Shown here piece by piece: positions 1 to 64,000 of a DNA stretch of 64,000 nucleotides (position 1 is its first letter; each line of letters starts with the position of its first letter). Source of the stretch: Brevundimonas sp. MYb52 (lineage in GTDB: Bacteria > Pseudomonadota > Alphaproteobacteria > Caulobacterales > Caulobacteraceae). A program made the position numbers and the translations under genes. The stretch covers positions 1-64,000 of the forward strand of contig NZ_PCPB01000005.1 in NCBI RefSeq assembly GCF_002979535.1, read 5' to 3'. Below the pieces are notes generated by a model. It searched no databases. It saw only the letters and a program-made list of their open reading frames with translations, and was not told the DNA's origin.

Positions 1-87
1 TGAGGGCGCGACTTCACCGATGCAGACGCATGAGGCGGCGGCGTCTCCTTGCCTTCAAATGAACGGTCTGCCTGCACCCCCACCCAA

Positions 88-110
88 CCCTCCCCCCTCG
101 AGGGGGAGGG
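88..110. repeat. GC-rich intergenic palindrome
   Basis: A near-perfect inverted repeat (CCCTCCCCC / GGGGGAGGG around a CTCGAG centre) lies beyond the carB terminator. The same motif with the same flanking CACCCCCACCC-type sequence recurs at 42.58-42.75 kb, so it belongs to a dispersed palindromic repeat family. Bases 1-87 show nothing I can support as a gene. Confidence 0.6.
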
Positions 111-126
111 CTTTGGCCTAGTTCAC

Positions 127-159
127 GAAAAAGCCCCCGGCGTCGGAACGCCGGGGGCT
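127..159 (-). terminator. Rho-independent terminator of carB
   Basis: A 12-bp perfect stem (AGCCCCCGGCGT / ACGCCGGGGGCT) closes a 4-base loop and is followed on the minus strand by a T run. It sits about 25 bases past the carB stop codon. Confidence 0.85.
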
Positions 160-183
160 GGATCAGGCTGAAACCGTGAGGGC

Positions 184-3483
<3,300 letters not shown>

Positions 3484-3492
3484 CGGCGTTAC

Positions 3493-3768
3493 TCAGTTCG
3501 TCACGACCGCGCACTCCCAGCCGTCGTAATCGAGCTGGAAGGCCGCGGCCCAGGATTGCATCATGGCCGACACAGGCGAAAACGACGCCTCGTCGACCGC
3601 TATGGTCGTCTCCAGAACGGTCAGATCGTCCTGGCCCCGTGTCAGGAACCCTGCGCGGCGGGCCACCTCGTTGAGGTCGCCGTGGTCGCCGTCGCCATAG
3701 AAATAGAACAGCGTATGGCGCGGGGTGATCCCGCTGTCGCCCTGCTCGGCCAGAGCAGCGCGCACCAT
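3493..3768 (-). CDS. RraB-like ribonuclease E regulator family protein
   Basis: A 91-residue protein whose C-terminal FQLDYDGWECAVV closely resembles the FDVEYDGWGTYF signature of RraB, the E. coli protein that inhibits RNase E. The middle (HTLFYFYGDGDHGDLNEVARRAGF) also fits the family. The chosen ATG has GAGGAAAAGGA upstream. The frame stays open further upstream with an in-frame CTG at 3795 (giving T-S-H-E-E-K-D-A before this Met) and family members often have such an N-terminal helix, so the true start could be earlier. It is the first gene of a pair with carB. An RNase E target is inferred from the family, not shown by the sequence. Confidence 0.75.
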   Translation of the reverse strand: MVRAALAEQGDSGITPRHTLFYFYGDGDHGDLNEVARRAGFLTRGQDDLTVLETTIAVDEASFSPVSAMMQSWAAAFQLDYDGWECAVVTN

Positions 3769-3934
3769 AGCATCCTTTTCCTCATGACTGGTCAGCGGCG
3801 GGGCTCCACGCGCGCGAAGAAACCGGACGCAGGGCGAGGCCCGCGACCGATCCGTTCAGGTTGTCGGTTAAGCGGTCCGTTTAGAGAGCCGGACCCCCGC
3901 TGACAAGACCTGGAAAGCCTTGCAGGAGGCAAAG

Positions 3935-3963
3935 AAAAAGGGCGGCCCTCGCGGGCCGCCCTT
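3935..3963 (-). terminator. Terminator of the TonB-dependent receptor gene
   Basis: An 11-bp stem AAGGGCGGCCC / GGGCCGCCCTT with a 4-base loop is followed on the minus strand by TTTTTCTTT. It lies just past the receptor stop codon at 3985. Confidence 0.85.
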
Positions 3964-3984
3964 CAACCTGTCTTCAGACCGGAA

Positions 3985-6900
3985 TTACCAGGGACGGTAG
4001 TTCAGGCCGAGGAAGAAGCGACGACCGTAGGGGTCGAAGTTCGAGTACAGGGTCGTGCCCAGGTACGGCGCCTGTTCGGCGTCGAAGGCGTTCACCACGC
4101 CGGCGCGCAGCGACAGGTCGTCGCGGACGTTCCAACGGACGGTGAAGTCGTTGCGGACGAAGTTGTCCGTGTCGAGCTGGTCCGTCGAACGCGAGTCGGC
4201 GTTCAGCACAAAGTCACGCAGCTGGACGATGTCCGTGGCGGCTTGCCAGTCGGCGGTCCAGTTGACGCTCCAGACTTCGTTCGGCGTCCAGGTCAGCGAC
4301 GAGGACAGGCGGACGCGCGGGTAGGCGTTGCCGCCGGTGACCAGGGTGCTGGCCAGTTCCGTGTAGTCGCTCGGGTTCGAGACGTTCAGGAAGTTCTTCT
4401 GCTCGATCAGCCAGTTGCCCGACAGCGAGTAGTCCAGACGACCCCAGTTGCGGCCCAGCATCTCGTCGAAGTCGAAGCCGTAGCGCGCCGTCACGTCCAG
4501 GCCGCGGGTCTGCAGCTTGGCGTAGTTGAGCGAACCCTGGATGAAGCCGCCGATCGGATCGCCGTTGGGGGCGCCGATGCCGAACTCGATATCCGGGTTG
4601 TTGCGGAACACGGTGGCGCAGGCCGCCTCGTCCAGCGTCGTGCCGCTGACGCAGTTTTCAGCCGCCTTGGCAGCCGTGACCGCCGAGATGACCTGCTCGA
4701 TTTCAACTTCGTAGTAGTCGAGGACCAGCGAGAAGTTCGGGATGAAGCGGGGCTTCAGCACCGTCGAGAAGGTGAAGCTGGTCGATTCTTCCGGCTTCAG
4801 GTTCGGGTTGCCGCCAGCGGAGCCGGAGATGCCCGAGGTGTAGATCGGGTTGAAGTCATCCGTGTTTTCGGCCGTAGCGCCGGCGAAGTCGAAGGTCAGA
4901 CCCTTTTGCGCCGCCAAGGCGGTGCAGTTCTTGATCCGGTTGGCCTTCTTGTCGGCTTCGGCGACGTTCGAGATGGCCTTGGTGGCGCACGGGTCGGTGA
5001 AGCTGTTCAGGAAGGTCTCGCTGTAGGGCGAGAAGTTTTCACCCAGATCAGGCACGCGAACCGAGGTGTTGTAGCTGGTCTTGAACGTGATGTCCGGGAT
5101 CGGACGATAGATCAGGTTCAGGCCGTAAACGTCGACGTTGCCCACGGTCGAATAGTCGGCGTAGCGGTACGAACCGCTCAGCTCGGCGTACTCGCCCAGG
5201 AAGCTGTCGCGGAACAGCGGGATCGACAGCTCGGTGAAGACTTCCTTGGATTCGTAGGAAGCTTCAGGGAAGGCCGGGCCCGAGTTCAGGAACAGCAGAC
5301 GACCGTCGGCGTCGGCGTCGCGACCGGTCGCTTCCGTCGATTCCTTGCGGTATTCGCCGCCGATGGCCAGGCCGATGGCGCCGGCGCCCCAGAAGTCCCA
5401 CAGATTGCCGGAGATCGAACCCAGCAGTTGTTGCTGCTCGTTACGCTCCTTGATGCCGATGACGGCGTCGACGTACTCGAGCGATTCTGCGCTCTGGTTG
5501 CCCTTGCCGAAGACGTTCAGCGGGGTGCACTGGGCGATCGAGTCACGGCCATATGCCGTATCACGCAGGTCGCCGCCGCGCTGGTAGTCGGCCAGGTCGC
5601 CGGAAGGCACGCCCTGAGCGTTCAGCAGTTGCGAGCGGCAGACGATCTGGCCGGCTTGGCCGTTGACGATGCCGGCGGTGTCGACGACGGCGTCGGCGGC
5701 CAGGGCGAAGCGTTGAATGTCGACGCCGCGTTCGCGGTTTTCAATCTCGACCTTGCCGTAGGTGTAGCCCAGGTCCCAGGCGATGTCCTTGACGAAGCCG
5801 AACTGGTCATGCGTGCCACGGGCGCCGATGACGTAGCGTTGCAGTTCGCGGGTGTTGTCCTGCGTCCGGTCGGGACCGAACATGGAGTGACGGGCGGTCT
5901 GCACGTTGACGCCCGGCAGGGCGGCGCCGGCGGCGTCGGCCGTCGGGCGGCCGTAGGGCGTGACGATGTTGTCGCGGATGGCGTCCTTGACGATCGACGG
6001 CAGGAAGGCGTTGTCGTCCCAGCGCAGTTGGAAGCGGCTGGTGGCCAGGATCGGGTTGACCTCGGTCGCGCTGTACGAGTTGATCAGATCGATGTCGAAG
6101 AAGGTCGGCTGGCTACGGTCGAACGTGTCTTCCGTGACGTACTTGGCTTCGCCGTACAGGTCGATGTTGTCGGTCAGCTTGAAGGTCGAGCCGACCTGGT
6201 AGCGCTGCGATTCCGAACGGGGCACGCGCGAGCCGGTCGAGAAGTTGGCCGGATTTTCACCGTCGCCGCCGACGTTGTACGGGCGGTTGATGCCGACGTT
6301 GCCGACGCGTTCGCCGAAGTCAGCCAGGCGAGCGCCGCCGTTCTCGTACCAATAGGTCTTGCCGGGGGTGACGCCGAAGCAGTTGGCGCTGAAGGCGAAC
6401 GCGCCGCCGGCGCCCGAGAAGCAGTTGTGGTAGTCGACGTTCGGGTTCGTCAGGTCGCTGGGACGCTGGACGTTGGCCAGGGTGGTCTGGCCCCAACGCG
6501 GCAGGTCGATGCGGTTGACGCCGTAGAACATTTGGGCGTCCAGCGCGCCGTCATACGGGTTGTTGGTCGGGTCGGCGTCGATGCCGAGGCGGACCGGCGC
6601 GCGACGGAGCCAGTCGATGTCCATCGAGGTGACTTCGTCGATCTGCTCGTATTCAGCGTGAGCATAGACGTTCAGACGGTCGTCGAAGAAGTTCTTGCCG
6701 ATCAGGGCCGAGACGCGCTTCGAGGCTTCGCCGTCCTGGTTGATCATGCCGTAGTTGGCGTCGACTTCCAGACCTTCGAAGTCCTTGCGCATCACGAAGT
6801 TCAGCACGCCCGAAACAGCATCGGCGCCGTAGACCGACGAGGCGCCGCCCGTGACGATTTCGATGTTCTGGATCAGCAGGCGCGGGATGGTGTCGATGTC

Positions 6901-7317
6901 GACCGCCAGCGAGCCGCCCGACGAACCGACGTGGCGACGGCCGTCGACCAGGGTCAGGGTGCGGTTGGAGCCCAGCGAACGCAGGTTCGGCAGCGACAGG
7001 CCGCCGTCATTCAGGCCCGTGCCCGTCGTGTCCGACGGAACGACCGAGTTGCCCAGGGCCGGGATGGTGGCCAGGTAGTCCATGACGGTCGTCTGACCCG
7101 TGGTCAGCAGCGCTTCGCGCTGGACTTGGATCAGCGGGGTCGGGGCGTTGGTCGGGTCGCGACGGATGCGCGAACCCGTGACGACGATCTCGCCAACTTC
7201 GGTGGCCACGTCGGATTGGGAAACGGGCTGCGCGGCGTCGGCCGATTGGGCGAAAGCCGGAGCCGTCAGCGCGATTGCGCTCACCAACACCGTCGAACCG
7301 AGGAGGAATGCTCTCAT
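3985..7317 (-). CDS. TonB-dependent outer-membrane receptor
   Basis: A 1110-residue TonB-dependent receptor that would import a ligand across the outer membrane with TonB/ExbBD energy. After a signal peptide (MRAFLLGSTVLVSAIALTAP, cleavage near AFAQ) comes a TonB-box-like EIVVTGSR at about residue 43. The plug domain follows, with TLVDGRRHVGSSGG and the diagnostic IEIVTGGASSVYGADAVSGVLN. A long beta-barrel ends in an aromatic residue (GLNYRPW). The Met at 7317 is preferred over one 15 codons upstream because it opens directly into the signal peptide. Length and plug are typical of the large Caulobacterales and Sphingomonadales receptors for oligosaccharides or peptides. The substrate cannot be read from sequence and no degradative genes are adjacent. 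An operator-like palindrome and a hairpin precede it. Confidence 0.95.
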   Translation of the reverse strand: MRAFLLGSTVLVSAIALTAPAFAQSADAAQPVSQSDVATEVGEIVVTGSRIRRDPTNAPTPLIQVQREALLTTGQTTVMDYLATIPALGNSVVPSDTTGTGLNDGGLSLPNLRSLGSNRTLTLVDGRRHVGSSGGSLAVDIDTIPRLLIQNIEIVTGGASSVYGADAVSGVLNFVMRKDFEGLEVDANYGMINQDGEASKRVSALIGKNFFDDRLNVYAHAEYEQIDEVTSMDIDWLRRAPVRLGIDADPTNNPYDGALDAQMFYGVNRIDLPRWGQTTLANVQRPSDLTNPNVDYHNCFSGAGGAFAFSANCFGVTPGKTYWYENGGARLADFGERVGNVGINRPYNVGGDGENPANFSTGSRVPRSESQRYQVGSTFKLTDNIDLYGEAKYVTEDTFDRSQPTFFDIDLINSYSATEVNPILATSRFQLRWDDNAFLPSIVKDAIRDNIVTPYGRPTADAAGAALPGVNVQTARHSMFGPDRTQDNTRELQRYVIGARGTHDQFGFVKDIAWDLGYTYGKVEIENRERGVDIQRFALAADAVVDTAGIVNGQAGQIVCRSQLLNAQGVPSGDLADYQRGGDLRDTAYGRDSIAQCTPLNVFGKGNQSAESLEYVDAVIGIKERNEQQQLLGSISGNLWDFWGAGAIGLAIGGEYRKESTEATGRDADADGRLLFLNSGPAFPEASYESKEVFTELSIPLFRDSFLGEYAELSGSYRYADYSTVGNVDVYGLNLIYRPIPDITFKTSYNTSVRVPDLGENFSPYSETFLNSFTDPCATKAISNVAEADKKANRIKNCTALAAQKGLTFDFAGATAENTDDFNPIYTSGISGSAGGNPNLKPEESTSFTFSTVLKPRFIPNFSLVLDYYEVEIEQVISAVTAAKAAENCVSGTTLDEAACATVFRNNPDIEFGIGAPNGDPIGGFIQGSLNYAKLQTRGLDVTARYGFDFDEMLGRNWGRLDYSLSGNWLIEQKNFLNVSNPSDYTELASTLVTGGNAYPRVRLSSSLTWTPNEVWSVNWTADWQAATDIVQLRDFVLNADSRSTDQLDTDNFVRNDFTVRWNVRDDLSLRAGVVNAFDAEQAPYLGTTLYSNFDPYGRRFFLGLNYRPW

Positions 7318-7351
7318 TACTATAATACACCTGACACAAAAAAGCCGGAAG

Positions 7352-7379
7352 CGGCCACACATTCCCCAAGGTGTGGCCG
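7352..7379 (-). promoter_or_regulatory. Stem-loop in the receptor mRNA leader
   Basis: A perfect 9-bp inverted repeat (CGGCCACAC / GTGTGGCCG, 10-base loop) lies 35 bases upstream of the receptor ATG. On the mRNA it is followed by a short GCCG-CTTC-CGGC hairpin sharing the same bases and then six T, an attenuator-like arrangement. The function is inferred only. Confidence 0.4.
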
Positions 7380-7494
7380 AAATGGGGCTGAGTTTGTCCG
7401 GTTTTGGTCAAAGTGTGGACGAATCGACGACTTGTTTCGCGGGTGGTGCAAACAAGACACAATTAAGACGATCTTCGTTTCGCAATGTGGAGTT

Positions 7495-7515
7495 ACAGTG
7501 TTCTCGCTACACTGT
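7495..7515. promoter_or_regulatory. Operator-like palindrome upstream of the receptor gene
   Basis: Perfect 7-7-7 palindrome: ACAGTGT, seven bases, ACACTGT. It lies in an unusually AT-rich stretch about 180 bases before the receptor start and just past the 3' end of the HAD gene. A TATAAAT-like sequence lies on the minus strand immediately upstream of it. Its size fits a dimeric repressor site. The regulator is unknown. Confidence 0.45.
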
Positions 7516-7554
7516 TCTTTGAAATTTATATTTCTGTTCCCGAAACGCTGAAAT

Positions 7555-8259
7555 CTACTCGGGGTGGTCGATGGCCGAAATCCAGTCGGGCAGTTCGCCG
7601 ATGCGGCTGAGGCTGACGTAGCGGGGATGGCCTTCGGGCGCGTCCGCCAATTCATGCGCCCAGGTGATGTGATAGGGGATGTGGCAGGCGAAGGCGCCGG
7701 CCTCGATCGCGGGCAGGACGTCGGACTTCATCGAATTGCCGGCCATGACGGCCTCGGCGGCGCCGGTGCCATGGCGGGCGAAGATGCGGTCATAGGTCGA
7801 ACGGTCCTTCTCGGACACGATCTCGACGGCGGCGAACAACTCGCCCAGACCCGAAGCCGCCAGCTTGCGCTCCTGGTCCATCAGGTCGCCCTTGGTGATC
7901 AGGACCAGGCGGTATTTCTCGGACAGTTCGGCCAGCACCTCATCGACGCCGGGCAGGGTCTCGACCGGGTGGGCCAGCATCTCGCGACCGGCGGCCAGGA
8001 TTTCGCGGATGATGTGGGGCGGGGCGGCGCCGTCGCACAACTCCATCGCCGTCTCCAGCATCGACAGGGTGAAGCCCTTCACCCCGTAGCCATAGAGACG
8101 CAGGTTGCGCCGCTCGACCTGGGACAGGCGCTCCATCATCACCGGTTCGTCAGCGTGATCGGCCAGCAGGTCCACGAACCGTTTCTGGCTGAGACGGAAG
8201 ATGGTCTCGTTGTGCCACAGGGTGTCGTCGGCATCGAGGCCGACCGTGGTGATGGTCAT
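7555..8259 (-). CDS. HAD-superfamily hydrolase
   Basis: A 234-residue haloacid-dehalogenase-type phosphatase. Motif I is GLDADDTLWHNE (nucleophile Asp and the Asp two residues on) at the N-terminus, motif II/III is LVLITKGDL with a downstream basic residue, and motif IV is in VMAGNSMKSDVLPAIEAGAFA. The start at 8259 is chosen because motif I normally begins within about ten residues of the N-terminus and a GGAG lies upstream. An in-frame ATG at 8307 would add 16 atypical residues. The substrate is not predictable. It probably dephosphorylates a small metabolite in the cytosol. Confidence 0.85.
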   Translation of the reverse strand: MTITTVGLDADDTLWHNETIFRLSQKRFVDLLADHADEPVMMERLSQVERRNLRLYGYGVKGFTLSMLETAMELCDGAAPPHIIREILAAGREMLAHPVETLPGVDEVLAELSEKYRLVLITKGDLMDQERKLAASGLGELFAAVEIVSEKDRSTYDRIFARHGTGAAEAVMAGNSMKSDVLPAIEAGAFACHIPYHITWAHELADAPEGHPRYVSLSRIGELPDWISAIDHPE

Positions 8260-8303
8260 GGGGAGGGCTCCGCAAATCTGGGGCGGGGCTTTAGCATCAT
8301 CCG

Positions 8304-8448
8304 TCATCCTCCGGCGAGCATCGCGAGACCGGGGGACCCAGCGGCGCCGAAGGCGATCTTTCAGGCGGGTGTGGTGCGTGGGGTTTCGCCCTGACGGGCG
8401 CCGCTGGGTCCCCCGGTCGGCGCCGCTGCGCGGCTTGCCGGAGGATGA
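8304..8448. repeat. Long imperfect inverted repeat (REP-like)
   Basis: Outer arms TCATCCTCCGGC / GCCGGAGGATGA and inner arms GGGGGACCCAGCGGCGCC / GGCGCCGCTGGGTCCCCC enclose about 50 bases. It sits between the HAD gene and the permease and is related in style (…GGGACCCAG…) to the repeats near 28.5 and 29.0 kb. Confidence 0.7.
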
Positions 8449-8495
8449 CGAGAGAAAGAGGCGACGGGTGCGACATTTCGGTCTATGCGGCGAAG

Positions 8496-9791
8496 ATGAC
8501 CCAGACGGAAATCCTGCCTGACCCGCCGCACCGCATCGGATGGGCGCTCGCCGCCCTGGTGGTGGCCGGCAACATGATCGGTTCGGGAGTCTATCTGCTG
8601 CCCGCGACCCTGGCGCCGACGGGCAGCAGCAGCATCATCGGCTGGCTGATTTGCGGTCTGGGCGCGGTGACCCTGGCTCTGGTGTTCGGCGGTCTGGGGC
8701 GGATGCAGCCCGACGCCGACGGTCTGTCGGACTTCACCCGGCGCGGCATGGGCCGCTTCATCGGCTATCAGACGGGGCTGGCCTACTGGGCCGCCTGCCT
8801 GGCCGGGAACGTGGCCCTGGCGGTGGCGGGCACGGGCTATCTGGCCTTCTTTATTCCGGCGCTGAAAGAGCCCTTGTGGGCGGCGGTCAGCAATCTGGCC
8901 CTGATCTGGCTGACGACGGCGGCCTATGCCTCGGGCGCCAAGACGGCGGCGCGGTTCGGCGCCATTACGCTCGGCCTCGGCCTGATCCCCATTGTCCTGG
9001 CCATCATCGCCGGGGCCATGGCTTTCAGCGGCGACACCTTCATGGGGTCGTGGAGTCCCGGCGATCAGCCCCTGCTGAAGACGGTCCCGGCCTCGCTGGC
9101 CATCATTTTCTGGGCCTTCCTGGGCGTGGAGAGCGCCGCGGCCCTGTCCAGCCTGGTCAAGAACCCGTCGGTCGACGTGGGCCGCGCCTCGCTGGGCGGC
9201 GTGGCTCTGGCCTTCGTGGTCTATGTCGCCGCCAGCATCGCCGTCTTCGGCGTCATTCCGGCCGATGTTCTGGTCCATTCGACCAGCCCCTATGCCGATC
9301 TGGTGGCGCGGGTCATGGGCTCGTCGGTGGCCGGTCTGGTCGCGGCCTGCGCCGTCATCAAGGTGCTTGGCACCATCGCCGGCTGGACCATGCTGGCGGG
9401 CGAGACCTCGCGCGGGGCCGCCGAGGCCGGCTGGATGCCGCGCTGGTTCGGCGGGGCGCAAAAGGGCAAGGCGCCGCTGAGCAACCCCATCCTGAACTGC
9501 GTCGTCATGAGCGTTCTGGTGATCGCCAGCGCCCAACCGACCCTGGGCCAGCAGTTCGGCGTCCTGATCGGCGTCACCTCGGTCCTGACGCTGTGTCTTT
9601 ATGCCCTATGTTCGATGACGCTGTGGAAGCTGACGACCAAGACCGCTTGGCGCGTCCTGGCCGTGATCGGCGTGGTCTTCTCTGCCTTTGCGGTGGCGGC
9701 GGCTGCGGGCGGTTACATCCTGCCCAGCGTCGGATTCTTCGCCCTGACCAGCCTGGCCTGGGTCTGGGTGCGAAAAGGTCAGAAGGTTTAA
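8496..9791 (+). CDS. APC-family amino acid permease / antiporter
   Basis: A 431-residue polytopic membrane protein of the amino acid-polyamine-organocation superfamily, with about 12 hydrophobic segments. The first segment carries the helix-break signature [17 protein letters not shown], as in the AdiC/PotE/CadB group. Later segments include [20 protein letters not shown], the conserved TM6 region of that group. The start at 8496 is taken because the preceding 17 codons read out of a palindromic repeat. The likely role is amino-acid or polyamine exchange across the inner membrane. No partner decarboxylase is nearby, so the substrate is open. Confidence 0.88.
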
Positions 9792-9876
9792 TCTCCGGGG
9801 CGTGTTGACCCCGCCCCTGCATCTCTTTAGTCAGCCGCCGTTTGTCTGCCCGTATTCATTGTTAGGAGCCTGCGCC

Positions 9877-11049
9877 ATGACGACCCAGATTCTGTCCGGC
9901 GCCACTGGCGTCCTCGCGCTCGCTGACGGCACCATCCTGCAAGGCATCGGCGTCGGCGCCGTCGGCACGGCCCTCGGCGAGGTGGTCTTCAACACCGCCA
10001 TGACGGGCTATCAGGAAATCCTGACCGACCCCTCCTACATGAGCCAGATCCTGGCCTTCACCTTCCCGCACGTCGGCAATGTCGGCGTCAACGTCGAGGA
10101 CGTGGAGCAGATCGGCGACGGCTCGGGCACCTCGGCGCGCGGCGCCATCTTCCGCGACGCCCCGACCGATCCGGCCAACTGGCGCGCGAGCGAGGGGGCG
10201 GGCGGCGACCTCGACGCCTGGATGAAACGTCGCGGCGTGGTCGGCCTGTCGGGCGTGGACACCCGCGCCCTGACCAAGATCATCCGTGACAAGGGCGCGC
10301 CCCACGCCGTCATCGCCCACCACCCGGACGGCCAGTTCGACCTGGAGGCCCTGGTGGCCCAGGCCAAGGCCTGGACCGGCCTGGTCGGCCTGGACCTGGC
10401 CAAGGACGCCTCGACGCTTCAGGCCTTCGACTGGAACGAGGGCGTGTGGGAATGGCCCGCCGGCTATCCGCGCGTGGAAGCTGCGGACAAGAATGTCGTG
10501 GTCGTGGACTATGGCGTCAAGCGCAACATCCTGCGCGCCCTGGCCTCGACCGGCGCCAAGATCACCGTGGTTCCGGCCACCACCTCGGCCGAGGACATCC
10601 TGGCCCGCAATCCTGACGGCGTAGTCCTGTCGAACGGTCCGGGCGATCCGGCCGCGACCGGCGAATATGCTGTGCCCGAGATCAAGAAGCTGGTCGCCAG
10701 CGGCAAGCCCCTCATGGGCATCTGCCTGGGTCACCAGATGCTGGCCATCGCCCTGGGCGCCCAGACGGTCAAGATGGAGCAGGGCCACCACGGCGCCAAC
10801 CATCCGGTCAAGGATCTGACGACCGGCAAGGTCGAGATCGTGTCGATGAACCACGGCTTCACCGTGGACCGCGACAGCCTGCCGGACGCCGTGGTCGAAA
10901 CCCACGTCAGCCTGTTCGACGGCACCAACTGCGGCATCGCGGTCAAGGACAAGCCGATCTTCAGCGTCCAGCACCACCCCGAGGCCTCGCCGGGGCCGAC
11001 CGACAGCCTCTATCTGTTCAATCGCTTCGCCGAGTCGATGAGGGCCTGA
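9877..11049 (+). CDS. carA: Carbamoyl-phosphate synthase small subunit
   Basis: The glutamine amidotransferase subunit that supplies ammonia to CarB. The 390-residue protein has the N-terminal CarA domain ([17 protein letters not shown]…[15 protein letters not shown]) and a class I glutaminase domain with nucleophile Cys283 in [10 protein letters not shown] and the His/Glu pair in [10 protein letters not shown]. The start at 9877 has a good Shine-Dalgarno (TTAGGAGCC). Upstream in-frame codons give a non-homologous extension. It is followed one base later by a glycosyltransferase-like gene. Confidence 0.97.
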
Positions 11050-11050
11050 G

Positions 11051-12019
11051 ATGTCGGGGCCGGCGGCGAAATCGGCCTATCTCGGCTGGGTTGCGGATGC
11101 GATCACGGGGGCGAGGGGCGTCGCCGCGACCGCGACCAGGGCGCCCAGCGATCTGATCCTGGGCTACGCCACCGGCTATGACGTCGCCGACGTGGCGCCC
11201 TTCGTGCGGTCTCTGCGCGCGGTCTGGGGCGGGCCTCTGGTTCTGGTGGTGGATCAGGACCCGGCCATGCTGGCCTTCCTGGCGGACCATGAGGTCGAGG
11301 GCGTGGCGCCGCGTTCGGTCGGCGCAGGCGCCTGGGCGCCCCATGCCGTCATGGCCCGTTTCGCCGCCTTTGACGCCCTGATGGCCGAGCGTCCCTGGGC
11401 GCGACACGTCCTGATGACCGATGTTCGCGACGTGGTGTTCCAGGCCGATCCCTTCTTCCCCGCGCCCCAGGGCTCGGAGTTCTTCTCGGAATATGACGAG
11501 GGGACGCTGGCCGATCACGCCTTCAACATGAAGTATCTGCGCGGCGTCGGCGGCGAGGACATCGCCCGCGCCCTGTCCGACAGGCCGTGCGTCTGCGTCG
11601 GCACCGTGGTCGGCGCCCGTGACGCCATGATGCGTTTCTGCCGAACCCTGCTGATGCTGGCGGCCATTCCCCGGTCGGAGATCGGGGGCGCCTTCGGCGC
11701 CGATCAGGCGGCCTGCAACATCGCGCTTCATCTCGGCATGATCGAGGGCGAGGTGAAACCCAACTACGGCCGGGTGGCCACCCTCGGCCTGACGCCTGGA
11801 CAGCAACTGACGGTCGCGGACGGGCGCATCGTCAATCCCGACGGCGGCGTCAGCGCCGTCGTCCACCAGCATGACCGCCATCCTCATCTGCTGGAAGCGG
11901 CCTATGCGCGATGGGGTGACGGGCTGGAACGACGCGAACGCGTGCGACCCCAGAGCGCCGCCCAGCGCCGCCGCAAGCTGAAGGACTCCGTCCTGCGCCG
12001 CCTGCCGGAACTGCGCTGA
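11051..12019 (+). CDS. Glycosyltransferase-like protein coupled to carA
   Basis: A 322-residue protein with features of a GT-A-fold nucleotide-sugar transferase. The N-terminal half is Rossmann-like (DLILGYATGYDVADVAPFVRSL…LVLVVDQD), followed by HVLMTDVRDVVFQADPF, which looks like the DxD-type metal/nucleotide-sugar site, and then by GAFGADQAACNIALH. There is no signal peptide or membrane segment. The ATG follows the carA stop by one base and GAGGG in the carA tail can act as ribosome-binding site, so translation is probably coupled. Acceptor and donor sugars cannot be inferred, and no capsule or LPS cluster is adjacent. Confidence 0.7.
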   Translation: MSGPAAKSAYLGWVADAITGARGVAATATRAPSDLILGYATGYDVADVAPFVRSLRAVWGGPLVLVVDQDPAMLAFLADHEVEGVAPRSVGAGAWAPHAVMARFAAFDALMAERPWARHVLMTDVRDVVFQADPFFPAPQGSEFFSEYDEGTLADHAFNMKYLRGVGGEDIARALSDRPCVCVGTVVGARDAMMRFCRTLLMLAAIPRSEIGGAFGADQAACNIALHLGMIEGEVKPNYGRVATLGLTPGQQLTVADGRIVNPDGGVSAVVHQHDRHPHLLEAAYARWGDGLERRERVRPQSAAQRRRKLKDSVLRRLPELR

Positions 12020-12022
12020 CGG

Positions 12023-12487
12023 TCAGCCGACAAAACCGTCGCGGATCGAGATCGACTGCTTGAGCCGCTCTGCGCGCTGGCTCCAGCGCTTGGGATCTGT
12101 GGCGGTGGCGACCACGCCGATGACGGCGCCGTCGTCACTCTTCAGCGGGTAGGAATCCACGAAGACCGGGACGGGACCGGCCTCGGCGCCGAGCAGCCAG
12201 ACCTCGTCCGTGATGGCTTCGCCAGTCTTCATCGCCCGAACAACCGGCAGATCCTCGAACCGCGCCACGGACCCGTCCTGGGCGAAGACCTGGAAGCGGT
12301 CGGCATAGTCTTCAGGGCGGGCGCCGATTGGGTCGCGGATGTTCAGTCCCGGCACTCCGCCGGTCACCGCCAGGACTTCGCCGCTGGGCGCGGCGTGCAG
12401 AATGACCGCCCCGCCCAGTCTTTCGGCCATGACTTCGAGAAGCGGACGAAGAAAGACGGCGTGGGGGTGGAGGGCGTCAGCAGACAT
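12023..12487 (-). CDS. Single-domain PAS protein
   Basis: A 154-residue protein that appears to be one PAS sensory domain with no attached output domain. The typical core and C-terminal strands are visible: AVILHAAPSGEVLAVTGG, then PVFVDSYPLKSDDGAVIGVVATATD. It ends a few residues later in a short basic helix (WSQRAERLKQSI). Stand-alone PAS proteins usually act by protein-protein contact or bind a small ligand. The ligand is unknown. It converges on the glycosyltransferase-like gene with 3 bases between stops. Confidence 0.65.
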   Translation of the reverse strand: MSADALHPHAVFLRPLLEVMAERLGGAVILHAAPSGEVLAVTGGVPGLNIRDPIGARPEDYADRFQVFAQDGSVARFEDLPVVRAMKTGEAITDEVWLLGAEAGPVPVFVDSYPLKSDDGAVIGVVATATDPKRWSQRAERLKQSISIRDGFVG

Positions 12488-12567
12488 GGAGCGACTCAGG
12501 CGAAACGTCCGGAACGGTGTGCGCCCAATCTCTGAATTTTTCTGTAATCTCGTCGGTTACGAAGGGG

Positions 12568-12834
12568 TCAGGGCAGTACGACGAAAGTCGAATCCCGTCG
12601 CAGTTCGCAGGCCTTGCGCACAGCTATCGGCGCGGCCGAGATCCAGTAGGCGGCGTCGTCGCTCCTGTGAGCCGACTTGCGCTCCTGACCACGGCGACGA
12701 CGCGCGGCGGCGTTGTCCAGCAGGCGCGCGTGCAGGGCGCGGGGCGTCAGGAACGGAATGGCGGGGGAGCCGGGGACGGCGACGGCGTCGGGGCCTTGAG
12801 GCTCCACCGCCGGGCGGGCGATGGCGATGAACAT
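12568..12834 (-). CDS. Small hypothetical protein (88 residues)
   Basis: An uncharacterised basic protein with a run of arginines in the middle (AAARRRRGQERK) and a non-random-looking C-terminus (DDAAYWISAAPIAVRKACELRR). A GAAGGA lies about 11 bases upstream of the ATG. I recognise no family. It fills an otherwise empty stretch and its codon use is GC-rich like its neighbours, but a chance open frame cannot be excluded. Confidence 0.4.
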   Translation of the reverse strand: MFIAIARPAVEPQGPDAVAVPGSPAIPFLTPRALHARLLDNAAARRRRGQERKSAHRSDDAAYWISAAPIAVRKACELRRDSTFVVLP

Positions 12835-13027
12835 GGAACGTCCTTCAACGAATCAATCCACAGGCTGTGGATAATGCCGTTGTCGCGCGGCATTTCGTTC
12901 GCATTCGGACGATGTCGGGGCTGGGGCGGCCTTCTTGGTTAATGAAAACCTAACGTCGTTTTTTAGGGGCGGTCCTTTTTCATCTGTCATCGATCCCGCC
13001 TAAGGTGGTCGACCTTGGAGGATGCTC

Positions 13028-14164
13028 ATGAGTTTCAGCCTGATGCGGACGGTCGCTGTCGTTCTGAGCGCTGGTCTGCTGTTGTCGGCCTGCGCCAGCG
13101 GCGCGCGCAGCGACTTCGGCCTGAACGAGCGCGAGGCGGCCTCGCCCGTGGGCTTTGCCAATGTCCGCTTCTCCGTCGAGGACGAGGCGGCGGCGCAGAA
13201 GATCGAGCAGCAACTGGGCGAGGGCGTGCCCAAGGGCCCGGACGGCCACTTCGACCTGATCGCCCTGTCCGGCGGCGGAGCCAACGGCGCCTTCACCGCC
13301 GGCCTGATCAACGGCTGGACCGCCAGCGGCAAGCGGCCTGATTTCGAGGTGGTGACCGGGGTGTCCACCGGCGCCCTGGCCGCGCCCTTTGTCTTCCTGG
13401 GGCCGCGCTGGGATGGGCGTCTGAAGGAGGCCTATACCAGCGGTCAGGCGACCGGCCTGTTGAAAAGCCGGGGCGTGCGCGCCCTGGTCGGGTCGGGCGT
13501 GTTCAGCGGCCTGCCGCTGCGCCAACTGGTCGAGAGCAATGTCGATGAGGCCATGCTGGCCGAGATCGCCGCCGAACACGCCAAGGGAAGGATGCTGCTG
13601 GTCGCCACCACGGATCTGGACGCCCAGCGCGGCGTCATCTGGAACATGGGGGCCATCGCCGAGCGCGGCGGGCCGGAGGCCCTGTCCCTGTTCCGCGACG
13701 TGCTGATCGCCTCGGCCAGCATTCCCGGCGCCTTTCCGCCCGTCATGATCCGCTCGCAAGGGCAGGGCGCGGTGTTCGAGGAGATGCACGTCGACGGCGG
13801 GGTGATGAACCCCTTTGTCGCCCTGCCGCAGATCATGTGGAACTGGGACGACGTCGCCGGGGTGTTCCAGGGCGCGCGCCTGCACGTGGTGGTCAACGGC
13901 AAGGATGCGCCGCGCTTTTCCGTCACCCGCGACGCCGCCATCCCGGTCCTGACCCGCAGTCTGGATGCGGTGCTGGGCGGCCAGCTTCGCGCCACCATCG
14001 CCGCCAACCGGGCCTTTGCCGTCCGCAACGGACTGGAATTCCATGTCGCCGCCATCCCCGAGGACTTCGACGGCGCCAACAGCCTGGACTTCAACCAGGC
14101 CTCGATGCAGGCCGTCTATGACCTGGGCGAGGCCCTGGGCCGCACGGGCGAGGCGTGGAAGTAG
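13028..14164 (+). CDS. Patatin-like phospholipase, lipoprotein
   Basis: A 378-residue patatin-family acyl hydrolase anchored as a lipoprotein. The signal peptide ends in a lipobox (LLLSAC, Cys22). The catalytic dyad is visible: oxyanion-hole GGGANGAFTAG, nucleophile in GVSTG (GxSxG) and the Asp in HVDGGVMNP. The start at 13028 is chosen because GGAGG lies 6 bases before it, whereas it abuts the ATG at 13022. It should act on membrane lipid or a lipid-like ester in the periplasm or outer membrane. The substrate is unknown. Confidence 0.88.
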   Translation: MSFSLMRTVAVVLSAGLLLSACASGARSDFGLNEREAASPVGFANVRFSVEDEAAAQKIEQQLGEGVPKGPDGHFDLIALSGGGANGAFTAGLINGWTASGKRPDFEVVTGVSTGALAAPFVFLGPRWDGRLKEAYTSGQATGLLKSRGVRALVGSGVFSGLPLRQLVESNVDEAMLAEIAAEHAKGRMLLVATTDLDAQRGVIWNMGAIAERGGPEALSLFRDVLIASASIPGAFPPVMIRSQGQGAVFEEMHVDGGVMNPFVALPQIMWNWDDVAGVFQGARLHVVVNGKDAPRFSVTRDAAIPVLTRSLDAVLGGQLRATIAANRAFAVRNGLEFHVAAIPEDFDGANSLDFNQASMQAVYDLGEALGRTGEAWK

Positions 14165-14290
14165 GCGGCGTCCGAAACCGACGCTTTCCATCCTCAATCT
14201 TCACAGGCTGTGGAAAACTGAGTCGGGGATGGCCATGTCTGACGGTGCGGCGACCCTTCCCCTCATCGCCGCGCCGGAGTGACTGGGATC

Positions 14291-16177
14291 GTGCGTTTTG
14301 ACGATCGTTTCCTTGAAGAACTGAAGGCCCGCCTTCGCCCGTCCGATGTCATCGGCCGGACGGTGAAGCTCAAGCGGCAGGGGCGCGAATATGTCGGCCT
14401 CAGCCCCTTCTCCAAGGAGCGGTCGCCCAGCTTCTTCGTCAACGACGACAAGGGCTTCTTCCACGATTTCTCGTCCGGCAAGCACGGCGACATCATCAGC
14501 TTCCTGCAGGAGACCGAGCGGCTCAGCTTCGTCGAGGCGGTGCAGCGGCTGGCGGGCGAGGCGGGGATGCAGCTTCCCGCCGAGGACCCGCAGTCGGCGG
14601 AACGCGAGGCCAAGAAGCAGGGTCTGACCGACTGGATGGACCTGTCCCAGAAATGGTTCGCCGCCAACCTGCGCCGCTCGGTCGGCAAGGCGGCGCGCGA
14701 ATATCTGGAAAAGCGCGGCCTGCCCGAGGACCAGTGGGAGCGTTTTGGTCTGGGCTATGCCCCCAACGACCGCGAGGGCCTGAAGAACGCCCTGATCCAG
14801 CGCGGGGCCAAGCCGGGTGATCTGGTCGAGGCGGGGATGCTGATCTCGCCCGACAGCGGCGGCGCCCCCTATGACCGGTTCCGCGATCGGCTGATGTTCC
14901 CCATCCTGGACGCGCGTGGGCGGATCGTCAGCTTCGGCGGGCGGGCCATGAACCCCGACGACCGGGCCAAGTATCTGAACGGGCCGGAAAGCCCGCTGTT
15001 TCACAAGGGCGCCACCCTCTACGGCCTGCCCGAGGCGCGCCGCATCCTGGGGGCCGAGAGCCGGGGCGAGCAGGGCATCATCGTCGTCGAAGGCTATATG
15101 GACGTCATCGCCTGCCAGCGCGCGGGCCTGCCGGCCGTGGCGCCCATGGGCACGGCCCTGACCGAAGAGCAGATGGAGCGTTTGTGGCGCGTCTCGGCCG
15201 AGCCGGTGCTCTGCTTCGACGGCGACGCGGCAGGGCTTCGCGCCGCCTATCGTTCGATCGAGCGGTCGCTGCCCCTGCTGAAGTCGGGCCGGTCCTTCCG
15301 CTTTGCCCTGCTGGACGCGGGTCAGGACCCGGACGACATCCTGCGCGACAAGGGGGCGCCGGCCCTGCGTCAGGCCCTGTCCAACGTCCGGCCCTTCATC
15401 GAGGTCCTGTTCCGCCGCGAGGCCGAGGCCGAACCGCTGGACACGCCCGAGCGCAAGGCGGGCCTGAAGGGGCGGCTGCGTCAGGCGGCGTCGGCCATTC
15501 AGGACAAGGACCTGGCCGAGCAATATCGGCGCGACCTGTTCGAGCGTTTCGACGCCCTGTTCCCGCGTCAGTCGCAGCAGCAACAATTTCAGCCGCAGCA
15601 GGGCGGGCGTCCAGGTCCCGGCGGGCGCTGGCGCGGTCCGCCGCCGAAATTGGGTCAGACGACCGAGGGCGCCCAGGCCATGCACGCCCTGTTTCGCTCC
15701 ATTGAACCGGTGGCCGCGGCCCTGGCCCACGGCGCGGTCGATGACCCCGAACGGATGGACGACCATCTGGAGGCCATCGCCCGGCACGGTTTCGGCGATC
15801 CGGGGCTGGACGGACTGGCCCAGGAACTGGTCCGGTTACGCTTTTCCGGCCAGAGCCTTGACTCTGCCGCGATCCGACGCCATCTGGCCCACTCGGGTCA
15901 TGATGCCTTGATGCACGAGGTCGAGAAGGCGGCGGCAAAGTCCGGCGCGCCCTTCCTGGCTGCAGACAAGCCCCTCGGCGAGGCGAGGATCCGGTGGTCG
16001 CAGGCGTTCGACGCTCTGACCCGCGTAGCGGCGTTGGAGCAGGCGCTGGCGTCAGCAAAGTCGGATGCCCACAAGGCGTTCGACAACTCGGCCTTCACCC
16101 TGGTGAAAGCCGAGCGCGATGCATTGCGACGGGCCATCAAGACCGGAACGATTTGGGAAGACGCGGCTTCTTCGTAA
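14291..16177 (+). CDS. dnaG: DNA primase DnaG with a zinc-finger module lacking its ligands
   Basis: Synthesises RNA primers at the replication fork. The N-terminal region aligns well with E. coli DnaG (VKLKRQGREYVGLSPF…GFFHDFSSGKHGDIISFL), but the four zinc ligands of the CHC2 finger are replaced: CPFH becomes S38-P-F-S41, and CFGC becomes D59-F-S-S62. The catalytic TOPRIM domain is intact (VVEGYMDVIA; CFDGDAAGLRAA), followed by a Gln/Pro-rich linker near residue 435 and a C-terminal helicase-binding-like region. Start: GTG at 14291, giving (M)RFDDRF, with GGAG 11 bases upstream. A GTG at 14279 adds four residues and overlaps the stop of a 17-codon upstream frame (14229-14282). It is followed by rpoD, as in the macromolecular-synthesis operon. 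Confidence 0.95.
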   Translation: MRFDDRFLEELKARLRPSDVIGRTVKLKRQGREYVGLSPFSKERSPSFFVNDDKGFFHDFSSGKHGDIISFLQETERLSFVEAVQRLAGEAGMQLPAEDPQSAEREAKKQGLTDWMDLSQKWFAANLRRSVGKAAREYLEKRGLPEDQWERFGLGYAPNDREGLKNALIQRGAKPGDLVEAGMLISPDSGGAPYDRFRDRLMFPILDARGRIVSFGGRAMNPDDRAKYLNGPESPLFHKGATLYGLPEARRILGAESRGEQGIIVVEGYMDVIACQRAGLPAVAPMGTALTEEQMERLWRVSAEPVLCFDGDAAGLRAAYRSIERSLPLLKSGRSFRFALLDAGQDPDDILRDKGAPALRQALSNVRPFIEVLFRREAEAEPLDTPERKAGLKGRLRQAASAIQDKDLAEQYRRDLFERFDALFPRQSQQQQFQPQQGGRPGPGGRWRGPPPKLGQTTEGAQAMHALFRSIEPVAAALAHGAVDDPERMDDHLEAIARHGFGDPGLDGLAQELVRLRFSGQSLDSAAIRRHLAHSGHDALMHEVEKAAAKSGAPFLAADKPLGEARIRWSQAFDALTRVAALEQALASAKSDAHKAFDNSAFTLVKAERDALRRAIKTGTIWEDAASS

Positions 16178-16252
16178 CCAACGAAGTCGTCGGGCGTTGT
16201 ATTTTCGCCGCAGGGGACTGATCACCCCCGAGCGGTCGTGGAGACAGACTGA

Positions 16253-18187
<1,935 letters not shown>

Positions 18188-18211
18188 TCGGTCCGATCGC
18201 CTGAAGATCAG

Positions 18212-18245
18212 CGCCGGCGGGGTTTCGACCTCGCCGGCGTTTTTC
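18212..18245 (+). terminator. Terminator after rpoD
   Basis: An 11-bp stem with one mismatch (CGCCGGCGGGG / CCTCGCCGGCG), a 6-base loop, then five T. It ends the dnaG-rpoD transcript. Confidence 0.85.
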
Positions 18246-18268
18246 GTTCTAGGCGCCCTCTCGGGCCT

Positions 18269-18757
18269 TCAGGGGATGATCAGTGCGGCGTCCGTCTTCA
18301 CCCGCTCCAGGGCGATCAGGGAGCGGAAGCGGTTGATGCTGTCGTTCTCTTCGAACAGCCGCTGCGTCAGCGCCTGATAGGCCGCCATGTCGGTGGTGAC
18401 GACGATCAGGATGAAGCTGGTTCCGCCGGTGACGTAGTAGCACTGCTGCACCTCCGGCTCGCTCTGGAAGCGGGCCTTGGCGCTCTGCACCGTCTCGGCC
18501 CGCTCGTCCTGCAGATAGACCTCGACGATGGAGGTGATGGTCAGGGGGATCGACTTCGGGTCCACCAGGGCGACATTGCCGCGAATGACGCCGCTGGCCT
18601 CCATGGCCGCGATGCGTCGCTGGACGGCGGCGGCGGACAGGTTGACGGCGTCGGCGATGGCGCGTTGCGGCGTCCGGGCGTCGCGCTGGACGATGCGCAG
18701 GATCGCGCGATCAAAGCTGTCCAGCGGGCGTTGTGGGGAAGCAGGGCGTGCGGCCAT
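18269..18757 (-). CDS. Lrp/AsnC-family transcriptional regulator
   Basis: A 162-residue feast/famine regulator. The N-terminal winged helix reads FDRAILRIVQRDARTPQRAIADAVNLSAAAVQRRIAAMEASGVI, the canonical AsnC helix-turn-helix. The C-terminal half is the ligand-binding RAM domain (PEVQQCYYVTGGTSFILIVVTTDMAAYQ). An amino acid is the usual effector. The start at 18757 gives the family-typical length. It is divergent from an EamA transporter, which it may control. Confidence 0.92.
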   Translation of the reverse strand: MAARPASPQRPLDSFDRAILRIVQRDARTPQRAIADAVNLSAAAVQRRIAAMEASGVIRGNVALVDPKSIPLTITSIVEVYLQDERAETVQSAKARFQSEPEVQQCYYVTGGTSFILIVVTTDMAAYQALTQRLFEENDSINRFRSLIALERVKTDAALIIP

Positions 18758-18868
18758 CGGCGGTCTTTGATTTGCGCGAGTTTTTGTTGCGTTTGGGCCT
18801 GTGATCGAGAGGAAACGCCCCGTCCGCCCCTTGGTATAGCTCGCCGCCGAACCAAGCGGGAACCGGAA

Positions 18869-19843
18869 ATGACGACGGACATCATTGATCAGGGGCGCAA
18901 CAACCGGACGACGGTCGGCGTCGCCTGCGGCATCGGGGCGGGCGCCCTGTGGGGTCTGGTCTTCTTGGCGCCGGAGCTGGCGCGGGACTTCAATCCGCTG
19001 CAACTGACGGTCGGGCGCTACCTCGCCTATGGCCTGATCGCCGGACTGTTGCTGGCGCCGCGCTGGAAGGCGGTGATGGCGTGGATCGGGCGGCGCGACT
19101 GGCTGACCCTGTTCTGGCTCGCTCTCACCGGCAACACCCTCTACTACATCCTGCTGTCGGGGGCGGTGCAGACGGGCGGCATCGCCATGACCTCCCTGGT
19201 CATCGGCTTTCTGCCGGTGGCGGTGACCATCATCGGCAGCCGCGACCACGGCGCCGTGCCGCTGACGCAACTTTATCTGCCCTTGTTGCTCTGCATCGCC
19301 GGAGCGGTCTGCATCGGCTGGCAGGCCCTGGCCGCCCCGGCCGAGACCTCGCACATGACGCGATTTACCGGCTTCGCCTGCGCCGTCGGCGCCCTGGCCT
19401 CATGGACCTTCTTCGCGGTTCGGAACGCCCGGCGGCTGCGCCGGTTGGAGGGCGTGTCCGCCCATGACTGGAACCTGCTGACCGGGATCGTCACCGGGGC
19501 GCAGAGCCTGCTGCTGCTGCCTGTGGCCCTGCTCTTCGCCGCCGGGGCGCAGCATGAGGCGGCTGACTGGATGCGCCTGGCGGGAGTTTCGGTCGGCGTG
19601 GCCGTGCTGGCCTCGATCGTCGGCAACAACCTGTGGAACCGGATGAGCCGCCTGCTGCCGCTGACCCTGGTCGGCCAGATGATTCTGTTCGAGACCCTGT
19701 TCGCCCTGATCTACGGCTTCGCCTGGGAGCAACGCCCGCCGACGGCGATGGAGGCGCTGGCCTTCGTCCTGGTGGTGCTCAGCGTCGCGACCTGCCTGCG
19801 CGCTCATCGGGGGCGGCCCGGCGTCGCGCACGAAGGCGCATAG
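18869..19843 (+). CDS. DMT-superfamily (EamA) transporter
   Basis: A 324-residue inner-membrane protein with about ten hydrophobic helices in two EamA repeats. The first starts at GVACGIGAGALWGLVFLAPEL and the second near FTGFACAVGALASWTFFAVRNAR. EamA proteins export amino acids or other metabolites. Divergence from an Lrp/AsnC gene supports an amino-acid or related exporter (inference). The start at 18869 has GGAA upstream and removes an arginine-rich unrelated extension. Confidence 0.88.
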   Translation: MTTDIIDQGRNNRTTVGVACGIGAGALWGLVFLAPELARDFNPLQLTVGRYLAYGLIAGLLLAPRWKAVMAWIGRRDWLTLFWLALTGNTLYYILLSGAVQTGGIAMTSLVIGFLPVAVTIIGSRDHGAVPLTQLYLPLLLCIAGAVCIGWQALAAPAETSHMTRFTGFACAVGALASWTFFAVRNARRLRRLEGVSAHDWNLLTGIVTGAQSLLLLPVALLFAAGAQHEAADWMRLAGVSVGVAVLASIVGNNLWNRMSRLLPLTLVGQMILFETLFALIYGFAWEQRPPTAMEALAFVLVVLSVATCLRAHRGRPGVAHEGA

Positions 19844-19885
19844 AAGGGTCGGGGCCGGCGCGTGACCGGCCCCGACGCTGTGGGA

Positions 19886-20233
19886 TCAGTTCTGGAAGAT
19901 GGTCTCGAAGCCGCCCCACATCATGCGCTTGCCGTCAAACGGCATGTCCATGTCGGCCATGGCGGGGTCTTCCTGCATCTTGGCCCAGGCGTCGTCGGCG
20001 GTCTTCTTGTCGGGCCAGACCAGCCAGGAGAAGACCACGGCCTCGCCGTCCTCAAGCTTTACGGCCATGGGGAAGCTGGTGACTTTGCCGTCGGGCACGT
20101 CCACGCCCCAGTTCTCGATCTGGGCGGTGGCGCCATAGCCCTTGAACAGGGGCCAGGACTTGCGGGCGGACTCGATGTAGCGGTCCTTGTTCTCGGTCTT
20201 CACGGGGGTCAGGAAGCCGGTGATGTAGGCCAT
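19886..20233 (-). CDS. DUF1428 family protein
   Basis: A 115-residue cytosolic protein of the DUF1428 (YbaA-like) alpha/beta-barrel dimer family. Characteristic segments are MAYITGFLTPVKTENKDRY, the tryptophan-rich ENWGVDVPDGKVTSFPMAV, VVFSWLVWPDK and the C-terminal DGKRMMWGGFETIF. Function in the family is unknown. Nearby small stress or detoxification-type enzymes suggest only a loose association. Confidence 0.9.
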   Translation of the reverse strand: MAYITGFLTPVKTENKDRYIESARKSWPLFKGYGATAQIENWGVDVPDGKVTSFPMAVKLEDGEAVVFSWLVWPDKKTADDAWAKMQEDPAMADMDMPFDGKRMMWGGFETIFQN

Positions 20234-20378
20234 CTTGGTGTCTCCTTCGGAGGTTTGGCCCCTATCGCTCGCCGCGCGGCGGCTTGCTGCTGAGGGGCGG
20301 GTGGGGATGGTCGGTGGTCGGCGTGGATCGTGTCTTGGTCGAAAGCGACAGGGCAGGCGGACAGCTTAGCTTGATCGC

Positions 20379-20870
20379 TTACCCAGCCTTGTCAGCAGCG
20401 GTCTCGATGGCCCCGATGTCGATCTTGTGCATCGTCATCATGGCCTCGAAGGCGGCCTTGGCGCGGGCGGGGTTGGGGTCGGCGTAGAAGGCCATCAGGC
20501 GGCGCGGGGTGATCTGCCAGTTGACGCCCCAGCGGTCCTTGCACCAGCCGCAGGCGCTTTCGCCGCCGCCATTGCCGACGATGGCGTCCCACAGGCGATC
20601 GGTCTCGGCCTGATCATCGGTCATGATCATGAAGGAGACGGCCTCGGTCTGGGGGAAGTTCGGCCCGCCGTTCAGCCCGACATAGGATCTGCCCGCCAGG
20701 GTGAACTCCACCACCAGCTCGGCGCCTTCGGGGCTGGACGGATTGTCAGCGGGGCTGGCGACCACCCGGTCGATGCGGCTGTCGGGCAGGCCCAGCGAGA
20801 CGTAGAAGTCGGCGGCCTTCTTCGCCTGGCCCAGGTCGTACCAGATGCAGGGAATGATCTTGTCGGTCAC
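20379..20870 (-). CDS. VOC-superfamily PhnB-like protein
   Basis: A 163-residue vicinal-oxygen-chelate fold protein of the PhnB/3-demethylubiquinone-methyltransferase-like group. Evidence: KIIPCIWYDLGQAKKAADFYVSLG at the start, LVVEFTLAGRSYVGLNGGP and the family-typical CGWCKDRWGVNWQITPRRL. Translation starts at GTG, which overlaps the stop of the upstream SRPBCC gene (GTGA), so the two are coupled. The reaction is unknown. Confidence 0.88.
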   Translation of the reverse strand: MTDKIIPCIWYDLGQAKKAADFYVSLGLPDSRIDRVVASPADNPSSPEGAELVVEFTLAGRSYVGLNGGPNFPQTEAVSFMIMTDDQAETDRLWDAIVGNGGGESACGWCKDRWGVNWQITPRRLMAFYADPNPARAKAAFEAMMTMHKIDIGAIETAADKAG

Positions 20871-21343
20871 GGCGTCCTCTCCTGTGCGGCGAGACGCTCG
20901 GCCACCTCGCCCAGTTGATCGGCGGCGGCGCCCCAGCCGGGCTCGAAGCCCATTTCGGCGTGGGTCTGCATGGCCTTGTCGTCCCAGTGGCGGGCGCGGC
21001 TGGTGTAACGCGTGCCGTCGCCCTCGGGCTCGAACGTGTCGATGCGCACGAAGTTCATCTCGCCGGCCTGCGGGACCCAGCCTTCGGTCATGGCGCCGGT
21101 GGTGACGAGGCGGCGACCCGGTTCGATCTCCAGCACCACGCCGCGATACTCATGCCGCTCGCCCTCGGGCGACTGCATGACGATGTCGGCGCGACCGCCA
21201 GGGCGCAGGTCAAAATCGACCGAGGGGGTGGTCCAGGGGCGGGGCGTGAACCACTCGGTCCCGTGCTGGGTGAAGGCCCGCCACACGGTGTCCGGCGCGG
21301 CCTTGAAGACGCGGCTGACGCTCAGTTCAAACAGGTCGCTCAT
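20867..21343 (-). CDS. SRPBCC / AHSA1-like protein
   Basis: A 158-residue START-like hydrophobic-cavity protein. ELSVSRVFKAAPDTVWRAFTQ is the first strand and helix, DLRPGGRADIVMQSPEGERHEYRGVVLEIEPGRRLV the typical middle and HAEMGFEPGWGAAADQLGEVAERL the C-terminal helix of AHSA1-like proteins. Its stop overlaps the start of the PhnB-like gene, and the VOC gene at 21347 begins the same minus-strand cluster. The ligand is unknown. Confidence 0.88.
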   Translation of the reverse strand: MSDLFELSVSRVFKAAPDTVWRAFTQHGTEWFTPRPWTTPSVDFDLRPGGRADIVMQSPEGERHEYRGVVLEIEPGRRLVTTGAMTEGWVPQAGEMNFVRIDTFEPEGDGTRYTSRARHWDDKAMQTHAEMGFEPGWGAAADQLGEVAERLAAQERTP

Positions 21344-21346
21344 GGC

Positions 21347-21790
21347 TCAGCCGCCTCCGACCTGGGCGGCGAAGGCCTCGGGGCCCTCGGCGGCGGCTTC
21401 GGGGTCCATCCACATGACTTCCCAGATGTGGCCGTCCGGGTCGGCGTAGCTGCGACCGTACATGAAGCCATAGTCCTGCTTGGCGTTGGGATCGGCCTGG
21501 CCCCCGGCCTTGGCGGCGCGGTCGATCACGGCGTCGACCGCATCACGGCTGTCTTCCGAGACGCAGATCAGCACCTGGGCCGTTTTGTGCGCGTCTGGAA
21601 TGGCGCGGTCGGTGAAGCTGGCGAACTTCTCGTGAGTCAGCAGCATGGCGTGGATGGTGTCGGAAAACACCATGCAGGCGGCGGTGTCGTCCGAGAACAT
21701 GGGGTTCTTGGCGGCGCCCACGGCCTCATAGAAGGCGGTCGAGCGGGGCAGGTCGGTGACGGGAAGGTTGATGAAGACAAGCTTGGACAT
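21347..21790 (-). CDS. VOC-superfamily glyoxalase-like protein
   Basis: A 147-residue protein with paired beta-alpha-beta-beta-beta modules: KLVFINLPVTDLPRSTAFYEAVGA at the N-terminus and DYGFMYGRSYADPDGHIWEVMWMDP, with the metal-ligand-type Glu in WEV, near the C-terminus. It is the first gene of a three-gene minus-strand cluster with the SRPBCC and PhnB-like genes, 3 bases apart from the next. It is divergent from the HxlR regulator. The substrate is unknown. Confidence 0.88.
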   Translation of the reverse strand: MSKLVFINLPVTDLPRSTAFYEAVGAAKNPMFSDDTAACMVFSDTIHAMLLTHEKFASFTDRAIPDAHKTAQVLICVSEDSRDAVDAVIDRAAKAGGQADPNAKQDYGFMYGRSYADPDGHIWEVMWMDPEAAAEGPEAFAAQVGGG

Positions 21791-21847
21791 GGCGTTCTCC
21801 CTCTCTGATGATGGCAGTCTTGCGTCTCTGTGTTATGTTAGTCAACT
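21791..21847. promoter_or_regulatory. Divergent promoter region of the VOC cluster and HxlR gene
   Basis: Only 57 bases separate the two divergent starts. The region is AT-rich for this genome near the HxlR ATG and carries TAGTcaACTA, an imperfect palindrome containing TTGACT on the minus strand. It is a plausible HxlR operator by position, but not a recognised consensus. Confidence 0.4.
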
Positions 21848-22537
21848 ATGAAGTTAGAAAAGATAACTAAAGAGGCTGTTGGCCGGTCGCGCCGCTACCA
21901 CGACGCCTGCGGCGCCGCGCACGGGCTCGACCTGATCGGCGAGCGTTGGGCGCTGCTGGTGATACGAGAACTCATGATGGGGCCGCGCCGTTTCAGCGAT
22001 CTGCGCAAGGATTTGTGCGGCATATCGGCCAACGTCCTGACCCAGAGGCTGGAAGGGCTGGAGGCCTCGGGCATCGTGCAGCGCCGCAAGCTGCCGCCGC
22101 CCGCCTCGGTCCAAGTCTATGAGCTGACCGACTGGGGCTATGAGATCAAGCCGGTCTTCATGGTCCTGGGCCGCTGGGCCGCGCGCTCGCCCCTGCACGA
22201 CCCGACCCTGCCGATCAGCGCCGTGTCCATCATGCAGTCGTTCGAGACCATGTTCGATCCGGCCCGGGCGGATGGCGCCGTCATGCGTCTGGGCTTTGCC
22301 CTGGACGAGGACCGCATGGTCGTGACCGTGGGCGGCGGCGAGATCACGACCCGACGCGGCGAGGTCGAGGGCTGCGACGTCGTGGTGCGTGCTGCGCCGC
22401 CGGTCGTGGCCGCCGCCGTCTATGGCAAGGTTCCGCTAGCGGCGCTGGAAGGCGAGGGGGCGATGATCCTCGAGGGCGACCGCGAGGTGTTCGCCCGCTT
22501 TATCGACTTCTTCCACCTGCCGGAGAAGGCGGGGTAA
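21848..22537 (+). CDS. HxlR-family regulator with SCP2-like domain
   Basis: A 229-residue transcription factor. Residues about 15-110 form the HxlR winged helix (CGAAHGLDLIGERWALLVIRELMMGPRRFSDL…ISANVLTQRLEGLEASGIVQRR). The remaining 110 residues (FALDEDRMVVTVGGGEITTRRGEVEGCDVVVRA…GDREVFARFIDFF) look like an SCP2 sterol-carrier-type lipid-binding domain, a known combination that suggests a hydrophobic effector. It probably regulates the divergent VOC/SRPBCC cluster (inference from position). Confidence 0.88.
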   Translation: MKLEKITKEAVGRSRRYHDACGAAHGLDLIGERWALLVIRELMMGPRRFSDLRKDLCGISANVLTQRLEGLEASGIVQRRKLPPPASVQVYELTDWGYEIKPVFMVLGRWAARSPLHDPTLPISAVSIMQSFETMFDPARADGAVMRLGFALDEDRMVVTVGGGEITTRRGEVEGCDVVVRAAPPVVAAAVYGKVPLAALEGEGAMILEGDREVFARFIDFFHLPEKAG

Positions 22538-22547
22538 AACGCCACGA

Positions 22548-22583
22548 AAGCCCGCTCATCCCCGCCTCCGCGGGGGTGAACGG
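22548..22583. repeat. Short GC palindrome
   Basis: CCCGC-CTCC-GCGGG within CTCATCCCCGCC…GGGGGTGAACG, resembling the ends of the repeat at 55.95-56.07 kb. It lies in the gap after the HxlR gene. Confidence 0.45.
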
Positions 22584-22591
22584 AAGTCGGA

Positions 22592-22807
22592 TCAGACCAG
22601 AATATCCAGCAACGTGCCCGTCATCTCGTCCGCTGTGCGCGCCACGGCGGCGTTGGCGGAAAAGTCCTGCCTGGCGCGAATCTGCTCGACCGCCTCGACC
22701 GCCAGATTGTCCAGCGAGCCGGTCGCCGTGCGGCGGGCGCTGGCTTCGAAGCGGTTGGCGGCGTTCTGCATTCCGACAGCGGCGATGCTCAGGGGCGGGA
22801 TCGTCAT
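22592..22807 (-). CDS. Miniature flagellar rod/hook-like protein
   Basis: A 71-residue protein that looks like only the two terminal helices of flagellar axial (rod/hook) proteins joined with no middle. The N-terminus PPLSIAAVGMQNAANRFEASA resembles the rod N-terminal helix, and the C-terminus DFSANAAVARTADEMTGTLLDI closely matches the rod/hook C-terminal signature (…ANxxVxxTADEMLxTLLDI). GGAGA lies 7 bases before the ATG. No other flagellar gene is in the window. It may be a small axial component or a relic. The family resemblance is strong but the role is unknown. Confidence 0.8.
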   Translation of the reverse strand: MTIPPLSIAAVGMQNAANRFEASARRTATGSLDNLAVEAVEQIRARQDFSANAAVARTADEMTGTLLDILV

Positions 22808-23042
22808 AAGAGTCTCCGGGGGCGGTCTCCGGGCGGAAAGGGAGCCCGGCGAACGGTCAGGATCGTGGCTTTGCGGTCAACGGCGCCTGAACAAGCGTGG
22901 TGAACGGCGGTCTTTTTGCGGAAATCCGCCGCATCGGGGCCGTTATTGGTGTATAGAGACCGCCTCCTCATCGCCCGGCCGGCTGTTCGCCTTGGCCGGG
23001 CGCGGTCGTTTTACGGCCGCCATGCTCTTTTTCAGGTCGTAT

Positions 23043-25031
23043 ATGCCCTTTCCCGCGATCCACCCCGCGCTAGACCGCGCTCTCGCCAACAAGGGCTATG
23101 CCGAGCCCACGCCGGTCCAGGCGGCGGTTCTGGACAACCACGGCGAGGCCGACATGCTGGTTTCGGCCCAGACCGGATCGGGCAAGACGGTGGCCTTCGG
23201 CCTGGCGGCCGCTTCGTCCCTGCTCGGCGACAATGAAAGCTTCGGTCCCGCTGACGCGCCGCTGATGCTGGCGATCGCGCCGACGCGTGAACTGGCGCTG
23301 CAGGTCTCGGCCGAGCTGGAATGGCTGTACGGCCAGTCGGGCGCCAAGATCACCACCTGCGTCGGCGGCATGGACGCCCGCAAGGAAGCGCGCGCCCTGA
23401 ACTTCGGCATCCACATCGTGGTCGGCACCCCCGGCCGCCTGAAGGACCACATCGACCGCGGCAACCTCGATCTGTCGGCGCTGAAGGTGCTGGTGCTCGA
23501 CGAGGCCGACGAGATGCTCGACATGGGCTTCCGCGAGGACCTGGAATACATCCTCGAGCAGTCGCCGGCGGAACGCCGCACCCTGCTGTTCTCGGCGACC
23601 ATCGCCCGCGACATCGCCATGATGGCCAAGCGCTATCAGCGCGACGCCGTGCGCATCGACACCGTCGACCGCAGCCAGCCGCACAGCGACATCGAATATC
23701 GCGCCCTGCGCATCGCCCCGAACGAGATCGAGCACGCGGTCGTCAACGTGCTGCGCTTCTATGAGGCGCCGGGCGCTCTGGTCTTCTGCTCGACGCGCGA
23801 CAGCGTGCGTCACCTGCAGTCGTCGCTGCTGGAGCGCGGTTTCGCGACCGTGGCCCTCTCCGGCGAAATGGGCCAGCGCGAGCGCACCGACGCCCTGCAG
23901 GCTCTGCGTGACGGTCGCGCCCGCGTCTGCGTCGCCACCGACGTGGCCGCGCGCGGTCTGGACCTGCCCGACCTGGGTCTGGTGATCCACGCCGAACTGC
24001 CGATCAACAAGGCGACCATGCTGCACCGCTCGGGCCGCACCGGCCGCGCGGGCAAGAAGGGCACCTCCATCCTGCTGGTGCCGAGCAGTCGCCGCCGCAA
24101 GGCCGAGATGCTGCTGGGCTCGGCAGGCGTCGAAGCGACCTGGGCCGGCGCCCCGACCGCCGACGAGATCCTGGCCAAGGACGAGCAGCGCCTGCTGGCT
24201 GCGCCCGTCTTCGCTCAGGAAGGCAATGAGGACGACGCCGGCCTGATCGCCAAGCTGGTGGCCGAGCGCACGTCTGAGGATCTGGCCCGCGCCCTGCTGG
24301 TCCTGCTGCGCAAGGACCTGCCGGCCCCCGAAGACCTGGTCGATCCCGGCCAGGGCCCGCAGCGTAAGCCGCGCGGCGAGAGCGGCGACGCCTTCGCCGC
24401 CGGCGCCTCGCCCTTCGAGCGTCTGCAGCCGGATCAGGTCTCGTGGTTCCGCATGGACATCGGCCGCAACCAAAACGCCGACCCCAAGTGGCTGATCCCC
24501 ATGATCTGCCGCATCGGCGGCATCACCAAGCAGCAGATCGGCGCGATCAAGACCTTCCCCGAAGAGACCCGCTTCGAGATCGCCAACACCCACGTCGAGG
24601 CCTTCAGGAAACTGGCGGCCATGAACACCAACGAGGCGAACATCTCGCCTTCGGAGGCTCCGCATTCGGGCATGTTCAAGGGCGGCGCGCGCAACCGCCG
24701 CGACGAAGGCGGCGAGCGTCCCTACGCCAAGAAGCCCTTCCGCCGCGACGAGGGCGGCGAGGGCGAGCGCCCGCCGTTCAAGAAGAAGCCGTGGCAGCCG
24801 CGCGAGGGTGAAGGCGGGGCCGAGCGTCCGGCCTTCAACAAGAAGCCCTACGCCCCGCGCGCCGATGGCGAACGCGCCGAAGGCGGTTTCCCCAAGGGGC
24901 CGGGCGCCAAGAAGCCGTTCAAGCCCAAGTCGGACTTCAAGGCCGGCGGCAAGCCGGGCTTCAAGCCGGCGGGCAAGCCCGGCGCCAAGCCGTTCAACAA
25001 GGCCGGCAAGCCCGGCAAGCGCTTCGACTGA
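23043..25031 (+). CDS. DEAD-box ATP-dependent RNA helicase (DeaD/CsdA-like)
   Basis: A 662-residue RNA helicase. In order: Q motif (GYAEPTPVQAAVL), motif I AQTGSGKT, Ia PTRELALQ, DEAD in VLVLDEADEMLDMGF, SAT motif (LLFSATIARD), motifs V-VI (ATDVAARGLDLPDL; HRSGRTGRAGKKG). Near residue 470-530 lies a DbpA/CsdA-type RNA-binding domain (SWFRMDIGRNQNADPKWLIPMICRIGGITKQQIGAIK). The last 110 residues are a basic, low-complexity tail with repeated KKPF/KPGFKP units. It probably works in ribosome assembly or mRNA turnover in the cold. The ATG at 23043 gives the family N-terminus. About 180 bases of leader precede it. Confidence 0.93.
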   Translation: MPFPAIHPALDRALANKGYAEPTPVQAAVLDNHGEADMLVSAQTGSGKTVAFGLAAASSLLGDNESFGPADAPLMLAIAPTRELALQVSAELEWLYGQSGAKITTCVGGMDARKEARALNFGIHIVVGTPGRLKDHIDRGNLDLSALKVLVLDEADEMLDMGFREDLEYILEQSPAERRTLLFSATIARDIAMMAKRYQRDAVRIDTVDRSQPHSDIEYRALRIAPNEIEHAVVNVLRFYEAPGALVFCSTRDSVRHLQSSLLERGFATVALSGEMGQRERTDALQALRDGRARVCVATDVAARGLDLPDLGLVIHAELPINKATMLHRSGRTGRAGKKGTSILLVPSSRRRKAEMLLGSAGVEATWAGAPTADEILAKDEQRLLAAPVFAQEGNEDDAGLIAKLVAERTSEDLARALLVLLRKDLPAPEDLVDPGQGPQRKPRGESGDAFAAGASPFERLQPDQVSWFRMDIGRNQNADPKWLIPMICRIGGITKQQIGAIKTFPEETRFEIANTHVEAFRKLAAMNTNEANISPSEAPHSGMFKGGARNRRDEGGERPYAKKPFRRDEGGEGERPPFKKKPWQPREGEGGAERPAFNKKPYAPRADGERAEGGFPKGPGAKKPFKPKSDFKAGGKPGFKPAGKPGAKPFNKAGKPGKRFD

Positions 25032-25044
25032 TTGATCCCTGACT

Positions 25045-25068
25045 TGCCCCCGGTTCGATCCGGGGGCA
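25045..25068. repeat. Perfect hairpin between helicase and DUF962 genes
   Basis: TGCCCCCGG / CCGGGGGCA with a 6-base loop. There is no T run after it, so termination is uncertain. It could be a minimal member of the palindromic repeat family. Confidence 0.5.
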
Positions 25069-25078
25069 GGCTGCGGCC

Positions 25079-25399
25079 ATGAGCACCGAACATCCTCAAG
25101 GCCGATACGCCTCGTTCGAGGCGTTTTACCCCAACTACATCCATGAGCATTCCAACCGGACCTGCCGCCGCATCCATGTGGTCGGAACAGGGCTGGTGAT
25201 CGCCGCCTTTCTGGCCTTTTGCGTCTCGCTGAACGCCTGGTGGCTGCTGGCCATGCCCCTGGTCGGCTACGGCTTCGCCTGGGTCGGGCATTTCTTCTTC
25301 GAGAAGAACCGGCCGGCGACCTTCAAATATCCGCTGTGGAGCCTGATGGGGGATTTCCGCCTCTTCTTCGAGACGGTGACGGGGCGGCGGAGGTTCTAG
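25079..25399 (+). CDS. DUF962 / Mpo1-like membrane protein
   Basis: A 106-residue protein with two or three hydrophobic helices. The family signature is visible: FEAFYPNYIHEHSNRTCRRIHVVGT at the N-terminus (conserved His residues), and FAWVGHFFFEKNRPATFKYPLWSLMGDFRLF. Yeast Mpo1 is an iron-dependent dioxygenase for 2-hydroxy fatty acids. The conserved histidines make a similar reaction possible, but this is inference. Confidence 0.88.
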   Translation: MSTEHPQGRYASFEAFYPNYIHEHSNRTCRRIHVVGTGLVIAAFLAFCVSLNAWWLLAMPLVGYGFAWVGHFFFEKNRPATFKYPLWSLMGDFRLFFETVTGRRRF

Positions 25400-25402
25400 C
25401 CG

Positions 25403-25455
25403 CCTCTTTCCTCCCCACTTTGTGGGGAGGGGGACCGCGAAGCGGTGGAGGGGCG
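25403..25455. repeat. Pair of intergenic palindromes
   Basis: CCTCCCCAC-TTT-GTGGGGAGG followed by GACCGC-GAA-GCGGTGG. The second motif, bordered by GGGGGACC and GGTGGAGGGG, is shared in style with the long repeat at 50.34-50.53 kb. Confidence 0.6.
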
Positions 25456-25476
25456 ACGCAGCTATTAGCGCTCAAA

Positions 25477-25513
25477 CAAAAAGGCGACCGGATCGCTCCG
25501 GTCGCCTTTTTTG
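25477..25513. terminator. Bidirectional terminator
   Basis: A 12-bp perfect stem AAGGCGACCGGA / TCCGGTCGCCTT with a 4-base loop, flanked by an A run on the left and a T run on the right. It serves the DUF962 gene (plus) and the 3D-domain gene (minus). Confidence 0.85.
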
Positions 25514-25532
25514 TCGGTGAGGCGGAAACCCC

Positions 25533-26087
25533 TTAGTTCGAGGCCGTTTCCCAGGCCGGGGGGCAGCCGTCGAAGTCGCCGGCGTCAGCGATGGTCAGGG
25601 TCTTCATGTTCAGGCTCATGGCCTGGCGCATCGAGCCGCGGCCGTGGCCGGTGTAGAGGTCGATCTTGGCGCCTTTGATCGCGCCGCCGGTGTCCGAGGC
25701 GTACCAGTAGCCGTCGTGGACGCCGCCGTCGGCCAGGCGCATGCCGACCGTCTCGCGGATGAACAGCTTGGTGCGGCGCGGGATGACGCGGGGATCGACG
25801 GCGACCGTGCGCATGGCGATGGGACGGCAACCCAGCGAGTCGTTGCCCGTCGCGCCGCCGCCGCCTGCATGATAGAGGCGGGCCGAGGCGCGCCAGTCGG
25901 GATCGCCCGCCATCAGCTCGGCCTGTTCGGCGGAGAGGGCGGAGGCATCGACGGAACTTTCAGCCGCCGCGGCGGTTTCCATTGCAGCCGTTTCGATCGC
26001 GACAACGGCTTCATAGGGCTGAGGCTCTCCGGAACCGGAGAAGGCCATAGCCCAGAACATGGCAAGCGCAGCGGCTGTGTTCAGCAT
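25533..26087 (-). CDS. 3D-domain protein (cell-wall-associated, MltA/YuiC-like fold)
   Basis: A 184-residue exported protein. A hydrophobic N-terminus (MLNTAAALAMFWAMAFSG) can act as signal peptide. After an Ala/Glu-rich linker comes the 3D (Asp-Asp-Asp) double-psi barrel: MRTVAVDPRVIPRRTKLFI, DGYWYASDTGGAIKG and KIDLYTGH. The three conserved aspartates are the one in VDPRVIP, the one in ASDTGG and the one in KIDLY. Related domains cleave peptidoglycan (MltA, stationary-phase survival proteins), so a wall-remodelling role is likely but not proven. Confidence 0.85.
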   Translation of the reverse strand: MLNTAAALAMFWAMAFSGSGEPQPYEAVVAIETAAMETAAAAESSVDASALSAEQAELMAGDPDWRASARLYHAGGGGATGNDSLGCRPIAMRTVAVDPRVIPRRTKLFIRETVGMRLADGGVHDGYWYASDTGGAIKGAKIDLYTGHGRGSMRQAMSLNMKTLTIADAGDFDGCPPAWETASN

Positions 26088-26489
26088 CGAACAGACTCAG
26101 GAAGCACCGGTCCCGACACGATCCGGCAGCGGGTTTTTGACCTCCAATTGTGGCAAAAACGTGTTGCTTGAGATCAGGCGCGCATCTGCGTCACGATCAT
26201 CGTTCGATTAGTCCACAGGTCCATGAGCATATCGCCCAAATGTCACAGCATATGTGGCAGCAACGAAATCAGTATTCATTCGTCATGGCTTCTATACTGT
26301 TCGGATCAGCTGTCCGGTTAACACCTAAGTCTGGACGCGTAACACTTTATTGCGAAGAATGTCTGCGTTTCGGTTCAAGATAACGGCGGCGTGATCGCCC
26401 GGCCACGCCCTGAGCGGCGTGGCTGGAGGCGGCGGCGGGAATGGGATAAGCGGTCGTTTCCCTTCGAAATTTTCCGCCGGTGTCCCCCG
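26088..26489. other. AT-rich intergenic region, divergent promoters
   Basis: About 400 bases without a convincing gene, between the divergent 3D-domain and nuclease genes. The central 250 bases (26140-26390) are clearly poorer in G+C than the surroundings. They contain short inverted motifs such as CACAGCATATGTGG (26240-26257). I see no tRNA or known riboswitch. An in-frame extension of the nuclease gene back to 26391 is arginine-rich and not signal-like, so it is left out. Confidence 0.4.
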
Positions 26490-27521
26490 ATGAAGCGTCA
26501 AGTCAAACGCCTGATGATCTCCGCCGCCGCCCTGATGCTGGTCGCGGCCCCCGCCGTTCAGGTCGACGCCTGGGGAAACACCGGCCACCGTCTGATCGGC
26601 GTCGCCGCCATGCGCGCCCTCAGCGACGACCTGCCCGCCTTCTTACGCACGCCGGGCGCCATCGCCGATGTCGGCGAACTGGCGCGCGAGCCTGACCGCT
26701 GGAAGGGGGCCGGTCAGCCGCACGACCGCGAGCGCGACACGGCCCACTTCATCGACTTCGACGACAACGGCTTTGCGATGAAGGCGAACGGCCCGTCCAT
26801 CGATGCCCTGCCGCGCCTGAAGTCGGACTTCGACACCGCCCTGGTGCAGGCGGGGATCAAGATCGACGAGGTCGGCTATCTGCCCTACGCCCTGATGGAC
26901 GCCTATCAGAACCTGGGTCGCGACTTCGCCTACTGGCGTGTGCTGACCGCCGCCGAGGGCCGTGAGACGGACCCCGGCAGGAAGGCCTGGTATCGCGCCG
27001 ACCGCGAGCGCCGCGAGGCCCTGATCCTGCGCGACATCGGCGTGCTGGCCCACTACGTCGGCGACGGCTCGCAGCCGCACCACACCTCGATCCACTTCAA
27101 CGGCTGGGGCGACTATCCCAACCCTGAGGGCTTCACCAACTCGCGTCGGACCCATGGCATCTTCGAGGGCGAGTTCACCTCGCGCGTCGCTCGTCTGGAC
27201 ACGGTCGAGGCGGCCATGAGCCAGCCTCAGGTCGCAAGCCTGGACCTGCGCGCCCGCACCGCCGGCTATCTGAAGACCACCCTGGGCACGGTCATTCCCT
27301 TCTATCGCCTGGAGAAGGCGGGCGGCTTCCGCGACGCCGACCCGCGCGGCGCAGCCTTCGTCACCGAGCGTCTGGCGGCGGGCGCGTCCGAACTGCGCGA
27401 CCTGATCATCCTCAGTTGGCGCGAGAGCGGCACGGCCTCCATCGGCTGGCCCGCCGTCAAGGTGGCCGAGGTCGAAGCCGGCACGGTCGACCCCTGGACC
27501 TCGATGATCGGCGAGGACTGA
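26490..27521 (+). CDS. S1/P1-type zinc nuclease, secreted
   Basis: A 343-residue secreted phosphodiesterase of the S1/P1 nuclease family. A signal peptide ends VQVDA, so cleavage exposes Trp28 as the new N-terminus (W-G-N-T-G-H). This is the S1/P1 arrangement in which the terminal Trp and following His bind zinc. Other ligand motifs are visible: AHFIDFDD, AHYVGDGSQPHH and HGIFEGEF. It should cleave single-stranded nucleic acid in the periplasm or outside the cell, perhaps for phosphate or nucleoside scavenging. No strong ribosome-binding site precedes the ATG. Confidence 0.9.
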   Translation: MKRQVKRLMISAAALMLVAAPAVQVDAWGNTGHRLIGVAAMRALSDDLPAFLRTPGAIADVGELAREPDRWKGAGQPHDRERDTAHFIDFDDNGFAMKANGPSIDALPRLKSDFDTALVQAGIKIDEVGYLPYALMDAYQNLGRDFAYWRVLTAAEGRETDPGRKAWYRADRERREALILRDIGVLAHYVGDGSQPHHTSIHFNGWGDYPNPEGFTNSRRTHGIFEGEFTSRVARLDTVEAAMSQPQVASLDLRARTAGYLKTTLGTVIPFYRLEKAGGFRDADPRGAAFVTERLAAGASELRDLIILSWRESGTASIGWPAVKVAEVEAGTVDPWTSMIGED

Positions 27522-27530
27522 TCCCGCCTT

Positions 27531-27672
27531 CCTTCTCCCCTTGTGGGAGAAGGTGGCAGGCGAAGCCTGACGGATGAGGGGTCACGCTGCGGCTGGCCGC
27601 GTCATTCTTGTCGACTGATGAGAAACCCCTCATCCGGCCCTGCGGGCCACCTTCTCCCGCAAGGGGAGAAGG
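27531..27672. repeat. Long inverted repeat between nuclease and trmJ
   Basis: Outer arms CCTTCTCCCCTTGTGGGAG… and …CTCCCGCAAGGGGAGAAGG, inner arms GGATGAGGGGT / ACCCCTCATCC, enclosing a variable core. It folds into one long cruciform or RNA hairpin. It ends 15 bases before the trmJ start. Confidence 0.75.
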
Positions 27673-27687
27673 ACTAAAGACCGCCCC

Positions 27688-28476
27688 ATGACTGAACTCA
27701 CGCCCCCCGTCGTCATCCTCGACAAGTCCCAGATGGCCGAGAACATCGGCGCGGTCGCTCGCGTCATGGCGAACTTCGGCCTGACGGAACTGCGGCTGGT
27801 CAGCCCGCGCGACGGCTGGCCCCAGGAACGCGCCTGGGCCACCGCATCGGGCGCCGACTGGGTGCTGGAGGGGGTCAAGGTCTTCGACAGCGTGGCCGAG
27901 GCGATCCGCGACCTGAACACCGTCTTCGCCACCACCGCCCGCCCGCGCGAGACGCGCCAGCCGGTGCGCACCCCGCGTGAAAGCGCCCGCATCCTCTATG
28001 ACGACACGGCCTCGGGGCTGAAGACCGGCCTGCTGTTCGGCGGCGAACGGGCGGGGCTGGAGACCACCGACATCGCCCTGTGCGCCGGGATCACCACCAT
28101 CCCCATCGACCCGCGCCACCATTCGCTGAACCTGGCCCAGGCCGTGGCCATCAACGCCTATGAGTGGCGCACCCTGATCCTCGACGCCCCGCCGCCGCGC
28201 TTCCGCGAAGGCGAGCCGCCCGCGTCGAACGAACTGCTGGTCGGGATGTACGAGCACTTCGAGGCCGAGCTTGAGGCTGGCGGCTTCTTCCACCCGCCCG
28301 AGAAGAAGCCGTCCATGAGCCAGAACCTGCGCGTCATGCTGGGCCGCGCCGCCTTCACCGAGCAGGAAGTCGCCACCATGCGCGGCGCCATCCACGCCCT
28401 GGCCAAGGGCCGCGGCCGGGTGCTGGCCAAGCTGGCCGAGAAGCGCGCGGCGGAAGCGAAGAAGGGCGGCGAATAG
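27688..28476 (+). CDS. trmJ: tRNA (cytidine/uridine-32-2'-O)-methyltransferase TrmJ
   Basis: A 262-residue SPOUT-fold RNA 2'-O-methyltransferase using S-adenosylmethionine. The trefoil-knot signature is present: PVVILDKSQMAENIGAVARVMANFG (motif 1 with the conserved Asn-Ile-Gly), LLFGGERAGLETTDIALC (motif 2) and SLNLAQAVAINAYEW (motif 3). The long C-terminal helical extension and motif spacing favour TrmJ (tRNA position 32) over TrmH or RlmB. Confidence 0.85.
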   Translation: MTELTPPVVILDKSQMAENIGAVARVMANFGLTELRLVSPRDGWPQERAWATASGADWVLEGVKVFDSVAEAIRDLNTVFATTARPRETRQPVRTPRESARILYDDTASGLKTGLLFGGERAGLETTDIALCAGITTIPIDPRHHSLNLAQAVAINAYEWRTLILDAPPPRFREGEPPASNELLVGMYEHFEAELEAGGFFHPPEKKPSMSQNLRVMLGRAAFTEQEVATMRGAIHALAKGRGRVLAKLAEKRAAEAKKGGE

Positions 28477-28493
28477 GCTCGCCCCCCGTCCGT

Positions 28494-28621
28494 CATCCTC
28501 GGGGCGGCGCAGCCGAACCCGGGGACCCAGACGGTTGAGCGAGCGCCGCCTTGTCCTGTTCGCGCCTTGCGTGCTGAATGGTCTGGGTTCCGGGTTCGGC
28601 TGCGCTGCCCCGGAATGACGG
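28494..28621. repeat. Palindromic repeat, copy A
   Basis: About 128 bases bounded by CCGTCATCC and GGAATGACGG, with internal arms CCGAACCCGGGGACCCAGAC / GTCTGGGTTCCGGGTTCGG-type sequence. A near-identical copy lies at 28948-29073 beyond the broken GIY-YIG gene. Confidence 0.8.
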
Positions 28622-28635
28622 CAGGGGAGGAGGGG

Positions 28636-28937
28636 GTGTTGCGAAACCCAGACGCGATCATCGCCGCCTACATCATGGCCAGTCGCCGTAATGGCACGAT
28701 CTACACGGGCGTCACCAGCGACCTTCATGCCCGAGTGTGGAAGCACAAACTCGGGACGTTTACGGGCTTCACCGATGATCACGGCTGCAAGGGGCGTGGT
28801 TCGAGCCTCATCTGGGCATGACCGAAGCCATCACCCGCGAGAAGCAGATCAAGAAGTGGCGACGCGCATGGAAGCTGGCGCTGATCGAAGCCGCCAATCC
28901 GGTATGGGAAGACCTGGCGGCGGATTGGTATGGCTGA
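28636..28937 (+). pseudogene. Frameshifted GIY-YIG endonuclease-domain gene
   Basis: Codons from 28636 give IIAAYIMASRRNGTIYTGVT and a following SDLHARVWKHKLGTFTGFTDDHGCK, the N-terminal half of a small UvrC-like GIY-YIG protein (family members run about 95 residues). The frame then ends early. The expected C-terminal half (WFEPHLGMTEAITREKQIKK, then WRRAWKLALIEAANPVWEDL) is in another frame and runs to a stop at 28937. Against the usual GCKRLVWFE join, four bases seem to be missing near 28792-28797. Either a real deletion or a sequencing error. A GTG start with GGGGAGGAGG upstream is assumed. Confidence 0.8.
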
Positions 28938-28947
28938 CCCCTCATGC

Positions 28948-29073
28948 CGTCATCCCGGGGCGCGAAGCGAACCCGGGACCCAGGCGGTTGATCGGGTCGC
29001 GCCTTGTCCTGTAGCCGCCCCGCGTGTTGAACGGTCTGGGTTCCGGGTTCGGCTGCGCCGCCCCGGAATGACG
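28948..29073. repeat. Palindromic repeat, copy B
   Basis: Near-duplicate of the copy at 28494-28621, with the same CCGTCATCC…GGAATGACGG ends, shared CGCCTTGTCCTGT core and GTCTGGGTTCCGGGTTCGGC right arm. It ends 8 bases before the ynfA start and supplies part of its ribosome-binding site. Confidence 0.8.
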
Positions 29074-29081
29074 GAGATAGA

Positions 29082-29405
29082 ATGAAACTCGCCCTCATTT
29101 ACCCGCTGGCCGCCCTGGCCGAGATCGGCGGCTGCTTCGCCTTCTGGGCCTGGCTGAAGCTGGATCGGTCGCCGGTCTGGCTGGTTCCGGGCGTGGTCAG
29201 CCTGATCGCCTTCGCCTGGTTGCTGACGCTGGTTCCGGCCGAGACGGCGGGGCGGGCGTTTGCGGCCTATGGCGGGGTCTATATCTGCGCCTCGCTGGCC
29301 TGGATGGCGCTGGTCGAGAAGACGACGCCGGACCGCTGGGACCTGATCGGCGGGGCGGTCTGCCTGATCGGGGCGGGGGTCATCCTGTTCGGCCCGCGCG
29401 GCTAG
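29082..29405 (+). CDS. YnfA/UPF0060 small membrane protein
   Basis: A 107-residue inner-membrane protein with four hydrophobic helices. The UPF0060 signature is clear: [44 protein letters not shown] and the C-terminal [23 protein letters not shown]. The fold is like small-multidrug-resistance (EmrE-type) proteins, and the function is not established. GGAG precedes the ATG by 6 bases. Its 3' end overlaps the convergent sirtuin gene by 4 bases. Confidence 0.93.
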
Positions 29406-30103
29406 AGGTCCGCGAAGAACCCCGGCACGGCCTCGGTGGCGGGGCCATAGACGCCCTCGTCGAACAGGCGGGCGCCTTGCGTCGGCTCCAGATTGATCTC
29501 CACCGTCCGCGCCCCGGCCATGCGCGCCTGTTGCACAAAGCCCGCCGCCGGATAGACGGCGCCCGAGGTGCCGATGGAGACGAACAGGTCGCACCGCTCC
29601 AGCGCCGCCTCGATCCGCTCCATCTGAAGCGGCATCTCCCCGAACCAGACGATGTGCGGACGTAAAGTTCCCTGCGGATGATGCGGCGAGGCGTGCGCGA
29701 TCTCCAGATCGTCGGTCCAGTCGCAGACGACGCCGGAGGCGGTGCAACGCGCCTTGTTCAACTCGCCATGCATATGGATCAGCTCGAACCCCGAGGCGGG
29801 CGGCGTGTCCATGTGCGCACGGTCGTGCAGGTCGTCGACGTTCTGCGTCACCAGCAGGAAGTCGCCCCGCCACCGCGCCGCCAGATCGGCCAATGCCTGG
29901 TGCGCGGCGTTGGGCTGAACCCTGGCCAGATGCCGCCGCCGCTGGTTGTAGAAGTCCTGCACCAGGGCCGGGTTGGCCGCGAAGCCCTCGGGCGTCGCTA
30001 CATCCTGGATGCGATGCCCCTCCCACAGCCCGTCCGAGGCGCGAAAGGTCGGCACGCCGCTCTCGGCTGAGACGCCGGCGCCGGTCAGGACGACGAGGTT
30101 CAT
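29402..30103 (-). CDS. Sirtuin NAD-dependent protein deacylase (CobB-like)
   Basis: A 233-residue sirtuin. NAD-binding motifs are [14 protein letters not shown] and TQNVDDLH; catalytic His112 lies in HMHGE, and VWFGEMP and [13 protein letters not shown] complete the Rossmann core. Tyr52 and Arg55 (FYNQRR) match the class III Y-x-x-R motif linked to desuccinylase activity. Zinc ribbon: only Cys120 and Cys127 are seen. The usual second Cys pair is absent (sequence HASPHHPQG). Acetyl-CoA synthetase, a classic sirtuin substrate, is encoded at 51.4 kb. The start overlaps the stop of the LysR gene (ATGA). Confidence 0.92.
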
Positions 30104-30984
30104 GCGGGGCTCCTCTGGGCGAGACGGTCATGCAGCCAGTCGATCATGGCGCGGACCTTGGGCGGGACGTGGCGGGGGTGGGGATGGACGGCCCAGACGC
30201 CTTCGTCGGGCGGGCGGGCCTCGTCCAGCAGCGAGACGAGGGCGCCGGAGCTCAGCGCCTCGGCGACATAGAAGTCGGGCAGCTGGCACAGGCCGAGGCC
30301 TTGCAGGGCCGCATCCAGCACCGCCGCGCCGGAGTTGCAGCGCCAGCGGCCGGAGGGGCGAAGGGCGACCTCGCGCCCGGCCTCGGTGAAGCGCCAGTGC
30401 TCGGCCGAGCCGATCAGGCCATCGTGGCTTGCGATCTCGGACAGGTCACGCGGGGCGCCGCGCCGGGCCAGATAGTCGGGGCTGGTGCACAGGATCAGCC
30501 TTCGTGAGGCCAGCCGCCGCGCCATCAGCCGCGAGTCGGTCAGGTGGCCGAAGCGCACCGCTAGATCATAGCCGTCGCCGACCAGATCGCGCAGCCGATT
30601 GTCGAGGTCCAGCTCGATCCTCAGCTCCGGGTTCTGGCGCGCGAAGGCGTTGACGGCGGGGGCGATGAACCGCTCGCCATAGGAGACGGAACAGGTCATG
30701 CGCAGCAGGCCGCGCGGGGCCTGATCGTCCGGCTGGACGGCGGCCAGGGCCTCGTCGCGTTCGTCGATCAGGCGACGGCAACGGGCGAGGAATTCGCGGC
30801 CCGCGTCGGTCAGCTCGACCCGGCGGGTGGTGCGGTGGAGCAGGCGGGTCTGCAGCCGGTCCTCCAGCCGCGCGATCTCGCGGCTGACCGCCGAGGTCGA
30901 AAGGCCCAGCCGTCGGGCGGCGGCCGAGAAGCTGGCCTGTTCGGCGACAGCGGTGAATTCGTCGATCCCGTCCCAGCGGCTCAT
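30100..30984 (-). CDS. LysR-family transcriptional regulator
   Basis: A 294-residue regulator. The N-terminal LysR helix-turn-helix is [48 protein letters not shown]. The periplasmic-binding-like effector domain follows from about residue 90 ([34 protein letters not shown]). It is co-directional and overlapping with the sirtuin gene, and divergent from frmA. It could control either. The LTTR subgroup resembles those acting on neighbouring oxidoreductase genes, but the effector is unknown. Confidence 0.93.
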
Positions 30985-31153
30985 CGGGACGTTCGATCAT
31001 GATTGTTGCAACACGACAATAATGTTTTGCGGTTGTCGCCGTTTCGGCCAAGCGCGGTGCGGCGTAGAACTGACGCCAATTCAGCCACCGCCTGTCCCTG
31101 AAGCAGCGAGCGACCGCGTCGCGAGCGATAGGGACGTCCGAAGGACCTACATC

Positions 31154-32260
<1,107 letters not shown>

Positions 32261-32291
32261 CAGACTGGTGAAATGAGGCGGCGGGGCAGCG

Positions 32292-32678
32292 ATGAGCTAC
32301 GATCTTCTGGTGTTCGAGCCCGCCGCCGCTCCGGTCGAGCGTGACGCGTTTCAGGCCTGGTATGACGCCTTCATGCGTTGGGACGGTGCGTGGAATTACA
32401 ATGATCCCGCCGTCTGTTCGCCCGCTCTACAACGCTGGGAAGCGGGGATGCGGCGGCGATTCTGGGCGTTGAACGGCCCACATGCCTCGCGAACAGGGCC
32501 GTGGCTCAGGCCGTCCGATTCCGCAGACATCACCTGTGCGCCCAGCGCCATCTACGCGGGGTTTGCCTGGAGCCGCGCTGATGTGGCGCAGGAGTTGGCG
32601 CTCACCCTCGCCAAGCGGCATGGCGTGGGGTTCTATGATGTCAGTGGCGACGGCTCTGTCTGGCGACCAGATGTCTGA
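32292..32678 (+). CDS. Conserved hypothetical protein between frmA copies
   Basis: A 128-residue soluble protein, rich in Trp and Tyr (FQAWYDAFMRWDGAWNYNDPAV; ALNGPHASRTGPW; IYAGFAWSRADVA; HGVGFYDVSGDGSVW). It resembles a widespread family of small uncharacterised proteins that start MSYDLLVFEP and end GVGFYDVS. I cannot assign a function. The direct repeats around it suggest it was inserted into the frmA-GFA junction. Confidence 0.75.
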   Translation: MSYDLLVFEPAAAPVERDAFQAWYDAFMRWDGAWNYNDPAVCSPALQRWEAGMRRRFWALNGPHASRTGPWLRPSDSADITCAPSAIYAGFAWSRADVAQELALTLAKRHGVGFYDVSGDGSVWRPDV

Positions 32679-32700
32679 GCGGGCGCGCTGACTGTAGATG

Positions 32701-32729
32701 AGCATCCGTTCGGTGATCGTCTTTTAACA
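32701..32729 (+). repeat. Direct repeat, right copy (frmA 3'-end remnant)
   Basis: Copies the final frmA codons (SIRSVIVF and stop) with one substitution, directly before the GFA-family gene. No frmA-like sequence precedes it, so it is an orphan 3' end. Confidence 0.85.
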
Positions 32730-32744
32730 AGGAAGGGCTGGCCT

Positions 32745-33209
32745 ATGAGTGACTGGAAGCTGCCGTGGACCGGCGCCTGCCTGTGCGGGCAGGTGCGCGT
32801 TCGAGTCACCGAGGCGCCGGTTGTCGCCGCCGCCTGTCACTGTCGCGCCTGTCAGAAGCTGACGGGCGGGGCCTATTCGCTCAGCCTGATGCTGCCGGCC
32901 TCGGGGCTGTCGGTCGAGGGCGAGACCGAGATCGGCGGCCTGCATAATCCTGTGCCCGAGCATCACTTCTGTTCCTCGTGCAAGACCTGGCTGTTCACGC
33001 GCGGCATCGCCGGTGGGGCCTTCGTCAACCTGCGGCCCAGCCTGCTGGATGACGGGGGCTGGGTCGTCCCCTATGCGGACACCTGGGCGACGGAACGCCT
33101 GCCGGGCGTCCAGTCCGGCGCAGTGGTGCACTATCCCGAGTTCCCGCCGGTCGAGGACTATGCCGGACTGATGGAAGGCTATGCGCGTGACGGGGCCAGG
33201 CCGGGGTGA
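32745..33209 (+). CDS. GFA-family protein (glutathione-dependent formaldehyde-activating enzyme-like)
   Basis: A 154-residue zinc protein of the GFA/CENP-V fold. Ligand motifs: CLCGQVRV, CHCRACQKLTGGAYSLSL and FCSSCKTWLF. GFA was proposed to speed addition of glutathione to formaldehyde, the substrate step for FrmA, though that activity is debated for the family. Its position between frmA and fghA supports a role in the same pathway. AAGGAAGGG precedes the ATG. Confidence 0.88.
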   Translation: MSDWKLPWTGACLCGQVRVRVTEAPVVAAACHCRACQKLTGGAYSLSLMLPASGLSVEGETEIGGLHNPVPEHHFCSSCKTWLFTRGIAGGAFVNLRPSLLDDGGWVVPYADTWATERLPGVQSGAVVHYPEFPPVEDYAGLMEGYARDGARPG

Positions 33210-33229
33210 TTGCGTCTGCAGGAGAGACC

Positions 33230-33319
33230 ATGATCACGCGCGCGCTGCCTCTGGGGCGCATTCACGAGGGCTTGGAGCTGATGTGTGAGGGCAAGAGCCG
33301 CTCGGTGTTCGTTTTCTAG
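33230..33319 (+). pseudogene. Second frmA 3'-end remnant (possible 29-residue peptide)
   Basis: Reads MITRALPLGRIHEGLELMCE then GKSRSVFVF and stop, aligning along its whole length with the FrmA C-terminus ([30 protein letters not shown]) with one codon deleted. The DNA is clearly homologous to 32170-32260 but more diverged than the remnant at 32701. GGAGA lies 6 bases before the ATG and the stop codon directly abuts the ATG of the next gene, so it could be translated as a leader peptide. Confidence 0.75.
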
Positions 33320-33820
33320 ATGGCTCTTTCCCGATACCTTGCTTGCGTTGCGCTGGCGGCAGTCTCAGCGTGCAGCGCACCATGGGAAGCGGATGCGCCG
33401 CGCCTTGGCGCGGAGGTATCGGGTGACGGCTTCACTTTGAAGATGCCGGAGGGTGCGACATTTCTGAAGCGAGCGGTTGGTGGAGAGAAGATCGAGTACC
33501 GGGTAGTCGATCCTAAAATCGGCACGCTTGTCGATGTTATGGTTTGGCCTTCGGGAGAGATGCTACCCTTGGAAGAGGGGGAAACCATCAGCTCAGTACG
33601 CGATAATCCTCGTGTTGTTTCTCGCATCGAGGCCGATGGCGAGCGGCATGTGGTCGGCTATATCTGGAAACGAAAATGCACAGCCGATATCGAGATCGGA
33701 TCATGGGCTGGGATTGATTTCGTTTCCTCCACGCCGGACCCTCGGGAGCATGATGCGAGGCGAGCACTTGCCGATGCCGTCGCGGCCTCATTGAGACCGA
33801 CTTCCTGCAAGGCGGAGTGA
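33320..33820 (+). CDS. Putative lipoprotein, lower-GC gene
   Basis: A 166-residue exported lipoprotein. The signal peptide MALSRYLACVALAAVSAC has its lipobox Cys at residue 18. The rest is a soluble domain of unknown family (TLKMPEGATFLKRAVGGEKI…HVVGYIWKRKC), with two later Cys. The G+C content is visibly lower than its neighbours from about 33460 to 33860, which suggests acquisition. The ATG directly follows the stop of the frmA remnant, so translation may depend on it. Confidence 0.65.
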   Translation: MALSRYLACVALAAVSACSAPWEADAPRLGAEVSGDGFTLKMPEGATFLKRAVGGEKIEYRVVDPKIGTLVDVMVWPSGEMLPLEEGETISSVRDNPRVVSRIEADGERHVVGYIWKRKCTADIEIGSWAGIDFVSSTPDPREHDARRALADAVAASLRPTSCKAE

Positions 33821-33924
33821 TCTGTCTTCATAGGAATGCTATTGGGTTCGTTGCCAAAAGAAACTTTATCAACCTAGATGGAAACGAGCCGCCGGTTGCC
33901 GGAGCGGCGTCAGGGAGAAAATAC

Positions 33925-34311
33925 ATGTTCACTCACGTCACGCTCGGGGCCAACGATGTCGAGGCGTCGCGCAAGTTTTATGACGCGGTGCTCGGGGCCC
34001 TGGGCCACGAAGCGGGAACCTTCACGGATCAGCCTCGCCCCGGCGTCTGGTACAGGACGTCGCGCGGGATGCTGGGCGTGGTCACCCCGCGCGACGGCGA
34101 GGCGGCCTGTCACGCCAACGGCGGCACCATCGGTTTTGCGGCGGCCAGCCCTGAGGCCGTGCTCGCCTTCGCCGAGGCCGGCGTGGCGGCGGGCGGCACG
34201 GCGATTGAAGATCCCGCGGGTCCGCGCGAAACCCCCTTCGGCGCCATGCATCTGGCCTATCTGCGCGACCCGTCGGGCAACAAGATCTGCGCCGTTCACC
34301 GGCCGGGCTGA
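33925..34311 (+). CDS. VOC-family (glyoxalase/bleomycin-resistance-like) protein
   Basis: A 128-residue vicinal-oxygen-chelate protein: MFTHVTLGANDVEASRKFYDAVLGALGH, a central GTIGFAAASPEAVLAFAEAG and a C-terminal YLRDPSGNKICAVH. GGGAG sits 8 bases before the ATG at 33925. The open frame upstream reads through low-GC DNA and lacks homology. Related small VOC genes are frequent near formaldehyde/methylglyoxal genes, but the substrate is unknown. Confidence 0.85.
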   Translation: MFTHVTLGANDVEASRKFYDAVLGALGHEAGTFTDQPRPGVWYRTSRGMLGVVTPRDGEAACHANGGTIGFAAASPEAVLAFAEAGVAAGGTAIEDPAGPRETPFGAMHLAYLRDPSGNKICAVHRPG

Positions 34312-34322
34312 GGACTGAGGCG

Positions 34323-34868
34323 ATGAAGAAGGCGGCGACTGCGTCGATCATGGCCCTTGCGGTCGTCATGGGCCTCGCCGCCTGCAATCGGGGCGAGCCC
34401 GCGCCCGTAGCGGCCAAGGCCGAGGCCTGGGTCGGCAAGGACGTGGTCCTCTATCTGCCCGATCCCATCATGAAGGCGCGGGTCGAGGTCGCAGCCCTGT
34501 CGCCCTACGTCAACGCCGCGACGCTTGCGGCCGAGGGGGCGGTGCGCGCCGCGCCGGCCCAGCCCGGCGCCTCGGGCATGTTGCTGCTGATGGTCAAGCC
34601 GGGCGGGCGGGCCAAGGCCTGGGTCGTGACCGGGGAACCGGCGCCTTCGTCTGAAACCGTTGCGGCGGTGGTCAAGGCGGTCGAGGCCGTGCCTGCGCCC
34701 GCCGTGCGCGAGGGGCCGATCCTGGTCGGCGTCGGCTTTGACGCCTGGGGCGGCGGCGCGCCGCCCGCCGGGGCCAGCCCGCCCATCCCGCGCGACTGGT
34801 ATGCACATTTTGCGAAGGACGGCGGCCGACTGGACGACGCCTTCATGGCCCGCGTCTGGCCCGACTGA
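34323..34868 (+). CDS. Putative lipoprotein
   Basis: A 181-residue exported protein. The signal peptide MKKAATASIMALAVVMGLAAC ends with lipobox Cys21. The mature part has a compact domain with WVGKDVVLYLPDPIMKARVEV and WGGGAPPAGASPPIPRDWYAHF. Unknown family. It lies 11 bases after the VOC gene and 18 before fghA, so it is likely in the same transcript. Confidence 0.72.
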   Translation: MKKAATASIMALAVVMGLAACNRGEPAPVAAKAEAWVGKDVVLYLPDPIMKARVEVAALSPYVNAATLAAEGAVRAAPAQPGASGMLLLMVKPGGRAKAWVVTGEPAPSSETVAAVVKAVEAVPAPAVREGPILVGVGFDAWGGGAPPAGASPPIPRDWYAHFAKDGGRLDDAFMARVWPD

Positions 34869-34886
34869 TTTCTGGAGTTTGAGTTG

Positions 34887-35735
34887 ATGGAAACCACCAA
34901 GAGCCATGTCGTTCACGGCGGGACCCTGCGCTATCTGAAGCACGACAGCGCCACGACCGGCACGCCCATGACCCTGTCGGTCTTCGTCCCCGCAGGCGAA
35001 GGGCCTTTCCCGGTCCTGATCTGGCTGTCGGGCCTGACCTGCACCGAGGACAATTTCACCACCAAGGCCGGGGCCTACAAGGCCGCCGCCGAACAGGGCG
35101 TCATCATCGTCGCGCCGGACACCAGCCCGCGCGGGGAAGGGGTCGCCGATGATCCGGCCTATGACCTGGGACAGGGCGCGGGCTTCTACGTCGACGCGAC
35201 GCAAGCGCCGTGGGCGCCGCACTTCCGCCTGGAAACCTATGTCACCGACGAACTGATCGCCCTGATCGACGCCGAGTTCCCCACGACGAAAACGCGCTCC
35301 ATCTTCGGTCACTCGATGGGCGGGCACGGGGCGCTGACCCTGGCCCTGCGCCATCCCGAAATGTTCACCTCCGTCTCGGCCTTTGCGCCGATCTCGTCGC
35401 CGACGCGCTGCGCCTGGGGCGAGAAGGCGTTTGGCGCCTATCTGGGCGAGGATCGCGCCGAATGGGCCAAACACGACGCGGCCCTGCTGATCGAAGGCGG
35501 CGCGGCCCAAGACGCAGATGGAAAGGGCCGTTTCGACGACATCCTGGTGGATCAGGGCGACGCCGACCCCTTCCTGACCGACCAGCTCAAACCCGAACTG
35601 TTGGTCGCGGCGGCCAAGGCTGTGGGACAGCGGCTTACCCTGCGGATGCAGCCGGGCTATGATCACTCCTACTTCTTCATGGCCAGCTTCGTGGATGACC
35701 ACGTCGCCTTCCATGCGACCCGCCTGAAAGCCTGA
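34887..35735 (+). CDS. fghA: S-formylglutathione hydrolase
   Basis: A 282-residue esterase-D-family serine hydrolase that releases formate and glutathione from the FrmA product. Catalytic Ser lies in FGHSMGGHGAL, His in GYDHSYFF, and an Asp in LVDQGDADPFL. The oxyanion and substrate region WLSGLTCTEDNFTTKAG is typical. The ATG at 34887 has GGAG 9 bases upstream. The TTG one codon earlier is less likely. It completes the frmA-fghA pathway. Confidence 0.96.
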   Translation: METTKSHVVHGGTLRYLKHDSATTGTPMTLSVFVPAGEGPFPVLIWLSGLTCTEDNFTTKAGAYKAAAEQGVIIVAPDTSPRGEGVADDPAYDLGQGAGFYVDATQAPWAPHFRLETYVTDELIALIDAEFPTTKTRSIFGHSMGGHGALTLALRHPEMFTSVSAFAPISSPTRCAWGEKAFGAYLGEDRAEWAKHDAALLIEGGAAQDADGKGRFDDILVDQGDADPFLTDQLKPELLVAAAKAVGQRLTLRMQPGYDHSYFFMASFVDDHVAFHATRLKA

Positions 35736-35739
35736 GACT

Positions 35740-35985
35740 ATGACTGACGCCGCTTCCAACTTCGACCACGTGGACTTCGACGAGATGTTCGCCGCCCTGT
35801 GCAGCGAGGTGGGCTTCTGCCTGCATGACAAGGGTCAGAAGAAGGTGATCGCGGCCCTGCCCAAGGGTCTGGATGCGGCGATGAAGGCCGTGCTGGCCGC
35901 CGAGGGCGTGGACGAACCCAATGCGCCGGGCGACCTGAAGAAGGCCGTTCGCGACTGCTTGAAGGCCCACGTTCAGCCGGGCTGA
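35740..35985 (+). CDS. Small hypothetical protein downstream of fghA
   Basis: An 81-residue cytosolic acidic protein, mostly helical (FDEMFAALCSEVGFCLHD; LPKGLDAAMKAVLAAEG; DLKKAVRDCLKAHV), with three cysteines. It starts 4 bases after the fghA stop and is probably co-translated. I do not recognise the family. Confidence 0.7.
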   Translation: MTDAASNFDHVDFDEMFAALCSEVGFCLHDKGQKKVIAALPKGLDAAMKAVLAAEGVDEPNAPGDLKKAVRDCLKAHVQPG

Positions 35986-36100
35986 TCTGAACTCCAGGCG
36001 GCGGATGAACGAAACTTCGTCCGCCGCAGGACAGTGACGCCTTGCGGGGCGGCGTCGCTTCGATAGTGTCCCCTCCCATTGCTTTTGGGAGGAAGCCCCG

Positions 36101-37930
36101 ATGATGGACCGTCGCCGCCTGTTGATGACCGCTGCCCTGGGAGGCGCGTTCGCGACCTCGGGCGCCGCCCGTGCTCTGGCGCAAGCCGCCGCGCCTGCCG
36201 CTGGCCCGACCTCGGCCCAGTTCCTGGCCCTGCTGGACAAGATCGCGCAGGAGATGATCCTGTCCGATCCCGAGACCCTGACGGCATTGGGCATGGACCG
36301 CGGGCCGATGGCTGGCGCCCGCTTCAAGCTGAGCGACCGTTCACAGGCCAAGATCGATGCCGACAAGGCTCAGTTCAAGGCGTCGATGTCGGACCTGAAG
36401 GCCATCGACAAGAGCCAGCTGACCGCGACGGAGCAGACCTATTACGACTCGCTGGAATTCTTCGGCGACACCCTGATGAAGGGCGACGGCTTCCCCTATG
36501 GCGGCGGCATGTATCCGTCGCCCTATACGGTCAGCCAACTGGGCGGCGCCTATCAGCAGATCCCCGACTTCCTCGACAGCCAGCACCGCATCGAGAGCGC
36601 CGAGGACGCCGACGCCTATCTGTCGCGCCTGTCGGACTTCGCCAAGGGCTTGGACCACGAGCGGGCGCGGATGCAGGCGGACTTCGCCGCCGGCGCCGTG
36701 CCGCCCGACTTCGTCATCGATCGCACCCTGACCCAGATGGGCGCCATCACCGGCACGGCGGTGGCCGACTCGGTCATGAGCCAGTCGCTGGCCCGCCGCA
36801 CCGCCGAGAAGAACATCCCCGGCGACTGGGCCGCGCGCGCTCAGGCCATTCTGACGGCGGAGGTCTATCCGGCCATCCAGCGTCAGGCGGATGCGTTGAA
36901 GGCCGTGCGCCCCGGCGCGACCCACGACGGCGGCGTCTGGCGTCTGCCGCAGGGCGAGGACTACTACCGCTTCGGTCTGCAGTACTACACCACCTCCTCG
37001 ATGACGCCGGACGAGGTGCATCAGATGGGGCTGGAGCAGGTGGCCGAGATTTCGGCCCGCGCCGACGCCGTGTTGAAGGCGCAAGGCTTGACCCAGGGCA
37101 CGGTCGGCGAGCGCATCGCCGCCCTCGGCAAGGACCCGCGCTTCGTCTATCCCAACACGGACGAAGCCAAGGAAGAGCTGCTGAAGGCCCTGAACGAGCA
37201 GATGGTCGCCGTTCAGGCCCGTATGCCGGAATACTTCGGCCGTCTGCCCAAGTCGCCGTGCGACATCCGCCGCGTGCCCAAGGCCATCGAGGCCGGGGCG
37301 CCGGGCGGCTATTATCAGTCGCCGGCCCTGGATGGATCGCGTCCGGGCGCATACTACATCAACCTGCGCGACACGGCGGAATGGCCCAAGTGGACCCTGC
37401 CGACCCTGACCTATCACGAGGCGGTGCCGGGCCATCACTTCCAGATCGCCCTGCAGCAGGAGCAGCCGGACACCCCGCTGCTGATGAAGGTCATGGGCTT
37501 CTCGGCCTATTCAGAAGGCTGGGGCCTCTATTCGGAACAGCTGGCCGACGAAATCGGTCTCTATGAGAACGACCCCTTCGGTCAGGTCGGCTATCTGCAG
37601 TCGCTGATGTTCCGCGCCGCGCGTCTGGTGGTCGACTCTGGTCTGCACCACAAGCGCTGGAGCCGCGAGCAGGGCATCCGCTACATGGTCGACACCCTGG
37701 GCGACCAGGAATCGAGCATCGCCACCGAGGTCGAGCGCTACTGCGTCTGGCCGGGCCAGGCCTCCAGCTACAAGGTCGGCCACACCACCTGGGTCAGGCT
37801 GCGCGAAGACGCCAAGAAGCGTCTGGGCGACCGCTTCGACATCAAGGGCTTCCATGACACCGGCCTGAACCTGGGCGGTGTGCCGCTGACGGTGCTGGAG
37901 CGGACCATGAACGCCTGGACGCCCGCCTGA
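36101..37930 (+). CDS. DUF885 zinc-peptidase-like protein, paralogue 1
   Basis: A 609-residue exported protein. The N-terminus has a twin-arginine motif (DRRRLLMTAALGGAFA), so Tat export is likely. The C-terminal half is the DUF885 domain with the metal-site motif TLTYHEAVPGHHFQ and SAYSEGWGLYSEQLADEIG, and ends near CVWPGQASSYKVGHT. DUF885 proteins resemble M3/M32-type metallopeptidases. The substrate is probably periplasmic peptides (inference). GGGAGG precedes the ATG. A paralogue follows directly. Confidence 0.9.
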   Translation: MMDRRRLLMTAALGGAFATSGAARALAQAAAPAAGPTSAQFLALLDKIAQEMILSDPETLTALGMDRGPMAGARFKLSDRSQAKIDADKAQFKASMSDLKAIDKSQLTATEQTYYDSLEFFGDTLMKGDGFPYGGGMYPSPYTVSQLGGAYQQIPDFLDSQHRIESAEDADAYLSRLSDFAKGLDHERARMQADFAAGAVPPDFVIDRTLTQMGAITGTAVADSVMSQSLARRTAEKNIPGDWAARAQAILTAEVYPAIQRQADALKAVRPGATHDGGVWRLPQGEDYYRFGLQYYTTSSMTPDEVHQMGLEQVAEISARADAVLKAQGLTQGTVGERIAALGKDPRFVYPNTDEAKEELLKALNEQMVAVQARMPEYFGRLPKSPCDIRRVPKAIEAGAPGGYYQSPALDGSRPGAYYINLRDTAEWPKWTLPTLTYHEAVPGHHFQIALQQEQPDTPLLMKVMGFSAYSEGWGLYSEQLADEIGLYENDPFGQVGYLQSLMFRAARLVVDSGLHHKRWSREQGIRYMVDTLGDQESSIATEVERYCVWPGQASSYKVGHTTWVRLREDAKKRLGDRFDIKGFHDTGLNLGGVPLTVLERTMNAWTPA

Positions 37931-38021
37931 CCGACTGAGCTACGGGCGCGCCGGCCCGACGATTGTCTGAGTATTGAGGGGGCGCGCGGCGTCGCGCCCG
38001 CCTCTTTGGGGAGTTTGGACC

Positions 38022-39812
38022 ATGATCGACCGCCGCCGCCTGTTGCTGACCGCCGCCGCCACGGCCGCCGTCGCGCCCTCGCTGGCCCACGCCGCCGCCA
38101 ATGATGCCGACGGGCGGCTGAACGCCCTGCTGGACGGCTGGTTCGAGGCCGACATCGACGACAACCCCGAATATGCGACCAACCTTGGTCTGGATCGTGG
38201 CGCGCGCTCTAGTCTGTCATCCAAGCTGACGGCCATCAGTCCCGACGCCATCCGCGCCGACCGGGACAAGGCCATCAGCCGCTGGTCCACCCTGCGCGCT
38301 TTCGACCAGACGGGGCTCAGCGAGGCCGGCGCCCTGAACTACGCCATCGCCGCCTTCGGTCGCGAGACCTCGGCCGAGACCTCGCGCTTCGCCTACGGCT
38401 CGGGGCCGGGCCGTCCGTCGCCCTATATCGTGACCCAGCTCTCGGGCGCCTATTTCGAGACGCCGGACTTCATGGACAACCAGCACCGGGTCGAGGACGC
38501 GGCGGGGGCCGAGGCCTTCCTGTCGCGGCTGGAAGCCTTCGCCGGCGTGCTGGACGGAGAGACCGAAAAGGTGCGTGAGGACGCAGGGCAGGGCGTCATC
38601 CCGCCGGACTTCATCATTGACCGCATGCTGCCGCAGGTCCGCACCCTGCGCGACACGCCTGCCGCCGAGCTGGCCATGGTCAAGTCGCTGGTCCGCAAGA
38701 CCGCTGCGCTGAACCTGAGCGGCTATGACGCCCGCGCCGCCGCCATCGTCGATCAGAAGGTCAAGCCGGCCCTGGCTCGCCAGATCGCGGCCCTGGAGGC
38801 GATCCGCCCGCAGGCGACCCACGACGCCGGGGTCTGGCGCCTGCCCGAGGGCGAGGCCTTCTACGCCAACGGTCTGAAGTCCAACACGACCACCACCCTG
38901 AGCGCCGCCGAAATCCACAAGATGGGTCAGGAGCAGGTCGCCGAAATCAGCGCCGAGATCGACCTGATCCTGAAGTCGCAGGGCTATACGCAAGGGACGG
39001 TCGGCGAACGCATTCAGGCCCTGAACAAGGACCCAGCTCAACTCTTCCCCAACACCGACGCGGGCAAGGAAGAACTGCTGGCCTGGCTGAACCAGCAGGT
39101 CGCGGCGCTGGAGCCCAAGCTGCCGTCCGTCTTCGGTCGACTGCCCAAGACCCATGTCGAGATCCGCCGCGTGCCGGTGTCGATCCAGTCGGGCGCGCCG
39201 GGCGGCTATTATCAGGGGCCGCCGCTGGATGGCTCGCGGCCGGGCGCCTACTACATCAACCTGCGCGACAGTGGGAACTGGCCCAAGTTCGCCCTGCCGA
39301 CCCTGACCTATCACGAGGCCTCGCCGGGCCACCACCTGCAGGTCGCCCTGCAGCGCGAGTCGGGCGAACTGCCGCAGTGGCGCCGGGCGGGCGGTTTCTC
39401 GGCCTATAATGAGGGCTGGGCCCTCTATGCCGAGGCGGTCGCCGCCAACGACCTGCACGCCTATGCTGACAACCCGCTGGGCCGGGTCGGCTTCCTGATG
39501 TCCTATCTGTTCCGGGCCGTGCGTCTGGTGGTCGACACCGGCCTGCACTCGGAGCGCTGGAGCCGCGAGCGGGCGGTCGAATACATGGCGGCCTCGGGCG
39601 CCAAGCCGCTGGACGCCTCGAACAGCGAGATCAACCGTTACTGCGTCTGGCCGGGCCAGGCCTGCGCCTACAAGGTCGGCCACACCGTCATCGCCCGCCT
39701 GCGGGCCGAGGCCGAGGCCAGGCCTGGCTTCGACCTGCGCGCCTTCCACGACAAGGTGTTGGTGAACGGCTCCCTGCCGCTGGCCGTGCTGGAAGCCCAG
39801 ATGCGGGGCTGA
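38022..39812 (+). CDS. DUF885 zinc-peptidase-like protein, paralogue 2
   Basis: A 596-residue paralogue of the preceding gene, with a twin-arginine start (MIDRRRLLLTAAATAAVAPS), the motif TLTYHEASPGHHLQ and FSAYNEGWALYAEAVAAND, and the same CVWPGQACAYKVGHT near the end. Similarity runs along the whole length, indicating tandem duplication followed by divergence. The start at 38022 has GGGGAG upstream. A GGGCGCG-CGGCGT-CGCGCCC hairpin lies in the 90-base gap before it and might modulate read-through. Confidence 0.9.
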   Translation: MIDRRRLLLTAAATAAVAPSLAHAAANDADGRLNALLDGWFEADIDDNPEYATNLGLDRGARSSLSSKLTAISPDAIRADRDKAISRWSTLRAFDQTGLSEAGALNYAIAAFGRETSAETSRFAYGSGPGRPSPYIVTQLSGAYFETPDFMDNQHRVEDAAGAEAFLSRLEAFAGVLDGETEKVREDAGQGVIPPDFIIDRMLPQVRTLRDTPAAELAMVKSLVRKTAALNLSGYDARAAAIVDQKVKPALARQIAALEAIRPQATHDAGVWRLPEGEAFYANGLKSNTTTTLSAAEIHKMGQEQVAEISAEIDLILKSQGYTQGTVGERIQALNKDPAQLFPNTDAGKEELLAWLNQQVAALEPKLPSVFGRLPKTHVEIRRVPVSIQSGAPGGYYQGPPLDGSRPGAYYINLRDSGNWPKFALPTLTYHEASPGHHLQVALQRESGELPQWRRAGGFSAYNEGWALYAEAVAANDLHAYADNPLGRVGFLMSYLFRAVRLVVDTGLHSERWSRERAVEYMAASGAKPLDASNSEINRYCVWPGQACAYKVGHTVIARLRAEAEARPGFDLRAFHDKVLVNGSLPLAVLEAQMRG

Positions 39813-39837
39813 GGCGCCGCGCAGGACTGAAAGAAAG

Positions 39838-39870
39838 ACGGCCCGGACGTTCGCATGTCCGGGCCGTTTT
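39838..39870. terminator. Bidirectional terminator after the DUF885 pair
   Basis: A perfect 11-bp stem ACGGCCCGGAC / GTCCGGGCCGT with an 8-base loop and a T run on the plus side. It separates the convergent DUF885 and DUF1176 genes. Confidence 0.8.
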
Positions 39871-39891
39871 CAAATTGGCTCTGACCGGCGA

Positions 39892-41025
39892 TCAGGTCGC
39901 TGTGCGCCAGGTGGTCGGCCACAGGTCCTGGGGCACGGCCGTGCAACTCGGCATGGCCTTCTCGTCCAGCAGGGCGAAGCGCTCTCCGGTCCAGGCCCAG
40001 GTCCCCATGCGGCCGCAATCGCCGATGCCGCGCCCCTTGCCGAAGGCGAACAGGGTGCGGGTCTTGGGGTCATAGCGGCTGTTGACCAGGTCCTGCTCGT
40101 TGCCTGTCGCCGTGGGGAAGACAACCGGCTGGGGCGCGGTCCCGTCGGCCGGGGTGATGAAGTAGGTCTGGTTGAAATTATAGGCGCCCTCGCCGCAGGG
40201 CACGGCCCACAGCAGCTTGTCATTGGCCAGGCGGAAGACCTCGACGTTCGGCTCGAACCGCTCGCCCCTGCGGGTTTCGGCCAGGCATTCCTTGACCTTG
40301 GGGTGGGCCAGCAGGGCCGGGGACAGGTCGTCCTGCACCAGGCCGTTCTGGGCGATGGCGGCGGCGACGCTGACGCGCGGCGCGGCGGGGGCGGCAGGCA
40401 CCTCGGCGGCCGGGCGGTCGCCGCGCCGGATCAGGGCGGTCGGCGTATTCAGCCGGCCCTGACGCTCGTCGATCCAGAGGAAGGCGGCGGCCGCCCCGCC
40501 CAGGCTGACCTTCATTTGCTGGTCGCCGCGCTTCAGCGCCATGAAGGCGCCGTTGCCCAGGTCGTGCAGCAGTTGGGACGAGGGGGTCTTGAAGGCGATG
40601 ACGTCGCCTTCCTCGTCCATCTTGGCGTTTTCGCCCGCATAGCGGCGACCATCGATGACGGCGTGGACGGAACCCTGACCGTCCTCCAGACCCCAGCCGC
40701 CCATGTGGACGACGGGCCGGGCCTCGGGGCCGGGGGCCAGGGAGACCAGGACGAAGCCCATATTCTCATGCGCCGGGCCGAAGGCGACGCAGTGGTTGGT
40801 GTTGTCGCAGGTGGCGGTCCAGTCGCGGAACTCGCGCGTCATGCTGGGCGGATTGGCCGACGCCTGGACCGCGGCGGCCGGCGCGGTTGCGGCTGTCTCG
40901 ACCGCAGAGCCGGCTGCGGCGGGCGTCGAGGCCGGCGCCTCGCCTTCCTTCGATCCACAGGCCCCCAGCACCAGCGGCAGGGTCAGGGCGGCGGAAGCGG
41001 TCAGCAACAGGCTGCGAAGCGTCAT
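39892..41025 (-). CDS. DUF1176 lipoprotein
   Basis: A 377-residue lipoprotein (MTLRSLLLTASAALTLPLVL, lipobox LGAC). A long Ala/Pro linker leads to the DUF1176 domain, whose marks are FRDWTATCDNTNHCVAFGP near its start and DCGRMGTWAWTGERFALLDE with C-terminal cysteines. The family is periplasmic and uncharacterised. The start at 41025 places the signal peptide correctly. Confidence 0.85.
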   Translation of the reverse strand: MTLRSLLLTASAALTLPLVLGACGSKEGEAPASTPAAAGSAVETAATAPAAAVQASANPPSMTREFRDWTATCDNTNHCVAFGPAHENMGFVLVSLAPGPEARPVVHMGGWGLEDGQGSVHAVIDGRRYAGENAKMDEEGDVIAFKTPSSQLLHDLGNGAFMALKRGDQQMKVSLGGAAAAFLWIDERQGRLNTPTALIRRGDRPAAEVPAAPAAPRVSVAAAIAQNGLVQDDLSPALLAHPKVKECLAETRRGERFEPNVEVFRLANDKLLWAVPCGEGAYNFNQTYFITPADGTAPQPVVFPTATGNEQDLVNSRYDPKTRTLFAFGKGRGIGDCGRMGTWAWTGERFALLDEKAMPSCTAVPQDLWPTTWRTAT

Positions 41026-41218
41026 GTCTGGCGTCTCATCGGCGAGAGGGGAGCGATAGGCGGGCTCCATGAACGGTCAAGCTGGCCGCGGGTTCAAGTC
41101 ATGTGGGGCATTTTACGCCGCAAGGCCGATCAGACCGCTCAGCCTTTGCGCCCGCGCGCGCGTCTCGCTATACCGCCCGCACGATATTCCTTCCCTGAGT
41201 TAGAGACAGAGGCAGAGC

Positions 41219-42439
41219 ATGGCCAAGATCAAGGTCGCCAATCCCATCGTGGACATCGACGGCGACGAAATGACCCGGATCATCTGGCAGTGGATCAAGG
41301 ACAAGCTGGTCTTCCCTTACCTTGATCTGGAGCTGGACTACTACGACCTGGGCATGGAAAGCCGTGACGCCACGGACGACCAGATCACCATCGACGCGGC
41401 TCACGCCATCCAGAAGCACGGCGTCGGCGTCAAGTGCGCCACCATCACGCCGGACGAAGCCCGCGTCGCCGAGTTCGGCCTGAAGAAGATGTGGAAGTCG
41501 CCGAACGGCACCATCCGCAACATCCTGGGCGGCGTGGTCTTCCGCGAGCCGATCATCTGCAAGAACGTGCCGCGTCTGGTTCCGGGCTGGACCCAGCCGA
41601 TCGTCGTCGGCCGTCACGCCTTTGGCGACCAATACAAGGCCACCGACTTCCTGTTCCCGGGCAAGGGCACGCTGTCGATCAAGTTCGTCGGTGAAGACGG
41701 CGCAGTGATCGAGCACGAAGTGTTCAAGTCCCCGTCGGCTGGCGTGGCCATGGGCATGTACAACCTCGACTCGTCGATCCGTGACTTCGCCCACGCCTCG
41801 TTCAGCTACGGCCTGGCCCGTAACTACCCGGTCTATCTGTCGACCAAGAACACCATCCTGAAAGCCTATGACGGTCGCTTCAAGGACATCTTCCAGGAAG
41901 TGTTCGACGCCGACTACGCCGAAGAGTTCAAGGCCCGCGGCCTGACCTACGAACACCGTCTGATCGACGACATGGTGGCCGCCGCCATCAAGTGGTCGGG
42001 TGGTTTCGTCTGGGCGTGCAAGAACTACGACGGCGACGTGCAGTCGGACATCGTGGCTCAAGGCTTCGGCTCGCTGGGTCTGATGACCTCGGTCCTGATG
42101 ACCCCGGATGGCCAGATCATGGAAACCGAAGCCGCCCACGGCACGGTGACCCGCCACTACCGTCAGCACCAGAAGGGTGAAGCGACCTCGACCAACTCGA
42201 TCGCTTCGATCTTCGCATGGTCGGCCGGCTTCAAGCACCGCGCCAAGCTGGACAACAACGGTGCGCTGCTCGAGTTCGCCGAGACGCTGGAACGCGTCGT
42301 GGTCGAAACCGTCGAGTCGGGCTTCATGACCAAGGACCTGGCCCTGCTGGTCGGCGACCAGCAGTCGTGGCTGACCACCGAAGGCTTCCTGGACAAGGTG
42401 TCCGAGAACCTGCGCAAGGCCCTGCCGAACATCGGCTAA
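41219..42439 (+). CDS. icd: NADP-dependent isocitrate dehydrogenase (dimeric, eukaryotic-like)
   Basis: A 406-residue TCA-cycle enzyme converting isocitrate to 2-oxoglutarate with NADPH formation. It belongs to the homodimeric type II group: [26 protein letters not shown] at the N-terminus, [13 protein letters not shown] (substrate serine region) and the C-terminal [33 protein letters not shown]. This differs from the E. coli Icd type and is usual in alphaproteobacteria. It is transcribed alone and ends at a strong terminator. Confidence 0.97.
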
Positions 42440-42537
42440 GGCTTCTTTGTTGGGCCGCGGTCAAAAGGCTCCGCCTTTTCGACCCGACGCGGCCTGACGC
42501 GCTCAAGCAGCGCGAAGCGCGTTACGCACCAAGAATG

Positions 42538-42568
42538 GGCCCGCCGGAGAAATCCGGCGGGCCTTTTT
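42538..42568 (+). terminator. Terminator after icd
   Basis: An 11-bp perfect stem GGCCCGCCGGA / TCCGGCGGGCC, 4-base loop, then five T. It lies about 100 bases past the icd stop. A smaller AAAGGC-TCC-GCCTTT hairpin precedes it. Confidence 0.85.
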
Positions 42569-42578
42569 GCTGACTGCT

Positions 42579-42750
42579 TCAAGAGCCCTCCCCCTCGAGG
42601 GGGGAGGGTTGGGTGGGGGTGTTGGCAGGTCCTATCGCGTGGGGCGCTGAAGACTGGGTCTTCGCCTTCGCCTCATGCGCTCCATTGGGCATGTCGCGCT
42701 CAGCACCCCCATCCCCGGCCCTTCCCCCCTCGAGGGGGAAGGGTGACAAC
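42579..42750. repeat. Long inverted repeat with CTCGAG-centred palindromes
   Basis: Two palindromes of the CCCTCCCCC-TCGA-GGGGGAGGG kind at either end, with complementary flanks (GGGTGGGGGTG / CACCCCCATCCC), bracket about 85 bases of unrelated core. One half matches the palindrome at 88-110. The rest of the 480-base gap to 42920 holds no gene I can support. Confidence 0.75.
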
Positions 42751-42920
42751 ACTTGAATATGAAATTCAGCGGGTTCGGTTTGCGCGCCCGCAATTACACT
42801 GAGGGTTAACGACGCCCTTGAGCCCCCCTTCGAACCATGCCCTTAATGTCCTTGGGGGTTTTCGAGGTCGTGTCACGCCATGTCGCTTACCCGTCGCGTT
42901 CGTAAGGCAGGGGAGGGCCG

Positions 42921-43472
42921 ATGAACCAGAAACTGATTATTCGCCTGGGGGGCGCCGCCGTGGCGGCGTTCGTTCTGGCCTATGCCGCGTCGCCCCTGCT
43001 GGCGGCGCGGTCCCTGGTGCAGGCGGCCAAGACCGGAAACGCGCAGGCGCTGGAGCGCCAGGTCGACTTTCCCGCCTTCCGCGCCAGTCTGAAGGATGAA
43101 CTGAGCGCCCGCATGGTCTCAGAGATGCGCAAGGACGATCGTCTGGGCGGCCTGTCCGGTCTGGGCATGCTGCTGGCCCCGACCCTGGTGTCGGGCGCGG
43201 TGGACGCCTTCGTCACGCCCCAGGCCATCTCGGCCATGGTGCAGGAGGGCAAGGTGCCCAAACCCGACCTGGCCAAGGTCGAGCCAGACGTCGAGCCGAA
43301 ATCGGAGAGCCAGAAGGTGCGCCAGTCCTGGGGCTATCGTGACCTCGACACCTTCGCCGTCACCTTGAAGCGGGATGATCAGCCGGACGAGCAGGTCTCC
43401 CTGCTGATGAAGCGCCGCAACCTGTTCGGCTGGAAGCTGGCGGGGATTGATCTGAGCCAGCCGAACCCGTGA
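42921..43472 (+). CDS. DUF2939 family protein
   Basis: A 183-residue protein with an N-terminal hydrophobic anchor (LIIRLGGAAVAAFVLAYAASPLLAARSLVQAAKTGNAQALERQVDFPAFRASL begins the DUF2939 domain in the region after the anchor). A C-terminal SWGYRDLDTFAVTLKR and LFGWKLAGIDL complete it. It probably faces the periplasm. No function is known. AGGGGAGGG precedes the ATG. Its stop overlaps the GTG of the next gene. Confidence 0.82.
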   Translation: MNQKLIIRLGGAAVAAFVLAYAASPLLAARSLVQAAKTGNAQALERQVDFPAFRASLKDELSARMVSEMRKDDRLGGLSGLGMLLAPTLVSGAVDAFVTPQAISAMVQEGKVPKPDLAKVEPDVEPKSESQKVRQSWGYRDLDTFAVTLKRDDQPDEQVSLLMKRRNLFGWKLAGIDLSQPNP

Positions 43473-43816
43473 CCGAATGGGAGCGGGCGCGGCGCGAGGT
43501 TGAGAGCTGCATCGCCGAGCGGCCTAGCGAGTATAAGTCGGCGACCGTGGCCGTCATGAACGATATTTTGGGACTGCTGCAACAGACCGGGCGACCGGCC
43601 CCAAACATCTGGCCCGGCTATTGGCCGACGTTCTGCGTCGATTGGGATTTAGCAGACGTAGAAAACCTGAAGCTGGAGGTCTTTGCCGATCGGATTGAGG
43701 TCTATCGCTACAACGAGACTCTGTTCGATGTCTGGGATGAAGATCATGAGCCCGGCAGCGCCTTCTCTGAGGCGTTTCTGAATGAACTTCCTTCGCCGGA
43801 TGCGACGTCTGCTTAA
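43469..43816 (+). CDS. Hypothetical protein coupled to the DUF2939 gene
   Basis: A 115-residue acidic soluble protein with Trp-rich centre ([46 protein letters not shown]). It starts with GTG overlapping the upstream stop (GTGA). Its DNA is less G+C-rich than the surroundings, which hints at transfer. No recognised family. The fold pattern resembles small immunity-type proteins only vaguely. Confidence 0.65.
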
Positions 43817-43841
43817 GCAACCAGCCTGATCCGAGCCAAAA

Positions 43842-43872
43842 AAAGGGCGGCGCATCGGATGCGCCGCCCTTT
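43842..43872. terminator. Bidirectional terminator between 43469 gene and alaS
   Basis: A long perfect inverted repeat (AAAGGGCGGCGCATC / GATGCGCCGCCCTTT) with A and T runs on both sides, between two convergent genes. Confidence 0.85.
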
Positions 43873-43894
43873 CCTGTTTCAGCTGCGAGAAGGC

Positions 43895-46540
<2,646 letters not shown>

Positions 46541-46673
46541 GGGCGTATCGCTCTAAGGAATTCGGGCGCGCGGGGAGAAGATCGGAACGCGCCTCATATA
46601 GGGATTTTGCGCCGAACGCATCACTGGCGCGTGATCGGGGGCGCCAGTGCGCGCTTTTCCCGCCCGGCGGGCT

Positions 46674-47156
46674 CTAATCGTGCAGACGGTGCGGCGCGAC
46701 GATGACCCCGTCCGCGTCGGCGTAGAGCCAGTCGCCGGGGGTGAAGATGACGCCGCCGAAGCTGGTGGGGATGTCGATCTCGCCGATGGCGTCGCGGTCG
46801 GCGCGCAGGGGCGTGGTCCCGACGGCCTTGATGCCCACGGGCATGGCGGCGATGACGGCGCTGTCGCGGATGGCGGCGTGGACAATGATTCCGGCCCAGC
46901 CGTTGTCGATGGCCAGCTTGGCCAGGTTGTCGCCCACGAGCGCCCGCTTCAGCGACCCGCCACCGTTGACCACCAGAACCGCGCCCTGACCGGGGCGCTC
47001 CAGCAGCTGACGGACCAGGGCGTTGTCGTCCAGCACGCTGAGGGTGCGGATCGGGCCGTGGAAGCTGGCGACCTGGCCGAAGCTGCGGAAGGGAATCTGG
47101 CAGACCTTCACCACGTCGGCGTGGGCGTCGCAGAGGTCGGCGGTGGCGGTGGTCAT
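46674..47156 (-). CDS. RraA-family protein (RNase E regulator / HMG-type aldolase fold)
   Basis: A 160-residue protein of the RraA fold. Evidence: TADLCDAHADVVKVCQIPFRSFG at the N-terminus, VVNGGGSLKRALVGDNLAKLA (conserved GGxxxxAxxG-type region), GWAGIIVHAAIRDSAVI (R-D pair) and FGGVIFTPGDWLYADADGVIVAP. E. coli RraA inhibits RNase E, while other members are 4-hydroxy-4-methyl-2-oxoglutarate or oxaloacetate-cleaving enzymes. Length and lack of extension favour the RraA branch, but either is possible. Confidence 0.85.
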   Translation of the reverse strand: MTTATADLCDAHADVVKVCQIPFRSFGQVASFHGPIRTLSVLDDNALVRQLLERPGQGAVLVVNGGGSLKRALVGDNLAKLAIDNGWAGIIVHAAIRDSAVIAAMPVGIKAVGTTPLRADRDAIGEIDIPTSFGGVIFTPGDWLYADADGVIVAPHRLHD

Positions 47157-47253
47157 CGGGGAGGCTCCGGTTCTTTGCAGTCAAGTTTGCCCGGCGAGGG
47201 ATGGCAGGAACAGTCGGCGCGGACAGAAAAAGGCGCGCCGTCACTGATTGCCG

Positions 47254-47371
47254 TCATTCCGGGGCGCGAAGCGAACCCGGAACCTAGGCGACGAGTTTTC
47301 GCCGCCCCTGCCATGAGGCCGGCGCTTGGACCCCGGATCGCCCTTCGGGGCGTCCGGGGTGACGGCGAATA
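47254..47371. repeat. Composite palindromic repeat downstream of recA
   Basis: The left part (CCGTCATTCCGGGGCGCGAAGC…) matches the left arm of the repeat at 28948, while the right part (GGACCCCGGATCGCCCTTCGGGGCGTCCGGGGTGACGG) is a different palindrome. It looks like two repeat types fused. Confidence 0.65.
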
Positions 47372-47380
47372 GGCAGCAGA

Positions 47381-47482
47381 TCGGGCGGCCATGTCCCAAG
47401 ACAAAAAGAGGCCCGCCCGAGGAACTCGGGCGGCCATGTCCCAAACAAAAAAGAGGCCCGCCCGAGGTGCTCGGGCGGGCCG
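47381..47482 (-). terminator. Tandemly duplicated terminators of recA
   Basis: A 45-base unit (47381-47425 and 47426-47470) is repeated almost exactly, with the first eight bases of a third unit. Each unit boundary forms a minus-strand hairpin followed by TCTTTTT: GGCCCGCCCGA / TCGGGCGGGCC at 47455-47481 and a second at 47409-47436. A CCGACCCC-GCGGGGTCGG palindrome lies between them and recA. Confidence 0.85.
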
Positions 47483-47557
47483 GCTCCGTCCGACCGACCC
47501 CGCGGGGTCGGTAGGCGGGTCGCGGGGACGACGGACGGAAGCGTGGTCGGAGGGGGA

Positions 47558-48637
47558 TCAGCCCTCCAGATCTTGACCTTCATCAGGCTCGGGCGCGCCC
47601 AGCATGTCGTCGGCGATCTTGGCCGTGGACTGGCGAACGGCCTTCTCGATGGCGAGAGCCATGTCGGGGTTGTTCTTGAGGAACTCCTTGGCGTTCTCGC
47701 GACCCTGACCGATGCGGGTGGAGTCGTAGGAGAACCAGGAGCCGGACTTCTCGATGATGTTGGCCTTGACCCCCAGGTCGATGATCTCACCGATCTTGGA
47801 GATGCCTTCGCCGTACATGATGTCGAAGATGACCTCGCGGAACGGCGGGGCGACCTTGTTCTTGACCACCTTGACGCGGGTGGTGTTGCCGACGACCTCG
47901 TCGCGGTTCTTGATCGCGCCGGTGCGGCGGATGTCGAGGCGGACCGAGGCGTAGAACTTCAGCGCATTGCCGCCCGTCGTCGTTTCCGGCGAGCCGTACA
48001 TGACGCCGATCTTGTGACGGATCTGGTTGATGAACAGGACGATGCATTTCGACTTGGAGATCGAGGCCGTCAGCTTGCGCAGGGCCTGCGACATCAGACG
48101 GGCCTGGAGGCCGGGCAGGCTGTCGCCCATCTCGCCTTCGATTTCCGCGCGCGGCGTCAGGGCGGCGACCGAGTCGACCACCACGATGTCCACGGCGCCC
48201 GAGCGCACCAGGGTGTCGACGATCTCCAGGGCCTGTTCGCCCGTGTCGGGCTGCGACACCAGCAGGTCGTCGAGGTTGACGCCCAGCTTCTGAGCATAGA
48301 CCGGGTCCAGCGCGTGTTCGGCGTCGACGAAGGCGGCCACGCCGCCCTTCTTCTGGACTTCGGCCACGGTGTGCAGGGCCAGGGTCGTCTTGCCCGAGGA
48401 TTCCGGGCCGAACACCTCGATCACCCGCCCGACCGGCAGGCCGCCGATGCCGAGCGCCATGTCCAGACCCAGCGAGCCGGTCGAGACGCTCTCGATTTCG
48501 TTCACCTGCCCGGCCTTGCCGAGTTTCATCACCGAGCCCTTGCCGAAGGCGCGATCGATCTGTGCGATCGCCGCCTCAAGAGCGCGTTGCTTTTCGCCGT
48601 CTTCTTTACCCACGAGCTTCAATGCCGCCTGTGCCAT
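47558..48637 (-). CDS. recA: Recombinase RecA
   Basis: A 359-residue DNA strand-exchange ATPase that also triggers LexA cleavage. Motifs: Walker [10 protein letters not shown], the catalytic Glu in [10 protein letters not shown], Walker [15 protein letters not shown], loops L1/L2 ([49 protein letters not shown]). The ATG at 48637 has AAGGGAGAG about 9 bases upstream, so an ATG seven codons earlier is less likely. The C-terminus is acidic (EPDEGQDLE). An SOS box and promoter precede it. Confidence 0.98.
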
Positions 48638-48716
48638 TGGTTTTCTCTCCCTTGCCATGATTCCATTCTGGGCTTTGGGAGAGACCCGCCAGGACCCGCT
48701 CCCTCTGTGAGACGGA

Positions 48717-48745
48717 CTATGTGCATGGTTTGTTCTGGTTCACAA
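48717..48745 (-). promoter_or_regulatory. Predicted recA promoter
   Basis: On the minus strand TTGTGA (48740-48745) and ACATAG (48717-48722) are spaced 17 bases, a plausible sigma-70 promoter about 80 bases upstream of the recA start. The -35 element lies inside the SOS box. Confidence 0.55.
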
Positions 48746-48752
48746 GATGTTC
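48738..48752. promoter_or_regulatory. LexA (SOS) box of recA
   Basis: GTTCACAAGATGTTC exactly matches the alphaproteobacterial SOS consensus GTTC-N7-GTTC. It overlaps the predicted recA -35 element, as expected for LexA repression. An additional GTTC lies at 48732. Confidence 0.9.
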
Positions 48753-48781
48753 TCATTTGCGCGGCGAGAACAAAATGCGAT

Positions 48782-50293
48782 CTACGACCGTTTCTGACGT
48801 GACTTTCGTCCGATCCAGAAGGGCCGTGCGTCATGAAAACGCCCCCAGACCTTGACCGCAGCGGTCAGCAGGGCGGCTTCGTCGCGCTCACGCCGGCCGA
48901 TGACGCGACCTGCCGAAAAGGCCACCTCGGGGTCGTCCAGATGGGCCTCGCCGGGGATTCGGTCGCGCGCCACGGCCAGGTCGTTCAGTGCGCCCAGCCG
49001 GTCCTGCAATCGCTCTAGCGCCTTCAGATAGCGAGCGCGGCGGCGACGGGCGGGAAAGAGGTCGGCGAAGAACTCGGCGGCGTAGCGCAGGCGCTTGGTG
49101 CGGATGCGCAGGTGGTGGCGGGCCTCGGCGTCGAGGTCTGACAGGTCGCGGGCGCGTGTCTCGACCTGATGATGCAGCCGGGTCAGGGCCTCGGCGGCGA
49201 AGGGCGCGACGGGGGCGTCCGGCAGGGCCGCCGTCTCGATCCAGGCCGTCGTCTCCAGCATCAGCAGGGCGTAGCGGGGCGAGGAGATGGCCGTCAGGAC
49301 GCGGTCATAGGCCTGACCCCGCGCGGTCAGCAGATGACGGCCCAGGGCCGCCAGACCGGGCGAGGAGGCCTCCAGAGCCGTGGGGTGGAAGACGTCGCGG
49401 ATGAAGACGTCCAGATCGCGGGCGGCGTCGCTTTCGCGCGCCAGCCATTTCAACTCGGTCTCGATGCGTTGGCGCTCCGGCGCGGCCAGCAGGGGCTTGA
49501 AGACGCCGACGGCGGCGCGCAGGCGACGCAGGCCCACCCGCATCTGATGCACGGCCTCGGGGCGGCGCACGACGCGCAGCAGTTCGGCATTGGCCGAGAC
49601 CTGGGCCAGACAGGCCATGCTGATAAGGCGGAAGGCCTCTCCGGTCGTGGCCTCGGGCGACAGGGGCGTGGGCGCGGCGGCGCGGGGCTTGCGGCTGTCG
49701 CCCGACGCCAGACGCCAGCCGCGCTCGGACTTGCTTTCGAACACCGGGACGATGGCCAGGTCGCGCGCCAGCCGGCGGGCCAGGGCGAAGAGGGCGGCGG
49801 GATCGCCGGCCTTCAGTTCAAGTTCCAGCTCGTAGATGGGCTCGCGCTTCTCGCCCGCCGACAACTCGCCGGCGTCGAAGGCGACCTCGATCCGGGCGCC
49901 GTCCCACTCGACCATGCGGATGCGGCGCACCACGGTCGAGGCGAAGCGGGGCGACAGATCGCGGCGGCGACCCTTCAGTAGCCAGTGCGCGGGCGTGGCT
50001 TTCAGCGCGACGAGGTCGAGGGCCTCGGAGGCGACCGGGACCTCCCACTCGTCGCGGGCGGTCTGGCCGGGGGCGGTCTGGCGCTTCAGGGTCTGGACGA
50101 AGCCGTCCGGCGTGGTCCGCACCCGCAGGCTGCATCCCGCCGCGCGCAGAACGCCGTCGGGGGTGTCGAAATAGACCGAGCGCAGGGACTGCGTGGTCTG
50201 CGGTCCCTGCAGCGCAGGATGGCCTGACAGACGCACCACCGCGCCGGGGCCGAGGCGGAACTTCAGCTCGGTTTCGGTCGCGGGCGAGGCCAT
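48782..50293 (-). CDS. CYTH-CHAD domain protein (inorganic triphosphatase-like)
   Basis: A 503-residue protein. The N-terminal CYTH tunnel-fold domain has the ExExK motif (ETELKFRL, residues 7-11) and DEWEVPV / YELELELKAGD strands. From about residue 215 the CHAD domain begins, with conserved histidines in EAVHQMRVGLRRLRAAVGVF and RHHLRIRTKRLRYAAEFF. E. coli YgiF, with this layout, hydrolyses inorganic triphosphate, and CHAD binds polyphosphate. It lies upstream of recA with the SOS promoter between them. Confidence 0.92.
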   Translation of the reverse strand: MASPATETELKFRLGPGAVVRLSGHPALQGPQTTQSLRSVYFDTPDGVLRAAGCSLRVRTTPDGFVQTLKRQTAPGQTARDEWEVPVASEALDLVALKATPAHWLLKGRRRDLSPRFASTVVRRIRMVEWDGARIEVAFDAGELSAGEKREPIYELELELKAGDPAALFALARRLARDLAIVPVFESKSERGWRLASGDSRKPRAAAPTPLSPEATTGEAFRLISMACLAQVSANAELLRVVRRPEAVHQMRVGLRRLRAAVGVFKPLLAAPERQRIETELKWLARESDAARDLDVFIRDVFHPTALEASSPGLAALGRHLLTARGQAYDRVLTAISSPRYALLMLETTAWIETAALPDAPVAPFAAEALTRLHHQVETRARDLSDLDAEARHHLRIRTKRLRYAAEFFADLFPARRRRARYLKALERLQDRLGALNDLAVARDRIPGEAHLDDPEVAFSAGRVIGRRERDEAALLTAAVKVWGRFHDARPFWIGRKSRQKRS

Positions 50294-50339
50294 GAGGGGA
50301 GTTTAGGCCTCTCGCGGTCATCCCGGAAGCGGCGAAGCT

Positions 50340-50527
50340 GTGAGTGATCCTCCCCTGCGCAGCGGGGGAGGGGGACCATGCGCAGCATGGTGGAGGGGGC
50401 GAGATCAGGCGCGCTTCGTCGAGAAGGCGGGCAGGACGGCATGGACAATGGGTCGAGGGGTGGCGTCTGCATCCGCCCCCTCCACCGCCTGCGGCGGTCC
50501 CCCTCCCCCGTGAACGGGGGAGGATTG
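50340..50527. repeat. Long inverted repeat
   Basis: Outer arms ATCCTCCCCTGCGCAGCGGG / CCCCCGTGAACGGGGGAGGAT-type, and inner arms GGGGGACC…GGTGGAGGGGGCG / CGCCCCCTCCACC…GGTCCCCC, around about 65 bases of core. It shares the GGTGGAGGGG module with 25403-25455. Confidence 0.75.
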
Positions 50528-50533
50528 AAGGCG

Positions 50534-51283
50534 CTAACCCCGCGCCACCTGGAAACCGGCGAACGACTGGCTGACCGGCATCAGCTCCAGGGCGTTGATG
50601 TTCAGGTGGGGCGGCAGGGTCGCGACCCAGAACAGGGTCTCGGCGATGTCTTCGCCGGTCATCGGCTGGGCGCCGCCGTAGAGGGCGTCCGAGGCCGCTT
50701 GATCGCCGCTGGTGCGGACCAGGGTGAACTCGGTCTCGGTCATGCCGGGCTCTATGGAGGTGACGCGGACCCCGGTGCCGTGCAGGTCGGAGCGCAGGCC
50801 CAGCGAGAACTGGCGCACGAAGGCCTTGGTGCCGCCATAGGCGTTGCCGCCCTTGTAGGGATAGCTGGCGGCCACCGAGCTGATGTTCAGGATGGCGCCC
50901 TTGCGCGCGATCAGGCGCGGCAGCAGGCGCCGGGTGATGGTCACCAAGCCGGTGATGTTGGTGTCGATCATCTGACGCCACTGGTCCAGATCGGCGTCCT
51001 GGGCGGCGGCGGTGCCGAGCGCGAGGCCGGCGTTGTTGATCAGGACGTCGATGTCGCGGAAACCCTCGGGCAGGGCGTCCAGAGCGGCATCGATGGCGGC
51101 CTCGTCGCGGATGTCGAAGACGAGGGGATGGACCACGTCGGCGCCCAGCTCAGTCACCAGTTCGTTCAGACGCTCGGCGCGGCGGCCGGTGGCGATGATC
51201 TTCCAGCCCGCCGAGGCGAAGCGGCGCGCCGCCGCCTGTCCAATGCCCGCCGTGGCGCCGGTGATGAGGACGGTTCCGCTCAT
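50534..51283 (-). CDS. Short-chain dehydrogenase (YdfG-like)
   Basis: A 249-residue classical SDR. Cofactor motif GATAGIGQAAARRF, NNAG motif (VLINNAGLALG), catalytic Ser in NISSVAASYPYKGG with Tyr/Lys in AYGGTKAFV. IEPGMTETEF and PPHLNINALELMPVSQSFAGF near the end are typical of the NADP-dependent 3-hydroxy-acid dehydrogenase YdfG group. Likely oxidises serine, 3-hydroxypropionate or related acids. It lies downstream of acs on the same strand, separated by a probable terminator. Confidence 0.88.
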   Translation of the reverse strand: MSGTVLITGATAGIGQAAARRFASAGWKIIATGRRAERLNELVTELGADVVHPLVFDIRDEAAIDAALDALPEGFRDIDVLINNAGLALGTAAAQDADLDQWRQMIDTNITGLVTITRRLLPRLIARKGAILNISSVAASYPYKGGNAYGGTKAFVRQFSLGLRSDLHGTGVRVTSIEPGMTETEFTLVRTSGDQAASDALYGGAQPMTGEDIAETLFWVATLPPHLNINALELMPVSQSFAGFQVARG

Positions 51284-51344
51284 GGTCTGCTCCTGTTCGC
51301 TGTCGTCGGTTGTCTAGCGCCGCTGTGGCCCCGGTTCCAACAAC

Positions 51345-51378
51345 GAAACGGCCGACGCCCCTTTCGGAACGCCGGCCG
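51345..51378 (-). terminator. Probable terminator of acs
   Basis: On the minus strand a 9-bp stem CGGCCGGCG / CGTCGGCCG (one G-T pair) with a 12-base loop is followed by GTTTCGTT. The T run is weak. Confidence 0.55.
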
Positions 51379-51406
51379 CTTGCTCCGGGGAGAGGCGGTG
51401 GGGGCG

Positions 51407-53341
51407 TCAGGCGGCCCGGTTCTTCACCAGGTCGTCGACGACCGAGGGGTCGGCCAGGGTCGAGGTGTCGCCCAGGGCGCCGATCTCGTTCTCGGCGATC
51501 TTGCGCAGGATGCGGCGCATGATCTTGCCCGAGCGGGTCTTGGGCAGGCCGGGCGCCCACTGGATGACGTCGGGGGCGGCGATGGGGCCGATCTCTTCGC
51601 GCACCTGGGCGACCAGGGCCTTGCGCAGGGCCTCGGTCGCCTCGACCCCCTTGTTCAGGGTGACATAGGCGTAGATGCCCTGACCCTTGATGTCGTGGGG
51701 GAAGCCGACGACGGCGGCCTCGGCCACGTCGTCGTGCAGGACCAGGGCGCTCTCGACCTCGGCCGTGCCCATGCGGTGGCCCGAGACGTTGATGACGTCA
51801 TCGACCCGACCGGTGATCCAGTAGTAGCCGTCGGCGTCGCGGCGGCAGCCGTCGCCGGTGAAATACTTGCCCGGATAGGTCGAAAAATAGGTGTCGAAGA
51901 AGCGGCCGTGGTCGCCATAGACGGTGCGCATCTGGCCCGGCCAGCTGTCGGTGATGCACAGGTTGCCTTCGGTCGCGCCGTCCAGAACGCCGCCTTCGGC
52001 GTCGACGATCTGCAGCTCGACGCCGGGCAGGGGCCTGGTGGCCGAGCCGGGCTTGAGGTCCGTCGCGCCGGGCAGGGGCGAGATCAGGACGCCGCCGGTT
52101 TCCGTCTGCCACCAGGTGTCGACAATGGGCAGACGGCCCTCGCCGACCACCTCGTGATACCAGCGCCAGGCCTCAGGGTTGATCGGTTCGCCGACGCTGC
52201 CCAGCAGGCGCAGGCTCTTGCGGCTGGTGGCCTTCACCGGCGCGTCGCCTTCACGCATCAGCGAGCGCAGGGCGGTGGGGGCGGTGTAGAAGATCTCGAC
52301 CTTGTGCTGGTCGATGACCTCCCAGAAGCGGCTGACGGTCGGATAGTTAGGCACGCCCTCGAACAGCAGGGTCGTCGCGCCATTGGCCAGAGGGCCGTAA
52401 ATTCCATAGGAGTGGCCCGTGACCCAGCCCACGTCGGCCGTGCACCAGAAGACCTCGCCGGGGCGATAGTCGAAGACGAGTTCGTGGGTCCAGCTGGCCC
52501 AGAACAGATAGCCGCCGGTGGTGTGCAGCACGCCCTTGGGTTTGCCGGTCGAGCCCGAGGTGTAGAGGATGAAGAGCGGGTCTTCCGCCTGCATCGGCTC
52601 GGGGTGGCAGTGGTTGCTGACCTTGGCGACCTCGGTCTCATAGTCCCGGTCGCGGCCCTCGACGAAGGCTACATCCGCGCCGGTGTGGCGGATCAGCAGG
52701 ACGCCGTCGACGGTCACCTTTTCCAGCGCCTTGTCGACATTGGCCTTCAGCGGGACCTTCTTGCCGCCGCGGCATCCCTCGTCGGCGGTGATGACGAAGG
52801 TCGAGCCGCAGTCCTCGATGCGCCCGGCGATGCTGTCCGGGGAAAAGCCGCCGAAGATGACTGAGTGGACCGCGCCGATGCGGGCGCAGGCCAGCATGGC
52901 GTAGGCGGCCTCGGGGATCATGGGCAGATAGATGGTGACGCGGTCGCCCTTCTGGACGCCGTTGGCCTTGAGCACATTGGCCATGCGGCAGACGCGGTCA
53001 TGAAGCTGGCCGTAGGTGACGTGCTCGCTGTCGGTCGGCTCGTCGCCTTCCCAGATGATGGCCGTATCGTTTTCGCGCTGGGGCAGGTGGCGGTCGATGC
53101 AGTTGGCCGAGACGTTCAGCACCCCGTCCTCGAACCAGCGGATGCGGAAGTCGGCCTTGTTGAACGACACGTCCTTGATCCTGGACGGGAAAGTCATCCA
53201 GTCGAGGCGTTTGGCCTGCTGCCCCCAATAGGCGTCGGGGGTTTCGCGCGCCGCGATCCGGGCCGCGTCATAGCCGGCGCGGTCCATGTGGGCGCGGGCG
53301 GCCAGGTCGGCGGGGACGGGATAGAGTTCCGGATCAGACAC
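51407..53341 (-). CDS. acs: Acetyl-CoA synthetase
   Basis: A 644-residue AMP-forming acetate:CoA ligase. The adenylate-forming P-loop is [30 protein letters not shown] lines the acetate pocket, and [31 protein letters not shown] is the hinge. Lysine in [11 protein letters not shown] is the residue normally acetylated and reactivated by CobB sirtuins, one of which is encoded at 29.4 kb. It starts 27 bases after the porin gene, so both may form one transcript facing the CrbR-like regulator. Confidence 0.97.
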
Positions 53342-53368
53342 GCGCGCTTTCCTCCCAGTGGTGCGTTT

Positions 53369-54724
53369 TTAGAAGCCGTATTTGGCGAACAGGATCAGAC
53401 GGGTCATGTCGCCGTCCAGTCCCGATTCCAGCTTGCGGTCAGCGAACATCAGTTCGGCGCCGACATCAAACGCCGTGACCGGCGACCAGATCAGGTTGGC
53501 GTGGATGCTCTGGGCCGAACGGTTGGCGCCGGTCCCGGTCAGCAGGACGTCGTTGTCCACCTTCTGCGCCGACCAGATGAGGCTGGAGCGCCAGCCCGGC
53601 GTCCAGACGTGGCGATAGGCGGCGAAACCGGCGATCACGCCGATGGCGTCCAACTGGCCCGAGGCGTCCAGCACCGCGTCGTTGGAGAAGTTGAGGCCGA
53701 CGTAGCGGCCGATGCCTTCGCCGCCGGTCAGCATCAGGCGGATGTCGTCTTGGGCGCCGACCTTGATCTTGGTCGAGGCGGACAGGCCCCAGCCGGTCGC
53801 CGTGTCGTCGATGGCGCTGGCCGGGTTCTCATACTTCAACTGACGCAGCAGGCCGGCGAACTGCAGGTCGCCCCAGGGACGGCTGATGGCGTAGCGCGCG
53901 GTCAGGTCGGGCAGGCTGTTGTCGTCGGCGATGACGCGGGCGCCGCCGCCGAAGGGGGTGACGGTGGTCTCGGGGTTCTCGACCGAGACCGAGAAGGGAC
54001 CGCGCGTGTAACGGACCTGCACTTGACGGGCGAAGACCGTGCCTTCGGCGGCGCCGACGAAGTCTGCCGATTCCGGCAGGACGGCGGTGTTCTGGAAGTT
54101 GGTCCACTCCTGACCGATCAGCCAGTTGTCGATGGTGACGAAGGCGCGGCGCAGGGCGGGGTTGGAGGCGCTGGTGATGCGCTGATCGCCGGTTCCGGGC
54201 AGGCTCTGGAAGTCCATCTCCAGCCGGGTGCCGACCTTGTGGCCGCCGACCAGACCGTCGGTGGTCAGCCAGAAGCGGGTCTGACGCGCGTTGAAGTCCA
54301 GCGCCGCGTCTTCCTCGGCCCCGCCGACCGGGATGGAGCCGGGCAGGTGATAGTCGCGCAGCAGGTCGCCGTTGGCCGGATCGCCGCCGGAATAGTTCGA
54401 GGCCGAGGCGTCGACCTTGATGAAGCCGCCGAACTTCACGGTGTGGTCGCCGATGCGGAAGCCTTCCTCGCGCACGGCGGGGGCCGAGACGGGCGTAGCG
54501 GCCGGTCGCGTTTCCAGCCGGATGATGTCCTGCGCCATGGCCTGAGACTGGGTCGTCTGCTGCGTGCGCGCGGCGGCGACCTCGGATTTCAGGCTGTTCA
54601 GCTCGGCTTCGAGCTGGGCGATGCGCGCCTCGAGGGCCGCATTGGCGTCCTGGGCCAGGACGGCGCCGGGGGCGAACAGCAGCGCAGCCGCAGCCGCGCC
54701 GCCCAGCAGGCGGTATCTTCCCAT
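53369..54724 (-). CDS. DcaP-like outer-membrane porin
   Basis: A 451-residue outer-membrane protein. The signal peptide MGRYRLLGGAAAAALLFAPG ends near AVLAQ. A short coiled coil follows (LEARIAQLEAELNSLKSEV), then a beta-barrel of the DcaP trimeric porin family (FKFGGFIKVDAS-like start, here VKFGGFIKVDASASNYSGGD, and ends LILFAKYGF with terminal Phe). DcaP channels take up small organic acids in Acinetobacter. GGGAGGA precedes the ATG by 6 bases. Position directly upstream of acs suggests a carboxylate route (inference). Confidence 0.87.
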   Translation of the reverse strand: MGRYRLLGGAAAAALLFAPGAVLAQDANAALEARIAQLEAELNSLKSEVAAARTQQTTQSQAMAQDIIRLETRPAATPVSAPAVREEGFRIGDHTVKFGGFIKVDASASNYSGGDPANGDLLRDYHLPGSIPVGGAEEDAALDFNARQTRFWLTTDGLVGGHKVGTRLEMDFQSLPGTGDQRITSASNPALRRAFVTIDNWLIGQEWTNFQNTAVLPESADFVGAAEGTVFARQVQVRYTRGPFSVSVENPETTVTPFGGGARVIADDNSLPDLTARYAISRPWGDLQFAGLLRQLKYENPASAIDDTATGWGLSASTKIKVGAQDDIRLMLTGGEGIGRYVGLNFSNDAVLDASGQLDAIGVIAGFAAYRHVWTPGWRSSLIWSAQKVDNDVLLTGTGANRSAQSIHANLIWSPVTAFDVGAELMFADRKLESGLDGDMTRLILFAKYGF

Positions 54725-54896
54725 GTCATGTCCTCCCGGGTTCATCTGATGCGAACCTCGAGACCGCAGCATTCCGCGCGGAGGCAGTTTGCGGCCATTA
54801 GCCATTGGTCTAGTTTCGACCAAAGTCGAGGCGCGGCATGGTGTCGTCACAGCGCGGCCTCGACCCGAAAAAGAACCGCGCGCGGGAAGGATTTTC
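54725..54896. promoter_or_regulatory. Divergent control region of porin-acs and the LuxR-type regulator
   Basis: 172 bases between divergent starts. It contains CTAGTTTCGACCAAAGTCGAGGCGCGG (54809-54835 region), with a TCGAC…GTCGA-type inverted element. The similar phrase CGACCAAAGTCG recurs at 56094-56105, upstream of the symporter gene, so it is a candidate shared binding site. Confidence 0.45.
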
Positions 54897-55511
54897 ATGG
54901 ATCGCATCGTCGTCGCCGACGACCACCCTCTGTTTCGGGCGGCGTTGAGATCGGCCGTCGAAAAGGCCGCGCCCGGCGCCGTGATTGCGGAATGCGCCAG
55001 TCTGGCCGAGGTTCTGGCGACGCTAGGCGAGGGCGTTTCGGATCTGGTCCTGCTGGACCTGAAGCTGTCGGATAGCGAGGGCATGGGCGGCCTGACCCGC
55101 ATCCGCGCCGACTATCCGGCCGTGCCCGTCGCCGTGGTCTCGGCCAGCGAGGAGCCGCCGACCGTGCGCCGCGCCCTGACCCTGGGCGCCGCCGGCTTCA
55201 TTCCGAAATCCGCCGCCCTGCCGGTCATGGTCGAGGCCATCCAGGCCATACTGTCGGGCGACAACTGGGCGCCGGACGTGGGCGAAGCGGGGGCCGAGGA
55301 GGGTGATCTGGAAGCCCGCATCGCCAGCCTGACGCCGTCGCAGTTGCGCATCCTCGAAGGCCTGAAGGCCGGGCGGCTGAACAAGCAGATCGCCTTCGAC
55401 CTCGGCGTCACCGAGGCCACGATCAAGGCCCATCTGACCAGCGTCTTTCGCAAGCTGGGCGTGCACAACCGCACCCAGGCCGTGATCCTGGCCCAGTCGA
55501 TCGATCTTTGA
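54897..55511 (+). CDS. LuxR/NarL-type response regulator (CrbR-like)
   Basis: A 204-residue two-component regulator. The receiver has DD at residues 8-9, phospho-acceptor Asp54 (LVLLDLKLSDSEG), Ser at VVSASEE and the Lys in FIPKSA. The LuxR helix-turn-helix is LTPSQLRILEGLKAGRLNKQIAFDLGVTEATIKAHLTSVFRKLGVHNRTQAV. The ATG at 54897 has GGAAGG upstream. No kinase adjoins it, but a symporter-type hybrid kinase is 2.6 kb downstream on the same strand and acs is divergent, as in CrbSR systems. Confidence 0.92.
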   Translation: MDRIVVADDHPLFRAALRSAVEKAAPGAVIAECASLAEVLATLGEGVSDLVLLDLKLSDSEGMGGLTRIRADYPAVPVAVVSASEEPPTVRRALTLGAAGFIPKSAALPVMVEAIQAILSGDNWAPDVGEAGAEEGDLEARIASLTPSQLRILEGLKAGRLNKQIAFDLGVTEATIKAHLTSVFRKLGVHNRTQAVILAQSIDL

Positions 55512-55680
55512 TTTTGGAGGCCAGGGCCGCCTGAAAAGGCCGGGCGGTCTGGGCCGTCGCACCCCTCGGCGGAATCAGATCAATCCAGCCTGGGGCGCGA
55601 AGACGCCAGCCGCGGCGTCAAGGATGACCTTGAGCTGCAGATTTTGTCAGGGCCTGAGGACCCGCAGTTTCGTCAGACGA

Positions 55681-55833
55681 TCAGTCCTCGGACGGCTCGG
55701 CGTCTTCCTCGGTCAGACCGGCGGCCTTGGCGGCCTTCTTGGCGGCTTTCGCGGCAGCCTTGGCTTCGGCCTTCTTGGCCTCAGCGCGTTCGCGCTCCTG
55801 CCGTTCGAAACTGTAGTTGGGCTTACGGGCCAT
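55681..55833 (-). CDS. 50-residue Lys/Ala-rich protein
   Basis: A short gene encoding MARKPNYSFERQERERAEAK, followed by KAEAKAAAKAAKKAAKAAGL and an acidic end TEEDAEPSED. AGAGGA lies 6 bases before the ATG. The conserved-looking KPNYSFERQERER start and the charge-segregated tail recall small alphaproteobacterial hypothetical proteins. It is expected to be one long helix. The role is unknown. The 170 bases between it and the response-regulator gene show nothing else. Confidence 0.7.
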   Translation of the reverse strand: MARKPNYSFERQERERAEAKKAEAKAAAKAAKKAAKAAGLTEEDAEPSED

Positions 55834-55950
55834 TGATGTCCTCTCGCGCCGGGCCGCCGAACGGCGACGTCAAACCTTCATGTGGCCTCTGTCGCCCGCT
55901 GCGACAACCGTGAAACGGCGGCGGGGCCATTATTTGCACATCAGTTCTCC

Positions 55951-56072
55951 CGCTCACCCCGGCGGATGCCGGGGCCCCGTGCTTTGGCCAAAGGCACGGG
56001 CCGGAAGGCTCTATCCAACCGTAGCGTCCGAGGCTCTCACTGGATCCCGGCGTCCGCCGGGATGAGCGGGTT
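55951..56072. repeat. Long inverted repeat upstream of the symporter gene
   Basis: Arms CCCGCTCACCCCGGCGGATGCCGGGGCCC and GGATCCCGGCGTCCGCCGGGATGAGCGGG enclose about 65 bases with an inner GTGCTTTGGCCAAAGGCAC palindrome. It fills most of the 377-base gap between the 50-residue gene and the symporter. Confidence 0.8.
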
Positions 56073-56210
56073 CTGAAAGACACGCCGCCGTTCGACCAAA
56101 GTCGCTCTCTGCAAATCCGTCGCCCTGCTGTCAGTCTCATCCTCGACGATCCGGCAACAGGATCGCGAGGAAACGGTCGCGCCACGCGACCCTAAAGGAA
56201 GGGACTGCCC

Positions 56211-57884
<1,674 letters not shown>

Positions 57885-57896
57885 GGTCCTGATGTT

Positions 57897-58051
57897 CTCC
57901 CTCCCCTTTATGGGGAGGGTGGCTGAGCCCGAAGGGCGAGGCCGGGTGGGGGCGGCGAGGCTGTTCAAGCGCCGAGCCCAACATCACCTGGCCCTCCCCA
58001 CCCGGTCGCTGCGCGACCACCCTCCCCATGAAGGGGAGGGAGAGGGTTGCG
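57897..58051. repeat. Long inverted repeat upstream of the hybrid kinase
   Basis: Outer arms CTCCCTCCCCTTTATGGGGAGGGTGG and CCACCCTCCCCATGAAGGGGAGGGAG, with inner GGCCGGGTGGGG / CCCCACCCGG-type arms. It occupies most of the gap between symporter and kinase. Confidence 0.8.
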
Positions 58052-58131
58052 ATCCTCGACCTGCGGGCGGTTCGGCTTCGGTCGGACCGCCCTTCTTTTT
58101 GTTCTTGTCCCAAAGCCCCGCTCCGTCCCAG

Positions 58132-61100
58132 ATGCCGGTCATGTTCAGCCTCGCGACCCTGGCCCTGGTGGCCGCCTATATGGCGACCCTGTTCGCGGTG
58201 GCCTGGTGGTATGAGCGGCCGTCGATCAAGACGCGCGGCGGGGCCTTGGGGCCGTCGCTCTATGCCCTGTCGCTGGCCATCTATTGCACCTCGTGGACCT
58301 ATTACGGGGCGGTGGGGACGGCGGCGCGGTCGGCATGGGAATACCTGCCCATCTATGTGGGCCCGGCCCTGGGGGTGACGGTGCTGTTTCCGCTGTGGAA
58401 GCGGATCGCGGCGGCGGCCCGGCGCGAGAACGTCGGCTCGATGGCCGACTTCATCTCGTCGCGCTACGGCAAGAGCCCGGCGCTGGGCGCGGCGGTGGCG
58501 GCCGTCGCCATTCTGGGGTCGCTGCCCTATATCGCCCTGCAGCTGAAATCCCTGTCGATGGCTGGCGAGATGCTGACCGAGGGGACGCCGGTGGCGGGCT
58601 CCGAGAGCCTGACGGTTCTGGTCATGGCCGGGGTGCTGGCCGGGTTCGCCATCCTGTTCGGGGCGCGACGCCCCGACCTGACCGAGCACAACCGCGGCCT
58701 GATCCAGGCCATCGGCATCGAGTCCATCGTCAAGCTGGGCGCCCTGCTGGCCGTGGCCGTCTTCGCCCTGATCCTTCTGACCCGCGCCCCGACCTCCGCC
58801 GACGTGACGGCCAGCCTCGGCGACCTGGCCCGCTGGCCCGATCTGGACGGACGCTTCTGGGCCATTGTTCTGGTGGCGACCCTGGCCATCTTCTGTCTGC
58901 CGCGTCAGTTCCATGTCGCCTTTGTCGAGGGCGGCGATCCGGCCCAGGTGAAGCGGGCGCGCTGGATCTTTCCCCTCTATCTGCTGCTGACCAGTCTGGC
59001 GGTCCTGCCTCTGGTGGCGGCGGGCGGCCTGTTCGCCCCCCACGTCAATCCCGACCTGCTGGTGCTGGCCCTGCCGCTGAACGCCGGCCATTCGGCCCTG
59101 ACCGCCATCGTCTTCGTCGGCGGTTTCTCGGCGGCGACCGCCATGGTCATCGTCGAGGCCGTGGCCCTGTCGGCCATGGTGTCCAACAACCTGGTCTTGC
59201 CGCTGCTGGCGTCTGAGCGCCGTAGGCGAGGCGAGCGGGCGGGCGACATGGCGCGCGCCATCCTGAATATCCGCCGGGTGGCCATCGTCGCCCTGCTGCT
59301 GATGGCCTGGGTCTATTATCAGGCCATGGACCAGTCCAGCGGTCTGGCGGCCATGGGGCTGGTGTCCTTCGCCGCTCTGGCCCAGTTGGCCCCCGCCCTG
59401 TTCGGCGCGGTGCTGTGGCGCGGCGGGCGTTCGCGCGGAGCCCTGGCGGGGTTGGCGGTCGGCATGGCGGTCTGGCTGGTCATGCTGGCGGCGCCGCAGA
59501 TGGCCCCCGGTTTCGGCCTCAACATCCCGGCCATGCTGGGGCTGAGCGACCCGTTCGCAGCGGGGGTCTTCCTCAGTCTGGCGCTGAACCTGACGGTCTT
59601 CATCGCCGTATCCAAACTGAGCCGACCGCGCCTGATCGATCAGGTCCAGGCCCGCGCCTTTGTCGACCGGCTGGGGCCGGACTGGATGGAGGGGCGCGGC
59701 GGTTCGGCCGGGGCCTCGGTCGGCGATCTGAAGGCTCTGGTCGCCCGCTTCATCGGCGACGAACGGGCCGAGCGCGCCTTCGCCGCCTGGGCGCGCGAGA
59801 CGGAGGTGAAGCTGCGCGACGCCGACCCCGCTGACGCAGGCCTGGCCCGCGCCGCCGAGCGGATGCTGGCGGGGGCCATCGGCGCCGCCTCGGCGCGGCG
59901 CGTCATCGCCGCCGCCCTGGCCGCCGGCGGCCGCGCGCCTGAGGACGTGGTGCGGATGCTGGACGAGGCTTCGCAGGCGGTTCAGTTCAACCGCGACCTG
60001 TTGCAAACCACGCTGGACAACATCGACCAGGGCGTCAGCGTGGTGGACGAGGACCTGCGTCTGACCGCCTGGAACCGGCGCTATGTCGAGATGTTCGGCC
60101 TGCCCCCCGGCTTCGTCCACGTCGGCCTGCCCATCGCCGCCGTCTATCGCCTGAACGCCGAACGCGGCGAGACCGACGCCGTGGCGGGCGACATCGAGGC
60201 CTGGATCGAACGACGGCTGGAGGCCCTGTCGCGCCGCATCCCGCACGACCACGAGCGCGAGCAGCCCGACGGCCGCATCCTGCGCTCCTCCGGGGCGCCC
60301 ATCCCCGGCGGCGGCTATGCCACCAGCTATACCGACATCACCGCCCTGCGCCGCGCCGCGCGGGATCTGGAAGAGGCCAACGAGCGGCTGGAGGCCCGCG
60401 TCGCCGACCGCACCGAACGGCTGGAGGAGGCCCGTCGTCTGGCCGAGGACGCCACGGCGTCCAAGACCCGCTTCCTCGCCGCCGCCAGCCACGACCTGTT
60501 GCAGCCGCTGCACGCCGCGCGCCTGTTCATCGCCGCCCTGAAGGAGGAACCGTCGCTGGCGCCGGGGTCCGCCGGGCGCGGGCTGGCCACCAACGCCGAC
60601 CGTTCGATCGACAGCGCCCACCGCCTGCTGACCGCCCTGCTGAACCTGTCCAAGCTGGAGGCGGGCGGGGTCCAGCCCGCCGTGGCCCCCCTGTCGCTGG
60701 ACGCCCTGTTCGCCGAACTGCGCCGCGAGTTCGCGCCCATGGCCCGCGCCAAGGGGCTGCGGCTGACGGTCGTGTCGTCGGGCCTGTGGGTCGCCTCGGA
60801 CCCCGACCTGTTGCGCTCCATGCTGCAGAATCTGACCGCCAACGCCATCCGCTACACGGACCGGGGGCGGGTTCTGGTCGGCGCCAGACGCGACGGCGAG
60901 ACGGTGCGGATGCTGGTCTGCGACACCGGGCGCGGCATTCCCGACGCCGATCGCGAGACCGTCTTCGGCGAGTTCGTGCGCCTGCCCGGCGCCCCGGTGG
61001 ACGAACCGGGGGCAGGCCTGGGTCTGGCCATCGTGCAGAAGCTGTCGGATCTGCTGCGCCATCCGCTGTCGATGGCGTCGCGCGTCGGGCGCGGCACGAC

Positions 61101-61521
61101 CTTCCGCGTCAGCGCGCCGCGCGCCGCCGCCCGTCTTGTGCCCGCCGTTCCGGTCGAGGGCGACGCCCGCCTGCCGCTGGCGGGCCTGCGGGTGCTGTGC
61201 GTGGACAATGAGCCGGCCATCCTCGACGCCCTGACCGCGCTACTGAGCCGCTGGGGGGCGCAGACGACCACGGCGCGGTCGGTGGCCGAGGGCATCGCGG
61301 CGCAGGGGCCGTTCGACGCGGCCCTGGTCGACCTGCATCTGGGCGACGGCGCGGACGGATTGAGCGTGGTCGACGCCCTGCGGGCGCGGGGGCTGCGCCG
61401 CATCGGCCTGGTGACGGCGGACACCCGCGAGGGGCTGAAGGAGACGGCCACGGCGGCGGGCGCGACCCTGCTGCCCAAGCCGGTCAAGCCGGCGGCGCTG
61501 AAGGCGTTTCTGTCGGGTTAG
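58132..61521 (+). CDS. Sodium:solute-symporter-type hybrid histidine kinase (CrbS-like)
   Basis: An 1129-residue membrane sensor kinase. Residues 1 to about 500 form a 12-13-helix SLC5/SSS transporter-like domain (TLALVAAYMATLFAVAWW; GSMADFISSRYGKSPALGA; FCLPRQFHVAFVEGG). A linker region (LIDQVQARAFVDRLGP) leads to a PAS domain from about residue 625 (TTLDNIDQGVSVVDEDLRLT), a coiled coil, HisKA with phospho-His787 (AAASHDLLQPLHAARLF) and HATPase motifs (NLTANAIRYTDRG; DTGRGIPDAD; GAGLGLAIVQKL). A receiver with Asp1067 (LVDLHLGDGADG) ends it. This is the CrbS/CbrA layout coupling solute binding to phosphorelay. Start at 58132 or 58141, without a strong ribosome-binding site. Confidence 0.95.
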   Translation: MPVMFSLATLALVAAYMATLFAVAWWYERPSIKTRGGALGPSLYALSLAIYCTSWTYYGAVGTAARSAWEYLPIYVGPALGVTVLFPLWKRIAAAARRENVGSMADFISSRYGKSPALGAAVAAVAILGSLPYIALQLKSLSMAGEMLTEGTPVAGSESLTVLVMAGVLAGFAILFGARRPDLTEHNRGLIQAIGIESIVKLGALLAVAVFALILLTRAPTSADVTASLGDLARWPDLDGRFWAIVLVATLAIFCLPRQFHVAFVEGGDPAQVKRARWIFPLYLLLTSLAVLPLVAAGGLFAPHVNPDLLVLALPLNAGHSALTAIVFVGGFSAATAMVIVEAVALSAMVSNNLVLPLLASERRRRGERAGDMARAILNIRRVAIVALLLMAWVYYQAMDQSSGLAAMGLVSFAALAQLAPALFGAVLWRGGRSRGALAGLAVGMAVWLVMLAAPQMAPGFGLNIPAMLGLSDPFAAGVFLSLALNLTVFIAVSKLSRPRLIDQVQARAFVDRLGPDWMEGRGGSAGASVGDLKALVARFIGDERAERAFAAWARETEVKLRDADPADAGLARAAERMLAGAIGAASARRVIAAALAAGGRAPEDVVRMLDEASQAVQFNRDLLQTTLDNIDQGVSVVDEDLRLTAWNRRYVEMFGLPPGFVHVGLPIAAVYRLNAERGETDAVAGDIEAWIERRLEALSRRIPHDHEREQPDGRILRSSGAPIPGGGYATSYTDITALRRAARDLEEANERLEARVADRTERLEEARRLAEDATASKTRFLAAASHDLLQPLHAARLFIAALKEEPSLAPGSAGRGLATNADRSIDSAHRLLTALLNLSKLEAGGVQPAVAPLSLDALFAELRREFAPMARAKGLRLTVVSSGLWVASDPDLLRSMLQNLTANAIRYTDRGRVLVGARRDGETVRMLVCDTGRGIPDADRETVFGEFVRLPGAPVDEPGAGLGLAIVQKLSDLLRHPLSMASRVGRGTTFRVSAPRAAARLVPAVPVEGDARLPLAGLRVLCVDNEPAILDALTALLSRWGAQTTTARSVAEGIAAQGPFDAALVDLHLGDGADGLSVVDALRARGLRRIGLVTADTREGLKETATAAGATLLPKPVKPAALKAFLSG

Positions 61522-61532
61522 CCGGCGAACGC

Positions 61533-62138
61533 CTAACCCAGGGTCAGCCCCATGCGGACCAGGGCCGAGAGGCTGTCGGCCTCCATCTTGGTCATGACCT
61601 TGGCGCGGAAGACCTCGACCGTGCGGGGGCTGATCTCGAGGTCCAGGGCGATCTCCTTGTTGGAGCGGCCGTGGATCAGGGCGTCGAAGACCTGGCGTTC
61701 GCGCGGCGTCAGACGGGCCATGCGGCCCTGGACCGCGATGCGGGCGCCCTGGGCCTGGTCCAGGTCGGACAGACGGGCCAGGCAGCCGCGCACCGTCTCG
61801 ATCAGGCGCGGCGGATCGAAGGGCTTTTCGATGAAGTCGACGACGCCGGCCTTCATCATCTGCACCACCATGGGCACGTCGGCATGGCCAGTGATGACGA
61901 TGACGGGCCAGGCAGCGCCGCGCAGTTCGCGAATGCGGCGCACCACGTCGGCGCCGTCCATGTCGGGCATGCGCATGTCGGTGATGACGCAGGCCGTGGC
62001 GTCTTCGGGCAGGGCGTCAAAGAAGTCCCGGCCGCTGGAGAAGCCGCGCGCGCGGATGCCGACGCCTCGCAGCAGAACGAGCAGGGAATCGCGAACCGCT
62101 GCGTCGTCGTCGATAATGAATACGGAGTGGAGACTCAT
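61533..62138 (-). CDS. FixJ-family response regulator
   Basis: A 201-residue regulator. The receiver has FIIDDDAAVRDS and Asp54 (CVITDMRMPDMDG), with T/K at VITGHAD and FIEKPFDPPRL. The output is a LuxR-type helix-turn-helix (LTPRERQVFDALIHGRSNKEIALDLEISPRTVEVFRAKVMTKM), exactly the FixJ arrangement. Its start overlaps the stop of the cognate kinase gene (ATGA), so the pair is translationally coupled. Targets are unknown. Confidence 0.95.
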   Translation of the reverse strand: MSLHSVFIIDDDAAVRDSLLVLLRGVGIRARGFSSGRDFFDALPEDATACVITDMRMPDMDGADVVRRIRELRGAAWPVIVITGHADVPMVVQMMKAGVVDFIEKPFDPPRLIETVRGCLARLSDLDQAQGARIAVQGRMARLTPRERQVFDALIHGRSNKEIALDLEISPRTVEVFRAKVMTKMEADSLSALVRMGLTLG

Positions 62139-63589
62139 GGATGCTCGCCGACCGTTTCACGGATCAGGTTAAACGAGAAAGCAGCGCCCCCCAACGCGCT
62201 TTTTGCCACGACCAGCCGCCCCCCGTGGCTTTCGACAATGGTGCGGGTGACGGACAGGCCCAGGCCCATGCCGCCGGACTTGGTCGAGGTCATCGGCTGG
62301 AACATGCGCTCCACCTGATCGGCGGCGATGCCGGGACCATTGTCCTCGACGCTGATCGCATAGTGGGTGTCCGACAAAGCGCGGCCGACGATGACGACAT
62401 CGGCCTCGGGCGCGTCGCTGACGGCCTCGACTGCGTTGCGAACCAGGTTGACGATGGCCTGCTGAAACTGGATGCGCTCGGCGCGGACGGTATCGGCTTC
62501 GGCATGCAGATCCATACGGATGGTCACCCCCTTGGCCGATCCCATCATGCTCAGGACCGGCCCCAGATCCTCGATCATCGAGGAGGCGCGCTCGGTGTCC
62601 AGGCGGCGAACCTCCAGCGACAGAAGCTCGCGCATCCGGCGGATGATGGCGCCGGCGCGCAACAGTTGCGCCTTGGCCAGTTCGGTGGTGCGCAAGGCGC
62701 TGTCGCCCAGGGCGCCCGCCTTCTCCATGTCCATCTGGCTGGCGTGCAGATAGGTGGCGGCGGCGCTGAGGGGCTGGTTCAGTTCGTGGGCCAGGGTGGC
62801 GGCCATCTCGCCCAGCGAGTTCAAGCGCCAGACCTTGTTCAACTGGGTGTGCAGTTCGCGAGCCTGGGCGTCGGCGGCGTGCCAGCGGCTGAGGTCGGTC
62901 AGGCACAGGGCGATCAGGTCCGGGCCGTCAGGACCGGGCACCCGGCCGCTCTGGATATTCAGGGGGAAGGTCGCGCCATCGGCGCGAACGCCGTTCCAGT
63001 GCCCCTCGGCGGAGGTGAGGACGCCGTCCGCCTGATCGTCATGCGAGGCCGCAGCCGCGTCGAAGGCCGGCACCAGGCTGTTGAAGGCGCGGCCCTGAAC
63101 CGCGTCCGCATCGACGCCGAACAACTGGGCCGCGGCGGGGTTCATCCGGTGGACCGACCCGTCGAGATGCAGGGTGACGACCGGCACGGTGGTCAGGACG
63201 GTGTTCAGCAGGGCGTCCTGGGCCGCCAGCTTTTGCGCCATGAGGTCGGCGCGGTCCTTCAGTCGGCGCACGGCCAGGCAGACCTCGGCCACGCCCCAGG
63301 CCACGGCGGCGAACAGCAGGGCGTTCGTTGCGGCGTCGCCGAGACTTTCGCGCGTAACCAGCGCAAGGTTGAGCGCGATCGAAAGGATAATGGCCAGGGC
63401 CACGGCCGTGCGTCGGGCCAGCAGGGCGGTGACGATCACGGCCGGCAGCATCGGCAGATAGTAGAAGCGGCCCAGCCCCTCGAGCAGGGATCGCGCCGCC
63501 ACGGCCACGCCGACAGCGATCACCGCCAGCAGCAATCCGCCCCAGCGTCCGCGCGACGCCCTCGCGACGGCGTCCAGCATGTCTTTCAT
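62135..63589 (-). CDS. FixL-like PAS sensor histidine kinase
   Basis: A 484-residue kinase. About four hydrophobic helices (residues 17-105) anchor it. A PAS domain spans about 122-235, with His183 (ASHDDQADG) near the place of the FixL haem ligand (SRHDGYI). HisKA has phospho-His268 (AATLAHELNQPLSAAATYL). HATPase has NLVRNAVEAV, DNGPGIA and GGMGLGLSVTRTIVESHGG. The NQPL motif is typical of FixL/DctB-type kinases. The signal may be oxygen or redox by analogy, but haem binding is not established. Confidence 0.93.
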   Translation of the reverse strand: MKDMLDAVARASRGRWGGLLLAVIAVGVAVAARSLLEGLGRFYYLPMLPAVIVTALLARRTAVALAIILSIALNLALVTRESLGDAATNALLFAAVAWGVAEVCLAVRRLKDRADLMAQKLAAQDALLNTVLTTVPVVTLHLDGSVHRMNPAAAQLFGVDADAVQGRAFNSLVPAFDAAAASHDDQADGVLTSAEGHWNGVRADGATFPLNIQSGRVPGPDGPDLIALCLTDLSRWHAADAQARELHTQLNKVWRLNSLGEMAATLAHELNQPLSAAATYLHASQMDMEKAGALGDSALRTTELAKAQLLRAGAIIRRMRELLSLEVRRLDTERASSMIEDLGPVLSMMGSAKGVTIRMDLHAEADTVRAERIQFQQAIVNLVRNAVEAVSDAPEADVVIVGRALSDTHYAISVEDNGPGIAADQVERMFQPMTSTKSGGMGLGLSVTRTIVESHGGRLVVAKSALGGAAFSFNLIRETVGEHP

Positions 63590-63901
63590 CGCAGGATGAA
63601 TGGGATCTTCCTCTCGGATTGCTGGAACCTCAGACCGGCTAGGTCTGCGGACGGGGTTCTACAGAATCGAGCCACGGCGGGCCTTCTATAGATTGAATGC
63701 GATGAATGCAATTGAGCGATTAACCTTGAACTGACGCCCTTCAGTCGCTGGCTTTCGTTCAGGTATAGAGGCGAAAAAATGGCGGTTACTGTAGTTTCTA
63801 TCCTGTTGATACTTGACGTGTCTTGAGCTGTCGCAAGCGACAGCGGGGTCCGATCGAACATCGACGACGCGTGGAGAACCTTCCGAACTATGCGGGTTTT
63901 T
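63590..63901. other. Intergenic region upstream of fixL-like gene
   Basis: No gene found. The region is AT-richer than average and must hold the divergent promoters. A TTGA-N6-GCAA sequence (63823-63836) is one base from the FixK/FNR consensus TTGA-N6-TCAA, which is too weak to call. Confidence 0.35.
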
Positions 63902-63965
63902 ACGTAGAGGCGGATTTACAGAAATCTACGTTTGTTCGTCCAAGAAGGCCTCAGGATCACTGAGG
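63902..63965 (+). promoter_or_regulatory. Structured leader before the terminal gene
   Basis: Two stem-loops: ACGTAGA / TCTACGT (63902-63931, 16-base loop) and CCTCAG / CTGAGG (63949-63965, 5-base loop). The second stem includes the GAGG ribosome-binding site of the ATG at 63971, so folding could limit translation. Confidence 0.45.
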
Positions 63966-63970
63966 TAAAA

Positions 63971-64000
63971 ATGCTCTTCAAAATGAATGGCAATGGGCGT
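63971..64000 (+). CDS. Start of a gene truncated by the window end
   Basis: ATG with GAGG 5 bases upstream, reading MLFKMNGNGR to the end of the window without a stop. Too short to identify. The good ribosome-binding site and structured leader are the only support. Confidence 0.4.
   Translation, partial: MLFKMNGNGR

Follow-up and report, generated by a model that had tools for sequence, protein, structure and literature searches.

Genes have been gained repeatedly at the conserved junction between frmA and voc in Brevundimonas, and in the present genome (G000) this turnover has left two scars of the border gene frmA, one of which may have turned into a leader that couples translation to a newly acquired gene. 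frmA is a formaldehyde-detoxification gene, and accessory genes have been repeatedly exchanged behind it in this genus; the scars show how such hotspot gene gains are built up and, in part, in which order they occurred. On balance, the diverged 3′ end of frmA that follows the gfa gene (copy 3) is a recombination scar that may now start the translation of the adjoining lipoprotein gene. It also makes it possible to test directly whether translation of a recently gained gene can be sustained by the cut-off end of another. Positions given below are those of the window, i.e., the 64,000-nt stretch analysed here, counted from its first letter. The locus contains the following features:

31154–32260, + strand: frmA, intact, encoding S-(hydroxymethyl)glutathione dehydrogenase (class III ADH; TIGR02818 above cut-off); its 3′ end is copy 1
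32292–32678, + strand: gene X, a cargo gene of 128 aa, with no family match in Pfam and NCBIfam searches
32701–32728, + strand: frmA 3′ end copy 2 (27/28 nt identical to copy 1; the repeat extends as CA to 32730)
32745–33209, + strand: gfa-family gene, cargo (PF04828)
33221–33226, + strand: Shine–Dalgarno (SD) sequence GGAGAG ahead of copy 3 (computed anti-SD pairing, −7.4 kcal/mol)
33230–33319, + strand: frmA 3′ end copy 3, diverged, an open 29-codon frame plus TAG (FrmA similarity)
33320–33820, + strand: predicted lipoprotein gene, cargo (lipobox VSAC)
33821–33924, + strand: voc leader, containing GTTGCCAAAAGAAAC and differing in type from that of its own clade (alignment scores)
33925–34311, + strand: voc, a glyoxalase-superfamily core gene (PF00903), right border of the hotspot
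Between voc and frmB/fghA: a small gene
34887–35735: frmB/fghA

Full-length frmA is present in a single copy in G000, as determined by a genome search. The gfa protein is 84–90% identical to seven Brevundimonas records (B. bullata, B. diminuta, B. naejangsanensis, and others). Further downstream, two adjacent and similar genes (36101–37930 and 37974–39812) have a DUF885-type look in translations read by eye and appear to be a tandem duplication.

An insertion hotspot between frmA and voc

The usual gene order in congeners is frmA–voc–frmB. The comparison set consists of about 130 Brevundimonas congeners, from 114 of which the region behind frmA was taken, resulting in 115 loci including that of G000. 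The gene next after frmA, directly or past cargo, is voc in 111 of the 115 loci, and voc was not found in the remaining four. The frmA–voc interval is short (11–128 nt) in 69 loci and occupied (249–1664 nt) in 42 of the 111 readable sites, G000 counted. When linked by protein similarity, the inserts form 15 groups, with gfa and X merged solely through their co-occurrence in G000, and they represent at least 15 unrelated kinds, including a GFA-family gene (seven others), a short-chain dehydrogenase (seven), glyoxalase-superfamily genes, a DUF4350 protein, and several unknowns. With the same borders, unrelated contents, and empty sites in relatives, the frmA/voc junction is a core-gene-bordered insertion hotspot. 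Of the 41 other occupied sites, 32 have a first cargo gene that starts −4 to +16 nt from the frmA stop codon (−4 to +4 nt in 18 of those 32 genomes), and, to judge from this spacing, most cargo could be translated along with frmA. Because the genes behind frmA are a fast-changing set in Brevundimonas, a position next to frmA says little by itself about a role in formaldehyde metabolism.

Each of the three cargo genes of G000 has a counterpart at this junction elsewhere. gfa lies directly behind frmA, with neither X nor the lipoprotein gene, in seven congeners. A relative of gene X (43%), the sole clear one among 131 congeners, lies directly behind frmA in G023, which has no gfa there, and distant relatives of the lipoprotein gene occupy the junction in G071 (profile E = 6e-12) and G100 (3e-8). 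The presence of counterparts of all three at frmA/voc in other species supports repeated insertion at one site, the first of two origins offered by an earlier note on this DNA. The second, a collapsed tandem frmA array in which each frmA had its own accessory gene, would explain three successive frmA ends, but a second frmA or extra frmA tails are present in none of the 114 other downstream regions, and single cargoes are found without any duplication; this origin is very improbable.

Three other features of the junction are seen in congeners. In G071 and G100 (L118/L119), two successive cargo genes lie between frmA and voc, the second being the distant lipoprotein relative, with no frmA scar between them. 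In G094 (L172), a glyoxalase-superfamily cargo is followed by a longer ORF that groups with the DUF4350-type cargo of G080, and these too are stacked without scars. In most congeners, the frmA–voc interval contains an imperfect palindrome like GTTGCCAAAAGAAAC or GTTGCATAAAGCAAC (window 33853–33870), which looks like a voc operator.

The additional frmA ends and the order of gene gains

Copy 3 encodes MITRALPLGRIHEGLELMCEGKSRSVFVF, followed by its stop codon. This peptide aligns with FrmA residues 339–368 (20/30 identities, E = 7e-10) and is colinear with them up to the stop codon. A profile built from 115 FrmA C-termini gives it a score of 58, compared with a maximum of 28.3 for reversed sequences and 30.4 for the next-best match anywhere at the loci. 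Copy 3 is a homologue of the FrmA C-terminus, with similarity beyond chance. The earlier note had recognised that the last 30 frmA codons recur after gfa and that three frmA ends lie within about 1.1 kb; both observations hold (copies 1, 2, and 3 span 1,059 bp), and no better match of copy 3 to a non-FrmA family emerged, leaving the assignment intact. Between copies 3 and 1, 17 of 90 positions differ, and copy 3 lacks one in-frame codon. The nearest frmA ends are those of G000 and G010 (17 differences). A distant frmA donor was considered and rejected, the closest tails being those of these two genomes, and comparison with congener tails gave no clear phylogenetic signal of a foreign donor. 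Nine amino acids are replaced in copy 3, whereas 10 of 11 clade members encode one identical FrmA tail.

Profile and 28-nt scans of the 114 congener loci revealed no frmA-end scar in another genome, and no downstream copy of the 28-nt frmA end in other congeners is better than 9 mismatches in 28. These results bear on site-specific integration, in which the frmA 3′ end would be an attachment site duplicated at each insertion. Direct repeats of 28–30 nt do flank X on both sides in G000, but a second frmA end is missing from all 41 other occupied sites, so that border repeats at both insert ends are confined to G000, and an integrase is absent among the cargoes examined. Site-specific integration is hardly credible here.

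The sequence 3′ of copy 2 continues as the gfa leader, just as the sequence behind the real frmA end does in G009. Copy 2 is thus the older of these two ends and formerly stood before gfa, which implies that X arrived between copy 2 and the present frmA end. In this event, the second of two, X would have entered behind frmA and left the older end ahead of gfa. gfa is carried by eight clade members; on the frmA tree, its distribution needs four changes, with gfa found on each branch of a fork, one leading to G000, G009, G010, and G033 and one to the remaining carriers, and one gain with few losses would be the simple reading.

The lipoprotein gene, within its clade, is present in G000 only. Its description as a low-GC gene stands in a mild form: at 58.1% GC (GC3 58%) it lies below the window (67.1%) but is not strongly low. 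No close relative was found in the congeners, the order, or the genome collection, where a single-sequence query gave distant relatives only. A five-sequence profile detects a related domain in 124 of 131 congeners, mostly within larger frames elsewhere; to judge from these matches, the family is ordinary and the G000 copy is not close to its other members. The domain family has a counterpart at G000:C23:145211–145600 besides those in the 124 congeners and is conserved across the genus. In G080 (L194) at least, the related domain forms the end of a larger alanine/proline-rich protein.

The voc leader of G000 scores 72 in alignment with that of G031 and at most 58 with those of clade members, which score 103–115 with each other. 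A voc leader unlike that of the clade is modest evidence that copy 3 came in as a single piece with the lipoprotein gene and this leader. The donor would be a relative in which the lipoprotein gene stood between frmA and voc. One end of the incoming DNA would have joined in voc or its leader through ordinary homologous recombination, and the other illegitimately behind gfa, bringing in the lipoprotein gene along with the final 30 codons of the donor frmA; copy 3 would have decayed almost freely since then. Partial frmA ends together with a foreign-type voc leader form a pattern compatible with homology-facilitated illegitimate recombination, which is a candidate mechanism here. No donor with this lipoprotein gene immediately behind frmA was found in the congeners, the order, or the genome collection, and clean microhomology is not provable at the left junction. 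Many voc starts share the motif ATG-A/T-TCACGC with the internal Met of frmA, which made it a candidate crossover site; the full 12-mer occurs in the window only in frmA, and the motif was set aside as unproven. As a possible source of the SD segment of copy 3, voc leaders score at most 26, a value that control leaders also reach.

The order of events could also be reversed. The lipoprotein gene would then have been first behind frmA and later displaced by an incoming frmA–gfa segment, the old frmA end becoming copy 3, and X would have produced copy 2 likewise. One rule would cover both scars, and decay has gone further in copy 3 than in copy 2 (17/90 vs. 1/28). However, as gfa is present in eight clade members and the lipoprotein gene in G000 only, this order needs several losses of the lipoprotein gene, unless gfa reached G000 separately. 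Such a pushed-back order is rather unlikely, and the import of copy 3 with the lipoprotein gene behind a resident gfa is the preferred sequence.

Translation from copy 3 into the lipoprotein gene

The earlier note ascribed to copy 3 its own ribosome-binding site and a stop codon that abuts the lipoprotein ATG, and both are borne out. GGAGAG is well spaced from the copy 3 ATG, with a computed anti-SD pairing of −7.4 kcal/mol. The lipoprotein ATG has no SD, and its value of −3.0 is at background (median −3.2). The copy 3 TAG (33317–33319) adjoins the lipoprotein ATG (33320) in the same frame, at a stop–start distance of 0. An internal Met codon of frmA would now lie behind a good SD; ribosomes would translate 29 codons from it, halt at TAG, and restart at the adjoining SD-less ATG. 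A role of copy 3 as a ribosome feeder, coupled translationally to the lipoprotein gene, is plausible on this arrangement. Termination–reinitiation in E. coli needed no more than the final 15 nt of an upstream gene, and its efficiency dropped steeply with distance (PMC10666635). A distance of 0 is less sure to couple than −4 or −1 overlaps and is counted against coupling.

A leader peptide, as proposed in the earlier note, is a possible reading of copy 3, which has signals for coupled translation in its SD and the abutting stop and start codons. Copy 3 has 9 amino-acid changes, compared with 10.9 expected without constraint, its frame stays intact by chance in 33% of simulations, and RNA folding is no more stable than that of shuffled sequence (z = +1.5), with no attenuator-type structure standing out; together, these values make a function of the peptide itself unlikely. 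Neither a conserved frame nor purifying selection, as expected for a selected leader peptide, was found, and the copy 3 frame is absent from congeners. Promoters and terminators around copy 3 do not rise above chance.

The same values suit an inert scar of the same origin, i.e., a neutral remnant behind which translation of the lipoprotein gene is independent or all but absent. Its replacements fit the absence of constraint, a third of the simulations (33%) keep the frame, and copy 3 is common to no congener. An inert scar would nevertheless leave unexplained that the SD of copy 3 is well placed and the sole good one near the lipoprotein start, and that stop adjoins start. It is a possible alternative of some weight, and a scar that may now feed ribosomes to the lipoprotein gene is the favoured reading. 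A broader generalisation, in which the end of frmA would serve as a portable module for starting translation, is speculative and improbable: cargo genes adapted to coupling behind frmA would carry its last codons along on moving, and this severed end, behind a new SD, would become a working leader frame and maintain expression of the cargo.

Comparison with known systems

The processes involved are of known kinds, and their combination at frmA/voc is unusual. Turnover of hotspots through recombination in border genes is known (PMC5635113). The frmA/voc site resembles core-gene-bordered hotspots in its fixed core-gene borders, its many unrelated cargoes, and the absence of a recognisable mobile element, but differs in that its inserts are mostly single genes right behind frmA and that one genome retains border-gene scars.

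Homology-facilitated illegitimate recombination is a known mechanism class (PMC4437187); one homologous anchor and one illegitimate join would account for part of an frmA end lying before the cargo. The frmA/voc case differs in that neither a donor molecule nor a clean microhomology junction was found.

Attenuator leader ORFs, the translation of which is controlled through the encoded peptide, are short ORFs with an SD just upstream of a gene. Copy 3 is likewise a short SD-bearing ORF immediately 5′ of a gene, but it has no special codon run or stable alternative RNA structure, and it derives from a known gene end.

Translational coupling by termination–reinitiation is a described system (PMC6728339, PMC10666635), to which copy 3 is similar in that a stop codon adjoins the start codon of a downstream gene that has no SD, and a short upstream 3′ fragment suffices in E. 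coli. Copy 3 differs in its distance of 0, as opposed to −4 or −1, and in that its upstream frame is a truncated remnant.
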